From: Leucocoprinus leucothites
Lineage: Eukaryota > Basidiomycota > Agaricomycetes > Agaricales > Agaricaceae
Direction: 5' to 3'
Length of the DNA: 64,000 nt
Assembly (NCBI GenBank): GCA_013368445.1
Contig: JAACJO010000020.1
Location: forward strand, 186,001-250,000
A model generated the notes under the pieces. The model saw only the letters and a program-made list of their open reading frames with translations, did no database searches and was not told the DNA's origin. The position numbers and the translations under genes were made by a program. This document shows, piece after piece, positions 1-64,000 of this stretch (position 1 is the first letter of the stretch; every line of letters begins with the position of its first letter).

Positions 1-1768
1 TGTGAGCTGTTGCTTGGCAAAAAGAACCTGCACATGTGCTGCAGCTAACATCTGAAATTGATGGGAAAAGTCTAGGATATAAGAAATGAAAATTAGGATA
101 TGTCAAATCTCCATAGCAACAAAACTACATACCTGAGATTCCTGCAATCAAGAGACAATAAGTCTTGTTGGCATGGGTGAACAGGGAGGTGTCCATAACA
201 GAGAAGGAGCAGTTGCTCTGACTCTCCTTATGGCACTCATCACAGGCCTGCTCAGGGAGATGGGGAGTACAGGTATTGTGGCTCTTCATGATACACCACA
301 AGCAGTACGTGGGAGTTTCAAGCTAAATAAGAGCCCAACAATTAAGAAAGAGACAAGAGAAGAAAATGGATAACTAGCTTACCTTGTGTGCATCAGGAAG
401 GATGAACATCTCTTTGAGGGTGTCAAGAGGTACCAGAAACTTGCTGCCAGATTTTGCTGTGACTTCTGAGGCTGATTGAGGGGCTAAAAGGAACAGAAGC
501 AGCTAGTTAGTCATAATATCTGCAGAAATAAAACAAAAGAAAGACATACCCTGGACCCACAGGATCTTCTTACGAACCTTACATAGAATGAGATGGCAGC
601 CATTCTCATCATAACATTCCTTGGTTAAGGGTATGTCCTCTTCAGATGCCTCTTCCGTGACCTCTTGCACCTGAACCTTAGAGGAGGAAGCTCTAGCTGG
701 CTTGGCTGGGGTTTTCTTTGTTGGAGGTTTGGCTGGGGTTTTCTTCATCAGAGGTTTCTTTGCCTGAGACTTTCTTGTCAAGGAGTGAGTTGGCTTTGGA
801 GGCAGCATTGGAGTTCATTTAGACATCGAGTGCTTGGATGCCAAGTCAGCAGAAGGCTCTACCTCTGAGCCCAAGATAGAAGAAACCGCCTCTTGAGCAG
901 GCCCACTCTCTTGATCAGAATCAAACTCAGGAGAATGGTCGGCCTCAGAGGCAGCTGATGGTGAAAAAGGAACAGGGGGAAGGGGTGGAGCTTTGATGGA
1001 GCTATGCTTCTTGGCAGTAGGGTGAGCAGATAAAGGAGAGGCAATGACCTCAGATTGATGGACAGCCTGAGGAGTGGCAGGTATAGGGTACTCCCAGTTG
1101 GGAGGAATATGAAAAGGATGGACAGGAACAGGAGCCAGGACCACTGCATGGACCTGTGGCACCCCCATGGTCAGAGAGGTTTCAGGTTCCAAAGTCATGA
1201 TCAGTGGCTGAGAAAGAGTTGGCGAGAGGGCTGAGGGAACTTGGCCTTCCAGCACCAAAGGATCAATGGTAGCAGGCACTACAGCCCACTTAAGTAAGGA
1301 GGGGGTGAATGGAGGAGCTTCAGGTGTCATAGTGAGCTGGCTGGAACACGGTCTCATCAACACAGGACTGTAGATGAGTGGTTGTGGGACAGGAGCAGAA
1401 GGCTGGGATGGAGGAGAATCTTGACAAGCTTTCTTAGCAATTGGAGCCACTGGCATATCAGACAATGTGGCCTTGTGCTTCTTGGAACCTTTAGCCAGCC
1501 ATGGCTCAGGTTGAGACGAAGCTAGCCCCATAACACAGGGAGTTAGACAAACAAAGATGAAAAGGGAATGTAACATACCAGCCTCTGCAGAACTTGGTGA
1601 CCCATCCTTACATAGTTTATAACGGCCTTTAGCAGAAGGAGCTCATTCCTTCATGGAAGAGGAAGCATGAGTTGCAGGTCCATCTTGCAATGATGCTGGG
1701 GCATCCAGCAGCTTACTGCTCCAAGCAGAACCAGCTTTCACTTTCGAAGAACCAGGTTGAATAGTACC
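1..1768 (-). pseudogene. Cys-rich multi-exon protein gene, broken and cut by the window edge
   Basis: Reading on the minus strand I can place exons at about 1768-1581, 1523-555, 484-384, 322-133 and 52-1, each bounded by GT...AG introns of roughly 50-80 bases (for example GTATGT donors at 1580, 554 and 132). The protein starts Ser/Pro-rich, has a Lys/Pro-repeat segment, then an acidic stretch, and ends in a Cys cluster (YCLWC, then CDECHKES..NC) that looks metal-binding. The gene runs off the left edge. Two in-frame TGA codons (in the 1581-1768 exon and at about 812-814) interrupt it; both fit CGA-to-TGA. A TATA-like string on the minus strand lies at 1902-1909. I do not recognise a function. 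The first exon is not identified, and the gene may be a dispersed multicopy family rather than a single host gene. Confidence 0.5.
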
Positions 1769-2312
1769 TAGGAGAAAGACTATGAGTAACACAAATACAA
1801 GTTAGAAAGATGTCTTATAAACCATTGGGATAAACAGAGGACAACAATGATAGCAGTAGGAAAGAAAGGGCAAGACAACAGTCTAGCAACTAAGTTGTTC
1901 TTTATATAGCCCTGTAGCTTGCTGTCATGTTGACACACTGGGAAAGATGCATGTCCCCAAGAAGAAGCCTCAAATAATGTGTTGGGAAGTTTATCTTACC
2001 CAAAATAATGGGCAGAAACTGCCAGTGAAGAAGTTATGCTGCACCAGTTCTGTCTAAGTCCAACTTCTGAGGATTCGCAAACATGATACATAGCTAAATA
2101 GTTTGATCAACATTAAGCAGTGCCAAGATAATCAGGGGGCTAAGAATAGAAGCCACATGTGAGAACTGGCAATCAAAAAAAATGCCTGGGTACTTCCTGA
2201 AAGAAGTCAGGCAGGTCATGATAAATCACCATGGCTGTGCAGGATGTCTAGAATGTTCTAGAACAATATCCATACATAGTCTGAGGACAGCCAGAGTTGG
2301 GTAAGGGGGAGA
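1769..2312. other. Non-coding stretch upstream of the Cys-rich gene
   Basis: No convincing reading frame on either strand. It holds the probable promoter side of the minus-strand gene (TATA-like TATATAAA on minus at 1902-1909) and ends in a purine-rich run, GTAAGGGGGAGA (2301-2312), that could be a polypurine tract for the LTR-like block that follows. Confidence 0.35.
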
Positions 2313-3589
2313 TGTGATGTGAAAACCCAAAATAAACAAGAAATAATAATATTTTTGCGATTTCACACTTAGTATTATAAAAGAATAATGCTATACCTAA
2401 GAGCTCTATAGTGCATTAGCGGTGTAGCTACAAAGCTACTTACTAAGAAGTAATATGGTCAATCAATATGGCAGGTGAGACTGGTAATCTAGTACAGCTG
2501 TCCACTGTTGTGAACTATTCCAGAGATTCGAACCCTTGACTTCAGGACACCACATCACCGAATTACCACTTTAGGACTTGAGGGAAACCTCCATGCCAAG
2601 AATAATCTGAATGATCTGAAAATAAGGACCAAGGTCTAGAACCGGATCAGAAGGACCAACGGACCAGTTAACAGACAATGATCTGTGTTTTCCACATGTA
2701 CAAGACAAGAACCTAGCTACCCTGCTGCTTAGCTACATCATTTCTGCACTGCTCAGTCATCCAACTGTACTGGCCAAGCAAACCAATGGTCACATCGACT
2801 TGGCAGAGGTCCTTGGTTAAAGAAAATATCACAGCTGAAATGCTTACCCATGATTAAAAAAGGATTAATGAAAGAAACTCACATGGTAGCTACTCTGCTA
2901 CCCACATGACAACCTAGTGATTGAATGGGCCTACCAGTTGGCATTGCATTGTAAAAGTATACCCAGCCGGATCCAGGACTATTCAGTCATTTTCTATTAG
3001 TCAATTTCAAGTCATATCTATTTCTTTCTAGAATATTTCGTCTATTTTCATATCTCTCAAATAATATAAAAAGGGCCCAACAGCACACGGATTGGCAAGG
3101 AATCCTATGCCTCCATAGTGCTATAGGGTGTGCAGACCACAAACTAGGCATTTTCAAGTGAATAAGTGATCAACCTTCTAAGAGAACACTAACAGGAAAG
3201 ACTTCTACTAGTTAATCTAAGAAATATTCTAAGATGTCTCAAGTTTGACCTAGTGTCACAGCGAAGTAGCTATCAAGCTAAGAAGGCTTGTAGCTAAGGC
3301 ATATCAACCACACCAGCACCAGTGTGTGACTAAGTGGGTGATTATAGACAAGGTCCAGTTGACCTTAGAGAGAAACAGAGACAGCCTCAGGATAAAAGAT
3401 CTTAGTTATCGAAGTCAGCTAAGTGTCACAAACTGTGCACTTGGTCAAAATCCTAGTACAGTGTTCGAGAATTTCACAAAGTAAATAAAACAGCATTTAG
3501 TTTCCTCGCACATTTTGCATTATTCAGCAGTAGCTACATAAATCCTCATCTATTTCCCATACTTCCCCTCAAATTCATTTGAGGTTACA
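2313..3589 (+). repeat. Possible LTR (degenerate retrotransposon end)
   Basis: The block begins TGTGATGTG directly after a purine-rich run (2301-2312) and can be closed at TTACA (3589), so it has TG...CA ends. A TATA box followed by GC-rich sequence (TATAAAAAGGGCCC, about 3066) lies two thirds of the way in, as in an LTR promoter. There is no ORF above about 60 codons. I found no matching second LTR and no clean TSD, so the boundaries are tentative. A single non-coding promoter region would look similar. Confidence 0.25.
2523..2578 (-). promoter_or_regulatory. tRNA-like RNA polymerase III promoter (A and B boxes)
   Basis: On the minus strand, TCCTAAAGTGG (2568-2578) matches the A-box consensus at 9 of 11 positions. 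About 35 bases downstream, GGGTTCGAATCTC (2523-2535) matches the B box closely. The spacing is that of a tRNA or a tRNA-derived SINE head. I could not fold a complete cloverleaf, so this is more likely a SINE head or tRNA relic than a working tRNA gene. Confidence 0.4.
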
Positions 3590-3639
3590 CTCTAGCTACC
3601 TAGCTAGTACTCTACTTGATGTTATATCCATATGTCAAT

Positions 3640-4390
3640 GAGCATCTACAATGCCTCAGCCCTCAAGAAGGGGACCCAATCCCTCTCATCGAGAGATGGG
3701 AGATCCTCCAGTACTGACACATCAACCAGCCTGCCAGAAGCCCCATTGTATGTCCTGTGAAGCACACCCCAGAGGGAGTTGAGCATATGGCATAGGTGCC
3801 CCTGATAGGAGATCACCTCACATGCCAGAAGTTTGCGAGCCTTGACCCATTCCATGAGGTCCCAAGGCTGCTGATTCTCAGTGGCCACTTCCACAATGCA
3901 CTCATCGAAGAAGTCCTGCTTGGCCTGCCTGGTGGCACAGTGGAATGCAGTCCAATCAGCCCTGGCACCAGTCTCCTGGTACCAGGCCTTGGCTGCAGAG
4001 CACTCATTGGTCCACCATGATTTGGACTAATTTGTGATAGTGATTGTCTTGGCATGGGTGGTCCACATCCAAGAGAAGATGTCTGCCATGGCCAAAACCA
4101 CAGCTTCAATCCAATCAGGGGTTGATAGATCCAATGTATTGAGATCTAGGAAGAGATGTCCAACATCCATTAGGAAAGCAACTTCCTTATCACTCTCCCT
4201 TGGCATGACTGTGTGTGTGACCCTGATGTTTGAGGCCACAATAGGAAGGGATAGCACCATCAGAATATGATCTGATGGCCCCTTCTGTGAGTGATCCAAC
4301 TTGGGCAGGTTGAGATCTGAATCAGGGGCCTGTGTGAACATGAGATCAATCACAGAGCCTTCAAGATCCACATTGTGGGGAACATGGTGT
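3640..4390 (-). pseudogene. LINE fragment: endonuclease C-terminus and linker to reverse transcriptase
   Basis: The minus-strand frame from 4371 down to 3646 reads with one TGA near 4027. Its start has the end of an APE-type endonuclease (GSVIDLMF, then PSDHI, the conserved SDH of the active site). Its second half (WWTNECSAAK, QPWDLMEWVK) matches the linker region of LINE A at 22148-22726. No RT motifs follow. This is a fragment of a second LINE copy related to, but clearly diverged from, LINE A. Both ends are abrupt and no TSD was found. Confidence 0.7.
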
Positions 4391-5157
4391 CAGATGTGCT
4401 CTGGACAGTCTACAAGTATTTGTGATTGATTTGTTGATGTGTGAAGTTAGAGTTGATGCAGAGCTTGCTTAGTCAGTTGTAGATCACCTGACTGGATGTT
4501 CAACTCTCCTGTGGACGCTTTCTTGACTCTCAGTCATTTACAGTTGTCCACAGGTGAGTACAAGTCTCTATCTTGTTAATATAGTCATTTACAGTTGTTC
4601 ACAGATTCCTGTGTGAGTTGTGAGCTCCCTGGGTGATTTCTCTGGTTTCTAGGACCTCCTACATGTCCCCTGTGCATCACCTTCTAACAGGGGGTCAGAG
4701 AGAGCATCCGTTGACACGATACTGAGCGAGAGCCTCTAAGGCTAGGCAGGGAGGCTGAGCACAATGAGGGACAACTGCTGGGGGCAGCGGATGCAGCCCT
4801 TGACCTGCATTGGCCAGTGGGGGTGCATAGGGGGTCCAGGGGAGCCTGGGGAGTGCCCAAGAGAGGATTAGGGGAGAAGAGGGATGAATAGCCCCCCCCC
4901 TCCTGTCAGTGTTGGTAGGGGATCTGTGGGGGATCCTGCCAATTGGGCCCCATCGTGGCCTTGGGCACAACATGGGGGCATTGTATACCGGATTACGGAC
5001 TAATCAGACCAGTAGATGCTGTTCAAGGATGTTGAGGACAGTGATCAGAAGTGTGGAAAGAAAGCTTCCAGTTGGTGGTATGAGATCAAGAAGTGATGGG
5101 GGCCTGACATGGTTATGTGAGGCTTCTTTGCAGAAGGTGCATCACTGAGGGCAGCCT
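4391..5157 (-). other. Unassigned sequence with a short LINE ORF1 scrap
   Basis: From 5157 down to about 5095 the minus strand encodes a short piece of LINE ORF1 (HQAALSDAPSAKKPHITMSG). The H1 3' end sits at its boundary, so H1 inserted into an older ORF1 copy. The rest (4391-5090) has no frame I can match. It includes a G/C-rich stretch around 4895-4905 and shows no introns or repeats that I can place. Confidence 0.35.
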
Positions 5158-7417
5158 GATTTTTATATTTTTATATTTTTATATTTATTCAGTGGACCCC
5201 AAAGGGGTCCAAATTTATAATGTGGTGCACAATAGCAGTCCATGCCCAACTATCTACTATAGGGAACCAATACTGCTACTGACTATGCAAGAGTAAACAA
5301 CTGGGAATATATAATAGTCCTGTCTGAGACAATACACAAATCGACAGCAGAAGGGGGCTAGGCATGTGACAAAATATAAAGAGATGAAACATATACCAAT
5401 ATCACTGCATCTAAAGTGGCAGGCCTTGGGGTTCATAGGGGCCCACCCAGTGGCTGGCAATGAATGGGGGATAATGCATTGACACTAGGGAGCTTCCCCT
5501 AGGCCTGGGACCGACCAGCAGGACCAGAATGACTTTGCAGCCAATCCCAATCAAACCAGTGATGCCAGAATGCGCATTTGCAGTCAGTAGCAGCATGTTC
5601 CTTGCCACAATTGACATACTTGATGTGGGAACAGGGATCCCTGGTGGGTGTGGGCTGAATGGGGGGGTTAGCCTTTGGCGACCCCTTACAGCAGGAGGAG
5701 GTGGTGTGGTGATTCTCAGACCAATATGGCCCACTGCATTGTGAGCATCGGAGAGTGCAGTTGCAATAGGTGGTGGTAGTGTGGCCCCAACACCAGCATC
5801 ATTGACACTGGGGGGTCCTTGGGTGAGCACATGCAGCCTTAATCATAGACTGCACACCATCGAAGTTGAGGTATTTGCTGACCAGGTGCCTAGCATTAGC
5901 ACTGGACTGAGAATCCCAAAGGTCAACCCAAACAGTGGCAGTGTTGGCTTTGGTGGAATTGCACATGATGCACATGGAGGAGACATCGGTAAATATCTCC
6001 TTAAAGGGAGACAAATGCATGTGGTCAGAGACATGTTGTGGGGTGGTGCAGATACCACTCGTGTAGTAAGGGACATCCAGGATCTTGAGATAAGACCTGG
6101 ACCTGGGACATTTAGTCTTCAGCTCAAACGGGGCTGTAAAAGCAGAAGAGAGGGTGGATTTGATCACCAATGCCTCAGCATCAGTGGCAATGGAGTTGGT
6201 GTACAATGAGATGGTGTTGTATGCCCTAGCAATATTCTCAACATGAAGTGAGCTCTTTGCACAAGTGAGGGAGTTGTTAAGAAGGTGCATGGCCTTGTGA
6301 TGGAGGTAGGTGATATCACCAGTGTCACCAGTGAAGTCAAGGAAGAGTTAGCACTGGGTAGAGCCCGACATGGTCATGTGGGGCTTCTTCACAGAAGGTG
6401 CATCAGCAAGGGCAGCCTAATGCATCATGACAACATGGTCAGGCTTGAGGGTGGGGTGGGACTGGGCAAGCTTGATAAGTGCTGCCGCAGATGTTGGAGT
6501 GCAGGCAACCTCAGCAAACAACTTCTTAGCCACTGAGGATGAGATGGGCACTCGCTGGGCTTGGCCATCAGACCTAACCTTAGGAGCAGGGGGCACTTGA
6601 GTAGGCGCTTTGCCACTAGTGCAGACCTTTGCAGGCACCAGATTGGGTAGTAGGGGGGGATGGGCTAGGGCAGGCCACAGTGCCTTAGGCATTTGCTTGG
6701 GCGCCTTGGGGGAGCCCATGTCAATGTCACATGGATCTGCTTTGTTAGCGGATCCATGGGTCGCCTCATGGATGATGTGTGTACAGTTAGGGTCGGCCTC
6801 TAGAACTCTGGTGGCACAATCTTGAATGAAATCTGTGAATGTGGCCCATCCCTGGGCTCACATATGCTCGCTGTTGAGGGCTGTGTTGCCTTGGCCTTGG
6901 TTGAAGATTTCTACAACAAGCCCAACGAGGGTTGGGACAAGTATGGCAGTGGTGGCCTTGGGTAGGGGGCCTGGGGGGGCTGACCCAGCAAAGCAGGTAA
7001 AGAAACAGAGCCTAGCAAGAGCCCAAGTCTCAACAGACTCCTCAGTTGACCCAGAGAAGACAGCAGACAGTGGTGCTGGAGGAGGGGGGTTCTTCACAGG
7101 GTAGAACATCTATCCACTGGCAGTGAAGGGCTTTGGGGACAGCAACGGGACATCAGCCATGCAAGACAATACCAGCTGTGATGGAACATCAGCAGCAGGC
7201 AGGGAGGAGGGACTGGGTGATGAAATGTCAGCCTGGGGAAGACCAAAGAACCCGCAAACATTGTGGGGGTCATTGTAGGGGTCAAGATGTTTATCCTTGG
7301 ATATCTCAGTGATGTTGAGCTCATTGGCGGAGGCTTCAGCAGACTTGGTTGTTTGGCAGGGAGGCTTGTTGGACTTGGACTTTTGTTTACCCATGTAGAA
7401 TGGGTAGAATAACAATG
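5158..7417 (-). mobile_element. Half-LINE H1 (ORF1-only retroposon, type I 3' end)
   Basis: A minus-strand unit reading ORF1, then a short 3' UTR, then a 3' terminus and an A/T tail. It carries no endonuclease or RT. The 3' end holds the perfect 19-base palindrome at 5193-5211 (arms TGGACCCC and GGGGTCCA) followed by an imperfect TATAAAAA repeat tail down to 5158. Its other end abuts the 3' tail of LINE A just upstream of the ORF1 ATG, so the 5' terminus is missing. No TSD was identified. Copies with the same layout are at 36691-38465 and 46285-48612. Confidence 0.75.
5400..7394 (-). pseudogene. LINE ORF1 protein (nucleocapsid-like), degenerate, in H1
   Basis: The start is the ATG at 7394 (MGKQKSKSN...), the same N-terminus as the ORF1 at 46372. 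In order it has a polar N-terminus, a low-complexity Pro/Ala region with the family signature DIDMGSPK, a conserved core (LFLDFTG, SLHVENIARAYNTISLY, PRSRSYLKILDVPYY, VDLWDSQS) and a C-terminal set of CCHC-like knuckles (about 5830-5600). ORF1 proteins of this type bind element RNA. Stops and frame changes split it into at least four pieces (7394-7110, 7109-6858, 6719-6417, 6290-5799). Confidence 0.75.
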
Positions 7418-10234
7418 TAAAATTTTATTTATTTATTTAAATCAATGAATTTATATAGCAGTGCTCAATCACAGTCCGCTTTCAACTAAATAATACAAAC
7501 AGACAGTACACTACAGCAAGCTGGGGTACACGAAGTGGTTGAAGACCGCTTAAGACAAAGACTATACACAATCAGTCCAGCAAAATAGAGGAGACTCAAG
7601 AGAGACTATAGAACAGGGTGTCATACACAGAGATCAGACTCAAAAGAAAATAAGAGAGAAGAGATGAAAGAATATAGTTCACCTTCATTAGGTTCAGTGG
7701 GCACAGGAGCTTGAAGCAGCAGTGGATGTGTGTCGTGATTGGTAAAGGCAAAAGCAGCTGGGTTCTTTTTCAAGAACTCGACAAGGAACTCATATTGCAG
7801 GAAGGCGCATTGAATCCACTGGGTGCAAACAGGATATAGTGGACAATAGCACAGGATATGATGTCATGTTTCCAGGCAATGGCCACACAGACAGGAGCTG
7901 GGCTTGAGGGGGAAGAATCTCTTGCGATAAGCTCCAATTGGAGCATGGTTTAAAATAGCTTGAGTCATGCGAGCGCATAATGATGGTGACTCATTGGCTA
8001 GTGGGAGCCAGGTACCACCCTTGATGTAAGTGGGGATGAGGAACTTGCGATTCTTTTTTGAGAGAAGGAAACTGTTGCTGTGGTACTTCTTCTTCCAAAA
8101 TGTGGACTCCCAAGATTTTTGGCAGTCATTGGTGGCTTTGCATCACAAGAAGTTGAGAGTAGCACCTGTATGGGGAGGGGCATGGATGTGTGTGGTAGTG
8201 GTGTCATTATGGACTTTGAGATGGGGCTTCCAATGCCACTTGGATGGGATGTCCCAGAAGTTGATGGAGTAGGATGGTTTGGCTGCAAGCCAGTCAGATA
8301 GAAGTCAGCAGACGTGGATAGAGTGTGACTGACTCAAGTGAATAGAAGGGTCGACCGCCAGCTTGGCTGCTGGGAGACAGTCAGTGATAAGGATGATGTG
8401 ATTGCACTGGAGGGAGATGGCCTTGGCAATGCCGATGCGAATGGAGTAGAGTTCAGCATCTGTGGAAGATGCCCAGCTGCTTGCCTGTTTTGTGTGGGAC
8501 ACTTGTCGTCCACCGCGATATAAATGTGCTGCCAAAACCACCTGAAGGGAACCTACAAGGGGAACAGAGGCATCAGTAACAACTGATATACAATTATGAT
8601 TTGAAGAAGAGGAGGAAAATGTCGAGTCAAGAGATGATACATGTTTATACATCTTGTGTTTGTCCAAGTGATTGCAGGGATGGAAGTGAATGGAATTAGA
8701 AAGATGTCCATGAGACGGGATCCAGGCTTGGATTCAGCAGCGAAGGAAGAGAAAGATTTGGAAAGATGAGAGAGAGAACTATCTACATCAATGATAGGGC
8801 CTTTGACTTTAGCTTTTTTGGCTGGAGTAAGAAGGCAAAGCAATTGGGGATGGGGGGAAGAATTAAGAAAAAAATGGTCCAACAAAGGAGAATGTAATGC
8901 ATGATTAGAGGGTAAAGTAGAGACTCAGTATGATGAACAAATAGCTAGTTTATGAAGATGGAGGTGAATTGGGATAAGACCAGCAATACTCTCAGCGCCC
9001 CCAGATGGGGACATACAAAAGGCGCCTGTGATCCAAAGAGCCACACATCTTTGCATAGTGGAAAGGGACTTGAGAAGTGCCTTGTTATGAGCTCCTTCAA
9101 AGTACCATAGTCGAAAGCCATATGTTGCCACTGGGATGACACATGACCTATATAAAAGTCATTTCTGGAGAGGGAGAAGACCACAGGTGGAGTTGCCTAG
9201 CATACCCATAGCTTTCACTGTGGATAATGCTTTGGTGGAGTAGTATCAAATGTGTTCTTGGAATGAGAGTCAACGGTTGAAGTAAAAGCCTAGGTAACAC
9301 CAAAAGCGTTTTGGATGAAGTAGGGGGCCGCTGATGTCAGATAAATCCAGAGGGGGGTTTGAATCATTATGTCAGCAAGAGAAGTGGAAGACCTCAGATT
9401 TGTTGTGTTCAACAACTAATCCAAGGTCAGTGCATATGGAATTAATAATGGAATATGCTGATTTGAGGGAAGAAATAGTGTCAGTATAGTTCTTCACTTG
9501 AGATATACAAAGCCCATCATCAACAAAAGATAAGAGGGAAGAAGGTATAGACTGTAATTGAGCATGTTGATCAAACATGAACATAAGAGGTGCTAAGTAT
9601 AGTGCCGATAGTATGGGTGAGAGAGCTGATCCTTGCCCTATACCAACATCTGTGTTATGAGCATCAGATAAGAAGGTATTCCACATGAATTGAGTTGATC
9701 GACCTATGAGGTAATGGGAGAAGAAATTTACAAGTTTAGGGGCAAACCCCTGGCATCGCAAGATGTCAGTAAGAATGTCATGATTTAAGGACAGGAAGAA
9801 TTGGACAATATCAAAGGCACAGACACTAGTGATCATACCTTTGGCCCATCCAGCCCAAATGATGTGAGTTAAGAAAACACCTGTGTCCTTAGTAGAATGT
9901 TGGATTACTCCACCCATTTGATTTGGATGGAGGACTTCTAGAGATACCACTTCAAATTGCATGTGGCATGCGATCATTTTTTCCATTAGTTTTCCTAAAG
10001 TGTTCAGTAGGACAATAGGACAAAACACCTTAGGGATATCATAGGCTGGTTTATTTGGCTTGGGAATGATGATAGAGACCGAGTCTTTGAAGTGACTTGG
10101 CCAGTAGGAGAGATGTACACATGCATTGGCAATAAGTAAGATATTCTTGAGGCAGTCATTATGGGCAACGATAGACTTCAGATGTTTCCAGGAAACATGA
10201 TCTGGACCAGGTGCTGAAGAGTTAGCACAAGATG
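7418..10234 (-). mobile_element. LINE A, piece 1 of 5 (3' end: reverse transcriptase, RNase H, tail)
   Basis: This is the 3' part of one LINE whose other pieces are at 22154-25193, 33191-33809, 35403-35428 and 36078-36690. The join is supported by the 5-base TSD AGATG at 10230-10234 and 22154-22158 and by the reading frame continuing across it. The 3' terminus is an AAAT-rich tail (7418-7440) preceded by TTCATTGATTTAAA, the same terminal motif as in the half-LINEs. 7441-7700 is 3' UTR with no gene. Confidence 0.85.
7720..10234 (-). pseudogene. LINE A ORF2 C-terminal half: reverse transcriptase, RNase H, zinc knuckle
   Basis: This is the enzyme that copies LINE RNA onto nicked chromosomal DNA. 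Going down the minus strand: an RT entry motif SAPGPDHVSW (about 10220), PKPNKPAYD, QGSALSPILSALY and the catalytic FVDD (about 9515) in an open stretch 10265-9372; a conserved post-RT linker (KALLKSLSTMQRCVALWITG, about 9080-9030); an RNase H domain at 8667-8305 (VVTDASVP, SSTDAELYSIRIGIAKA, ITDC); then a C-terminal Cys/His knuckle region (RKRFFP..., 7980-7750). An intact RNase H after the RT places it in the I/Tad group of LINEs. Frameshifts at about 9370-9180 and 8300-7980 show it is dead. Confidence 0.8.
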
Positions 10235-10931
10235 TGTTATAAACATTGATTTGATTGATGCCCACTGTGACTTAATCATCTTAGATGCTGACACAGCCAC
10301 ACGGTCCGAAGCTGCAGTTCTAGATTGGGAAGAGTATGTTGGAAAGTTTGATGTGGAAGAAGAATGATTCGATGTTGACTGGGATGAGTATAATTGGATG
10401 GATGTTATTAGGAGAATCAGAAGGAACAGTTTTGCTGTTTGATTATTATGGCCTAATGGAATTGATAAACAGACAATGATGGTTTTATGGAGATCACATT
10501 TGGATTGGAACTATTTGATATCTAACTATGATAGCTGTTACATTGGTGGACAGATATGTATTTATCAGAATTGTGATAGTGATACCAGGCTTGTAGTTGT
10601 AGTTTCATAGCTTGATATTGTTTCACTTAGTTAGTATTTAAGGACTTTGTACTTGGAAGATTAAATGCAAGTTTAATCTTTCCTTTGTTTCCCAGACTAC
10701 TTGTGTTTACTTGCCCCACCTTGAATTCACTTGTATCATTGTTGTTGTCTCGAACCTCATGCTACCTTAGACTTACCTCAAGTCTTCTTGGCCTTCTCTT
10801 ACTGAGCTTTCGAGAATACTCAAGCTTATTAATTGAAGTAGGTTAAAGACCAGTTAGCCGCTGTCTTATGTAGCCCAATCACATGTTGTGACACGTGACA
10901 TTACTAGGCACTCTGACTGTAAATCTTAACA
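10235..10931 (+). repeat. Gypsy-1 5' LTR
   Basis: 697 bases, starting TGTTATAAACAT and ending CTTAACA. A TATA-like TATTTAA (10635-10641) lies about 30 bases upstream of AAGTTTAATCTT (10669-10680), the probable start of the RNA. It differs from the 3' LTR mostly by C/T and G/A transitions. Confidence 0.95.
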
Positions 10932-10933
10932 AT

Positions 10934-10945
10934 AAGATTAAACTT
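10934..10945 (+). promoter_or_regulatory. Gypsy-1 self-primer binding site
   Basis: AAGATTAAACTT, starting two bases after the 5' LTR, is the exact reverse complement of 10669-10680 inside the LTR, where the RNA should begin. This is the geometry of Tf1/sushi elements, whose RNA 5' end folds back to prime reverse transcription. No tRNA-primer match is obvious. Confidence 0.7.
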
Positions 10946-11183
10946 CCTACTGTGCCAATTCCAGTAGTATCCCCACAACAAACCTGTCATGTTTGGTTCT
11001 CATTGCCTAGTTGCTGTACCATCCAACATCTCTTATGAGCTAGTATTGCTTCACACTACACTCGAAGAAATCCTTGGGCTAGTATTGCTTCATGCTACAC
11101 CCAAGAAGAACACTGAACCAATCTATAACCAGCAAGCCTCTGATTAGGAATCACGCCCGAGAGTTATACATCACCACTGGTGC

Positions 11184-13269
11184 ATGCCAAAGAACCAACC
11201 TGATTCCTTATGTACAAACTACAAAGGTAGCCAATCAGAAGAGTCCAACCACAAGTGTCCGACTAGCAGACTAACATCATCTGAAGAACCTGAATCACCA
11301 TCATGGATCAGTGAGATCAACGATCAAACAGAAAACTACTCAGATTATGAATCTGATGAAAACCCAAATTCATCCAACTCTATTGATTCTATTTTTAGAA
11401 CTAATATTACCTCTGACACACAACAACGTATTATCAAATTAATACTCGAATGACACCTATCAATTGTCATTCATGAATGTCCAACAGCTCATCTTCCAAC
11501 AATCGTAGAAGAGCAGACCCCCCACACCTCGCAGCACACCTCTCTAAACAATTTCAAAGTCACTTTCATCCTGAAAGCAAATGTGAACAACCAACAAATG
11601 AAAACTCCTCAACTGAATCCCAAGAATCCCAAAACACTCTCTTCACACAACAACCCCCTAAACTTCCTACCCCTCCAACAAGACCATCTTTACTCCCAGC
11701 CGTCCAACAACAACAAAGCAGACACTATGAAGAAGAACACAAAGCAAATCTCAATGAAACCCTTGCTAGACTCGACAGCTTCCACCAGAAAGAATCCCCT
11801 ACACTCCAAATCAAACCAATCAAAACCCAAGAAATGCCTTTACAAGGATCTTCCACTGTTACCCACCATTCACAATCAGAATCTGAAACCTCTTACAGAT
11901 CACAAAGAGAAGGATCACCAATGGAATCTAATGAAGCTTACAGAGGATCAGAAACCCTGGCAGCAAACACATCTGGATATAAGGCAAACAACCCAGAATA
12001 CAATGTCTACCAACCAATACAACAAGGTTTCAAAGGGAAAGGACCGCCTGGAGGTTCAGACAGAGGAGGAGGTGGAGGAGGAGCAGGAGGTGGAGGAGGA
12101 TTCTTTAGACAACCACAACAACAAAACCCACAACATAACTACAGAGGAATTAAATATGATCTACCCAGAGAGTTCAACAGCACCATTCAAGATTACCAAA
12201 GATGGAAAGAGCAACTTTCGCTCTACTTCTTGGCAAACTGTGATCAACTCCTGTCTGATCACGACATCATCATCTGTGCACTCTACAACATGGGAGAAGG
12301 AGCAAGTTTCTGGTGATGAGATTTCCTTACCCATCACATACAAAACAGAGTACCTACCTTCAGTTCCACTGAAGCATTTTGGCAGGCCCTGGATCAATCA
12401 TTCTTACCCTTCAACGAAAGTGAAAGTTTCCTCAGAAAATGGCTTGCACTCAAACAATTGCAAAGACCCATCAAAACCTATATCATGGAGTTCAGAATCC
12501 TGGCTAACCAAGCCGGAGTCAGAGACACCCAACAACTCATTCATCAATTCCGAGAAGGTCTCAACCCAAGCATTGCAATCCGAGCTATTTCAAAACATCC
12601 AGGAAACAACTTGGAGGAATGGTTCACAGCGGCATGCGCAGCAGAAGAAACCAAAAGAATGGAGGCAGACTATTATTGAAGACACCCCCAGATATACTCC
12701 CAAAGAAAGATGGCAAAACCAAAAAGGCGTAATCATTACCAGAGTCAAGGCTACATCCCACTCCAACCTAATAGAGACCTGAATGCGATGGACGTTGATG
12801 CTATAGAAGTATTACTTCAGAACTTCGCGATTTCTCAAGGCCACCAACAAAACAATGATTCATCATCTGATGAAAGTGAAGACAATGATGAAGATCATCA
12901 AGAAAACATTAAGCAGTCGATCCTACAAGCATTCGATACAATCCTTTCTACACGTCAAAAAGAAAGCCTCAGAAAAGGAATGTGTTTTGAATGCGAACAA
13001 ACTGGACACTTTGCTCAAGACTGTCCCAAGTGTAAAGCATGCCTTTCGAAAATCCCACGAAAATCCCAATCCAAAATGCCAAACATAAGCGACCCGTATT
13101 GCCTAGGAAACCATGTGATAATGACAAGAAGAACCAGAGACACTTCCAAAGCATGCAACTCAATGAAATCATCCAAAGCATCTCTGACAATGAAGAAGTT
13201 GTAAACGTCTACAATGAGCATGCAGATCAACCCAGATTTGTCCATCGAGAAATCCAGGATTTTGCCTGA
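11184..13269 (+). pseudogene. Gypsy-1 Gag (capsid and zinc knuckle), degenerate
   Basis: Gag forms the particle shell and binds element RNA. The readable frame changes twice: 11184-11453, then 11477 to about 13040 with TGA stops at 12314-12316 and 12677-12679, then 13039-13269. The N-terminal half is Ser/Gln/Pro-rich with a Gly-rich run (12060-12105). The capsid-like part follows (YQRWKEQLSLYF, about 12195). One CCHC knuckle, CFECEQTGHFAQDC, lies at about 12985. The order matches gypsy-3 Gag. The pol frame lies -1 relative to the last gag frame, as in gypsy-3. Confidence 0.75.
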
Positions 13270-14987
13270 GACAATTAGCATCCATGTCTAATCCATCAAA
13301 ACCCTCTACTGGACAGTGCACACCCTCTTATTTATCCTCTTGCTCATCAACCCCTGATTCAAATGGACCTATTTATTTCTCGAATGGACTACAGAATGAT
13401 AGTTATCCCAGACCAAAGACCCCGACAGGACTCTCTTATTTAAACGAAGTTTCCCTTACTCCTATGCAATCCAACACTCTTTACCTTCCCCTCAAAGTGC
13501 ACCTACCTGAGAGAACCGTGGACACCTTAGCACTCCTTGATTCAGGAGCTGGAGCCGATCTTGTTGATCAAGATCTTGTAAACAAATGGAAACTTCTGAG
13601 AAGAAAACTCCCAAAACCACTCACCATCAGGAATGGAGACAGATCAGTAGTAGAAAACACATCCATCACCAATTACATAGTAATCAAAACTACTGTTTAT
13701 GGAAAACGAATCAAAACCAACGCAATCATTGCAAATCTAGGACAACCCTGAATAATCTATGGAATCCCATGGTTTTCAAAACACAACCCAGATGTAGATT
13801 GGACCAAGAAAACCCTTTCTTGGCGATCTTATCTTGAAAACCAAGAATTCACTACATTATTAGATTCAGCATTCCCCAATGCAATCGGACTGGATGAACT
13901 CAACCTGTCAGACAGGGATTTCATCGAATTCAATGCTAAAACATCACACTCTCAAACATTTGCCCAACAACATGGAGAAAAGAAAGAAACCAACCCTACG
14001 AAAATTGTACCCAATTACCTCCATGAATTCCTTGACCTCTTCAGTGAAAAGAAAAGCAAATGATTCCCACCATCTCGAACTTATGACCATAAAATCGAGA
14101 TGAAACCATCTTTTCAACCCAAAGCTTTTCCTTCGTACAAACTATTGTATGGAGAAACTCTCAAGCTTGACAAATTCTTAGAGGAAAATTTATGAAAAGG
14201 ATACATTCAACTGTTGAAATCACCAATGGCCCCTCCTTTCTTCTTTGTATCCAAGAAAAACGGATCTTTGAGACCATGTCAAGACTATCGATACCTCAAT
14301 GAACACACCATCAAAAATGCATATCCAATTCCCAGTATCCAATCAATACTTGATCGACTCCAAGGATCAAAATATTTCACAGCACTCGACGTATGATTGG
14401 GATATAACAACATTCGCATTTTTGATGGAGATCAATGGAAAGGAGCTTTCCATACACACAAAGGGTTATTCAAACCTACTGTTATGTTTTTCGGAATGTG
14501 CAACAGTCCAGCAACATTCCAAAACATGATGGACACCATCCTCGCTCCTCTCATTCATCAAAACAAAGTTATCATTTACATGGACGATGTATTGATTCAT
14601 ACAAAAATAAAAAAGGAACTATGAGAAATCACCTGCCAAGTCTTCGAAATCTTTTGAAAACATCATCTCTATCTCAAAGTAGAGAAATGTGATTTTGAAA
14701 AAGAAAAATTGGCATATCTAGGATTCATAATTTCACCCGACGAAGTACGCATGGACCCAGTAAAACTCAAAGGAATAGCAGATTGGCCAATACCCAAAAA
14801 TCCACATGATATCCACAAATTCATTGGGTTTTGCAACTTCTACTGAAAATTCATATGAAATTATGCCCACTACACAGCCCCTCTTAATGCCCTCCTTCGC
14901 AAAAATCAACTGTTTCAATGGAATTCAGAAGCTCAAACATCATTTGACACCCTCAAAAAGAAATTTCTACAAGAACCTGTCCTCATA

Positions 14988-17900
14988 AGGTACATCTCGA
15001 TAGATCACTACACCCATTATGTAATCAAAACCTCTCCTCAACACTGAGGTTAATAATGACAACAACAGCCTACCTTTGCCCAATCTGTCTGCTAGGACCT
15101 TTTGTCTAATGTACTGAGACTACATCCTAGAAGTCAAAATCTTAAAATTCACTTTTTATTGCAACTTATAACATCATCTGTCAATTTTTAGAAAATTGCT
15201 CAAACACGCCATTCAACCATATCTGAGTGAAGAGAGATGAGGGATGGGTAGGGCAAAGGCTCAATTTCGCCGCTTATGTAATCTATTACGTGATCAATAG
15301 GCGCAAGATAATCACAGGGTTGTGGCTGAAAAGAATAGACAAAAAGCTATATACTGTACTTGTTTCGATGGCAAATCATTCTAGGGCAACAAAGGCACGA
15401 GTCAACAACCTGAAGAAAGCAAAAACTCTGAAAGAAATCGCTTCCAGGACACCTAATTTGGCCAAACTCACCTCTGATTGTCTTCCTTCCTCCTTGGCAG
15501 CCGAAGACCAAGCTGTTCATGAATTTCAAGGCTTATCCTTTGTTGGGCGTTCATTGGATGATGAAAGCGATGTTGAATACCATTCAGAATATGCAGGAGA
15601 CTCACCTATTGAAGAAGAAACTGGTCCAGGAGAGGCACAGGTTCCTGATGCCTTTCAGCTTATATTTCAAGGCCAGAAAGCATCGGAATTGGCGGAAACA
15701 AAGGCAAAGGAGGGGAAACCGAATCGCCCCAAGCATTACATGGGAAATTCAGCCAAGACCAAGCGCAATCAAGCCGCTCAATGAGGCAAAATTGAGAAAA
15801 CTAGTCAGAAGTTTGTCAGTGACTTCTTCCTCAAAAAAGGCTTGGATACTGGCATACAAGTGGCAGGATTGGGATCAGATGGTACCTGTGGTATGGTAGA
15901 GGTTGAAGAAGGAGGAAAAGGGCGAGAGGGAGCCGCACTTTGGCTCGAGGATGAAGTTTTGGAGGTGACTATGGCTGAAGAAGAGATGTCAAATGTAAGC
16001 ATTCCTCATAGCTCTAGATGTATCAAACTCACAGATACTGTCAAGATCATGCGAAAGTCTTGTCCAGACAGTAGTACCAATAATATTTCTGTTGAAGAAT
16101 CAAAGAATTGCATCAGAGAGCTCTTTAGTAAACTCAAAAGGCTTGAAGCACCTCCTGACACAAGCCCTGACACACAAACGGATCAATTTCTCAATTCATT
16201 GTGGTACAAAGACTTCCCAGCTCTTCAGAAAGCCAAAGATGCATTAACTGCAGTGCTAAATGACAAGAAAACAAGTCTTATTGTTCGTTCTCAAGTGGCA
16301 TCAATGATCAGCACTTTAAACCTTTATCTTGATGCTGAACTCACCTACACATGGTGTGAGGCATCCGCTGTTGCAGCACGAGCCTCTGGAAGACAGGCTA
16401 GCTATGCCCGTACTCTCTGAACATGGATTGGGAAGTTTCTGCAATCTTCTGAGCTCCCCTTGCCCCAGTACATTGGCCAGCCTGGTTGGTCACTTCTTGA
16501 TGATGAAGACTTCGCAACAGAGCTTCAGCTCCACCTGATGGAAAAATCAAAGATGGGTCACATTCGTGCACAAGATATCATTGACTATACCTCTCGAAAC
16601 AACATTCAAACTTGATACCATATTGGGGTGGCTATATCTCTTGCAACAGCACATTGGTGGCTTCATAGGTTAAGCTGGCGGTACACACGGAAGCGAAATG
16701 GGATGTATGTAGATGGGCATGAGCGTGATGATGTGGTTGAATACCGGACAGGATTTGTAAGGAGATGGAAGGAGGAGTATGAGCCAAGATTCATCACATA
16801 TGATAATGATGGAAACCATACTTTGCCTTCTGGGTTTCCAGTTGCTCAGCGTGGCTGCTTTCAACTTGTGCTTATCACTCATGATGAGTCGACATTCTAT
16901 GAAAATGACAGAAGGAAGACACGCTGGGAACATGAGAGTATGACAGCAATAACAGAAAGGAAGGGAGAAGGACAGTCACTGATGGTGTCTGATTTCCTCA
17001 CTCCAGATTGGGGTCAATTGACACATGATGGCAAGTGAGTCTTCTATTTTGATCTAATATATCAATATCTGTCACTTAATGACCAATAATTTATTTAGAG
17101 AAGCTCGGATTTTGTTCAAGGCAGGGAAGAACCATGACGGCTACTTCACTGGTAAGGATTTGCTGGAGCAAGTTGAGACAGCAATCGACATCTTTGAGGC
17201 AAAGACCAATGGGTTTTCAACTGGCCTCTTTATTTTTGACAATGCACCTAGTCATCAGAAGTGGGCACCCAATGCACTATCTGCTCAAAAGATGCCCAAG
17301 CGACCATCTGAGACCTGGACTCACAAGAAGGATGGCCCTAAGATGTGCACTACCACTTTTGAAAAGGATAGTGTTGTCTACCATCAAGACTTCTATTTTC
17401 CAGATGACCATCCAACCATGCCTGGTTGGTTCAAGGGAATGGAACAAATCATATGTGAATGTGGAATGTGGCCAACAAATGGCTCAACCCTTAATGCACA
17501 GTGCGAAGGCTTCAAATGTGAGTCTGGAAAAACTGATTGCTGCTGCTGTTGTCTCCTATTCACTCAACCTGACTTCATAAATCAAAAATCCCATCTCGAA
17601 GAACTTGTGACTTCCTGTGGTCATCTTTGTGACTTCTATCCGAAGTATCACTGTGAACTCAACTTCATTGAACAATATTGGGGGGCTGCTAAGCTTCAAT
17701 ACCTCAAAGCAGCTCACACCTCAAACATTGATGAGATGGAGAAGCTGGTCAAAGCATGTCTTGACAAGATTCCAGTCATTCAAGTTCAATGGTGAGGACT
17801 ATACTGCATTTCACATGGTATTCACATTGGCTTACTCCCACATGCCAGTTATGCTAATTGTGCTGTAAGGGTCATTGATGCATATTCAAAGGGCCTTGCT

Positions 17901-18136
17901 GGTCCCGAAGCTGCATGGGCAAATAGGAAGTACCATGGACATCGGATCTTACCACCAGATATAAGGCTTCAACTGCATGAGGATCATCAGAATATGCTCC
18001 CCTGAACATCATAGATACATAGATACCAATATTTCGAGACTTTTGAACTTTTGATTTTTTGGTTCTTCGAAATTGAATATTTTGCCACTTACTAATCATA
18101 TTACGTAAAGGTGTAGTGATCTAGCAGGATGTACCT
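14988..18136 (+). mobile_element. DDE DNA transposon (IS630/Tc1/mariner-like, Cys-rich type) inside gypsy-1
   Basis: Terminal inverted repeats of 27 bases (14988-15014 and 18110-18136; AGGTACATC...TAGATCACTACACC) match at 24 of 27 positions and are flanked by the dinucleotide TA on both sides (14986-14987, 18137-18138). Deleting the element plus one TA restores the gypsy-1 pol frame exactly (PVLITPDPT across the join). A TA target with this DDE enzyme fits the IS630/Tc1/mariner supergroup. Confidence 0.9.
15368..18005 (+). pseudogene. Transposase of the Cys-rich DDE element, three exons, three TGA stops
   Basis: Exon 1 ends at 17034, intron 17035-17098 (GTGAGT...TTTAG), exon 2 17099-17791, intron 17792-17848 (GTGAGG...CCAG), exon 3 17849-18005 ending in TGA. 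I take the ATG at 15368 as the likely start; an upstream ATG at 15227 is also in frame. Catalytic candidates are D at 16883 (HDESTF), D at 17238 (FIFDNAPSH) and E at 17670 (NFIEQYWGAAK). The last D and E are separated by 143 residues, not about 34, because a Cys-rich block (CECG..., CEGFKCES, CCCCC, CGHLC) lies between them. Premature TGA codons near 15782, 16418 and 16613 each look like a former CGA. The C-terminus (AYSKGLAGPEAAWANRKYHG) resembles a family abundant in mushroom genomes. Confidence 0.8.
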
Positions 18137-20010
18137 TAACCCCTGACCCAACCAAACCCTTCGAAATACAAACCAATGCCTCAAACCATACATCAGGCAC
18201 AGTTTTACTTCAAAAGGATTCGAATGGTATCATACACCCATGTTTCTTCCACTCAAAAGGATTTTCCCCCACTGAAAAATGCTATCATACATCTGAACAA
18301 GAATTCCTAGCAATCATCCGCGCATTGCAAGAATGGCAACACTATATTGATGGATCACCACACAAAACCATCATATGGACAGATCACAACAATATCATCC
18401 ATTGGGCTAAACCATCAAAGTTATCCCGACAGACAATTTGATGGTCTGCCCTTATCAGTGCCCATAAAGTCAAGATACACCACATTGCCAGCATCAAAAA
18501 TGTCACAGCTGATGCACTCTCATGTCAACCCAACCACCTCACTGAAGAAGAAGAAAAACCACAAGTGGCCATCCCTGCCCATATGTTCAATACATCATCC
18601 CTCCCAGCAATGGACGTTGATATCCTTGATCCGGAAATCCAAGAAGCACTCCCAACGGAACCTGATGGCTCACCACACATCAACAAAAAAGGACGTTTCA
18701 CACTCCCAGCCAACAACACATTCAAGAAGCGTTTACTCCAATGAGTACATGATGCACCAGCAGCAGGACACCCTGGTACAACCAATACCATATGCAAATT
18801 AGAAGAATACATCACATGGCCTGGAATGAGAGCTTTTGTCAAGAACTATGTGAAAGGATGCCCTATCTGTCAACAACACAAAATCAACCAACAACCTTTC
18901 AAACTCCCACTCCAACCCATTAAAGGACCACGCTCTCTCCAACCATTTGCACAAATAGCTATGGATCTCATCACTGATCTCCCAGAAGTTGATGGATTTG
19001 ATTCTATTTTGTCCATAGTGGACCAACGACTCACAAAAGGGATAATTATAGTACCAACATGAAAAGAAGCCACTGCAGATCACATCTCTGATCTGTTAAT
19101 CAAAAACATCTTCTTGTGTTTTGGAACCCCAGACAAAATTATCTCTGATTGAGACCCTAGATTTGTTGCTAAATCTGTCCAAGCTCTGTTCAAGAAGCTA
19201 GGAATAGAACACACACGATCTACCACATACCATCCACAATCTGATGGTACCACTGAATGCTTCAACCAGGAAATTGAAATGTACCTCTCTGCTTACTGCT
19301 CCAAGAACGCACTTGACTGGCCAAAGAAATTACCTCTCATCAAATTCGCACACACCTCTAGAACCCACTCCAACCAATCACAAACACCCTTCGAATTGAT
19401 GTATGGCCACCCCTTCAAAGCTTTCCCAACTGATCAAGAACCAATGAATAATCCGGCGACTGAAGACTGCATTGACTGGATAAAGAACATCTGCATAGCC
19501 ACACAGGATTTGCATGAGAAAGCAAGGCAAACTATGACCGAATGCATCAAAGGTCCACTTCTGAAACTAGAAGTAGGACAAAAGGTCTGGCTGGATTCAT
19601 GCAACCTCCCTATTTGAGCACCATCAAGGAAACTATCAGTGAAACGCGTAGGACCTTTCGAAATCACCAAGAAGCTTGGACCTGTGAACTACAAACTAAA
19701 ATTACCCAAATCATGGAAAGTTCATCCCCACTTCCACATAGGACTCCTATGGCCAGTAACTGAGAACGACAAATATGGAAATCATTTTGAGAACCCACCA
19801 CCTGATCTTGTAGAAGGAGAAGAAGAATGGGAAGTTGAAGACATTGTTCACCATCACAAAACACATTGCGGAAAGATCGAATATCTGATTCACTGGAAAG
19901 GATACCCCAATTCGGAATGGACATGGCAGCCTGCAGACACCCTAAAGAATGCACAGGAGATGCTAGACACTTATAAACAACATCACAAACTTCATTGAAA
20001 AACCAGAATC

Positions 20011-21456
20011 ATGCAACATCTCATTCCAAACACCACCCCAGAACCATATACCTACCAATCCAACACACCTTTAGTACCCCTTTGCAAATCAGACACCACG
20101 TCTAACTCCAGTCACTTATCTCAACGACCTCCAACATATACCTCACCCGGAATAGGAATGAGCTATGTCGTTGCCCCTCCAGTCACAACCATCACTCAGT
20201 CCTCTTTCTCAATTTCGGAAGATTTCCCACCAGAAGAAACCTACACTGACCCCACTAGAGCCATTTGAACCTTCCAGCTCTACAATACCCCCTTCACTGA
20301 AGCTAGGGCCACTCTCTGCAAAGATTCACTTGATGCTATTCAGTTTGACCTATTCAGGGAGGACTGGACTACTCTCCTATTTCTTAGACACACATTGCTC
20401 CACCACTCGCATTCCTTCAAGTGTCACATTAGTTCACTGAACTGAACTGTTGAATTGCCTGTCATTAGGAAAATTGTGTCAGCGGCTGAACAAGCCCTTC
20501 ATGCTTTCCCAAAGACTCCAGATCCAAGTGAGCCTAGCAAGACTCGACAAGGATCTGAACTTCCTACTCTCCAGTACCCAGATGGACCTGATGATGGAAC
20601 CAATGGAATTCCTGCTGAACTTCCTGATGTGGCTCAACCTGACACCCCTCAGAGAACGGAACAGACTGGAATGAATGATCATAGACTATGATTGCCACAA
20701 ATGGAACCCAACTCGATTCCCACCCCCAAAAGTACTACACCAAGAGAATTCTGCACAATCTGTAGGATCTATGGTCATTTCATGGACCAATGCAAACATT
20801 ATACCTGCCACTACTGCCAACACTCTGCCCCTGGACATCTCGGAAGATATTGCTTCCTCAACAAATACTGAGCATGTACCACCCAAGAATTCGCACAGGT
20901 CTTACAACAATGAGCCATCGCAAAGTTCCCACAATTACACCTCTTTCCCCTCACCTCATTCATCAGCAGAGTCTCTGATCGAGAACAACAATGGCTCAAA
21001 CCTATCCTTACCTGCAAACATCCATCCCAAGTATTTAGACCTGGAGACCTCCCCTTACCTTCTTCCCAAACCACTTCAACTCAAGGAGCCTGCCCGATCC
21101 AACCCATTTGATGCCAATGACAAAGGAAAAATGAAGTCTTCCTCCAGGTGGGACTTGACTCAACAGACACAAGTAGAACACGAGTTCTACCGCCACATTC
21201 TCCAGCTCGCCCAACTCCTGACACCAGACATATGCATCACCAAACGCCTCACTGTCGACCTCATACCCAATGCCACCTCAGACCTTGACGAGTCTCAGAT
21301 GGAGGTTATGATCATAGGGATGCTTATGGAGAAGAGTACGATGACCCCTACAATGACGTCACAATTGCCAACATCACAGGAGAGCCCTATGGAGATTACT
21401 GAGCCTGATTTGGATAAGGATGTTGATGAGGACATCAAGTCCTACAAAAGGGATAA
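20011..21456 (+). pseudogene. Gypsy-1 third ORF: double zinc-knuckle protein, degenerate
   Basis: It lies after pol in the same frame: pol stops at 19996-19998 and the ATG follows at 20011. The N-terminal half is Pro/Ser/Thr-rich. The centre has a CX2CX4HX4C knuckle (CTICRIYGHFMDQC) and a second CX2CX6HX4C knuckle (CHYCQHSAPGHLGRYC), together about 20752-20856. The C-terminus is acidic and Tyr-rich (YGEEYDDPYNDV). Gypsy-3 has the same order at 56686-58035, so this is a conserved gene of the lineage. Function is unknown; nucleic-acid binding is inferred from the knuckles. Several TGA/TAA stops interrupt it. A purine-rich tract (21445-21456) precedes the 3' LTR. Confidence 0.65.
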
Positions 21457-22153
21457 TGTTATAAACATCAATTTGATTGATGCCCACTGTGACTTAATCA
21501 TCTTAGATGCCGACATAGCCACATGGTCCGAAGCTGTGGTTCTAGATTGGGAAGAGTATGTTGGAAAGTTTGATATGGAAGAAGAATGATTCGATGTTGA
21601 CTGGGACAAGTATAATTGGATGGATGTTATTAGGAGAATCAGAAGGAATGGTTTCGCTGTTTGATTATTATGGACTAACAGAATTGATAAACAGACAATG
21701 ATGGTTTTATGGACATCGCATTTGGATTGGAACTATTCAATATCTAACTATGATAGCTGTTACATCGGTGGACAGATATGTATTTATCAGAATCGTGATA
21801 GTGATACCAGACTTGTAGTTGTAGTTTCATAGCTTGATATTGTTTCACTTAGTTAGTATTTAAGGACTTTGTACTTGGAAGATTAAATACAAGTTTAATC
21901 TTTCCTTTGTTTCCCAGACTACTTGTATTTACTTGCCCCACCTTGAATTCACTTGTATCATTGTTGTTGTCTCAAACCTCGCGCTACCTTAGACTTACCT
22001 CAAGTCTTCTTGGCCTTCTCTTACTGAACTTTTGAGAATACTCAAGCTTATTAATTGAAGTAGGTTAAAGACCAGTTAGCCGCTGTCTTATGTAACCCAA
22101 TCACGTGTTGTGACACGTGACGTTACTAGGCACTCTGACTGTAAATCTTAACA
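21457..22153 (+). repeat. Gypsy-1 3' LTR
   Basis: 697 bases, same ends as the 5' LTR, followed by the TSD AGATG (22154-22158). It keeps CGCG where the 5' LTR has CATG (around 10760), one of several CpG-type differences between the pair. Confidence 0.95.
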
Positions 22154-23497
22154 AGATGAGAGGGATTCAGTGAGTTCAAGTGCAGAAAAGTTTGCCCATG
22201 AATGGGGCAGAAGTGATTTCATTTTATTTAAAACATGAGGGCTTACCGAGTGGCCCAATGCAGAGTTGTATGATGAGTGAAGTGCATTCCACAAGTCCGG
22301 AAGATCATTGCAAGGGTGTCCTTGATACCGAATGCCCTCAATGGCAGGGAGTTTTTGCTGTTTGACCCACTCCATGAGATCCCAAGGTTGTTTGTTGGTT
22401 GAAGCAATCTCATGAATATGTTCATCAAAGAAAGAATGCTTAGCAGCCTGAGTAGCCAATCTAAATGCTTGCCAATCCTTTCGATCCTTAGTTCTTCTGT
22501 AAGTAAGTAAAGTCTCAGAACAGTGGGGATTCCACCATTCTTTTGACTGGTTAGTGATCCATACAGTTTTAGAGTTCGTGTTCCAAGAATCAGAAAATAT
22601 ATGGGAAATAGAATTGGAGATATTGTCTAAGTAAAAGGTGGAATGAATGTTCAAATAGTTGATAGCCGCTAGATGCTCTGAGACCTGAGAAATAAAGGTA
22701 GTCTCTTCATTGCTATCCTTTGGCAATACTCATTTTTTATAATTAATATGGTCCAAGCAAATTGGGAGATCAATGAGTAAGGGAGGGTGATCCAAAGGCA
22801 GTCTCAAATCCACATCAATAATATGAGGAATGGAAATGTTGGCACAAAAAATGAGATCGATAACTGAATTATCATGTGCCTCAATTGAAGAGAAGTGGGT
22901 AGGGTGGGAGATGGTCGGTATAGACCTGGTAAGATTGAAGCAATCCACTAACTCCATTAGAGTTATGGCAGATCAAGGGAGATGGGAGACTAGTGGATCC
23001 CACTCAGGGGAACGACAGTTAAAGTTGCCTCCCATGTACACAATGTTCAGGATATCAATGAAGTTTGTCAAAAGAAAATTGATCATAGATGATGATGAGT
23101 CAGAATATATGTTAAGGAAATGAATATAATTACCCTGGTTAAAAAGACCCAGAATTTGGATATCACAATGATTGACCCACTCCTGTTGAAGGATGGGTCT
23201 CATATGGAGCAAACATTTGTGAACATAGGTCAGAGTACAGGGGTGGGGGTCGTTAGGCTTGGTAGGGCAAGCCATACACAACCACTTGGGATGGATGGGG
23301 GCACCTATGACATCATCCCCTTCAGGGTTAGTTGTAGAGGGTGCCTTGCGGATATGATTCCAGGGGGGTTCCTGTAGAAAAATAATGTCAAAGTCCAGTT
23401 TCCTGGACTCAAGGATGGTATCAACCAGGGCATAAGAGTGTCCCACATTTTGCAAATAGATACAAACAGAAGAAATAACATTGTTCCTACCAGACAT
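22154..23497 (-). pseudogene. LINE A ORF2 N-terminal half: APE-type endonuclease
   Basis: The start is the ATG at 23497 (MSGRNNVISSVCIYLQNVGH). Motifs of the apurinic-like endonuclease that nicks target DNA: LQEPPW (about 23375), GGNFNCRSPEWD (about 23010; the usual GDFN is GNFN here) and SVIDLIF...LDH (about 22845-22790; the usual SDH is LDH). The linker SKEWWNPHCSE...QPWDLMEWVK then leads to the RT. In-frame TGA codons at about 22970-22972 and 22727-22729 are the only breaks. The ATG is two bases after the ORF1 stop (TAAATATG), which suggests translation by termination and restart. Confidence 0.8.
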
Positions 23498-23499
23498 AT

Positions 23500-25193
23500 T
23501 TAAATGGCAACTCCACCACCGGAGCGATTGGTATTGGCACAGACAGCATGTGCAGTATGTGACTCAGTGGCTTTGTTTGGGTACCAGGTGTGATCAAACC
23601 TGTTTCTCCAAAATGGACACTTAGTGTCGTTAGCATGGTGATCACCTTTGCATTTGAGACATTTGAAGTTTTCTAGGTGAGGGCATGGGACACCATCAGG
23701 GGTGGCATCACAGGGGGGGGTTTGATTTGGGATTGGCCTTGCAACACCAGGCCATAGAACAATGATTCTCAATGCAATGAGGACCACCACAAATTTGACA
23801 GTGTGCACCAAGAGCACAACATGCATGGGTGGGGTGGCCCCACCGCCAACAGTTTCTACACTGCACAATACCAGGATGCATGCTGGTGGTGCAAATTGTG
23901 CTGATGTGGCACCCGAATTAATAGTACAGTTGACCAACATCTTGGCCTTAGTACTATTTTGTGAATCCCAGATGTCAAACCACCACAACTGCAGTATCTG
24001 ACTTGGGGGAGGCTTTCATAACTTGAGGATGAGCAGCAAGAATAACATTTTCGAAGAGGGATGATTGTCCAAGAGCTTGCTCAACGAACCTGGGGGAAAG
24101 GGGGTTAGGTGAATTGACCACCCAGTATGGGACGCCAACAATTTTTAGGAATGACTTGGATTGTGGGAGATGGGGCTCAATGGGAATAGCATCTCCAAGT
24201 TGCCAGGCTTTTTTCAGCCATGATTTGATGGTGTCAAGGTCATTAGGAGTAGTGACACCAGAGGTAGCAATGGATATTCCGTTATATGATTTGCAAACAG
24301 ATTCAATGTGAAGTTTGGATTGGGCAGCAACAAGGCCATGGTTGCAAAATTCAGCTGCCTTATTGAAATCTTTGATTCAGTCAGCGATAATGTTTCCCTT
24401 GAAAGGGATGAGGACTTGGTGATGAGTGGGCCTGTGCGTTGTTATTTTGGGTTTGGTGCATTGAGCACTTGTAGTTGATGGATCTGGTGCCTGAGTTTGG
24501 GTGCTACCAAAGCCTGCCTTGTACATGGCAAGGACTTTATCATATGAGAGTTTGGGGAAGGCAAGTATCATTTCATGCATTTTGACCCCATCAATATTGG
24601 GAGAAGTTGAAGAGGAAGCTGCTGGCTGGACACCCCATCAGGCAGCATCAGCGAATGACATGTTCTTCTTGTTGAAGTGTTCCATAAGGGGTTTGGTGGA
24701 TGCCTTACGGTCAGGAGGGGGAATGGGAGGCAGCATATCATGGGCACCTTTAGGGTTAGGTTTTGATGGTTGAGCCTGGCCATCAGAAGAGGGGCGCCCA
24801 ACTGAGTGCTCAATGTTTCCATTCCCAATCCTTGAGGTCACATGATTGGAAGGTGGAGGAGGGGCTCGGGAGACACAGATAGGACCAGAGGGCTTAGAAG
24901 ACATAATGTCATTCTTAGCCTTACAGGAGCCTGATATAGACAAAACATTATGTGCTTTGCCAGAAGATGAAACATCATTCTGGGGGAGAGGAAGAGTGCT
25001 CTCACTGGGAGGGGCTTGGTCAATATTCATATGGTCATTGTCGATACGAGCTGTGGAATTAGTCTGCCCAATGACAATGCCAGGTGGGAATAGGGGGGTG
25101 GGGATAAAAGATGGGGAAGGTTTATGTACCTTCTTTCCCTTGCCCTTACCCTTTGGAGGGGGGGAGGAATCTGTCATGGGGATGTTGGAAGGA
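23500..25193 (-). pseudogene. LINE A ORF1 C-terminal part
   Basis: RNA-binding ORF1 protein of LINE A. From 25177 it has a Lys/Pro-rich start (KGKGKGKKVHKPS), a Pro-rich spacer, a core with SFLKIVGVPYWV and WFDIWDSQNSTKAK, and C-terminal knuckles ending CLKCKGDHHANDTKCPFWRN. The core and knuckles match the half-LINE ORF1 proteins. Breaks: TGA near 24637 and 24375, a frameshift near 23990 and another in the knuckles. The frame runs through the ATG at 25177 from upstream (33196 onward), so that ATG is probably not the true start. Confidence 0.75.
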
Positions 25194-25740
25194 TGTCAAG
25201 ATTTGCGAAATGCTGGCACTTACGAAGCACGTGAAAATTATGGAGAGGTCGGTCATTGGCTTCAGCATATGTGCTGTGCCCTTCCGATATCGTGTCGACC
25301 GATTTGGTCTATGAGGAAGATGACAGACAGTGCGAATTGGAATTCAATACTGAAGGAATAACAGACAGAGAATTCAGAGTGGAATCTTAGTTGATATTCA
25401 GAATGAATAATACATGAGCTAGTAGCAACATATTTAAGATAACGCGAAATTGGACAAATAACACGTAAATATCGCGAAGCTCACAATGCGACGATAAACA
25501 AATAAACAGATAAATGAAAAGTAAATAGACAACGACAAACGCGATGCGACGGAGAACAACAAACATAAATGGAATGGTGGAAACGAATATGAGCGCAAAT
25601 GAAAGGATGATAGAATGATGAGCAGAGACAGGCTGCGAAATATTTATAGAAATGATAGATAATGAAAAATCGTGGGAATCAGAAATCAAAAAAAATAGTC
25701 AGAGATCAAATCGGAGAGGTCGCAATCACAGATCGTGACA
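25194..25740 (-). repeat. Gypsy-2 3' LTR
   Basis: 547 bases, TGTCACGATC...CTTGACA read on minus. It keeps CpGs (AACGCGAAA, ATCGCGAAG, GCGACGAT) that the other LTR has lost, and has lost a few that the other keeps. Confidence 0.95.
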
Positions 25741-25820
25741 GTATTCCCCCTTTAGGACCAAGCCCTCAAGGACTTACTGATCCTTGATCCCTTATCAAGA
25801 TCATCTTGCCTCCTACCACC

Positions 25821-27026
25821 ATGGCTCCCTGCTCCTCAAAGAAAACCCCTGACCTAAGTGCAATGACCAATGACGAACTCATGGCCGAGATTCAACATCG
25901 GAACACCAAACAGGGAGCGAACGTACGGCCAGCAATGGCTGCAGTGTCAGGAATGACAATGAGTCAACCCAGCAATAGTGCGACAACGAATCTAGCTTCT
26001 ACTGCAACATGAAGGACTACTAGATCGCGACAGATAGTCCAAAGCGATGATGACAATGATGATGAAGAGGAAGAGTCGCAGATATTGTCGAAGGGTAAGG
26101 GGAGAGCACCAATGAGGGCATCAACATCAGGAATATGCGAAGTAATGGATCATGTATCCGTTCCTGTCGCAACGTCGAGTAGGGCTTCATCAAGCTTCGC
26201 TTGGAAGAAGAACGGTGCCCGTCAGCAGAACCTGACCAATGGGCTACCTTACCGAAAGAGTTATGTGATGTGTTCACAATGCGTTGCTGGGCAGCAGGAG
26301 TGTAAGTCGCAGTGTGGATTAGGGAAATGTACGTATTGTGTGCAAGCAAAGAAGGGGTGTTACGATCTGCAGGATGATCCGAAGAAGGAGGCCTCTAGTT
26401 AAGGAGTGAGCTCGTCGCTGATCAGAACGACAGCATCGAAAAAACAAAAAATAACGGTGCCTCCCATGAGTCAACCATTGCTATTGAGCTCTGGTGATTG
26501 GGGATCGAGTTTCACACCACCTCTGTCTACTCAACCATTGTCCTCTTCACAGTAGAATCTGCCTGAAATCCCACCCGCAGTGGATGATGATACATTTGGA
26601 GCAATAGAGATCAGGTCACCTGCAATCGTCGCTGAACAGGACACTAGGATGGTGGTAAGTTCGTTTGCAGATTTGTGATGCAACATTACTAAAATCACGA
26701 TGAAGTCTCCTCAGCCCCTTCTGCCCCAACTATCATGGGCTCCCGGTCATTCCCCAAGTCTTTCGTGAGAAGTCGCACGATTATCATCAGCAGTGGACAA
26801 TCTGGAGATCACGATGAGGGAAAATACACAGGCACAACTTCAAAATCGGGTTATGTTGCAACAGCAGGTTAGTGTGTTGGATGAGCAGGTGTCGGCATTG
26901 AGGGAGACTATGAGGGTGTTACAGGCACATGGAAGGACACTTGAGAGGCTCGTGGCAATCGAGGAGGTGAAGCTAGCAATGGCGCAGGGATCAAAGGATG
27001 GTGCGGGACGTGGGTATCGGAAATGA
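25821..27026 (+). pseudogene. Antisense passenger gene of gypsy-2: Zn2Cys6-type cluster plus coiled coil
   Basis: A 402-codon frame opposite to gag-pol, starting at an ATG in a strong context (CCACCATGG, 25818-25826) 80 bases inside the LTR and ending about 300 bases from the converging end of pol. The centre (26270-26360) has CX2CX6C-X8-CX2CX6C, the spacing of a fungal Zn2Cys6 DNA-binding cluster, with one extra Cys in the linker. It is preceded by an acidic run and a basic KGKGRAP stretch. The last 75 residues (26793-27026) form a heptad-like coiled coil (LQQQVSVLDEQVSALRETMR). Five stops interrupt it: three TGA, one TAA, one TAG, all explainable by C-to-T. A transcription-factor-like role is inference. 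Confidence 0.65.
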
Positions 27027-27322
27027 GGGAAGGAGGGAGTAGAAAGGGAAAGGACTATAAAGAAAAGGACTATGAAGATCGCTGTCGTCATCATCTCTGC
27101 TTTTAATGAAGAATAATTGTATACTACTCGAATGTTTTTCTTTTGGTTTTTCTTGTTTTGTAATAAATGATATCTTGATGGAATGAAGTGAGTATGGTGT
27201 GAAAGAAAAGGAAAGTGAAAATGAGATGTTAAGGACTGGGAATATCGACTTGGAATGAAAAGGAATGTTGTGAAGAATATGCGAGAATGTCTGTAAAAGA
27301 TTGAAAATGATAGTGAGTAGTA

Positions 27323-30300
27323 TTAAAGTGAAGAGAGAGGTCCAGGTTTATTGGGGTACATGCGGTGGAAGTCAGAAACTAGGTCTATGGCATGTTCGAG
27401 CTCTGTCGCAAGTAACCACGACTCTGCTTCATCCGTATCTTCGTAACCAAGCCATACTACTTTGTAAAGGAGTTTACAAGCATGTTGATGTCAATCGATC
27501 TTTGAATCAACGATGCGATCAACTTCATATTCTGGTTCTCCATCAACCTCCACTGCAGATGGTGGTGATGCGATGCGATTTGGAATGGAGCTAGGGGTGA
27601 AAGGTTCGAGCATGGAAACATGGAATACAGGATGAACAGCATGCATAGAGTCAGGAAGTCAAAGAGTAAAAGAATGTGAACCTGGTTGGGAAATAATTTC
27701 GTAGGGTCCAAGGTATTTTTCGGAGAGTTTCTTCAAAGGTCTCGTCGTGCGGAAGTACTGCACTTTGACAAAGACCTTATCACCAATCTTAAATGCAGGT
27801 GCAACAAGACGGTGATCATCAGCATTGGCCTGATAGTGACGCTGGGCATGAGCAATTTCCAACTTGAGAGTCGAATGTAGTTTGTCTAAATCCACAGCAA
27901 AGTTGCGAGCATGAGCTGATGCAAGATCCCTCTCAGGGTGAACTGTGATATTAGGGTGGTAACCTTTATTAGTGAAGAACGGAGAGATACCAGTGGTAGT
28001 GGAAGGAGAATTATTGAAAGCAAACTCAGGTATAGGTAATAGGTCGGACCAATTACTCTGTTGGTAGTTGCAATAAATGCACAAGTACTGTTCAAGAGTT
28101 TGGTTAGTTCGTTCAGTCCGACTGTCACCTTCAGGATGATAACCCGACATGAAGTGTAACTTCATGTCCAAAGCTTCTCCTAGTGATTGGAAAAAGTGCG
28201 AAACAAATTCCGAACCATGTTCAGAGGTAACATTAGCAGGAATACCATGTTTGGAGAAGACATGAATGATGAAGAGTTTAGCGAGTTCTGTGGAAGTAAT
28301 GGTATCATGAGTTGGAATGAAAATCACTTGTTTAGTTAGCCTATCCACAATGACCAGAATTGAGTCAAACCCTGAGGACTTTGGAAGTTTTTCGATGAAA
28401 TCCATAGAAATTGAATCCCAAGGTTGTGATGGTATGGGAAGTTGCTTGAGAGTTCCATAGGGACAATGGCGTCGAGCTTTCAATCTTGAACAGGTAACAC
28501 AACTTTTGCAGTAATCCTTGACAAAGTTGCAGATATTTGGCCACATATACTCATGGCGAACAAGTTCTAGAGTTTTGTTTTGACTGAAATGGCCAGCGAG
28601 TGCATGGTCGTGATAGTACTGCAAAATGCGCAAATGAAGATTGTTAGTATCGGGAACGTAGATTCTACCATCAAGTAACAAGAAACCCTCGGAGTCTTTG
28701 GACCAGCGACCCTCTGGATGAGCGAAATGATTGGAAACAGAATCGTCAGTGGAAATAGTGGAAAGAATGTCTGTGCGAAGTTGCGAAATGTCCATAATAA
28801 GACCAGCATGCAGTGCAGGTGTATAAAGATATGAAGCAGGAATAGAAGTAGAAAGTTGTTCGTTAGTAAAGACAGGTCGGAAATTGTGAGGATTAACTGT
28901 GGTGTAGCCATTTTTCCCCCTTTTGGGTAGACGTCCCAACATCTAGTTAGGGCATCTGGTTTTGTTCCAAGCTTACCAGGTCTAAATCGAATAACAAGGT
29001 TGAACTGTGATAAGAACTCGGACCATCTGGCTTGTCTGTGCGTTAGTATCTTTGTGGTAGAGAAATACTCAAGGTTCCTATGATCGGTGACCACATCGAT
29101 AGGAAGCGCAGCGCCTTCTAGATAATGGCGCCAGATTCAGAATGCTTCAAAAATTGCAAGCAGTTCCTTGTCATGGGTGTCGTAGTTAAGCTTGGATGTG
29201 GAAAATGTACAGGAATGGAAAGCGATAGGGTGAATATCTCCATCAGGAGCAATGATAGAGAGTATAGCTGCCAGAGCATAGTCAGAGGCATCAGTTTCCA
29301 CAATAATTTGTGTATCGGGAATCCAATGGGTAAGAACTGGTGCACGTGTAAAGGCCTCCTTGAGGGAGTTAAAAGCCTTGCAAGCTTTTTTGTCAAAGTT
29401 CCACTGTATGTGTTTTCGCGTGAGGCGAGTTAGTGGTACAACAATATCGGAATAACCATAAATGAAATGATGATAGAAGTTCACGAAACCAAGGAAGGAT
29501 TGTATGTCCTTGACCTTCTTCGGTTCGGGCCAGTCCTGGATAGTTTTTACCTTTTCTTCTGACATTTTCAGACCGTCTGGAGAAAGAATGTAGCTGAGGT
29601 ATTCGACTGTGTCAGTGTGGAACTTGCATTTATCAGCACGAGCATAAAGGCCATTTTGGCGCAACCTTTTAAGGACTTTGCGAATGTGTTTGCGATGCGA
29701 ATTAATGTCCTCCGAATATATGAGAATATCATCAAGATAAACGGTTACGCACGTATCAAGAAGATCCTTGAAAATGTCATTCATGAATCACTGGAAGGCA
29801 GCAGGAGCATTGGTGAGACCGAAAGGCATCACAAGCCACTTGAATGAACCATAGTGAGTGCGGAATGCAGTTTTCCACTCATCGCCTTCAGCAATACGAA
29901 CCAAATGATAAGCATGTTGGAGATCAATCTTGGTATAGGTACCAGCCTTTCGCGGAGAGTCCAGCAAGTCAGAAATGAGTGGTAGTGGGTAGCGATCTTT
30001 CCTAGTGATTTGGTTAAGACCACGGAAATCAACACAGAGTCGAAGAGAGCCATCTTTCTTTTTGATGAAGAGAACAGGAGCACCATGAGGAGAATTAGAA
30101 GGTCGAATAAAACCAATGGAAAGATTTTTGTCAATGAATTCTTGGAGTGCAGCAAGCTCAACCTGCGAAAGCGAATAAATCATTCCGACAGGAGGAGAAG
30201 TGCCTTCCTTGAGATTAATGCACAAGTTGTAAGGTCAGTGAGGTGGAAGAGTGTCAGCATGGGATTTGCTGAAAACATCTGCAAATTCGTGATATTCCGA

Positions 30301-31022
30301 AGGAACGTTAGAAAGGTTGATGGGATCCTGCGAAGAAGAAGAAGCAGCTCCAGCCACAGATGAGCACTGGAGATCCAGACCAAAATGCATAGAGCCAGGT
30401 TGACGACAGACACGCGCAAATGCAGCTGCGCCAATCAGTCGAACATCAGGTCGAGAAGGAGAAGAATCAGGAACTGGTGAGATTGTATCAGGAGCCGGTG
30501 ATTCAGCAGAGATAGGCGCGCAAACAGAAGGAGTAGCAAGATCTGATTGCAGAGTAGATTGGAAAGCGATTTGACCTGAAACCCAATCAATCAATGGATT
30601 GTAGCGGGCAAGCCAATTATGTCCAAGAACCACAGAGCAAGACGGATCAAGCTGAGTGATATAGAAGTCCAGATTTATACATTCACCAGTTGGAAACGAG
30701 ATAGGGATTTTCGCAATCTCTGAAATGAACGAATTAAATGAATCATCAAACAATCGCAACTCTACAGGAGGAATCAGAATAGTGGGTACATGATATTTAC
30801 GAATAAGCAAATTGTCTATGAAGCAATGAGTCGAACCACTATCAACGAGCACAGTAAGTGAAATAGGGAGTGAAGAAGATTTGTCCAAAAGCAAAGAAGA
30901 AGTAAGCGAAATATGAAGAGAGTTCGGATCAGAAAGAGCGGACGCGTTGAGTTGAATACTCTCTGAAGCACAGGAGAGTTCAACGTGATCCTCAGCCTGT
31001 GCAGAGTTCTGAGGATCACTTG
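27323..31022 (-). pseudogene. Gypsy-2 Pol: protease, RT, RNase H, integrase, chromodomain
   Basis: Protease LVDSGSTHCFIDN (about 30845), RT entry [20 protein letters not shown] (about 30110) and catalytic YLDD (about 29730), RNase H (ETDASDYALAAIL, about 29305), integrase with an HHCC-type finger (28600-28470) and core (DFIEKLPKSSGFDSILVIVD, TSEHGSEF, SRTERTNQTLE), and a C-terminal chromodomain (YEVDRIVDS...YKVVWLGYEDEAESW, about 27560-27400). Breaks: TGA at about 30232 and 29785, a frameshift at a C/T run near 28920, and stops after 27659. The frame is -1 relative to gag and is entered at an A6 run just before the gag stop (31026-31031). Confidence 0.9.
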
Positions 31023-32603
31023 CTATTTTTTCGAACTCTCGGATTGAGAGCCCAAAGGTTGCAAAGCATCCTTGGAGTCTGCGTTGGCCTTGGCTTTTTG
31101 CCCTTTAGGCTTGTTCACGTTAGAAGAAGAAGAAGAAGAAGAATTGGAATTATTATTAGTATTACTGGACTCGTTCTTGCAAGGACAATCGCGAATCATG
31201 TGGTTTCCACCACAGTATAAGCATTGTCCATTTGCGATGCGGCGCTGATGCTCTTGAGCAGTCAGCTTACCGTCCTTGTTGAGTTTTCCGGCGAGAGGAT
31301 TGGAGGGTTGTGATGAGGAAGAAGGATTTGATGATTTCTGGAATGGTTTAGGATTGTTGGAAGGAGGATTGGAAGGTGTGTTGGACTGTTGTGATGAATT
31401 CTGCTGGTGATTGTTGTTGTTCTTCCCCTTGTTTTTATCCTGCTGGTTCTGCTGGTTCTGCGTATTAGGACACGTTGAAGACTGACCTGGTTTTTCACCA
31501 GTACGCTTCTTTTTGCGGACATGGGACCAGTAGTTGTTGTCAATTTGCATAGCGAGACATCACATAGCAACAAGGGAAGAGGGTTTGCCAGTAGGAGAGC
31601 TGGAAATGATGTCGGAAATGCGATCTGGAAGGCCTCAATAATAGCAGTAAACTAGGACATTGTTGGGCCATCCCAAGATACTAGCGAGTCATGAGAACTC
31701 AATGTTATACTTGGTTATAGTCCAGTTATGACCCATGTGAAGGTGTTCCAACTCCTCCACTGCCTCTGTCTCGTGATCAAGGGCCCCAAAATTCTTGCAC
31801 AACTCGTCCGCAAACAATTGGAAATCCTAAAACCAGGAAATGACGTCCCAATCGTACTCCACTTGAAGAACCGTTTGAAAGTGCTGCTGAGCGGGTCCCT
31901 TGAGAAAGGTCATCGCAAAGCTAACCTTCACACGTTCTGTAGTGAATTGTGACAGGTTAGTATTGAAGTATAAACGGCATTGAAAAAGGAACTCGTCTAG
32001 TTTCTGAGGCTTGGAGCCATCAAATGTGTCAGGCTCTTTAGCCTGAATGCGTTCCGTTTTAATGACAGGCTGGGGAGTATGGTTGCAATTTTCGAGATTA
32101 GTTGCAAAACGATCCATAATGTTCAGGAATCATTCTTCAGGGTCTGGGTTTTGATGACAGCGGCGACAAGGAGGCTCATCAGGCTCATCCTCTGGGTCAC
32201 CTTCATCATCAGGATCATCATCGGGAGGACCTCCATCGCCATCTCCACCTCCTGCATCAGCACCATCATTATCCAAATGTTCATCATCCTGACCCAAATC
32301 TTCAGGTTTGAAAAATTGGGTATTGCCCTCCGGTTCTTGTGCGTTATTCTCCTCTTCCTCCTCGTTGTCTTCATTGTGGTCAACACTGACCTGGTCGCGC
32401 TCAGGCTGGGGTTCATCTTCTTCGGACTCATGAATAGTCCTACGCGAAGCTTCACGCCCATTTCGAGGTGGACCTGAAAACCGAGGAGTAGAAGGAGCGC
32501 CACCTCTACCACGAGTAGAAGGTGCATGTCAAGAGGGAAGTGGATGATTCTGGACAGAAATACCATGAGTACGAGCAGTATTGCGAGTAAGTGTTGTAGA
32601 CAT
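31023..32603 (-). pseudogene. Gypsy-2 Gag (capsid and zinc knuckle)
   Basis: The start is the ATG at 32603, 41 bases inside the 5' LTR. An acidic Asp/Glu/Gly-rich N-terminus (32400-32150) is followed by a Ty3-type capsid region (KLDEFLFQCRLYFNTN, about 32010) and a single CCHC knuckle (CLYCGGNHMIRDC, about 31220), then a Ser/Asn-rich tail. In-frame stops (five TGA, one TAG) are all explainable by C-to-T. Gag ends TCG AAA AAA TAG, and pol continues in the -1 frame from the same A run. Confidence 0.85.
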
Positions 32604-32630
32604 ATTAAGAGAACAATACCAAAAGTTGGG

Positions 32631-32641
32631 ATTCTGAATAT
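32631..32641 (-). promoter_or_regulatory. Gypsy-2 self-primer binding site
   Basis: On minus, ATATTCAGAAT starts two bases after the 5' LTR and is exactly complementary to ATTCTGAATAT within the LTR (32844-32854), which lies about 30 bases downstream of a TATA-like TTAAATA (32881-32887). This is the same self-priming geometry as gypsy-1 and gypsy-3. Confidence 0.55.
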
Positions 32642-32643
32642 AC

Positions 32644-33190
32644 TGTCAAGATTTGCGAAATGCCAGCGCTTACGAAGCACGCAAAAATTACGGAGAGGTC
32701 GGTTGTTGGCTTCAGCATATGTGCTGCGCCCTTCCAATATTGCGTCGACCGATTTGGTCTATGAGGAAGATGACAGACAGTGCGAATTGAAATTCAACAC
32801 TGAAGGAATAATGGACAGAGAATTCAGAGTGGAATCTTAGTCAATATTCAGAATGAATAATACATGAGCTAGTAGCAACATATTTAAGATAACACAAAAT
32901 TGGACAAATAACATGTAAATATCATGAAGCTCACAATGCAATGATAAACAAATAAACAGATAAACGAAAAGTAAATAGACAATGACAAACACGATGCGAC
33001 GGAGAATAACAAACATAAATGGAATGGCAGAAATGAATATGAGTGCAAATGAAAGGATGATAGAATGATGAGCGGAGACAGGCTGCGAAATATTTATAGA
33101 AATGATAGATAATGAAAAATCGCGGGAATTGGAAATCGAAAAAAATAGTCGGAGATCAAATCAGAGAGGTCATGATCGCAGATCGTGACA
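32644..33190 (-). repeat. Gypsy-2 5' LTR
   Basis: 547 bases, ending against the TSD AAGGA at 33191-33195. It carries CA/TG at many sites where the partner LTR has CG. Confidence 0.95.
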
Positions 33191-33809
33191 AAGGAGGGCT
33201 GAGATATTGTCTCAGTGCCTCAATGATCATAAGTCTGCTTTCGCCATTGATGGGTAAGCAGTCCCAGCCTGACTCAAACATAGTGGTGAGTAGACAGTAG
33301 ATTGGCTCCCCCATTTGGGGAAACCTCAGGTCTTTCTCACCAGGCCATAGGCCCAGCCCAGTGCGATGTTTGAAGAAATTAGTAACATATTTAAGCACCT
33401 CAAGTGCTTTGAAGGCAGCTTCACCGACAATAACAGTTTCTTTGGTGGCTGTGTTTGATGGATCCTTGAGATCCAGGAGATGTGGCTGTGCAGGCCTAGA
33501 TTCCTGTGGCTGTGCAGGCCTAGATTCCTGTGGCTGTGCATTGATGTCACCAGTGACATCATGTGTGACATCAAGTGTGACATCATTAGTATCAGATGAA
33601 CTGGCAAAAAAGGTAGCTGGAGTGCCAGTTGGCCCAGCTTTGGCTGACTCAGCAGATCTATGGATCGCATGAGGCAGCCTTAAGGTGGGTGGGGGTCCAA
33701 AGAACTGATTGGTAAGTACCCCCATTTTCGAGTATCCCATCCTCTTGGTTGCTCCATGCATCCCCGCAAGAGTTCAAATTCAAAGGATCAGGTGGTTGAA
33801 GCTCACCTA
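33191..33809 (-). pseudogene. LINE A, piece 3 of 5: ORF1 middle segment
   Basis: Lies between gypsy-2 (TSD AAGGA) and Tc1-1 (TA). The open minus frame 33761-33196 includes a short repeated QPQESRPA (33480-33545) and ESGWDCLPINGESRLM. After removal of gypsy-2 the frame runs on as RQYLSPPSNIPMTDSS into 25177. It is the part of ORF1 between the acidic N-terminus and the Pro-rich spacer. A frame change separates it from piece 5. Confidence 0.65.
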
Positions 33810-35402
33810 CAGTGGCTCAAAAAACTGTCCCAATGTTTTCGCATTTTGGACATATTTGCTAATACCAGGGCAGATATATGGCCTAGCATCCTGAAAATAT
33901 TCACACAGGTACCTTGACATATTGGGCGCATATATTGCCATGATCACATGACCTTGTCCATCAATGAATTAATAATGAATTATCGAAAATATCTACTCAT
34001 TGGGACAGTTTTTTGACCCCCTGTCAGCCTCCCAGTATCTACCTTGTAACATGCCAGGGGAGCATCAGGGCAGGCGTGGGAGTAATAAACAAGATCATGT
34101 GACCTTGGTTGACATGTTGAGATGGCTACAACTGTCTTTCTTCCTGCCACTACATCATGAAAGCTATCTCCTCTACCCAATACTCCCAAGTCACTTCTCT
34201 TCTCAAAGATGGCTATTCCTTGCGCCAGATTGAACATAAAACTGGTCTAGGAAAGTCTACTGTTGGGAGGATCAAGAAAGAAGTTGATGGGGACAAGGAA
34301 AACAACAAGGGAGGACGTCCTTCCAAGCTTTCTCCTCGTGATAAAAAAGCAATAATTCACCAAATAACCTCTGGAAAGCTAGACAATGCTGTCCAGGCTA
34401 CAACTTTCATTAACTCTACTCTGTCTGACCCTGTCACACCCCAAACTGTCAGAAATACCCTTCAGGATAATGGATTTCGCTCTGTAACCAAGATCAAACG
34501 ACCTCTACTCAAAAAGTGACATCGTGAGGAACGCCTTGACTTTGCACATGAACATAGGAATTGGACAGTGGAGGACTGGAAGAGGGTGTTGTGGACAGAT
34601 GAAACAAAGATCAACAGGATTGGGTCAGATGGAAAGGTGTATACCTGGAAGGAGAGGGGGGAACCACTGTCAGATAGGACCACTCTCCCTACTGTCAAAC
34701 ATGGAGGAGGTGGTAACATGATGGTGTGGGGGTGTATGGGGTGGAATGGGGTAGGAAAGCTAATAGAGGTTCAAGGGAATATGGATGCAGTGCAATACTG
34801 CGAGATTTTGGACAATGGGGTGGTGGAAAGCTTTGAAAAGTTGGAGATGGAGGAGGAGGAGAGGATATTCCAGCAGGATAATGACCCAAAACACACCTCA
34901 AAACTGGGACAACAATGGTTTGTGGACAACAACATTCAAGTTCTACCATGGCCTGCACAATCCCCTGACCTAAATCCCATTGAACACCTCTGGACCTACC
35001 TGAAGGACCAGCTGAAGGCATATGAAAGACCACCCAAGGGAGTATTTGAATTGTGGGAGAGGCTAGTAGAGGAGTGGAATAAGATTCCAGCAGAAAGGTG
35101 CCAAAGGCTGATAGAAACCATGCCCAGAAGGATTGAGGCAGTTATCAGGGCAAGAGGAGGTCATACAAAGTATTGAGTAGGTAGATAACAGAGGGTCAAA
35201 AAACTGTCCCAATGAGTAGATATTTTCGATAATTCATTATTAATTCATTGATGGACAAGGTCATGTGATCATGGCAATATATGCGCCCAATATGTCAAGG
35301 TACCTGTGTGAATATTTTCAGGATGCTAGGCCATATATCTGCCCTGGTATTAGCAAATATGTCCAAAATGCGAAAACATTGGGACAGTTTTTTGAGCCAC
35401 TG
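33810..35402 (+). mobile_element. Tc1-1: Tc1-like DNA transposon with about 215-base inverted repeats
   Basis: Inverted repeats of about 215 bases (33810 to about 34024 and about 35188 to 35402), identical by eye, are flanked by TA on both sides (33808-33809, 35403-35404). The repeat begins CAGTGGCTCAAAAAACTG, and near its inner end has the same motif inverted (CATTGGGACAGTTTTTTGAC), probably the inner transposase site. One transposase gene lies between them. Confidence 0.95.
34157..35176 (+). pseudogene. Tc1-like transposase (DD34E), one TGA
   Basis: Cut-and-paste transposase of 339 residues, typical for Tc1. It has an N-terminal helix-turn-helix (LLKDGYSLRQIEHKTGLGKS), a basic GRPSKLSPRDKK linker and second DNA-binding region, and a catalytic core with D148 (WTDETK), D241 (QDNDPKHTS) and E276 (NPIEHLW), exactly 34 residues between the last two. 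The only lesion is TGA at 34517-34519 (KK*HREERLDFA), which fits CGA arginine. There is no intron. A single reversible base change separates it from an open frame, so it is younger than its surroundings. Confidence 0.9.
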
Positions 35403-35428
35403 TACGAACCCCTCTCCAAATGGGCGGA
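35403..35428 (-). other. LINE A, piece 4 of 5 (26 bases)
   Basis: The short stretch between the TA of Tc1-1 and the TSD GCGGA of the solo LTR. Removing both insertions gives a minus-strand reading FRPFGEGFVGELQPPDP across pieces 5, 4 and 3, which supports continuity. Confidence 0.6.
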
Positions 35429-36077
35429 TGTTATAGTGACACCGGCCCAGTCCTAAGCTGGCGTGATAAGTATCAGATTGATCTTATCAAAGGGGACTCC
35501 TTCTCGGTAAGCAACAAAGTCGTTTACTAAGTCAGAGTTATAATACGGCGATTATAGAGTTAAGACTTTAGTAATTGAGATCTTAGAGCTTAAGTTCAAT
35601 TTGACTTTGTATAGATAAAGGCTCATATTGAGTCTCCACCTAACCAAGTAGAAACAATGTTTCTCCTTGGTAGATGTCGATGACTTATATACAATACAAG
35701 TCTGTATCTATTATTAGCTAGGGCTAAGGGCTTCTAATGAAAGAAGAGAAGCGTACAGCTTCCTTAACACTAATTAAACTATATAAGACACGATCTGTCA
35801 AAGAAGCTTTAGAAGTTCTTCTTTGATCATCTGATCGATCACAAGGTAAGTCCAAATATAGCACAGCTATATTTAACAATCACATGTCATCAAAATGTAA
35901 ACAAAATCAAACAAGTTAAAACGAGTCATAATGAGACAAAGTAAATGAGTCAAAACAAACTAGAAAATACAAGCACAAATAAGATGAAAACATAATTGCA
36001 ATATTACTTAAGTAAAGCTAATATTGACTTTGTGTTGTAGACAGAACAAATGCTAGATATAATCAATATACATAACA
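35429..36077 (-). repeat. Solo LTR of the gypsy-3 family
   Basis: 649 bases, reverse orientation, TGTTAT...ATAACA ends, clearly similar to the gypsy-3 LTR throughout but diverged. The perfect 5-base TSD GCGGA is at 35424-35428 and 36078-36082. It is the product of recombination between two LTRs, leaving no internal region. Confidence 0.95.
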
Positions 36078-36690
36078 GCGGAAGGGGATAGGTGATTTGA
36101 AACCATCATATGCACTTATCAATGCAGTTCTTGAGATGGCCTTGGGGATGGTGTCCAGACCTCACTGAGTATCATGAGCACAAGCTTGCTTGGCATGCAA
36201 AGAGGGAGGAGGGGGAGTTCTAAGAGATGAGTGCAATGCTGCATGCGATAGTGTAGCAGGGACAACAATGGGTGATGGAGGGGGGGAGATTGAGGCAGAC
36301 AAATCAGATTCACTCTCACCGCTCTCTGCTTCTTGATCAGAGCCAGCCCTGGAGGAGGCAGCAGACTTGGCATTGTCTTGAATAGAGTGCCTAGTCAATT
36401 TGATAGATAGTGCAGGAGATTTTGAGCAGTTGCACTTGCTGAATGAGACATGTGTTTCAGTGTCAGCAAGGTTCATGGGGTCTGAAGATGGTGGTGGGGT
36501 ACCCTTAAGGTCCACCCAGTGTGATGGTGTAGTCATTTTGATAGTATTTATAGCCAATATGTATGTAGGCACCATCAAAGAAATCGATGATGGTGGTTAG
36601 AGGGAAAGGAGGATGATAAAGATGTAAACTAGATGTCTTAAAACACACCAACTAAGAGATGGTGGTGGTAAGAGGTCAAGGAGGATGACC
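36078..36690 (-). pseudogene. LINE A, piece 5 of 5: 5' terminus and ORF1 N-terminus
   Basis: The minus frame 36578-36162 gives the ORF1 start, probably the internal MTTPSHWVDLKG (about 36535), followed by an acidic DQEAESGESESD stretch and a Pro/Ser-rich region. One TGA at about 36162 then continues into GLDTIPKAISR. The 5' end (36657-36690) is the terminal motif shared with half-LINEs (rc: TGACCTCTTACCACCACCAT). No TSD pairing this end with the 3' tail at 7418 was found. Confidence 0.7.
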
Positions 36691-38465
36691 TTCTACCCTG
36701 TTGATGCTCCCCTGCTGTGCCCAGATTGGTGACTTCCTCCAAGGGAAAGAAGAAGGAACTCACCCCAAAGCATGCCCTAACCAACCTCCAGTCCTTCCTC
36801 ACATGGTTGGACACTATCAACTACACTGCCAAAATAGCAGACCAAGACACATGGGCCATGGTTACTTGCCTAGCCAAGGCCTCACATGCTGTAGCCAGTG
36901 AGCTGAAGATGAGCAGCATGCTGATCACCTTGAACTCTCTCAATGCCAAGGGCTGGGAGATGTTCACTGATTGTTTGGTGGGCCTCAGTCAGAGATTCTT
37001 GGCCAAAGCCTCCCCTAAAGCAACACACATCATCCACAAGGCAACCCATGGATCTGCTGACTCAGCGGGTCCATGTGATATTGACATGGGTTCCCCCAAG
37101 GCACCCACTTCAATGCCCCTGGATCATCAGCCTGCTCCAGCCTGTCCCTCCCTACTGCCTAAGCCAGTGGCAAAGCACCCACCCAAGTGCCCCCTGCTCC
37201 TAAGGTTAGGTCTGATGGCCAAGCCCAGCGAGTGCCCATCCCATCCTTGGTGGCTAAGAAGTTGTTCGCCAAGGTCGCCTGCACTCTGGCATCTGCAGCA
37301 GTGCTTATCAAGCTTGCCCAGTCCCACCCCACCCTCAAGCCTGACTGTGTTGCTGTGATGCATCAGGCTGCCCTTGCTGATGCACCTTCTGTGAAGAAGC
37401 CCCACATGACCATGTCGGGCCCCACCTGGTGCCAACTCTTCCTTGACTTCACTGGCGACACCAGTGATATCACCTACCTCCATCACAAGGCCATGCACCT
37501 TCTTAACAACTCCCTCACTTGCACAAAGAGCTCACTTCATGTTGAGAATATTGCTAGGGCATACAACACCATCTCATTGTACACCAACTCCATTGCCACT
37601 GATGCTGAGGCATTGGTGATCAAATACACCCTCTCTTCTGCTTTTACAGCCCCGTTTGAGCTGAAGACTAAATGCCCCAGGTCCAGGTCTTATCTCAAGA
37701 TCCTGGATGTCCCTTACTACACAAGTGGTATCTGCACCACCCCACAACATGTCTCTGACCACATGCATTTGTCTCCCTTTAAGGAGATATTCACTGACAT
37801 CTCCTCTGTATGCATCATGTGCAATTCCACCAAAGCCGACACTGCCACTGTTTGGGTTGACCTTTGGGATTCTCAGTCTGGTGCTAATGCTAAGCACCTG
37901 GTCGGCAAATACCTCAACTTCAATGGTGTACAGTCTATGATTAAGGCTGTGCATGCTCACCCTGGGACCCCCCAGTGTCAATGATGCTGGTGTTGGGGCC
38001 AACTACCACCACCTGTTGCAACTGCACTCTCAGGTGCTCACAATGTGGTGGGCCACATTGGTCTGAGAATCACTGCACCACCTCCTCCTGCTGTAAGGGG
38101 TCGCCAAAGGCTAACCCCCCCATTCAGCCCACACCCACTGGGGATCCCTGTTCCCACATCAAGTATGTCAATTGTGGCAAGGAACATGCTGCTACTGACT
38201 GCAAATGCACATTCTGGCATCACTGGTTTGATTGGGATTGGCTGCAAAGTCATTCTGGTCCTGCTGGTTGGCCCCAGGCCTAGGGGGAGCTCCCTAGTGT
38301 CAACGCATTATCCCCCATTCATTGCCAGCCACTGGGTGGGCCCCTATGAACCCCAAGGCCTGCCACTTTAGATGCAGTGATATCAGTATATGCTATCGCG
38401 CACCGCATTATAAATTTGGACCCCTTTGGGGTCCACTGAATAAAAAAAAAAAAAAAGAAAAAAAG
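36691..38465 (+). mobile_element. Half-LINE H2, 5'-truncated, type I 3' end
   Basis: Plus-strand ORF1 from the FYPVDAP position to its end, a shortened 3' UTR, the perfect 19-base palindrome (38417-38435), then ACTGAATAAA and an A-rich tail (to 38465). It begins exactly where LINE A ends. The missing N-terminal part of ORF1 is found inverted at 38466-38847, broken at the same codon. Confidence 0.75.
36694..38283 (+). pseudogene. LINE ORF1 protein, partial, in H2
   Basis: Three frames follow one another: 36717 to about 37170 (SSKGKKKELTPKH, TWLDTINYTAKIADQDTWAM, DIDMGSPK), 37187-37984 (core with FLDFTG, PRSRSYLKILDVPYY, VDLWDSQSGANAKHLVGKY) and 37975-38283 (knuckles CSQCGGPHWSENHCTTSSC and CGKEHAATDCKCTFW). 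Two frameshifts, a one-base deletion near 37995 and a TGA at 37982-37984 explain the breaks. The third knuckle is best preserved in this copy. Confidence 0.75.
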
Positions 38466-38847
38466 CCAGGGTAGAAGGTGGTTCCACTGGCTGTGAAGGG
38501 TTTTAGTGGCAATGAGATGTCAGCTGCTGGGGGAGCAACTGATAGTGACAGGACATTAGCAGTCAGTTGGGAGGGGCCAGGCGATGAGACATCAGCCTGG
38601 GGGGAGCTGAAGAACCCACATATGTTGAGTGGGTTGTTGTAGGGGTTGAGGTGGTCATGTTCAGCCATCTTGGCAATGTTAAGCTTGTCATCAGACATGG
38701 CGGACTCAGATTCAAGCACTGCAAACTGGTTTGTGGTATTTCTAGACTTGTGCCTACCCATAGTAATGTATATAGACAATGTAAGAATGCCTCAGAACAA
38801 ACACCAACTTTCAATGGTGGTGGTAAGAGGACAAGGAATGATGTGGA
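38466..38847 (-). pseudogene. Inverted half-LINE ORF1 N-terminus (H3)
   Basis: The minus frame 38760-38466 encodes MGRHKSRNTTNQFAVLESES through TASGTTFYPG, where it meets the H2 A-tail. The 5' terminus TCCTCTTACCACCACCATTG lies at 38817-38836. It is the N-terminal third of an ORF1 whose next codons would be those that open H2, in opposite orientation. Confidence 0.65.
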
Positions 38848-39350
38848 CCAGAGGGTTCATTTCACTGATAGGGATGATTCTGTCAAGATGTGGACAGATT
38901 TGCAAGCTGTGCACCTTCAGAGGCGTCCTGACACTTGTTTTAATGCCTATGATGACCTCTTCAACATCAGGAAGGCTGAGGACAAGCCCCTGCAGTCCCT
39001 CATCAACAGGGTGGAGGAGAGCATGAAGCAGATCCAAAATCTTCGTCCTGATGACTTTGACCTCAAAGGCCTGGATGAGGAGCTCACTTCTATGGCTCTA
39101 ATCTGAGCCCTGCCCACTGAGGAGTACTCCTTCATTTCCTCCCTCCTCCTCAAGGACAAACTTGACAAGGCTGCTGTGTATCAGGCCTTTGTCACTGAGG
39201 ACACTGACATCGCAGGAGGGCCATAGAGCTTCCCTCTTCCTCCTCTGTGCTTTCTGCCACCTCCAGAGGCCTCAAAACGTCGAAATCGACTGATCCATGT
39301 GGCTGGTATCACAAAACCGGTGATATAGAGGCCAAATGCTCATCCCTCCT
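38848..39350 (+). pseudogene. Ty1/copia Gag fragment
   Basis: The plus frame reads MWTDLQAVHLQRRPDTCFNA, then LFNIRKAEDKPLQSLINRVE, LKGLDEELTSMALI, TGA, ALPTEEYSFISSLLLKDKLD and, near 39300, a decayed knuckle CGWYHKTGDIEAKC (one Cys replaced by Tyr). The order and wording match copia-type Gag proteins of fungi. No protease, integrase or RT follows. It is the only copia trace in the window, sandwiched between the 5' ends of two half-LINEs (38847 and 39351). Confidence 0.7.
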
Positions 39351-39837
39351 TGTCCTCTTACCACCACCATCGAAAGTTGGTGTTTGTTCTGAGGCATTCT
39401 TACATTGTCTATCTATGTTACTATGGGTAGGCGCAAGTCTAGAAACACCACAAACCAGTTTGCAGTGCTCAAATCTGAGTCCACCCTCTCTGATGACGAG
39501 CTCAACATCACTGAGATGGCCAAAGATGACCACCTTGACCCTTATGACAACCCACTCAATGTGCGTGGGTTCTTCAGCTCCCCCAGGCTGACATCTCATC
39601 ACCGGGCCCTTCCCAACTGACTGCTAATGTCCTGTCACTATCAGTTGCTCCCCCAGCAGCTGACGTTTTGTCACCACTAAAACCCTTCACAGCTGGTGGA
39701 ACCACCTTCTACCCTGTTGACCCTCCCCCTGCAGTGCCTGAGTCAGTGACCTCCTCCAAGGGAAAGAAGAAGGAGCTCACCCCAAAGCACTCCCTCACCA
39801 ACCTCCGGTCCTTCCTCACATGGTTGGACACCATCGA
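39351..39837 (+). pseudogene. Half-LINE H4, left part (5' end and ORF1 N-terminus)
   Basis: It begins with the shared 5' terminus (CCTTGTCCTCTTACCACCAC, 39353-39372) and the ORF1 start MGRRKSRNTTNQ (39423). A frameshift near 39590 is followed by KPFTAGGTTFYPVDPPPAVP and LRSFLTWLDTI. It is cut at 39837 by H5; the rest resumes at 42701. The 13-base duplication at 39825-39837 and 42701-42713 (one C/T difference at a CpG) proves the join. Confidence 0.8.
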
Positions 39838-40213
39838 ATTTTATTTTTTTAAAACAAATCAATGATTTATTATGTGGTGCATGGTCGCAGTCCATGCCCA
39901 CCAACATAGTACAGGACCTAAGTACCACTACCTAAGCCAGACACTACAAAGATGGGAATAGATAAAGTCCTGTCCAAATATAGTACACTACTCAACGGCA
40001 AAGAAACATGGCATAGTAACAAAATGAAACTACAAGTCCAACTTGCAGACCTCTAACAGTAAGCTTACATGCATATGTGGCCCTAGCAACATACCAATGG
40101 GGTTGGAAGATGCATTGAAGCAGGTACACAACCTACAACCAGGGCCTCCTATTGTCCTCCTTGTGATGGCTAAGCCAATCACAGTCAAACTGGTGGTGCC
40201 AGAATGGGCACTT

Positions 40214-42616
40214 TCAATCATCAGCTGCATGGTCACCCTTGCAGTTGATACATGGGATGTGGGGACAGGGCTCCCCAGTGGGTGTGGGCAGGATAGGGGG
40301 GTTTGCCTTCAGACTCCCCTTACAGCACGATGATGTGGAGTAATAATTCTCACTATGGTGAGGACCACCACACTGGGAACACCTGAGCACACGGTTGCAG
40401 CAGGTGGGAGTAGAGTGACCAAAGTGCCAGCACTGCTGGAACTGGGGGACACCAGGGTGGGCATGGGCAGGCTTGATGACAACCTGCATACTGTTGAAGT
40501 TGAGGTACTTGTTGAGGAGCTTCTTGGTGCCAGCTCCTGACTGAGAGTCCCATAGGTCAAACCAAATGGTTGCAGTATTGGCCTTGGGGGAGTTGTGCAT
40601 GATGCACACAGATGAAATGTCAGCAAAAGTGTCCTTGAACAGAGACAATTGCATATGATCAGTGATCTGAACTAGCGTAATACAGATGCCATTCATGTGG
40701 AATGGGACATCGAGGATCTTGAGATAAGACCTCAACCTGGGATAGTGTGTCTTCAGCTCAAACAGGGCAGTGAAGACAGAGGGGATAGCAGACTTGATGA
40801 CAGTGATGTCGGAGTCTGAGGGTACAGTGAAGGTGTACAGCATGATGGTACTGTATGCCTTGGTGATGTTCTTGACATGCAAAGAAGACTTGGCATGTGA
40901 GAGGGCATTGTTGAGAGGGCACATGGCCTTGTAGTGGAGATAAGTGATCTCACTGGCATCCCCAGTGAAATCAAGGAACAGTTGGCAGTGGGTGGGCCCA
41001 GCAGTGGTTATGTGTGGCTTCTTGGCAGAGCTGGCAGTGGCGGTGGTGGCCTGATGCATCACAGCAATGCGATCAGGGTTGAGGGAGGGGTTTGCCTGTG
41101 CCAGCTTGATGAGCAACTGTCAAGAACTGGGTTACTAAGGATGGGAAATGGAGCCGATGTTCAAGACTGGGTGTCTAAGACAGAGGAGCAGAGATGACTG
41201 ATCCAGTTGATGAACACAAGAGCAGGTCTTGGCCTCAACTTATGTGTTGTGCCACTACTGACACTGACCTGTATTTCAGAAACAGATATAGATGGGAGGG
41301 CAAAGAGAGAGCAAAGATCAGACAGAGTAGTAACACGTGACTTAGTCGATTATCAGACTGAGGAATACAGTACAAGTTTGACTACTTATATATGAGGCGG
41401 CGGATAGGGTCAGTTAGCAAGAAACAAAGACATAACAGAAAAAGGATAAGAGGATAATTGGCATCTGACATTTTGGAAAGGCTAGAAGAATAATAATATC
41501 TGACATTGGAAGAAGACTAGAAATGACAAGAGGAATGAAACATGACATGACGTGAGAAAGTCCAAACACAACATGCCAAAAGCCAAAGGGTAAAGAATAA
41601 GAGTGGAGTGAATGGAGTGGAAGTGAGCCAAAGCAATAGGACGGAAGAACAGGATGCATAAAAGATTCTAAGTTGAGAAATTGCCAGCTGGGCCAGTGGC
41701 GAGGATCGGGTCATGACAGTGACACAGGTGGCACCGAAGCACTGGAATGAGCAGCTTCTGCAAATGAGTGCTAATGAGGCACTGGAGCAGGAGTAGGGAT
41801 GGGCACCTTTGTGGGTGCTTGAGGGGGGCCACTAGCACATGCCTTAGGGGGTGCTTGCTTGGGCGGTATGGGGGGATGGGCTGGGGCAGGCCATGGTGCC
41901 TTGGGTGTTTGCTTGGGCACCTTAGGGGAGCCCATGTCAATGTCATGTGGTTCCTCTTTGTCAGCAGATCTATGGGTTGCCTTGTGGACAATGCATATGT
42001 CTTTAGGGGAGGTTTCAGTCTCATTGAACTGAGTGAAGCCCTGGATGAAGGAACAAAAGGTAGTCCACTACTCACCCATGGAAATGCATGCACTCCCATG
42101 CCTGCTCATCTCGAATTCATAGACGGCACTAGCAAGATAGCTAGCACATGCCTTGGTGTATTCCTCGTCGAGGAGGGAATTGTCAGGGAGTTCACACATG
42201 AAGCACGAGAACTTCTTGAGGCCGTTGAAAGCCTGCTTGGCTGTGGCATTGTCTCCAGGTATGGTCCCAGTGGAGGACAATGGGGTGGATGGCACAATCA
42301 GGGGAGGAGTGGGGACTGGGTAGTATGTGGTACCACCAGTGATGAGAGGGGCCTTGGGACCAAAGGTCACCAGAGGCTGAGTAGTAGATGCCAGTGATGG
42401 AACATCAGTGGGCACCGAGGGGAGGGGTGAGGGCAACTGAAAGTCAGCCTTTATAGCAGCCTTGAAATCCACCATCGTGTGGACCAGCTGGGTGGAGGTG
42501 GAGGGCCTGGGGGCCTCTTTGATCATATCAAGCTCATCATCACCAGACATGATGTTGGACTTGAGGTCCATGTTCATGATTTTGTGAGCAACAGCTTTGG
42601 ATTTATGCCTATCCAT
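40214..42616 (-). pseudogene. LINE ORF1 protein in H5 (split by a solo LTR)
   Basis: The start is MDRHKSKAVAHKI (42616). N-terminal part 42616-42068, a TGA, then TFCSFIQGFTQFNETETSP, DIDMGSPKVPKQTPKAPWP and FAEAAHSSAS down to 41724. After the solo LTR, 41116-40214 is open and carries the core (FLDFTGDASEITYLHYKAM, PRLRSYLKILDVPFHM, WFDLWDSQSGAGTKK) and a full set of knuckles: CWHFGHSTPTC, CSQCGGPHHSENYYSTSSC, CINCKGDHAADD. This is the best-preserved C-terminal half of any ORF1 here. Confidence 0.8.
41118..41718 (-). repeat. Solo LTR of a third gypsy family
   Basis: 601 bases, TGTCATGACC...CTTGACA on minus. TATATAAG (about 41385 on minus) sets the likely orientation. The ends resemble gypsy-2 LTRs but the body does not. 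The flanking pentamers GCAAC (41113-41117) and GTGAC (41719-41723) are each one CpG transition away from GCGAC, so the TSD has decayed independently on both sides. Confidence 0.8.
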
Positions 42617-42700
42617 GTTAGCTAGAGTAGAATCAGTGTATACTAGACATCTAACTGCACACCAATGAATAGATAGTGGTGGTAAGAGATCAAGGAGGGA

Positions 42701-43046
42701 TGGACACCATTGATTATGCTGCCAATATCATGGACCAAGATGCATGGGCCATGGTTACTTGCTTAGCCAAGGCCTCACATGCTGTAGCCAGCAAGCTGAA
42801 GATAAGTGGCACACTGATCACCTTGAACTCTCTCAACACCAAGGGCTGGGAGACATTCACTGATTGTTTGGTGGGCCTTGGTCAGAGATTCTTAGCTGAA
42901 GCCTCCCCTAAAGCAATATGCGTCATCCACAAGGTGACCCATGGATCTGCTGACTCAGTGGGTCCACGTGACATCGACATGGGCTCCCCCAAGATGCCCA
43001 CCTTACCACCTCTGGATCATCAGCCCATCCCAGCCTATCCCTCCCT
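42701..43046 (+). pseudogene. Half-LINE H4, right part (ORF1 middle)
   Basis: Resumes ORF1 after H5: DTIDYAANIMDQDAWAMVTC, KGWETFTDCLVG, HGSADSVGPRDIDMGSPK, PAYPS. It is cut at about 43046 by the 3' tail of the next minus-strand half-LINE (H10). The remainder of H4 was not found. Confidence 0.75.
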
Positions 43047-43532
43047 TTTTTTTTTTAATTTTTAAAATCAATGATTTATTACATAGTGCCCAGTTGCAGT
43101 CTGCGCTCACCAACATAATACAGGGCCTAAGTACCGCTACCTAAGCCAAACACTACAGAGACGAGAATAGATAAAGTCCTGTCTAAATATAGTACAATAC
43201 TCAATGGCAAAGAGATGTGGTATAGTAACAAAATGAAATAAAACTAAAGTCCAACTTGCAGACCTCTAACAGTAAGCTTATATGTGTGTGTGGCCCTAGC
43301 AATGAACCAACAGGGTTGGAGGATGTGTTGAAGCAGGTATGCGACCTACTACCAGGGCCTCCTATTGTCCTCTTTGTGATGGCTAAGCTAATCACAGTCA
43401 AACTGGTGGTGCCAGAACAGGCACTTTTGATCATCAGCTGCATGGTTGCCCTTGCAGTTGATACATGAGATGTGGGGAAAGGGCTCCCCAGTGGGTGTGG
43501 GCAGGATGAGGGGGTTGGCCTTCAGACTCCCC
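43047..43532 (-). mobile_element. Half-LINE H10, 3' part (type II end)
   Basis: Type II 3' UTR (AATCATTGATTTTAAAA and a T-run on plus at 43050-43080) and the last knuckle region. It is cut at 43532 by H8; the 13-base duplication CTTCAGACTCCCC (43520-43532 and 49787-49799) links it to 49787-49809 and, across gypsy-3, to 58750-60432. Confidence 0.8.
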
Positions 43533-43661
43533 TTTTTTTTTTTTTTTTCTTTAAATCAGTGGATCCTGAAGGGGTCCATTTATAATGCAGTGTGCAATAG
43601 CAGTCCATGCCCAACTACTACAACATGCAAAAAGTACCACTACCAACTACATATCTACATA
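43533..43661 (-). mobile_element. Half-LINE H8, 3' terminus (type I)
   Basis: A T16 run on plus (A-tail on minus) and CCACTGATTTAAAG, with the 19-base palindrome in a mutated form (43560-43578, two C-to-T changes in one arm). Interrupted at 43661 by Tc1-2. The element continues at 45255-46284 and 48613-49786. Confidence 0.8.
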
Positions 43662-45254
43662 CAGTGGCTCAAAAAACTGTCCCAATGTTTTCGCATTTTG
43701 GACATATTTGCTAATACCAGGGCAGATATATGGCCTAGCATCCTGAAAATATTCACACAGGTACCTTGACATATTGGGAGCATATATTCCCATGATCACA
43801 TGACCTTGTCCATCAATGAATTAGTAATGAATTATTAAAAATATCTACTCATTGGGACAGTTTTTTGACCCCCTGTCAGCCTCCCAGTATCTATCTTGTA
43901 ACATGCCAGGGGAGCATCAGGGCAGGTGTGGGAGTAGTAAACAAGATCATGTGACCTTGGTTGACATGTTGAGATGGCTACAACTGTCTTTCTTCCTGCC
44001 ACTACATCATGAAAGCTATCTCCTCTACCTAATACTCCCAAGTCACTTCTCTTCTCAAAGATGGCTATTCCTTGTGCCATATTGAACATAAAACTAGTCT
44101 AGGCAAGTCTACTGTTGGGAGGATCAATAAAGAAGTTGATGGGGACAAGGAAAACAACAAGGGAGGACGTCCTTCCAAGCTTTCTCCTCATGATAAAAAA
44201 GCAATAATTCACCAAATAACCTCTGGAAAGCTAGATAATGCTGTCCAGGCTACAAATTTCATTAACTCTACTCTGTCTGACCCTGTCACACCCCAAACTG
44301 TCAGAAATACCCTTCAGGATAATGGATTTTGCTCTGTAACCAAGATCAAATGACCTCTACTCAAAAAGCAACATTGTGAGGAATGCCTTGACTCTGCACA
44401 TGAACATAGGAATTGGACAGTGGAGGACTGGAAGAGGGTGTTGTGGACAGATGAAACAAAGATCAACAGGATTGGGTCAGATGGAAAGGTGTATACCTGG
44501 AAGGAGAGGGGGGAACCACTGTCAGATAGGACCACTCTCCCTACTGTCAAACATGGAGGAGGTGGTAACATGATGGTGTGGGGGTGTATGGGGTGGAATG
44601 GGGTAGGAAAGCTGATTGAGGTTCAAGGGAATATGGATGCAGTGAAATACTGCGAGATTTTGGACAATGGGGTGGTGGAAAGCTTTGAAAAGTTGGAGAT
44701 GGAGGAGGAGGAGAGGATATTCCAGCAGGATAATGACCCAAAACACACCTCAAAACTGGGACAACAATGGTTTGTGGACAACAACATTCAAGTTCTATCA
44801 TGCCCTGCACAATCCCCTGACCTAAATCCCATTGAACACCTCTGGACCTACCTGAAGGACCAGCTGAAGGCATATGAAAGACCACCTAAGGGAGTATTTG
44901 AATTGTGGGAGAGGCTAGTAGAGGAGTGGAATAAGATTCCAGCAGAAAGGTGCCAAAGGCTGATAGAAACCATGCCCAGAAGGATTGAGGCAGTTGTCAG
45001 GGCAAGAGGAGGTCATACAAAGTATTGAGTAGGTAGATAACAGAGGGTCAAAAAACTGTCCCAATGAGTAGATATTTTCGATAATTCATTAATAATTCAT
45101 TGATGGACAAGGTCATGTGATCATGGGAATATATGCTCCCAATATGTCAAGGTACCTGTGTGAATATTTTCAGGATGCTAGGCCATATATCTGCCCTGGT
45201 ATTAGCAAATATGTCCAAAATGCGAAAACATTGGGACAGTTTTTTGAGCCACTG
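43662..45254 (+). mobile_element. Tc1-2: second copy of the Tc1-like element
   Basis: Same length as Tc1-1 (1593 bases) and the same long inverted repeats. TA precedes it (43660-43661) and TG follows (45255-45256), a changed target base. Inserted in the 3' UTR of half-LINE H8. Confidence 0.95.
44009..45028 (+). pseudogene. Tc1-like transposase of Tc1-2, two stops
   Basis: Same 339-residue frame as Tc1-1. TAA at 44030-44032 (codon 8; Tc1-1 has CAA) and TGA at 44351-44353 (KIK*P; Tc1-1 has CGA) inactivate it. Other differences are also C/T or G/A at former CpGs (R to H, C or Q changes such as LRQIEH to LCHIEH). The catalytic D, D, E residues (WTDETK, QDNDPKHTS, NPIEHLW) remain. The third half of the protein (44420-45028) is still open. 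Confidence 0.9.
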
Positions 45255-46284
45255 TGTAGCTAGGTATAGATACAAGTCTGAAGTCCACCTAGTACAAACA
45301 ACATCTTCACACAGTGGCACATAGTCTGAGATGAAAGAGATACTATACAAATTGACTTGTTCTGATTTGCTGGCAGATAGAAGGTGCACAGCATGGATCT
45401 CCAGGGCCCACCACACACAGCATGGGGGTGGATAATACAACCTGCAGGGAAGAGAACCCTACAGATGTGACCAAGCAGCATTGCAACAATGGTGTTCAAG
45501 CCAAAGCCAGTCAAACTGGTGTCACCAGAATTGGCATTTGTGATTGTCAGCTGCATGCAACTTGGTGCAGTTGACACACTTGATGTGGGGACAGGGATCC
45601 CTGGGGGGGGGTAGGGAGGATAGGGGGGTTGGCCTTCAGACTCCCCTTACAACAGCTCAAATGGGAGCGGTGGTTCTCAGTACAATGAGGACTGCTGCAA
45701 GCAGCACATCACAATGCATGGGTACAGCACAATGGGGTAGAATGTCCCCAGTACCAGCAACACTGACACTGTGGACTGTCTGGGTGAGCACATGCAGCCC
45801 AGATCACAGACTGAACACCCTCAAAGTGGAGGTACTTGCCCAGGAACTTCTTGGCACTTGCTCCTGATTGAGAGTCCCAGAGGTCAAACCAGATGGTGGC
45901 AGTGTCGGCTCTGGAGGAGTTGCGCATGATATGTATGGAGGAAACATCTGCAAAAATGTCCTTGAAGGTGGACAATCACATGTGGTCAGTCACGTGATTC
46001 AGTGTGATGTGGACACCGTTCACAAAGTAAGGGACGTCGAGAACCTTGAGGTAGGATCTCAACCTGGGGCAGTGCATCTTGATTGCAAAGGGGGCAGTGA
46101 AGATGGAGGGGATGGAAACCTCAATGATGTCACAGTCAGCATCAGAGGGGACAGAAGAGGTGTGCAACACGATTGTGCTGTATGCCTTGGTAATGTTCTC
46201 CATATGTAGGATCGACCTGGCATGGGAGAGGGAATTGTTGAGAAGGTACATGGCCTTGTGGTGGAGATAGATGGCCTCATTGGC
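45255..46284 (-). pseudogene. Half-LINE H8, ORF1 C-terminal part and 3' UTR
   Basis: The minus frame 46284-45709 with a TGA near 45976 gives NEAIYLHHKAMYLLNNSLSH, PRLRSYLKVLDVPYFVNGVH, WFDLWDSQSGASAKK, then decayed knuckles (CCWYWGHSTPLCC, CSSPHCTENH). 45255-45600 is 3' UTR with an open but non-conserved frame. The break at 46284 falls in ANEAI; the upstream codons (SSANEVI) are at 48613 onward, across H9. Confidence 0.75.
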
Positions 46285-48579
46285 CATCCCTTCTTGTCCT
46301 CTTACCACCACCATCTATTTGTTGGTGTGTCATGACTAGAGTACAATACTACTGCATCTACTTGTAGCTATATGGGCAGACATAAATCTAAGTCTAATAA
46401 GCCTCCCCACCAAACAACTGAGCCCACCGAAGCCTCTGCCAATGAGCTCAACATTGCTGAGATGTCTGAGGATGAACATCTCAACCCCTACAATGACCCC
46501 TGCAATGTTTGTGGGTTCTTTGGTTCTCCCTGGGCTGATGTCTCATCACCCAGACCCTCCTCCCTGCCTGCTGCTGATGTTCTATTGCAGCCGGTAGTGT
46601 CCCTCATGGCTGACATCCCATCACCATCTCCAAAGCCCTTCACTGCTAGTGGACAGACATTCTACCCTGTGAAGAACCCCCCTCCCCCAGCACCACTGTC
46701 CACTGTCTCCTCCAGGTCAACTGAGGAGTCTGTTGAGACTCAGGCTCTTGCTGGGCTCTGTTTCTTCACCCGCTTTGCCAGGTCAACCCCCCCAGGCCTC
46801 CTACCTGAGGCCACCACTGCCATACTGGTCCCAACCCTCATTGGGCTTGTTGCAGAAATCTTCAACCAAGGCCAAGGCAACACGGCTCTCAACAGTGAGC
46901 ATATGCAAGCCCAGGGATGGGCCACATTCATGGATTTCATTCAGGATTGTGCCACCAGAGTTCTAGAGGCTGACCCTAACTGTATGTGTGTTGTCCATGA
47001 GGCAACCCATGGATCCGCTTTGTCAGCGGATCCACGTGACATTGACATGGGCTCCCCCAAGGTGCCCAAGCAAATGCCCAAGGCACCATGGCCCACCCTG
47101 GCCTGTTCTCCCCTACCACCCAAGCCGGCACCTGTAAAGGTCCACGCTAGTGGCAAAGCACCCACACAAGCACCCCCCACTCCTAAGGTTAGGTCTGATG
47201 GCCAAGCCCGGCAAGCACCCATCCCAACCTCGGTGGCTAAGAAGTCATTTGCTGAGGTTGCCTGCACCCTGGTGTCTGCAGCAGCTCTTATTAAGCTTGT
47301 CCAGTCCCACCCCACCCTTGAGCCTGATTGCATCACCATGATGCATCAGGCCACCCTTGCTTATGCACCTTCTGCAAAGAAGCCCTGCATGACCTCATTG
47401 GGCCCCACCCAACACCAACTCTTCCTCAACTTCACTGGCGATGCTGGTGATATTACCTACCTCCACCACAAGGCCATGCGCCTCCTTAATGACTCCCTCA
47501 CTCTTGTGAAGAGCTCACTTCACATTGAGAACATTGCCAGAGTGTACAACACCATCTCATTGTACACCAACACTGTCACCACTGATGTGGAGGCATTGGT
47601 GATCAAATCCTCCCTCTCTTCAGCCTTCACAGCCCCATTTGAGCTGAAGACTAAATGTCCCAGGTCCAGGTCTTACCTCAAGATCCTGGACATCCCTTAC
47701 TATATGAGTGGTATCCACACCACCCCACAACACATCTCCAACCATATGTGCTTGTCTCTCTTCAAGGAGATATTTGCCGACATCTCCTCCATGCACATCA
47801 TGTGCAACTTTGCCAAAGCCAACACTGCCACCATTTGGGTTGACCTTTGGGATTCTCAGTCCAGTGCTAATGCTAAGCACCTGGTCGGCAAATACCTCAA
47901 CTTCGATGGCATGCAGTCTATGATCAAGACCACATGCGCTCACCCCAGGACCCCCCAGTGTCAATGATGCTGGTGGTGGGGCCACACTACCACCACCTGT
48001 TGTAACTGTGTGCTCAGGTGCTCACAATGCAGTGGGCCACATTGGTCTGAGAATCACTGCACCACCTCCTCCTGCTGTAAGGGGTTGCCAAAGGCTAACC
48101 CCCTATTCAGCCCACACCCACTGGGGATCCCTGTCCCCACATCAAGTGCATCAATTGCAGCAAGGAACATGCTGCTACTGACTGCAAATGTGTGTTCTAG
48201 CATCACTGGTTTGATTGGGATTGGCTGCAAAGTCATTCTGGTCCTGCTGGTTGGCCCCAGGCCTAGGGGTAGCTCCCTAGTGTCAATGCATTGTCCCCCA
48301 TCCATCACCAGCTGCCAGGTGGGCCCCTACGAACCCCAAGGCCTGCCATTTCAGATGCAGTGATATCAGTATATATTTCATTTCTTTGTATTTTGTCACA
48401 TGCCTAGCCCCCTTCTGCTGTCGATTTGTGTATTGTCTTGGACAGGACTATTATATATTCCCAGTTGTTTACTCTTGTGTAGTCAGTAGCGGTATCAGTT
48501 CCCTATAGTAGATAGCTGGGCGCAGACTGCTATTGCACACTGTGTTATAAATTTGGACCCCTCCGGGGTCCACTGATTG

Positions 48580-48611
<32 letters not shown>

Positions 48612-48612
48612 A
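46285..48612 (+). mobile_element. Half-LINE H9: complete ORF1-only element, type I
   Basis: 2328 bases from the conserved 5' terminus (CATCCCTTCTTGTCCTCTTA, 46285-46304) to a tail of about 28 A. The perfect 19-base palindrome lies at 48554-48572. Flanked by the 10-base TSD CCTCATTGGC (46275-46284, 48613-48622), and removing it rejoins the H8 ORF1 frame. It contains ORF1 and nothing else, so ORF1-only copies are full transposition units, not truncations. Confidence 0.9.
46372..48283 (+). pseudogene. LINE ORF1 protein in H9 (nearly intact)
   Basis: 531 residues are open from MGRHKSKSNKPP (46372) to a TGA at 47965-47967 (PQCQ*CWWWGHTTTTCC), a probable CGA. The frame then continues through CSQCSGPHWSENHCTTSSC to a one-base deletion near 48103 that loses the last knuckle. 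In order: polar N-terminus with NELNIAEMSEDEHLNPYNDP, Pro-rich segments, EVACTLVSAAALIKLVQSHP, core FLNFTGDAGDITYLHHKAM, PRSRSYLKILDIPYYMSGIH, VDLWDSQSSANAKHLVGKY, knuckles. ORF1 of such LINEs binds RNA as a particle protein. With only two lesions it is the best reference copy in the window. Confidence 0.85.
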
Positions 48613-49786
48613 CCTCATTGGCACTGCTAGTGAAGTCAAGAAAGAGTTGGTGGCAGGTGGGGCCCACAGTGGTCATGCACAGCTTTCGGGTGGTGGGAGC
48701 AGTGGCTTGGGCAGCCTGGTGCATCATGGTGACATGCTCAGGCTCAAGGGAGGGGTGGGACTGTGCCAGCTTGATCAGCAATGTAGCCATGGCAGGAGTA
48801 TGGGCTGCCTCAGTAAAGGACTTCTTGACTGAGGTGGGGGGAGGGGGTGCCTTGGTGGGTGCTCACTGAGCTTGGCCATCAGACCTAACCCTAGCTTGAG
48901 GAGGGCCACTAGCATGTGCTTTAGGGGGTGTTTGCTTGGGCAGTAAGGGTAGACAGGCTGGGGTGGGCCAATGATGCAGAGGGGATATGGTGGGCACCTT
49001 GGGGGAACCCATATCAATGTCACATGGACCTGCTGAGTCAGCAGATCCATGGGTTGCCTCATGGACAACATGCATTGCTTTAGGGCTGGCCACAGGCATC
49101 CCACACTTGAGCCTGAGGTCGTACATTACCTCCCCAAAATTGACCAGCCTGTGAGAGCTAAGTGAGTGTGAGGTGATGGGGGTGCCATTGAGTTCCAGCT
49201 TATCAACAATGATGATGGCTGCCTTAGCAAGGCATGTGATGGCAGCAGAGGCATCCCCCTCTACGATGGAGGAGTGAGAATTGGAGCACTTCTCCAACCA
49301 GGTGAGGAAGTGGTATAGTCCAGCAAGGCCTTTCTGGGCTGGGGTCTCCTTCTTTCCCTTGGAGGAGGTTGACGGGGGGGCAGGCAGGGCAGGGGGTTGC
49401 TCTACAGGGTAGAATGTCTGTGAAGGGCTTGAGGGGGGCCTCAGGGACAGAAGTCACCAGAGGTTGAGTAGTAGGCACCTGGGATGGAACATCACCAGAT
49501 GTCGAGGGGAGGGGGCCAGGAGACTGAAAGTCATCCCAGGGAGGACCAGAGAACCCACACATGTTGTGGGGATCATTGTACAGGTCAGGATGGCCATTGT
49601 CAGCCATCTTAGCAATGTTGAGCTCGTTGTTGAATACAGCAGTGGACTCGGTTTCGAGCAATGTGAACTGATTTGCAGTGTTCTTAGACTTTCATCTACC
49701 TATAATACTGTAGATAAATGATGTATAAAGACCTCAAAGCAACAACCAACTTTTGATGGTGGTAGTAAGAGGACAAGGAAGGGATG
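48613..49786 (-). pseudogene. Half-LINE H8, 5' part with ORF1 N-terminal half
   Basis: The 5' terminus is at 49757-49786 (rc CATCCCTTCCTTGTCCTCTT). ORF1 reads from about 49690 (NTANQFTLLETESTAVFNNE) through PHNMCGFSGPPWDD, then 49297-48870 (VEGDASAAITCLAKAAIIIV, DIDMGSPKVP) and 48870-48613 (FTEAAHTPAMATLLIKLAQS, FLDFTSSANEVI). Two frame changes. It joins 46284 after removal of H9. Confidence 0.75.
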
Positions 49787-49809
49787 CTTCAGACTCCCCT
49801 TACAGCATG
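49787..49809 (-). other. H10 scrap between H8 and gypsy-3
   Basis: 23 bases: the 13-base duplication left by H8 (49787-49799), then the half-LINE knuckle sequence running into the gypsy-3 TSD GCATG (49805-49809). Confidence 0.8.
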
Positions 49810-50473
49810 TGTTATGTATATTGATTATATCTAGCATTTGTTCCATCTATAACACGAAGTCGATATTAGCTTTACTTAAGTAATATCGCAATTATGTTTC
49901 CTTCTTATTTGTTCTTGTATTTTCTCGTTTGTTTTGACTCGTTTACTTTGTCTGATTATGACTCGTTATGACTTGTTTGGTTTTATTTGTATTTTGATGA
50001 CATGTGATTGTTAAATATAGCAGCGCTATATTTGGACTTATCTTGTGATCGATCAGATGATCAAAGAAGAACTTCTTTAGAAGAACTTCTAAAGCTTCTT
50101 TGACAGATCGCGTCTTATATAGTTTAATTAGCGTTAAGGAAGCTGTACGCTTCTCTTCTTTCATTAGAAGCCCTTAGCCCTAGTTAATAATAGATACCTA
50201 CTTGTATCGTATATAAGTCGTCGACATCTACCAAGGAGAAACATCGTTTCTACTTGGTTAGGTGGAGACTCAATACGAGCCTTTATCTATACAAAGTCGA
50301 ATTGAACTTAAGCTCTAAGATCTCAATTACTAAAGTCTTAAACTCTATAATCGCCGTATTATAACTCTGACTTAGTAAACGACTTTGTCGCTTACCGAGA
50401 AGGAGTCCCCTTTGATAAGATCAACTCGATACTTATCGCGCCAGCTTAGGACCGGGCCGGCGTCACTATAACA
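49810..50473 (+). repeat. Gypsy-3 5' LTR
   Basis: 664 bases, TGTTATGTATA...CACTATAACA. TATATAAG at 50210-50217 is the probable core promoter. The predicted RNA start at about 50243 coincides with the sequence complementary to the primer site. Confidence 0.97.
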
Positions 50474-50475
50474 TT

Positions 50476-50488
50476 AAGTAGAAACGAT
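50476..50488 (+). promoter_or_regulatory. Gypsy-3 self-primer binding site
   Basis: AAGTAGAAACGAT, two bases after the LTR, is the exact 13-base reverse complement of ATCGTTTCTACTT (50243-50255), about 30 bases downstream of the TATA box. This fits Tf1-type self-priming by the RNA 5' end. Confidence 0.75.
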
Positions 50489-50742
50489 CCTTCTCTGTTA
50501 GCACAGAGCCGTTACTTTGCCCAGTAACCCAACAACGTTGCAAACACTGTCGATTTGGGTTATCGCGGTTATCGCACAAGCTGTCCCAAAACTATTGTGC
50601 ATAACAACGAAGAGAGGGTCGACACACATTGCCAACTAGTGGATTAGTTGAGGATCACTCTTATTGATCTGAGCGAATACCCACGCTCTTAAAACATTTG
50701 GAGGCTTGTGAGAGCTAAGGTCGTTGTACCTGAATCTCAAAT

Positions 50743-50844
50743 AAGATACCAGACCCGAGGGTAGATACTCGGAAGGGAGAAATTTGCCAGAAAAGTTTGG
50801 CATATCTCTGAAGAATACCAGACCCGAGGGTAAATACTCGGAAG
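50743..50844 (+). promoter_or_regulatory. Duplicated hairpin in the gypsy-3 leader
   Basis: Two copies of GATACCAGACCCGAGGGTAG..ATACTCGGAAG (50743-50775 and 50813-50844), each able to form a CCGAG/CTCGG stem. They are followed by three GACTATAA repeats (about 50872, 50894, 50916). Probably an RNA structure for packaging or translation; the role is unproven. Confidence 0.5.
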
Positions 50845-51040
50845 ACAGTTTATCTGTTGAAAGTCTTAAGAGACTATAAATACACAGTCCTAGTGACTAT
50901 AAGGTGAGTCCATAGCGACTATAAACTAATTTTCCAACCACGGCAGAATCAAACTGCAAGTGTGATAATTGTCTTAAGGACAATTTACCATTTAAGACCA
51001 TACCAGGTGTCTCTATAGGCACCCATAAACATAGTCCACA

Positions 51041-53263
51041 ACGGACCCAGCAGAGTTTGCAAGACAAGTTGAAATCTTCGCAAGAAGAGAATTCCCAGAA
51101 GAATCCTACAGTACCTACTACAGTGAAACCCGAAGAACAAGGTTCTACAGAAGTAAAGGATCAGGAAGATTTTATTACATCAAAGAACACGAAGGGAAAG
51201 TTGCCTACGTCCCAATCAAGAAAGAACAAGAAGGAGTCCTTGAAGCTGAATACGCAGCAGTTGGTCACAAGCAACTTCACAGAACTGTCAAACAACAAAT
51301 TGAAAAAGGAGCTGGTCTTGAAGAACTTCGAGACGTTACCGAAGAACAGTACATTGAAGAAGCAAAAAGAAGACAAACTCCATTTCCAGAAACCCCTGCA
51401 GAATCTAGCAGGACCATCGAACCAGAACCAACCATTGACATTACCCCAAGAACTGAAGACACCTCACAAGACAATCATTCAGAGCCCAGAATTGACACTC
51501 CAAGTTCAGAAGAATCTGAATTTGACGAAGAAGACGAAGAAGAAGACGAAGAAGGAACAGATAGTGGAGAAAGAAGCCAACAAGAATCTGAAGGAAATCG
51601 AACAGAAGAGGAAGCAGAAGCACTCGCAAGGGCAATCGACAATCTCAAACTTAAATCCCCAGAGAAACCCAGACTCGATAGACCCCCTTCTTACTCCTCG
51701 AGCCCAGCCTTTGGACATAGCCCAAGGTTCCTCAGTCCCATTACGAACCCTATCCCCTTTAGCTTTACCAATTCCCCCACCGGTATTGCCAGTACCAGTA
51801 CCTTACCAACAACCAATCCCAACATTACTACAGCCAGTACCACCATCACCGTACCCACTAACACCCAAACAAAAGGGAAAGCAAAGGCAGTTGTCACCAA
51901 CACAGGAGGTTCTTCAAATCGAAGAAGTCCCACACCGCCACCACCAAATCCTCAAGGAGGACCACCAAGTCCCGGAGGTAATCCGCCTGGAGGACCAGGA
52001 GGACCAGGAGGACCAGGAGGACCAGGAGGAGGACCACCAAATCCTAATCCAAACCCCCCAAACCCAATGGCACAACCTCAAGCAGGATTCCAGCTTAAGT
52101 ACCCAAAGCCCAACAGGTTTGATGGCAACCCAAGCTATTACAGACCATGGATGGCCGAAGTCGAACTCTACTTCGACTCATATGGTGTCACAGATGACCA
52201 ATCAAGAGTCAACTACACCCTTGGATTACTCGATGGAGCTGCCAAGTTATGGCAACAGGATTACAGACTTAGTCAAGCAACTGCAGCTACCCAAGCAGGA
52301 TACACCCCACACACCTTCGATCAGTTCAAGAATGCGCTCGAACAGTCATTCGCTCCAACACAACAGAGCTTTGAGGCTGAAAGAGAGCTCCGCTATTATA
52401 GACAACGAAACAAATACATCGAAGAATACATCGCCAATTTTTCCGTCCTCGCCTCACGTGCAGGACTTACTGACAGCACTTCTCTCCGATCCTACTTCGC
52501 CGAAGGACTTGACAACGACGTCAGATTCGAAGCAATCCGAGCTGACCCCCAAACCCTCGCAGAATGGAAAACAGCTGCAAGACAGGCATACAAAGTTGTC
52601 CAAGAGCAAAAGAGATACCGCATTGGAAATTCTAATCCAGGATCTTCAAATAGATCAAGAAAGACCAAAAAAAATAGTAGACAACACGGATCCCAACCAC
52701 GATATAATGACGTCTATAGTCAACCCCTATCTAGACCCAGACGATCCGAGTGGGACATGGATATCGACAGAATATCAAGAGGAATATACCGATTATCAAT
52801 CAAAGATGATCGGGAAGCAGACGACGGAGGTATATACGAACTTGGCGCAGAGGATGATGATAATCCTGAAGAGGAGGAGAGTGAAGGAGAAGACATCAAT
52901 CAAACGTACAATGAAGGACCAAGCAACACAGACAGAGATGTCTATGGGTCACTATACTCCCACATCATCAATAACGTTCTCACCGACGAACAAAGAATTG
53001 CACTCAAGAGAGGAGAATGCTTCTTCTGCCACAAGAAAGGACATTTCGCTAAATCTTGTCCGGCAAGGAAGGTTTGGTTTAAGTCAAGAGGAAAGACAAA
53101 CATGGGATCAAAGCAGACGCAGAAGTCCCAGTCCAAACCGAAACAAGGGAATCGTAGACCTTTCAAGCCTAAAAGGAAAGATCCAGACGCCATGGTTTAC
53201 GAAATAGAACAAGCTAGTGATGAAGACGACCCGTTTCAAGAATACTCAAACGAAAATTTTTAA
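51041..53263 (+). CDS. Gypsy-3 Gag, apparently started at ACG
   Basis: The Gag frame is stop-free from 51035 to the TAA at 53261-53263, yet its first ATG is at 52067. The only well-placed near-cognate start is ACG at 51041 with A at -3 and G at +4, giving about 740 residues. N-terminal domain (about 51041-51400: GRFYYIKEHEGKVAYVPIKK), acidic spacer (EEDEEEDEE), Pro-rich region with GGP repeats (51960-52035), then the capsid-like part after M52067 (FDGNPSYYRPWMAEVELYF) and a CCHC knuckle CFFCHKKGHFAKSC (53018-53059). Starting at 52067 would give 398 residues. Gag assembles the particle. The extension looks like protein by composition, but its translation is inference. Confidence 0.7.
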   Translation, partial: TDPAEFARQVEIFARREFPEESYSTYYSETRRTRFYRSKGSGRFYYIKEHEGKVAYVPIKKEQEGVLEAEYAAVGHKQLHRTVKQQIEKGAGLEELRDVTEEQYIEEAKRRQTPFPETPAESSRTIEPEPTIDITPRTEDTSQDNHSEPRIDTPSSEESEFDEEDEEEDEEGTDSGERSQQESEGNRTEEEAEALARAIDNLKLKSPEKPRLDRPPSYSSSPAFGHSPRFLSPITNPIPFSFTNSPTGIASTSTLPTTNPNITTASTTITVPTNTQTKGKAKAVVTNTGGSSNRRSPTPPPPNPQGGPPSPGGNPPGGPGGPGGPGGPGGGPPNPNPNPPNPMAQPQAGFQLKYPKPNRFDGNPSYYRPWMAEVELYFDSYGVTDDQSRVNYTLGLLDGAAKLWQQDYRLSQATAATQAGYTPHTFDQFKNALEQSFAPTQQSFEAERELRYYRQRNKYIEEYIANFSVLASRAGLTDSTSLRSYFAEGLDNDVRFEAIRADPQTLAEWKTAARQAYKVVQEQKRYRIGNSNPGSSNRSRKTKKNSRQHGSQPRYNDVYSQPLSRPRRSEWDMDIDRISRGIYRLSIKDDREADDGGIYELGAEDDDNPEEEESEGEDINQTYNEGPSNTDRDVYGSLYSHIINNVLTDEQRIALKRGECFFCHKKGHFAKSCPARKVWFKSRGKTNMGSKQTQKSQSKPKQGNRRPFKPKRKDPDAMVYEIEQASDEDDPFQEYSNENF
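53254..53263 (+). promoter_or_regulatory. Programmed -1 frameshift site before the gag stop
   Basis: The gag frame reads A AAT TTT TAA, a canonical X XXY YYZ slippery heptamer (53254-53260) touching the stop codon. Slipping back one base enters the pol frame as TTA AGT ACT, which is then open without interruption to 56670. No strong downstream hairpin was seen by eye. Confidence 0.65.
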
Positions 53264-56200
53264 GTACTCACGAAGATCAGATAGACATCATCAATCTTCA
53301 ATCAAACAAAGGATTAACAGTACATGTACCAATATTGCTCCATACAACTAGAGCAAAACACAATCTACAAGCACTACTAGACTCAGGAGCTAGTGGAGAA
53401 TTTATCGACCCACAACTAGTCGATACCTACAACTTGCCAAAATTCAAGATGAAAAAGGCAATCAAAATCCGTAACGCCGATGGAACACAAAACCTATCAG
53501 GAAGTTGTACTCACTATACAAAATTAAAAATAGAAGTGAACAACAAAATTATGACGATCTCACCAAGAATAGTCAAACTTGGATCAAACCAACTATTCTT
53601 AGGAATCACATGGTTAAAGAGATTCAATCCCGACGTTGATTGGCAGAAACTGTCATTACGTTGGCGAGATGAAAATTCTCATACAATCAAATTAACCAAA
53701 GCGAAAACGGATTCCATCAATCAGTTGTATTATGAAATCAATGTGAAATCTAACACATCACAACAACTTCACAACTCGGCTACTAAACCTAAAAAGGAAT
53801 CAGACCCTGTGAAAGCCATACCTAAGAAATTTCATCAGTTTCTCAAAGTCTTCAACAAAGATGAATCTGAGAAATTACCACCTAGACGTCCTTGGGATCA
53901 TAAAATCGAGACTATACCTGAATTTGAACCCAAACGAATGCCAGTTTATCACCTGACACCTCAGGAAAGAACTGAACTTGACAAGTTTATTTCCGAAAAT
54001 CTACGAAAGGGATATATTCGGAAATCCAAATCACCAATGGCCTCTTCTTTCTTCTTTGTAGGAAAGAAAGGAGGAGACTTACGTCCATGCCAAGATTATC
54101 GATTCCTTAACAAGAATACAATAAAAAATGCTCACCCAATACCGAGCATATCACGAATCATGGATAAACTCAAAGGATCTAATTGGTTCACCAAGTTAGA
54201 TGTCCGACTAGGATATAATAATGTCCGAATCCATGAAGGACATGAATGGAAAGCGGCATTCCGCACTCCAAATGGGTTATATGAACCCACAGTCATGTTC
54301 TTTGGAATGACAAATTCCCCTGCTACTTTCCAATCCATGATGGATCACATCTTTAAAGACCTTACTGAGAAAGGCGGGGTCATTATTTACATGGATGACA
54401 TCCTTATCCATGCAAAAACAAAAGAACAACTCGAAAGACTTACTAAACAAGTCTTGAAGATTCTACAACAGAACGAGTTGTATTTAAAGACTGAGAAATG
54501 CGAATTCGAGAAGCAACGCCTAGAGTACCTCGGAGTTATCATAACTCCTGACTCTATCGAGATGGACCCCATTAAACTTAAGGGAATACAGGATTGGCCT
54601 GTACCCAAGTCTGTCCGAAATATCCGACAATTCATTGGATTCTGCAACTTCTATCGCAAATTCATTCACAACTTCTCAGCTATCGCACAACCACTTAACG
54701 CATTACTTCGCAAAACAACGAAATTTGAATGGAACTCAGAAGCACAGAAAAGTTTTGAGAAGCTCAAGGAACAATTCCTTAAGCAACCTATACTTCAAAT
54801 AGTTGACGAATCAAAGCCATTCGAAATCGAATGTGATGCTTCCGCATTTGCTACTGGTGCAGTACTACTCCAAAGAGATTCAAATGGAGATAAGCACCCT
54901 GTGGCTTATTATTCACAAACCCTCAACCCTGCGGAACGAAACTATCATGTGTCTGACCAAGAATTCCTTGCTATTATTAGAGCACTAAAGGAATGGCGAC
55001 ACTACCTTGAAGGATCAGCACACCCTATCATCATATGGTCTGATCACGAGAATCTCACCAGATGGCGAGAACCACAACAATTAAATCGAAGACAAGCTAG
55101 ATGGATGCTATATATGACACGCTTCCATTACTCCATAAAGCACTTAGCTGGCAACAAAAATACTCTTGCTGATGCATTGAGTAGAAGACCAGACCTAGTC
55201 CCAGATGGAAAGGATAACGAAGATCTAGTTGCGATACCATCAGAAAAATTCATTAACTTCCTTTCTGAGGAAATTAAAGAAGAAATTAAAAATAAACAAA
55301 AGAAGATCAACCTATCTGAAAGATTTACAGAAGATGATGGCATTTATAAATATCAGGGAAGACATGTGATACCTGAAGATGCCGAACTAAAAAGAAGACT
55401 TCTACAACGTGTACATGATCACGAGACATCAGGACACCCAGGAACAGCTGAAACGTTCCGTAAACTATCTAAATTAGTTTACTGGCCTGGAATGAACACA
55501 TATGTTCAAAACTACGTGAAAGGATGCCCTATTTGTCAACAATACAAAATCAACTGTCATCCAGTTAAACCACCAATGCAACCAATTAAAGGCCCTTCTT
55601 CCACAAGGCCCTTTTCCCAAATATCCATGGATCTTATCACAGATCTACCACCTGACGATGGATATGATTGTATATTGTCCATAGTGGACCATGGACTTAC
55701 GAAAGGGATAATCCTAACTCCAACAAAGAAGACAGTAAATGCTGATGGCATTGCTGAAATTCTTATTGACAAAGTATTTTCGAAATACGGAACACCCAAC
55801 AAAATAATCTCAGATCGAGATCCACGATTTGCTGCTAAATCAATGCAAAAACTATACGAAAAACTCAATATTACCCCAGCCCTGTCTACAGCATACCATC
55901 CACAGACAGACGGAACTACCGAAAGGTACAACCAAGAAATCGAGTTTTACTTAGCAGTTTACACATCACAAAACCCAACCATATGGAAACGAGCACTTCC
56001 AATGATTGAATTTGTACACAATACGAAATCCCATTCTGGAAGAAAACACTCACCATACAAATTAATCCTAGGATATAACCCACAAGCGTTTATCTCAGAC
56101 ATAGAGACAGACACACCTTCTATCAATGAGAAGTCTCTATTCTTGGAACAAGTCCGAGAAGCAGCTTTAGAGGCACATGAACGAACACGTCTCATGATGG

Positions 56201-56670
56201 CTCAAAGAAAGAACCAACCATGGACACCATTCAAAGTAGGAGACCGAGTTTGGTTAGATAACCGAAATCTCCCTTTACCCTATGCTTCTAAGAAGCTTAA
56301 CCAAAGAAGAGAAGGTCCATTTACTATTATTAGAAAGACCTCTCCAGTCAACTACGAACTCAAACTACCACAAAAATGGAAGATTCACAACAAGTTTCAT
56401 GCTTCACTTCTCATGCCAGTAACTGAGAATGACGTTTATGGTAAACACAACCCTAAACCACCACCTGTCCTAGTCTCAGGAGAAGAACAATATGAAGTCG
56501 AAGCAGTCCTAAACCATAGAACTCGCAGACTACGTTCTGGAACAAAAATAGAATACCTAATTCGTTGGAAAGGATATGGACCAACTGAAGACTCATGGGA
56601 ACCAGAGAAAAATCTTGAAAATTCAAAAGAAATAATTCAAGAGTATAAAAACCAACACAATCTCTCTTAA
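53260..56670 (+). CDS. Gypsy-3 Pol: protease, RT, RNase H, integrase, chromodomain
   Basis: Open from the frameshift site; the first ATG is at 53335 (numbering from it, 1111 residues). Protease DSGASGEFID (17-26); RT with PMASSFFFVGKKGGDLRPC and YMDD at 352-355; RNase H with D501 (ECDASAFATGAVL) and DHENLTRW; integrase zinc finger (HDHETSGHPGT...CPICQQ, about 696-740) and core D766, D827, E863 (35 residues between the last two, as required); chromodomain about 1050-1108 (YEVEAVLNHR, EYLIRWKGYGPTEDSWEP), which in relatives steers insertion to marked chromatin. All catalytic residues are present, so the enzyme set should be functional. Confidence 0.95.
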   Translation, partial: LSTHEDQIDIINLQSNKGLTVHVPILLHTTRAKHNLQALLDSGASGEFIDPQLVDTYNLPKFKMKKAIKIRNADGTQNLSGSCTHYTKLKIEVNNKIMTISPRIVKLGSNQLFLGITWLKRFNPDVDWQKLSLRWRDENSHTIKLTKAKTDSINQLYYEINVKSNTSQQLHNSATKPKKESDPVKAIPKKFHQFLKVFNKDESEKLPPRRPWDHKIETIPEFEPKRMPVYHLTPQERTELDKFISENLRKGYIRKSKSPMASSFFFVGKKGGDLRPCQDYRFLNKNTIKNAHPIPSISRIMDKLKGSNWFTKLDVRLGYNNVRIHEGHEWKAAFRTPNGLYEPTVMFFGMTNSPATFQSMMDHIFKDLTEKGGVIIYMDDILIHAKTKEQLERLTKQVLKILQQNELYLKTEKCEFEKQRLEYLGVIITPDSIEMDPIKLKGIQDWPVPKSVRNIRQFIGFCNFYRKFIHNFSAIAQPLNALLRKTTKFEWNSEAQKSFEKLKEQFLKQPILQIVDESKPFEIECDASAFATGAVLLQRDSNGDKHPVAYYSQTLNPAERNYHVSDQEFLAIIRALKEWRHYLEGSAHPIIIWSDHENLTRWREPQQLNRRQARWMLYMTRFHYSIKHLAGNKNTLADALSRRPDLVPDGKDNEDLVAIPSEKFINFLSEEIKEEIKNKQKKINLSERFTEDDGIYKYQGRHVIPEDAELKRRLLQRVHDHETSGHPGTAETFRKLSKLVYWPGMNTYVQNYVKGCPICQQYKINCHPVKPPMQPIKGPSSTRPFSQISMDLITDLPPDDGYDCILSIVDHGLTKGIILTPTKKTVNADGIAEILIDKVFSKYGTPNKIISDRDPRFAAKSMQKLYEKLNITPALSTAYHPQTDGTTERYNQEIEFYLAVYTSQNPTIWKRALPMIEFVHNTKSHSGRKHSPYKLILGYNPQAFISDIETDTPSINEKSLFLEQVREAALEAHERTRLMMAQRKNQPWTPFKVGDRVWLDNRNLPLPYASKKLNQRREGPFTIIRKTSPVNYELKLPQKWKIHNKFHASLLMPVTENDVYGKHNPKPPPVLVSGEEQYEVEAVLNHRTRRLRSGTKIEYLIRWKGYGPTEDSWEPEKNLENSKEIIQEYKNQHNLS

Positions 56671-56685
56671 CATTCCCCAGCTTCA

Positions 56686-58035
56686 ATGACTACTTCAGAA
56701 GTCAGTGAACAACCAACAGTACCAGTCTTTGGAACTATTATCTGCGAATCGCCCTCACCTATTACCCCTCCTACTACACCGACCAACACCATCAACGATG
56801 CGAACAAGGTCGAAGAAAGTCCTGGTCTTGCCTCATCGCAAGAACAAGGCACCAAATCCCCTGCCGGAGATAGTGCAGGCGGAGACACTAGCGGTGAAAA
56901 CTCTTCACCCTATAAAGAGAATGCCACCCTACAACGAGCATTTCTTCGAGAACAGACAGCCGTTGACTTTCTGTCCGCCTACGGCAGCAATCCTAGACTC
57001 ACTTCATATGTCTACAACATCGGGAATCGGATTGATGCTCTCGCTTCTGCAAGAAGTGAATACAAGCGTCTCCAGGAAGAAATGGACTTCCATCTTAGTA
57101 ACCTGGCACGCCATATCCCTAGGGGTCCCTATACTCAGAACATCGTCCGACGCATCCAACGCACCGACCCGGACGGAGATTACTTCGCTACGCTCAAGCG
57201 TCAACAAGCTCCAGAGCGACGTGCACAGGATTCTGAGCGCGCCTCAGCTGATGACGAAGGAAAAACTTCCCCACCTAGCGTCAAACCTCAACAACGTCAT
57301 GATGTGGCTACACACAATGCCATATTACCGAATACACCCCCTCCAACGCCTACTAACGAGCCTCCTCGAAATACCAATCGAGACGCGACTCGCCCTGGAC
57401 GTACTAGTCAAACCTGCGACATATGTCACGGAATGGGTCATATCAAGACGCTTTGCCCGGGATATCATTGCACCTGGTGCGACACTTTCGCCCCCGGCCA
57501 TTTCACCAAGTATTGTTCCCGAAATCCTTATAAAGGAATTGCTCGACGGGATCTACCCCCAGTCGCCCTGGCAGCACTTTCGATTACCGAAGGAGTCGAT
57601 GCCGCCAAGGCTCTTGCTCTGCAGTCCATCTCCGGATCTGCCAGAATACAGCCCCGACAGTCCGGTGTACCAACCGGCAATCACGGCGCCCCCGTCACCG
57701 ATGCCGTCGGACTTCGATCCGAACGACATAATCCAACATCCACGGCCGTTAACACCACCTCCCTCGGCCCAACCTACAACCCTACTTTTATGCCGCGACG
57801 AGGTTGTAAACCTGCACCACGAGGAAGACAGTATGGTCGTCTCCAGACCTCAGTCCGTTCCTCCCATCCAAACCATCGAGGACGCAGTCCGAACGGACGT
57901 CCCCATCACGGTCGAACTTCTCGCATCTATGAAGGAGAACGCCCCCTTACACCCCCATACGAAGATGGCAATTACGAATCTCATTACGATGATGAAGCCA
58001 ACTTCAACATAGATGGTGAAGGTAATTTACCTTAG
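56686..58035 (+). CDS. Gypsy-3 third ORF: double zinc-knuckle protein
   Basis: 449 residues, in the same frame as pol and starting 15 bases after its TAA, so readthrough or restart after termination is possible. An acidic/Pro-rich N-terminus is followed by a helical, charged region (about residues 85-165: FLREQTAVDFLSAYGSNPRL, ARSEYKRLQEEMDFHLSNLA), then CX2CX4HX4C (CDICHGMGHIKTLC, about 245-258) and CX2CX6HX4C (CTWCDTFAPGHFTKYC), an Arg/Gly/Pro-rich stretch and an acidic Tyr-rich tail (YEDGNYESHYDDE). Gypsy-1 keeps the same knuckle pair and tail, so selection has preserved it. It is not envelope-like: no signal peptide or membrane segment is visible. Role unknown; probably nucleic-acid binding. 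Confidence 0.8.
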   Translation: MTTSEVSEQPTVPVFGTIICESPSPITPPTTPTNTINDANKVEESPGLASSQEQGTKSPAGDSAGGDTSGENSSPYKENATLQRAFLREQTAVDFLSAYGSNPRLTSYVYNIGNRIDALASARSEYKRLQEEMDFHLSNLARHIPRGPYTQNIVRRIQRTDPDGDYFATLKRQQAPERRAQDSERASADDEGKTSPPSVKPQQRHDVATHNAILPNTPPPTPTNEPPRNTNRDATRPGRTSQTCDICHGMGHIKTLCPGYHCTWCDTFAPGHFTKYCSRNPYKGIARRDLPPVALAALSITEGVDAAKALALQSISGSARIQPRQSGVPTGNHGAPVTDAVGLRSERHNPTSTAVNTTSLGPTYNPTFMPRRGCKPAPRGRQYGRLQTSVRSSHPNHRGRSPNGRPHHGRTSRIYEGERPLTPPYEDGNYESHYDDEANFNIDGEGNLP

Positions 58036-58085
58036 TGACTTAGATAGTTACTAAGATGTGGACATCTTAGCTAGGAAAGGGATAA

Positions 58086-58749
58086 TGTTATGTATATTGA
58101 TTATATCTAGCATTTGTTCCATCTATAACACGAAGTCGATATTAGCTTTACTTAAGTAATATCGCAATTATGTTTCCTTCTTATTTGTTCTTGTATTTTC
58201 TCGTTTGTTTTGACTCGTTTACTTTGTCTGATTATGACTCGTTATGACTTGTTTGGTTTTATTTGTATTTTGATGACATGTGATTGTTAAATATAGCAGC
58301 GCTATATTTGGACTTATCTTGTGATCGATCAGATGATCAAAGAAGAACTTCTTTAGAAGAACTTCTAAAGCTTCTTTGACAGATCGCGTCTTATATAGTT
58401 TAATTAGCGTTAAGGAAGCTGTACGCTTCTCTTCTTTCATTAGAAGCCCTTAGCCCTAGTTAATAATAGATACCTACTTGTATCGTATATAAGTCGTCGA
58501 CATCTACCAAGGAGAAACATCGTTTCTACTTGGTTAGGTGGAGACTCAATACGAGCCTTTATCTATACAAAGTCGAATTGAACTTAAGCTCTAAGATCTC
58601 AATTACTAAAGTCTTAAACTCTATAATCGCCGTATTATAACTCTGACTTAGTAAACGACTTTGTCGCTTACCGAGAAGGAGTCCCCTTTGATAAGATCAA
58701 CTCGATACTTATCGCGCCAGCTTAGGACCGGGCCGGCGTCACTATAACA
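58086..58749 (+). repeat. Gypsy-3 3' LTR
   Basis: 664 bases, identical by eye to the 5' LTR. Preceded by the purine tract GGAAAGGGATAA and followed by the TSD GCATG. Confidence 0.97.
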
Positions 58750-60432
58750 GCATGACAATGTGGAGTGATGATTCTCACTACGGTGAGGACCACCACACTG
58801 GGAACACCTGAGCATATGGTTGCAGCAGGTGGGGGTAGAGTGACCGAAGCACCAGCAGTGCTGGCACTGGGGGACACTGGGGTGGGCACAGGCAGGCTTG
58901 ATGACAGCCTGCATACCATTGAAGTCAAGGTACTTGTTGAGGAGCTTCTTGGTGCCAGCTCCTGACTGAGAGTCCCATAGGTCAAACTAAACAGTAGCAG
59001 TGTCAGCCTTGGGGGAGTTGCATATGATGCACACAGATGAAATGTCAGTGAAAGTGTCCTTAAACGGAGACAATTGCATGTGGTTGGTGATCTGGACTGG
59101 TGTGATATGGACACCATTCACATGGAAGCAGAGTCTGAGGGCATGGTGGAGGTGTACAGTGCAATGGTGCTGTATACCTTGGTGATATTCTCAATGTACA
59201 AAGAGGACTTGGCACATGAGAGGGCATCATTGAGAAGTTGCATAGCCTTGTAGTGAAGATAAGTGATCTCACTGGCATCACCAGTGAAATCAAGGAACAA
59301 TTGGTGGTGGGTGGGCCCAGCAGTGGTCATGTGTGACTTCTTGGCAGAGCCAGCAGTGGCAGTGGCAGCCTGATGCATCACGGCAACATGATCAGGGTCA
59401 AGGGAGGGGTTTGCCTGTGCCAGCTTGATAAGTGACACAGGTGGCACCAAAGTGCTGGAACAAGCAGCTTCTGCGAACAAGTGCTGACAAGGCACTGGAG
59501 CAGAAGTAGGGATGGGCATCTTCATGGGTGCTTGAGGGGGGCCACTAGTGTGCACCTTAGGGGGTGCTTGCTTAGGTGGTATGGGGGGATGGGCCAGGGC
59601 AGGCTGTGGAGCCTTGGGCATTTGCTTGGGTGCCTTGGGGGAGCCCATGTCGATGTCATGTGGTTCCACTTTGTCAGCAGATCCATGGGTCACCTTGTGG
59701 GTGATGCGCATATCTTTAGGGGAGGCTTCCAGCTCATTGAACTGAGCAAAGCCCTGCATGAAGGAGCAAAAGGTGGTCCAGCCTCAGCTGGCCCACTATT
59801 CACCTATGGAAATGTATGCACTCCCATGCCTGCTCATCTCGAATTTGTAGACAGCACTAGCAAGATAGCTAGCACATGCCTTGGCATAGTCCTCGTTGAG
59901 GAGGGAATCATCAGGGAGTTCATGCATGAAGCATGAGAACTTTTTGAGGCCATTGAAAGCCTGCTTGGCTGCAGCATCATCTCCAGGCACAGTCCCAGTG
60001 GAGGACAACAGGGTGGATGGTGCAATCAGGGGAGGAGTGGGGACTGGGTAGTATGTGGTACCAGTAGTGATGAGAGGGGCCTTGGGACCAAAGGTCACTA
60101 GAGGCTGAGTAGTAGGCACCAGTGATGGAACATCAGTGGGCACCGAGGGAAGGGGTGAGGGTGACTGAAAGTTGGCCCTTATGGTAGCCTTGAAATCCAC
60201 CATTATGTAGACCAGCTGGGTGGAGGTGGAGGGCCTGGGGGCCTCTTCAATTATATCAAGCTTGTCATTGCTAGACACGACGTCAGAGTCGAGGTCTATG
60301 TTCACCATCTCATGACTAATAGCTTTAGACTTTTGCCTACCCATGTTTTGCTAGTGTAGACAATGTAGTATTGTACTCAAACTAAGACACCAACTCAAGA
60401 GATGGTGGTGGTAAGAGGACAAGAAGGGATGT
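58750..60432 (-). pseudogene. Half-LINE H10, 5' part with ORF1
   Basis: The 5' terminus is at 60400-60432 (rc CATCCCTTCTTGTCCTCTTA). ORF1 starts at 60344 (MGRQKSKAISHEMVNIDLDS), open to 59796. 59759-59118 gives FAQFNELEASPKDMRITHKV, DIDMGSPKAPKQMPKAPQPA, FLDFTGDASEITYLHYKAM. An internal deletion near 59118 removes part of the core. 59000-58755 holds WDSQSGAGTKK-type sequence and the first knuckles, then gypsy-3. It is closest to H5 (type II). Confidence 0.75.
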
Positions 60433-60499
60433 AATATTGTATACTCGACACTTTCTGCACATGGGTAAAGGTGTTTATTCATCCAGATGAGCTCTATTG

Positions 60500-62021
60500 A
60501 CATGAGGTTTCTGTTCAGATGTCTTGCTGGGCTGATGGCACTTGTAATGATGATATATCTATAGTAAAGAAGCATGCCATATCATATATCTCTCTTGATC
60601 CATTCACAACTTGCATGCTTCCTCCTATTCCCACTAATACCAAGTCCCTTCAGGGATTCAACCACACCATGACTGCTCAACTTCTAACTCCCGAAACTGA
60701 CATTGAACAGTTTGATGAAGACCCAAGGTAGGCCATTTCCTTTCCATAGAAGACATGCTTGTGCCCCTGACCAAGACCCACAGTCAATATATCCAGGATG
60801 TTCATGACAGGAAAGTCAGGCTCATAGCAGCACAAATTCTATCCTACATGTATGGCGAGATGAGTTATGACTCTAGCAACCCTGATAAAGGGATGTTCAA
60901 GGGTCATTATGTTCCTTGGATGAGTCTTGTCCTTTTACTTTCACCTTGATAATGACTACTCTACTCTCTAGATTCACCATTGTGTAATGACTGGGCCTTC
61001 ATCAGCCCTGACCATGGCTCAAATGCTCTGAAGAGCTCAAAGGCTGAGCTTCACCACCAGAGTAAGCCAACTGCCCAGACCATTGCATATGCTTGTGTTC
61101 TCACCTGTCAAACCCTTTCTTTGAGTGAGACATGGACCACCCAAGATGGAACTTTTGATTATGGTGACTTTTATTGTCTGATCCTTCAGCTTCTTGAAGA
61201 TCAAGACAATCCTTGGGTTCAAGGTGTTCTCAAGTTCTATACTTGGTGCATGCAACTGGTATTTCCTTTATTTTGCTAATTAATTAATTTACAGTGAAAT
61301 GCCTGATCTCAACCACAAATCACACAAGAAGAACACAGGCATCAGCCTTGATGAAGATGAGGAGGAGACGGTCACATTCATTGACCAAATCCTTGAGCTT
61401 CATTGCCATCATGCCCATGTGGTAGTATGTGAGAACACCAACAACAGCAACCAATGCCGTGATGTGTCACCTCTCCACATTGATCACCAGCAAGATATCA
61501 TTAACAATATCTGCGGCAGCCAGGCTGGAAAGAAACACACACATGAAGATGATGAAGAGGGTGAGGAGGAGGTAGAGGAGGAGGATGAGGAGGAGGATGA
61601 TGAGGAGGGATTGGTTATCCGATGGCACCATCACCAGCCTACGAGGATGGGTAGAGACAGCTTTGACAGTGAGGAAGAGGGTGATGAAATGGCTCCAGCT
61701 AGGTCAGTCCTTAAACCAGTCCCTGTCCCCATCTCTGCTGCCCACTGCCTGACAAAGTCATGGTGGCTTTCTTACTCAGCACTCATTGCCCCACAAAGCC
61801 AAGACTACCCCCACAACAACAGTAGTGCTGCCCAGCAGCCACCTGTTCCACAAACAACTCAGTGGTCAAACCAGCAAGCCAGTCCTTCAGCTCAAGGATT
61901 GCACCAGCAAGCACCAGCAAGTCCATTGACTCAGGGACCTTTGACCCCTCAGTCAACCTGCAGTAATGACTTGGCAATCATGGGTACTGGTGTGGGAGGT
62001 CAAGGCAGTAAGGGAGGTTGA
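60500..62021 (+). CDS. Intron-containing gene of an uncharacterised fungal family
   Basis: Exonic blocks: 60519-60729 (LPPIPTNTKSLQGFNHTMTA, LLTPETDIEQFDEDP), 60755 to about 60920 (SYMYGEMSYDSSNPDKGMFK), about 60971-61256 (TGPSSAL in one frame, then TAQTIAYACVLTCQTLSLSE, GTFDYGDFYCLILQLLEDQD) and 61293-62021 after a GTATTT...TTTACAG intron (61258-61292). The last exon is acidic (EEEVEEEDEEEDDEE, 61556-61610) then Gln/Pro-rich. The wording matches a family common in agaricomycetes, which I recall as DUF6698; this is from memory. Function unknown. A frame inconsistency around 60950-61030 leaves open that it is a decayed copy, and the exact start is not settled. Confidence 0.5.
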
Positions 62022-62541
62022 GGGGGTTGTGGTTGTGGTTGTGGTTGTGGTTGTGGACCAGGATGTGTTGGCTGCTGAGGTGAGCTATCTGTTCTATTCT
62101 CTTTTGTTGGCTGACAGTCAGTGTAGAATCTTGCATTCCATACTTCTCAGTCATTTGCTTTGCCTGGGCACTCTTCTCACCTTGTTTTTGGACCTCGTAT
62201 TTACTGTATCACAAGCTCTCATGTACACTGCATTCATTTGGACGTATTATGTACTGCTACTGTCAAAATAACATTGATATTCCTGCCTCCTCCAACCTGA
62301 GTGTGATTGCTATCAGAGCCTAATCAGTGAGTAGCTTACATCCTGTTATGTTGTGGGACATTGAAGACCTGAGCATATCTTAGCTCACCTGACCATTGAA
62401 CAGGTGCCATACTTGGGAGCCTGGCAGACATGGTGTCATCAGGTACATCCATGCATGCTCTTGCGGTCTGGCATGAGGTGGCATTGGTGTGCAATCTGGC
62501 AACTGCTGGCCTGGGAGCCCAATGCATGCCTGTGCAGTCAT
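62022..62541. other. No gene seen; short GGTTGT repeat
   Basis: A simple repeat of GGTTGT (about 62027-62057) follows the gene. The rest has only short, unsupported frames up to the solo LTR. Confidence 0.5.
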
Positions 62542-63204
62542 TGTTATGTATATTGATTATATCTAGCATTTGTTCCATCTATAATACGAAGTCGATATTA
62601 GCTTTACTTAAGTAATATCGCAATTATGTTTCTTCTTATTTGTTCTTGTATTTTCTCATTAGTTTTGACTTGTTTAGTTTTGTTTGGTTACGACTCGTTA
62701 TGACTTGTTTGGTTTTGTTTGTATTTTGATGACATGTGATTGTTAAATATAGCTACGCTATATTTGGACTTACCTTGTGATCGATCAAATGATCAAAGAA
62801 GAACTTCTTTAGAAGAACTTCTAAAGCTTCTTTGACAGATTGCATCTTATATAGTTTAATTAGCGTTAAGGAAGCTGTACACTTCTCTTCTTTCATTAGA
62901 AGCCCTTAGCCCTAGTTAATAATAGATACCGACTTGTATCATATATAAGTCGTCGACATCTACCAAGGAGAAACATCGTTTCTACTTGGTTAGGTGGAGA
63001 CTCAATACGAGCCTTTATCTATACAAAGTCGAATTGAACTTAAGCTCTAAGATCTCAATTACTAAAGTCTTAACTCTATAATCGCCGTATTATAACTCTG
63101 ACTTAGTAAACGACTTTGTCGCTTACCGAGAAGGAGTCCCCTTTGATAAGATCAACTCGATACTTATCGCGCCAGCTTAGGACCGGGCCGGCGTCACTAT
63201 AACA
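62542..63204 (+). repeat. Solo LTR of the gypsy-3 family
   Basis: 663 bases, very close to the gypsy-3 LTR, with the perfect TSD GTCAT (62537-62541, 63205-63209). It differs at a few sites, several at CpG, and is older than gypsy-3 but younger than the copy at 35429. Confidence 0.97.
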
Positions 63205-64000
63205 GTCATGGACCAAGCCCAGTCTGGTGAATATGGTGGGCCTGGCTGGCTCATGCATGTTCTGTTGAACATGCTATGTGCAGGTATTTATTTGGACCTT
63301 TTACTGATGTAATGCTCAATGAATATATGTATATGAGAACAAAATTGAGCAAGACATGTCTTAGGTGTATCCAAGGTACTTGTGCAGATCAGCTTAGAGC
63401 TACCCCATTGTCATAGCATGCCTAATATAGGTATGTTAATTAGGCCTAGAAATAAGTTGCAACTGTTGATGATGTATCCACCAATGCAACTGAGATATTT
63501 TTTTTTTTCACTCAGAAGTTGAAGAAGCACATTGATGAAAACTCTTCCTTCAAATCTATCAAGGACTGGTTCATTGAATCAATGAATTGTCTCCTTTAGC
63601 TCAGTAAACATGCCAGTTGGAGGTGGCAGCTCACCCAGCACGGGAACTGTGGGCCTGCTTCCACTGCCCCTCCTGGGCCACTCCCAATCCAATCATTTGT
63701 CAGTGAGCGCATAATCTAAATCAAGTATAGGTTCCATAGATGCTGCTGAATCTATGCACGAATCAAATTCTATAATATATTCGTGGCTCTCTTTCGAGAT
63801 TAAGCCTTATTGTGTGGTTGAATTAAATTCGTCACCATGTGCTAAGCTAATGGAATATTCTGTCCCTATGGCTGATTCTATGCCGAGGGACTAGTCTTAG
63901 ATAGATTTTGAATCCCAGATAGGTTTGGTGGTGACTAACAGATTAATAAACAAGGATTGAATGGCTCCTCAGCATCGATTCTAGATCTGGACAATTGTTT
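63205..64000. other. No gene seen at the right edge
   Basis: No frame, repeat end or RNA gene could be supported on either strand. A T-rich run at 63496-63508 is the only notable feature. Confidence 0.45.

Follow-up and report, generated by a model that had tools for sequence, protein, structure and literature searches.

A Ty3/Gypsy retrotransposon of Leucocoprinus leucothites with an AUG-free 5′ region and a putative ACG start for a long Gag

Structure of the element and its AUG-free 5′ region

The analysed DNA (the window) comprises 64,000 nt of the Leucocoprinus leucothites contig JAACJO010000020.1 (positions 186,001–250,000, forward strand), and all coordinates below are relative to it. 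The window contains an LTR retrotransposon, a recent mover in this mushroom genome, with the following general features:

49805–49809 and 58750–58754: 5-bp target duplication GCATG, flanking both LTRs
49810–50473, + strand: 5′ LTR, 664 nt, identical over its full length to the 3′ LTR
50210–50215, + strand: TATA-like box, 33 nt upstream of the predicted RNA start
50243–50255, + strand: predicted RNA 5′ end and self-primer, perfect complement of 50476–50488
50476–50488, + strand: primer-binding site, complementary to the RNA 5′ end, 2 nt behind the LTR
50058–52066, + strand: AUG desert, no ATG in any forward frame
52094–52612, + strand: Ty3 capsid domain PF19259 (39.2 bits, cut-off 29.1)
53224–56670, + strand: pol frame (protease, RT, RNase H, integrase, chromodomain)
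53254–53260, + strand: AAATTTT at the gag stop, likely −1 frameshift site
58086–58749, + strand: 3′ LTR, identical to the 5′ LTR

Gag consists of an N-terminal domain of about 120 aa, an acidic spacer, GGP repeats, the capsid and a zinc-knuckle-like motif that scores under the Pfam cut-off. The profile search listed no Pfam family for the N-terminal domain, and its predicted structure is of low confidence (mean pLDDT 56.6), as is that of the entire protein P0043 (69.8). In pol, PF00078, PF17917, PF17921 and PF00385 score above their cut-offs and PF00665 under its own. Ty3-type RT, RNase H and integrase followed by a chromodomain, together with a Ty3-type capsid, identify the element as a Ty3/Gypsy chromovirus, which we take to belong to the self-priming Tf1/sushi group. 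It has in common with chromoviruses of this group the chromodomain behind the integrase, the self-complementarity of RNA 5′ end and primer site, and gag and pol in separate frames, but its Gag extension, unlike theirs, is AUG-free. A search for relatives in viral contigs found none.

The sequence ATCGTTTCTACTT at 50243–50255 is the perfect reverse complement of 50476–50488 in the window (13/13 nt); among the 57 aligned sequences, one of which was not comparable, the pairing comprises 13 pairs in 33, 12 pairs in 14 and 9–11 pairs in nine. Such complementarity suggests Tf1/sushi-like self-priming and backs the predicted RNA start at 50243, proposed in an earlier reading made from the sequence alone (the sequence-only reading). 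It would place the start of the genomic RNA 3′ of all the ATGs of U3, which lie 5′ of the TATA box.

The ATGs that flank the desert (50057 and 52067) are 2010 nt apart, five times the next-largest ATG gap in the 64-kb window (419 nt). The sequence-only reading had noticed that no ATG occurs in 50243–52066 and had put the expected number at about 28; the depletion is real and the number slightly high, since 25.7 are expected from base composition and 15.6 from dinucleotide composition. It is clearest in the untranslated part 50473–51040, with 8.2 ATGs expected (dinucleotide) and none observed. Inside 51041–52066 the absence of ATG results largely from the lack of Met codons and from codon use (synonymous-codon shuffling gives a mean of 1.3 ATGs, P = 0.19 for zero) and, taken alone, is weak evidence.

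The avoidance of ATG extends to other members of the family, 21 of 30 young copies being free of it in 50243–52066. In eight of the nine that carry ATGs, every one is a CpG change of ACG, and all eight ATG-creating single substitutions in young copies are ACG-to-ATG changes at CpG; the sole other ATG, at 50244 in copy L014, adjoins the RNA end. The non-CpG leader polymorphisms, none of which creates an ATG where 2.4 are expected (P = 0.08), are only suggestive of avoidance. An excess of singletons among ATG-creating changes, considered as proof of counter-selection, was not found (3 shared and 5 single against 90 and 130 for other changes); this test is blind to counter-selection because the CpG change recurs.

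Selection on the Gag extension and on a short upstream frame

The features that bear on the start of Gag are as follows:

50922–50924, + strand: upstream stop (TAA) of the exon-1 frame, present in 55 of the 57 aligned sequences
50925–53207, + strand: open overlapping frame, +1 of Gag, constrained within exon 1 only
50940–50942, + strand: ACG, proposed long-Gag start (aaccACGGca), A at −3 and G at +4
50940–51006, + strand: proposed coding exon 1, (M)AESNCKCDNCLKDNLPFKTIP..., with synonymous-only differences
51007–51053, + strand: proposed short intron CCAG/GTGTCT...CAGCAG/AG, 47 nt (44 nt with the acceptor at 51050)
51041–51043, + strand: ACG of the sequence-only reading, in the Gag frame in unspliced RNA, intronic if spliced
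51054–53263, + strand: second exon of Gag, stop codon included
52067–53263, + strand: short Gag from the first AUG (cccaATGG), 398 codons

The Gag frame, open from 51035 as the sequence-only reading stated, runs to 53263, and 28 of 30 young copies are free of stops in 51041–52066. Replacement and synonymous differences number 30/35 in 51044–51460 (43.8/19.5 expected), 27/32 in 51461–52066 (38.8/19.8 expected) and 50/72 behind AUG 52067 (75.7/40.6 expected); the leader 50243–50939 is neutral (58/33 against 56.7/31.5). The replacement-to-synonymous ratio in the extension is thus as low as had been anticipated, about 0.4. Purifying selection acts on the N-terminal extension of Gag as it does on the capsid part, from which it follows that the extension is translated, with no AUG upstream.

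The ATG at 52067 is present in all 57 aligned sequences, and Met-Ala stands at the same place in proteins P0005 and P0006. It lacks A/G at −3, is the first AUG of the predicted RNA and likely makes a short Gag, as had been proposed. In 38 non-redundant related Gags, Met amounts to 0.40% of the extension against 2.59% of the capsid (P = 2e-20), and I, L, V, F, W, Y and C are at 0.63 to 1.49 of their capsid level. A Met stands immediately ahead of the Gly-rich spacer in 33 of the 38; a small residue follows this first Met before the spacer in 26/33 and precedes it in 14/33, the comparison for capsid Mets being 41/160 followed by a small residue.

The coding signature upstream begins at ACG 50940, in a frame other than that of Gag, and is lost by 51006; in the Gag frame it reappears at about 51054. 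Position 50940, which does not appear in the sequence-only reading, is ACG in 29 of 30 young copies and ATG in one. Across 35 young and intermediate copies, exon 1 (50943–51006) shows six synonymous and no replacement differences (P = 0.0002), a value that rests on six substitutions and on a window end picked after they had been seen; the wider window taken first (50943–51034) gives six synonymous and two replacement differences in the same copies (P = 0.008) and 12 synonymous, 20 replacement and one stop in all 57 sequences (P = 0.12). Variable sites number 1 of 43 at codon positions 1 and 2 and 5 of 21 at position 3. When only shared non-CpG substitutions of the 52 module-A sequences (window included) are counted, 6/6 are synonymous in the proposed frame (P = 0.002), and 1/6 and 0/6 in the other two. 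The absence of indels is not specific to coding, since 50473–50600 in the leader is also without them. The TAA at 50922 closes this frame within six codons of ACG 50940; in copies L010 and L033 an inserted base shifts the closing stop (TGA) to 11 codons 5′ of 50940, with no intervening ATG. These patterns point to a small first exon that has probably been overlooked so far.

A candidate 47-nt intron and the start of the long Gag

Between the two constrained segments, 51007–51053 varies at 7 of 47 sites (0.149), a rate equal to that of the leader (69/467, 0.148). The stretch opens with GT in 56 of the 57 sequences, all 57 have one or more in-frame AGs at its end, and removal of either 47 or 44 nt brings exon 1 into the Gag frame; these GT-AG ends, the agreement of frame and the unconstrained stretch between constrained exons correspond to an intron of the BARE1 type. 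Public gene model P0003, which may have come from computation alone, equals the related copy L070 minus exactly these 47 nt. Strong fungal splice signals comprise a GTRNGT donor and a CTRAY branch. The candidate lacks both: the donor is weak (GTGTCT, C at +5), and a CTNAY branch motif was looked for in 51007–51053 and not found. A search at ≤3 mismatches revealed no intronless genomic copies, although heavily decayed ones could escape it. Inter-exon gaps in host chaperonin genes are roughly 45–60 nt, profile overlap allowed for, and host intron candidates measure 41–77 nt, with 47 and 48 nt among them; the filter was preset to 38–84 nt and a branch motif, so the latter show only that short introns are plausible. 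A −1 frameshift in place of the intron was also considered, and no X XXY YYZ heptamer occurs in 51001–51060.

Sixteen ACGs occur in 50243–52064, and only 50940 and 51041 combine A/G at −3 with G at +4; other near-cognates (ATC, ATT, ATA, TTG, CTG, GTG) occur in the same context as well, 18 in the list. We consider the best explanation, at even odds (probability about 0.5), to be a long Gag that starts at ACG 50940 in the short exon, with 47 nt spliced out, and leaky scanning to AUG 52067 for the short Gag. ACG 50940 would be the most likely long-Gag start because the predicted RNA has no AUG before 52067. Exon 1 is predicted to splice into the Gag frame with the loss of 47 nt; scanning ribosomes would use ACG 50940 part of the time, and the remainder would cross the AUG-free stretch and initiate at AUG 52067, giving a product without the N-terminal domain. 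On genomic RNA that stays unspliced, long Gag could still be made from the second ACG, at 51041.

The sequence-only reading had taken ACG 51041 as the start of the long form. The idea of ACG initiation is supported, as is the favourable context of this codon (A at −3, G at +4), but its position as stated is not, the coding signature beginning at 50940 in another frame; the main start is probably not at 51041. The sequence-only reading had named splicing to an upstream ATG as a possible objection. This did not emerge because the predicted transcript contains no upstream ATG; a splice to an upstream ACG appears likely instead.

Initiation at ACG 51041 on unspliced RNA, with short Gag from AUG 52067, is possible if rather unlikely. 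The codon lies in the Gag frame in good context and is conserved as ACG in 29 of 30 young copies, and five copies (L061 and L064–L067) whose N-terminal domain has been swapped, with the divergent module beginning near 51041, all have ATG there. These ATGs can, however, be CpG decay of ACG, as at other ACG sites; the remaining young copy, L036, keeps an intact Gag frame with ACA at this codon, which sits in a stretch with intron ends that varies at the leader rate, and the constraint in 50943–51006 in the other frame is left unexplained. In another reading, ACG 50940 would open the overlapping frame to 53207 and give a separate 755-codon protein, with Gag starting at ACG 51041. In the window this frame runs open over 755 codons, and 26 of the 30 young copies carry no stop inside it; stops number one against 5.8 in dicodon-preserving Gag shuffles (0/200 at or below). 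Beyond exon 1, however, no amino-acid constraint is seen, and a conserved overlapping gene across Gag was rejected: in 51054–51130 only 1/12 shared substitutions is synonymous against 3.5 expected, and replacement changes in this frame exceed those in Gag. Stop-creating changes, with Gag constraint allowed for, are not significantly rare (4 against 7.6, P = 0.09); the shortage of stops is counted as modest because pol (60 against 65.6, P = 0.025) and the third ORF (P = 0.05) score similarly in the same test. We regard a separate protein as improbable.

A conventional AUG could come from outside the plain transcript: an upstream promoter could be combined with a longer splice, a splice junction or trans-splicing could create the codon, or ACG could undergo C-to-U editing. 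U3 does have ATGs, and a better-looking donor, GTGAGT at 50904, is kept in 55 of 57 sequences; used with CTAAT and the CAG at 50944–50946, it would delete ACG 50940. The self-priming match speaks against such an origin by setting the genomic RNA start downstream of U3's ATGs, as does the closure of the exon-1 frame, which lies within six codons 5′ of 50940 in 55 of 57 sequences and 11 codons 5′ of it in the other two, and we give this reading a low probability. The last alternative, that AUG 52067 alone is used and 51041–52066 is an untranslated leader open by chance, would fit its place as first AUG and the Met-Ala kept in P0005 and P0006; it is extremely improbable given the capsid-like purifying selection on 342 codons behind a neutral leader and the presence of a Gag extension also in P0006, from another species.

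Comparison with known systems and wider implications

Viruses are known to start Gag at non-AUG codons and to use AUG-free leaky scanning; in the literature searched, no such case was found for a fungal LTR retrotransposon. Glyco-Gag of murine leukemia virus starts at a CUG 5′ of the Gag AUG, with a ribosome density in the extension of 6.7% of that in gag (PMC5778647), and the extension is 88 residues long (PMC5120145). In the present element, too, coding sequence extends 5′ of the Gag AUG and offers no AUG to start from, and the proposed arrangement, an N-terminally extended Gag from a near-cognate codon in favourable context beside an AUG-initiated Gag, is similar. It differs in the start codon (ACG, in a fungal element, against CUG in a mouse retrovirus) and in the length of the extension, which would be 342 codons from 51041 or 360 from 50940 after splicing. 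ACG 51041 is in frame as such, and the better-supported 50940 only after splicing.

In rice tungro bacilliform virus, the first ORF has a non-AUG start (AUU), and about 900 nt free of AUG allow ribosomes to get to later AUGs (PMC5902531). An AUG-free stretch after a non-AUG start is proposed here as well, and no AUG intervenes between the first and the next start in the window, nor from 50243 in the 21 young copies mentioned above. The viral ribosomes are described as shunting round a structured leader, and the viral ORFs encode different proteins, whereas two forms of one protein are predicted here from an RNA that is AUG-free for 1.8 kb. BARE1 offers a parallel, an LTR retrotransposon in which alternative splicing of a short intron yields a Gag-making RNA beside the genomic RNA (PMC3735527). 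The BARE1 intron, 104 nt long, immediately follows the gag coding domain and terminates Gag, whereas the candidate intron here is N-terminal and would supply the start.

A broader reading, which we consider doubtful, is that two Gags per gene are made by design in a large group of Ty3 elements of the mushroom type, here with a weak intron as the switch. A start kept weak on purpose would give the long form; it is ACG here and apparently GUG in P0041, whose relative P0033 has AUG at that place. The short form would begin at an internal AUG that is conserved, and AUGs would be purged between the two starts. Spliced RNA would give long Gag; on genomic RNA, ribosomes from ACG 50940 would traverse the 755-codon stop-free frame, which might spare that RNA nonsense-mediated decay.

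If the preferred reading, with ACG 50940 as the long-Gag start, is correct, a fungal LTR retrotransposon makes a long structural protein without an AUG start, which would explain why gene finders miss or mis-model such Gag domains, the public protein P0001 being an example. A switch of start codon and splicing would give a concrete answer to the old question of how LTR elements divide one RNA between particle making and packaging. In related Gags, the Met-poor extension with its pre-spacer Met leads to a general prediction of two Gag forms that is directly testable. Codon 51041 of older copies in the main subfamily is ATG in 15, ACG in five, ACA in five and ATA in two; the idea that this ACG is a former AUG was rejected for that subfamily, since these codons resemble those at other ACG sites. 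Gag loci L069 and L077 of the same genome, with similar N-termini, have ordinary ATG starts and no desert. In L044 the ACG at 51041 has turned into ATG, and the public protein P0001, which matches this copy, begins exactly at that codon.

The element and its predicted RNA start

The ATG-free stretch is carried by a Ty3/Gypsy chromovirus located on contig C20 of the host genome assembly (47 Mb, 110 contigs). The gag and pol frames are open, and a domain search indicated a Ty3 capsid in Gag and RT, RNase H, integrase and chromodomain in pol; the motif AAATTTT at the gag stop is the likely site of a -1 frameshift into pol. The element is flanked by the target duplication GCATG and has two LTRs:

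49810-50473, + strand: 5' LTR, identical to the 3' LTR over 664 nt
58086-58749, + strand: 3' LTR, identical to the 5' LTR over 664 nt

Since the LTRs are identical, this copy was inserted recently. The 13 nt at 50243-50255 pair perfectly with 50476-50488, which begin two bases beyond the LTR; this is the arrangement of self-priming elements, as in the Tf1/sushi group. This match supports an RNA start at 50243, a position which the sequence-only reading had guessed, and it puts every U3 ATG upstream of where the genomic RNA is predicted to begin.

A third ORF (56671-58035, 454 codons), in the same frame as pol and separated from it by a single TAA, is Cys/His-rich (CDICHGMGHIKTLCPGYHCTWC); no Pfam family exceeded the cut-off in it, and a second frame is also open across nearly all of this region. 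A further LTR of this family is located at 62542-63205, with 87-100% identity depending on the segment.

The ATG-free stretch among copies

An ATG scan of the window confirmed the AUG-free stretch described in the sequence-only reading: the + strand ATG gap from 50057 to 52067 is five times the next-longest gap in the window. The genome contains 62 gag matches, 59 places were fetched, and 57 sequences, including the window, were aligned; L048 and L052, whose leaders are rearranged, were left out. Besides the window, the young set comprises 29 copies that match it at 98.0-99.4% identity across 50243-53200, not counting gaps. The ATG avoidance anticipated for the leaders of other copies was found in this young set, where 50243-52066 lacks any ATG in 21 of 30 copies. 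All eight ATG-creating single substitutions in young copies are ACG-to-ATG changes at CpG; in the ninth ATG-bearing young copy, L014, a different change created an ATG at 50244, next to the RNA end.

The 27 sequences outside the young set have 224 ATGs in 50243-52066, 160 of them at ACG sites of the window, and the ATG-free stretch is thus a feature of the young lineage, erased by decay. At non-CpG sites, the young leaders show no ATG gains vs. 2.4 expected (P = 0.08), which is only suggestive of ATG avoidance. The control gag loci L069 and L077 of the same genome start with an ordinary ATG and have no ATG gap longer than 276 and 307 nt, respectively. L068, which belongs to the family of the element studied here and carries a nested insertion, retains a 1580-nt ATG-free stretch that ends inside the inserted sequence. 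CpG changes (C to T, G to A), turning ACGs into ATGs, are frequent over 50243-53263 in the 27 older sequences, and the public protein P0001 begins at an ACG changed to ATG by such decay.

Constraint on the Gag extension and its relatives

Distinct differences among the 30 young copies were set against a random placement of mutations of the same types. The upstream leader evolves neutrally (58 replacement and 33 synonymous differences vs. 56.7 and 31.5 expected). Replacements are in deficit in both parts of the Gag extension, 51044-51460 (30 and 35 vs. 43.8 and 19.5) and 51461-52066 (27 and 32 vs. 38.8 and 19.8), as the sequence-only reading had predicted in terms of low dN/dS, and in Gag behind the AUG (50 and 72 vs. 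75.7 and 40.6). The extension is constrained about as much as the undisputed part of Gag, while the leader is neutral, which argues that it is translated.

Protein searches, three in all, found 13, 27 and 179 hits (the best 120 of 179 in the last) and gave 144 related proteins. The 63 used have their Gly-rich spacer 130 or more residues from the N-terminus; five proteins of this genome were left out, as were those showing a capsid motif within residues 1-50. Among these matches listed, Met makes up 0.39% of the N-terminal extension vs. 2.66% of the capsid, and in the 38 non-redundant Gags 0.40% vs. 2.59% (P = 2e-20); I, L, V, F, W, Y and C occur in the extension at 0.63 to 1.49 times the capsid level. 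In the same listed matches, the extension lacks Met entirely in 31 of the 38 Gags, and a Met is located 10-90 residues before the Gly-rich spacer in 33. A small residue directly follows the first such Met in 26 of 33 Gags and precedes it in 14, and follows 41 of 160 capsid Mets, as would be expected of initiator Mets, although the local Thr-rich sequence may inflate this figure. P0041 begins with Val (VASGS) and its relative P0033 with Met (MASGS), which, judging from the proteins, may be read as a GUG start vs. an AUG start. The related Gags P0007, P0034, P0040, P0043 and P0050 share a motif, IRNSP, IRNTP or IRNAP, that stands between their acidic spacer and internal Met.

We estimate the probability that long Gag initiates at a non-AUG codon at about 80-85%. 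Three known systems each supply one element of the proposed mechanism: murine leukemia virus glyco-Gag (PMC5778647), leaky scanning across 900 nt in rice tungro bacilliform virus (PMC5902531) and BARE1 splicing (PMC3735527). The papers listed, in literature searched mostly outside subscription journals, included none on a Gag that starts at a non-AUG codon in an LTR retrotransposon of fungi.

Candidate start codons and the proposed 47-nt intron

For ACG 50940 followed by splicing as the main route to long Gag, the chances appear roughly even. Shared non-CpG substitutions were scored in 52 module-A sequences, including the window. In 51054-51130, 10 of 12 are synonymous in the Gag frame (3.9 expected); in 50943-51006, all six are synonymous in a non-Gag frame (2.5 expected, P = 0.002), vs. 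one and none of six in the other two frames. Among 35 young and intermediate copies, all six differences in 50943-51006 are synonymous (P = 0.0002, with the end of the interval picked post hoc); variation affects 1 of 43 sites at the first two codon positions and 5 of 21 at the third. Singletons of the 22 older copies are neutral in 50943-51006 (2 synonymous, 10 replacement; 3.2 synonymous expected). The interval tried first, 50943-51034, gave six synonymous and two replacement differences (P = 0.008; P = 0.12 with all copies pooled). In a control on the leader, the highest synonymous share among 135 combinations of 64-nt interval and frame was 0.67.

A stop closes this frame, that of the proposed exon 1, no more than six codons ahead of 50940 in 55 of 57 sequences; the two remaining sequences have it 11 codons ahead. 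In the window, ACG 50940 (A at -3, G at +4) is the sole near-cognate codon between the upstream stop and the constrained part. Module-A copies except L059 are free of indels in 50940-51150; indel cells number 78 in 50700-50800 and 78 in 50800-50939, and none occur in 50473-50600 either.

The candidate intron between 51006 and 51054 is as variable as the leader (7 of 47 sites and 69 of 467, respectively). It starts with GT in 56 of 57 sequences, and at least one of the AGs at 51050 and 51053 is present in all 57; removal of 44 or 47 nt alike would put exon 1 in frame with Gag. The public protein P0003 starts MAESICKCDNCLKDNLPFKTRPEFARKEF, and its genomic copy L070 carries the 47 nt in DNA; L070 minus 47 nt, not 44, matches P0003 exactly, which means that the public gene model, perhaps a purely computed one, has its splice at this place. 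Introns of this small size look plausible in the genome. Against splicing, the donor is weak, no CTNAY branch motif was found in the candidate intron, and a search of this genome at up to 3 mismatches found no copies without the 47 nt.

Such a splice would join exon 1 from ACG 50940 to the Gag frame and make ACG 51041, the start proposed in the sequence-only reading, intronic; in unspliced RNA, 51041 would stay usable. Five copies (L061, L064-L067) have an ATG at 51041, which is no proof of an AUG start, since other ACG sites decay to ATG about as often. The identity of these copies to the window is 90-94% on either side (50243-51040 and 51461-53200) and 58-60% across 51041-51460, and their N-terminal Gag domain is related to that of the window but different, as if it had been exchanged within an otherwise similar element.

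A frame overlapping all of Gag (50925-53207) runs 755 codons from ACG 50940 before it closes. Stops in it number 1 vs. 5.8 in dicodon-preserving shuffles (0 of 200 as low), and no amino-acid constraint was seen in it past exon 1. GTGAGT, CTAAT and CAG in 50904-50946 make up a textbook-looking 43-nt intron, whose removal would delete ACG 50940; the frame that it would join is closed by TAA at 50900, and GTGAGT at 50904 is conserved in 55 of 57 sequences.
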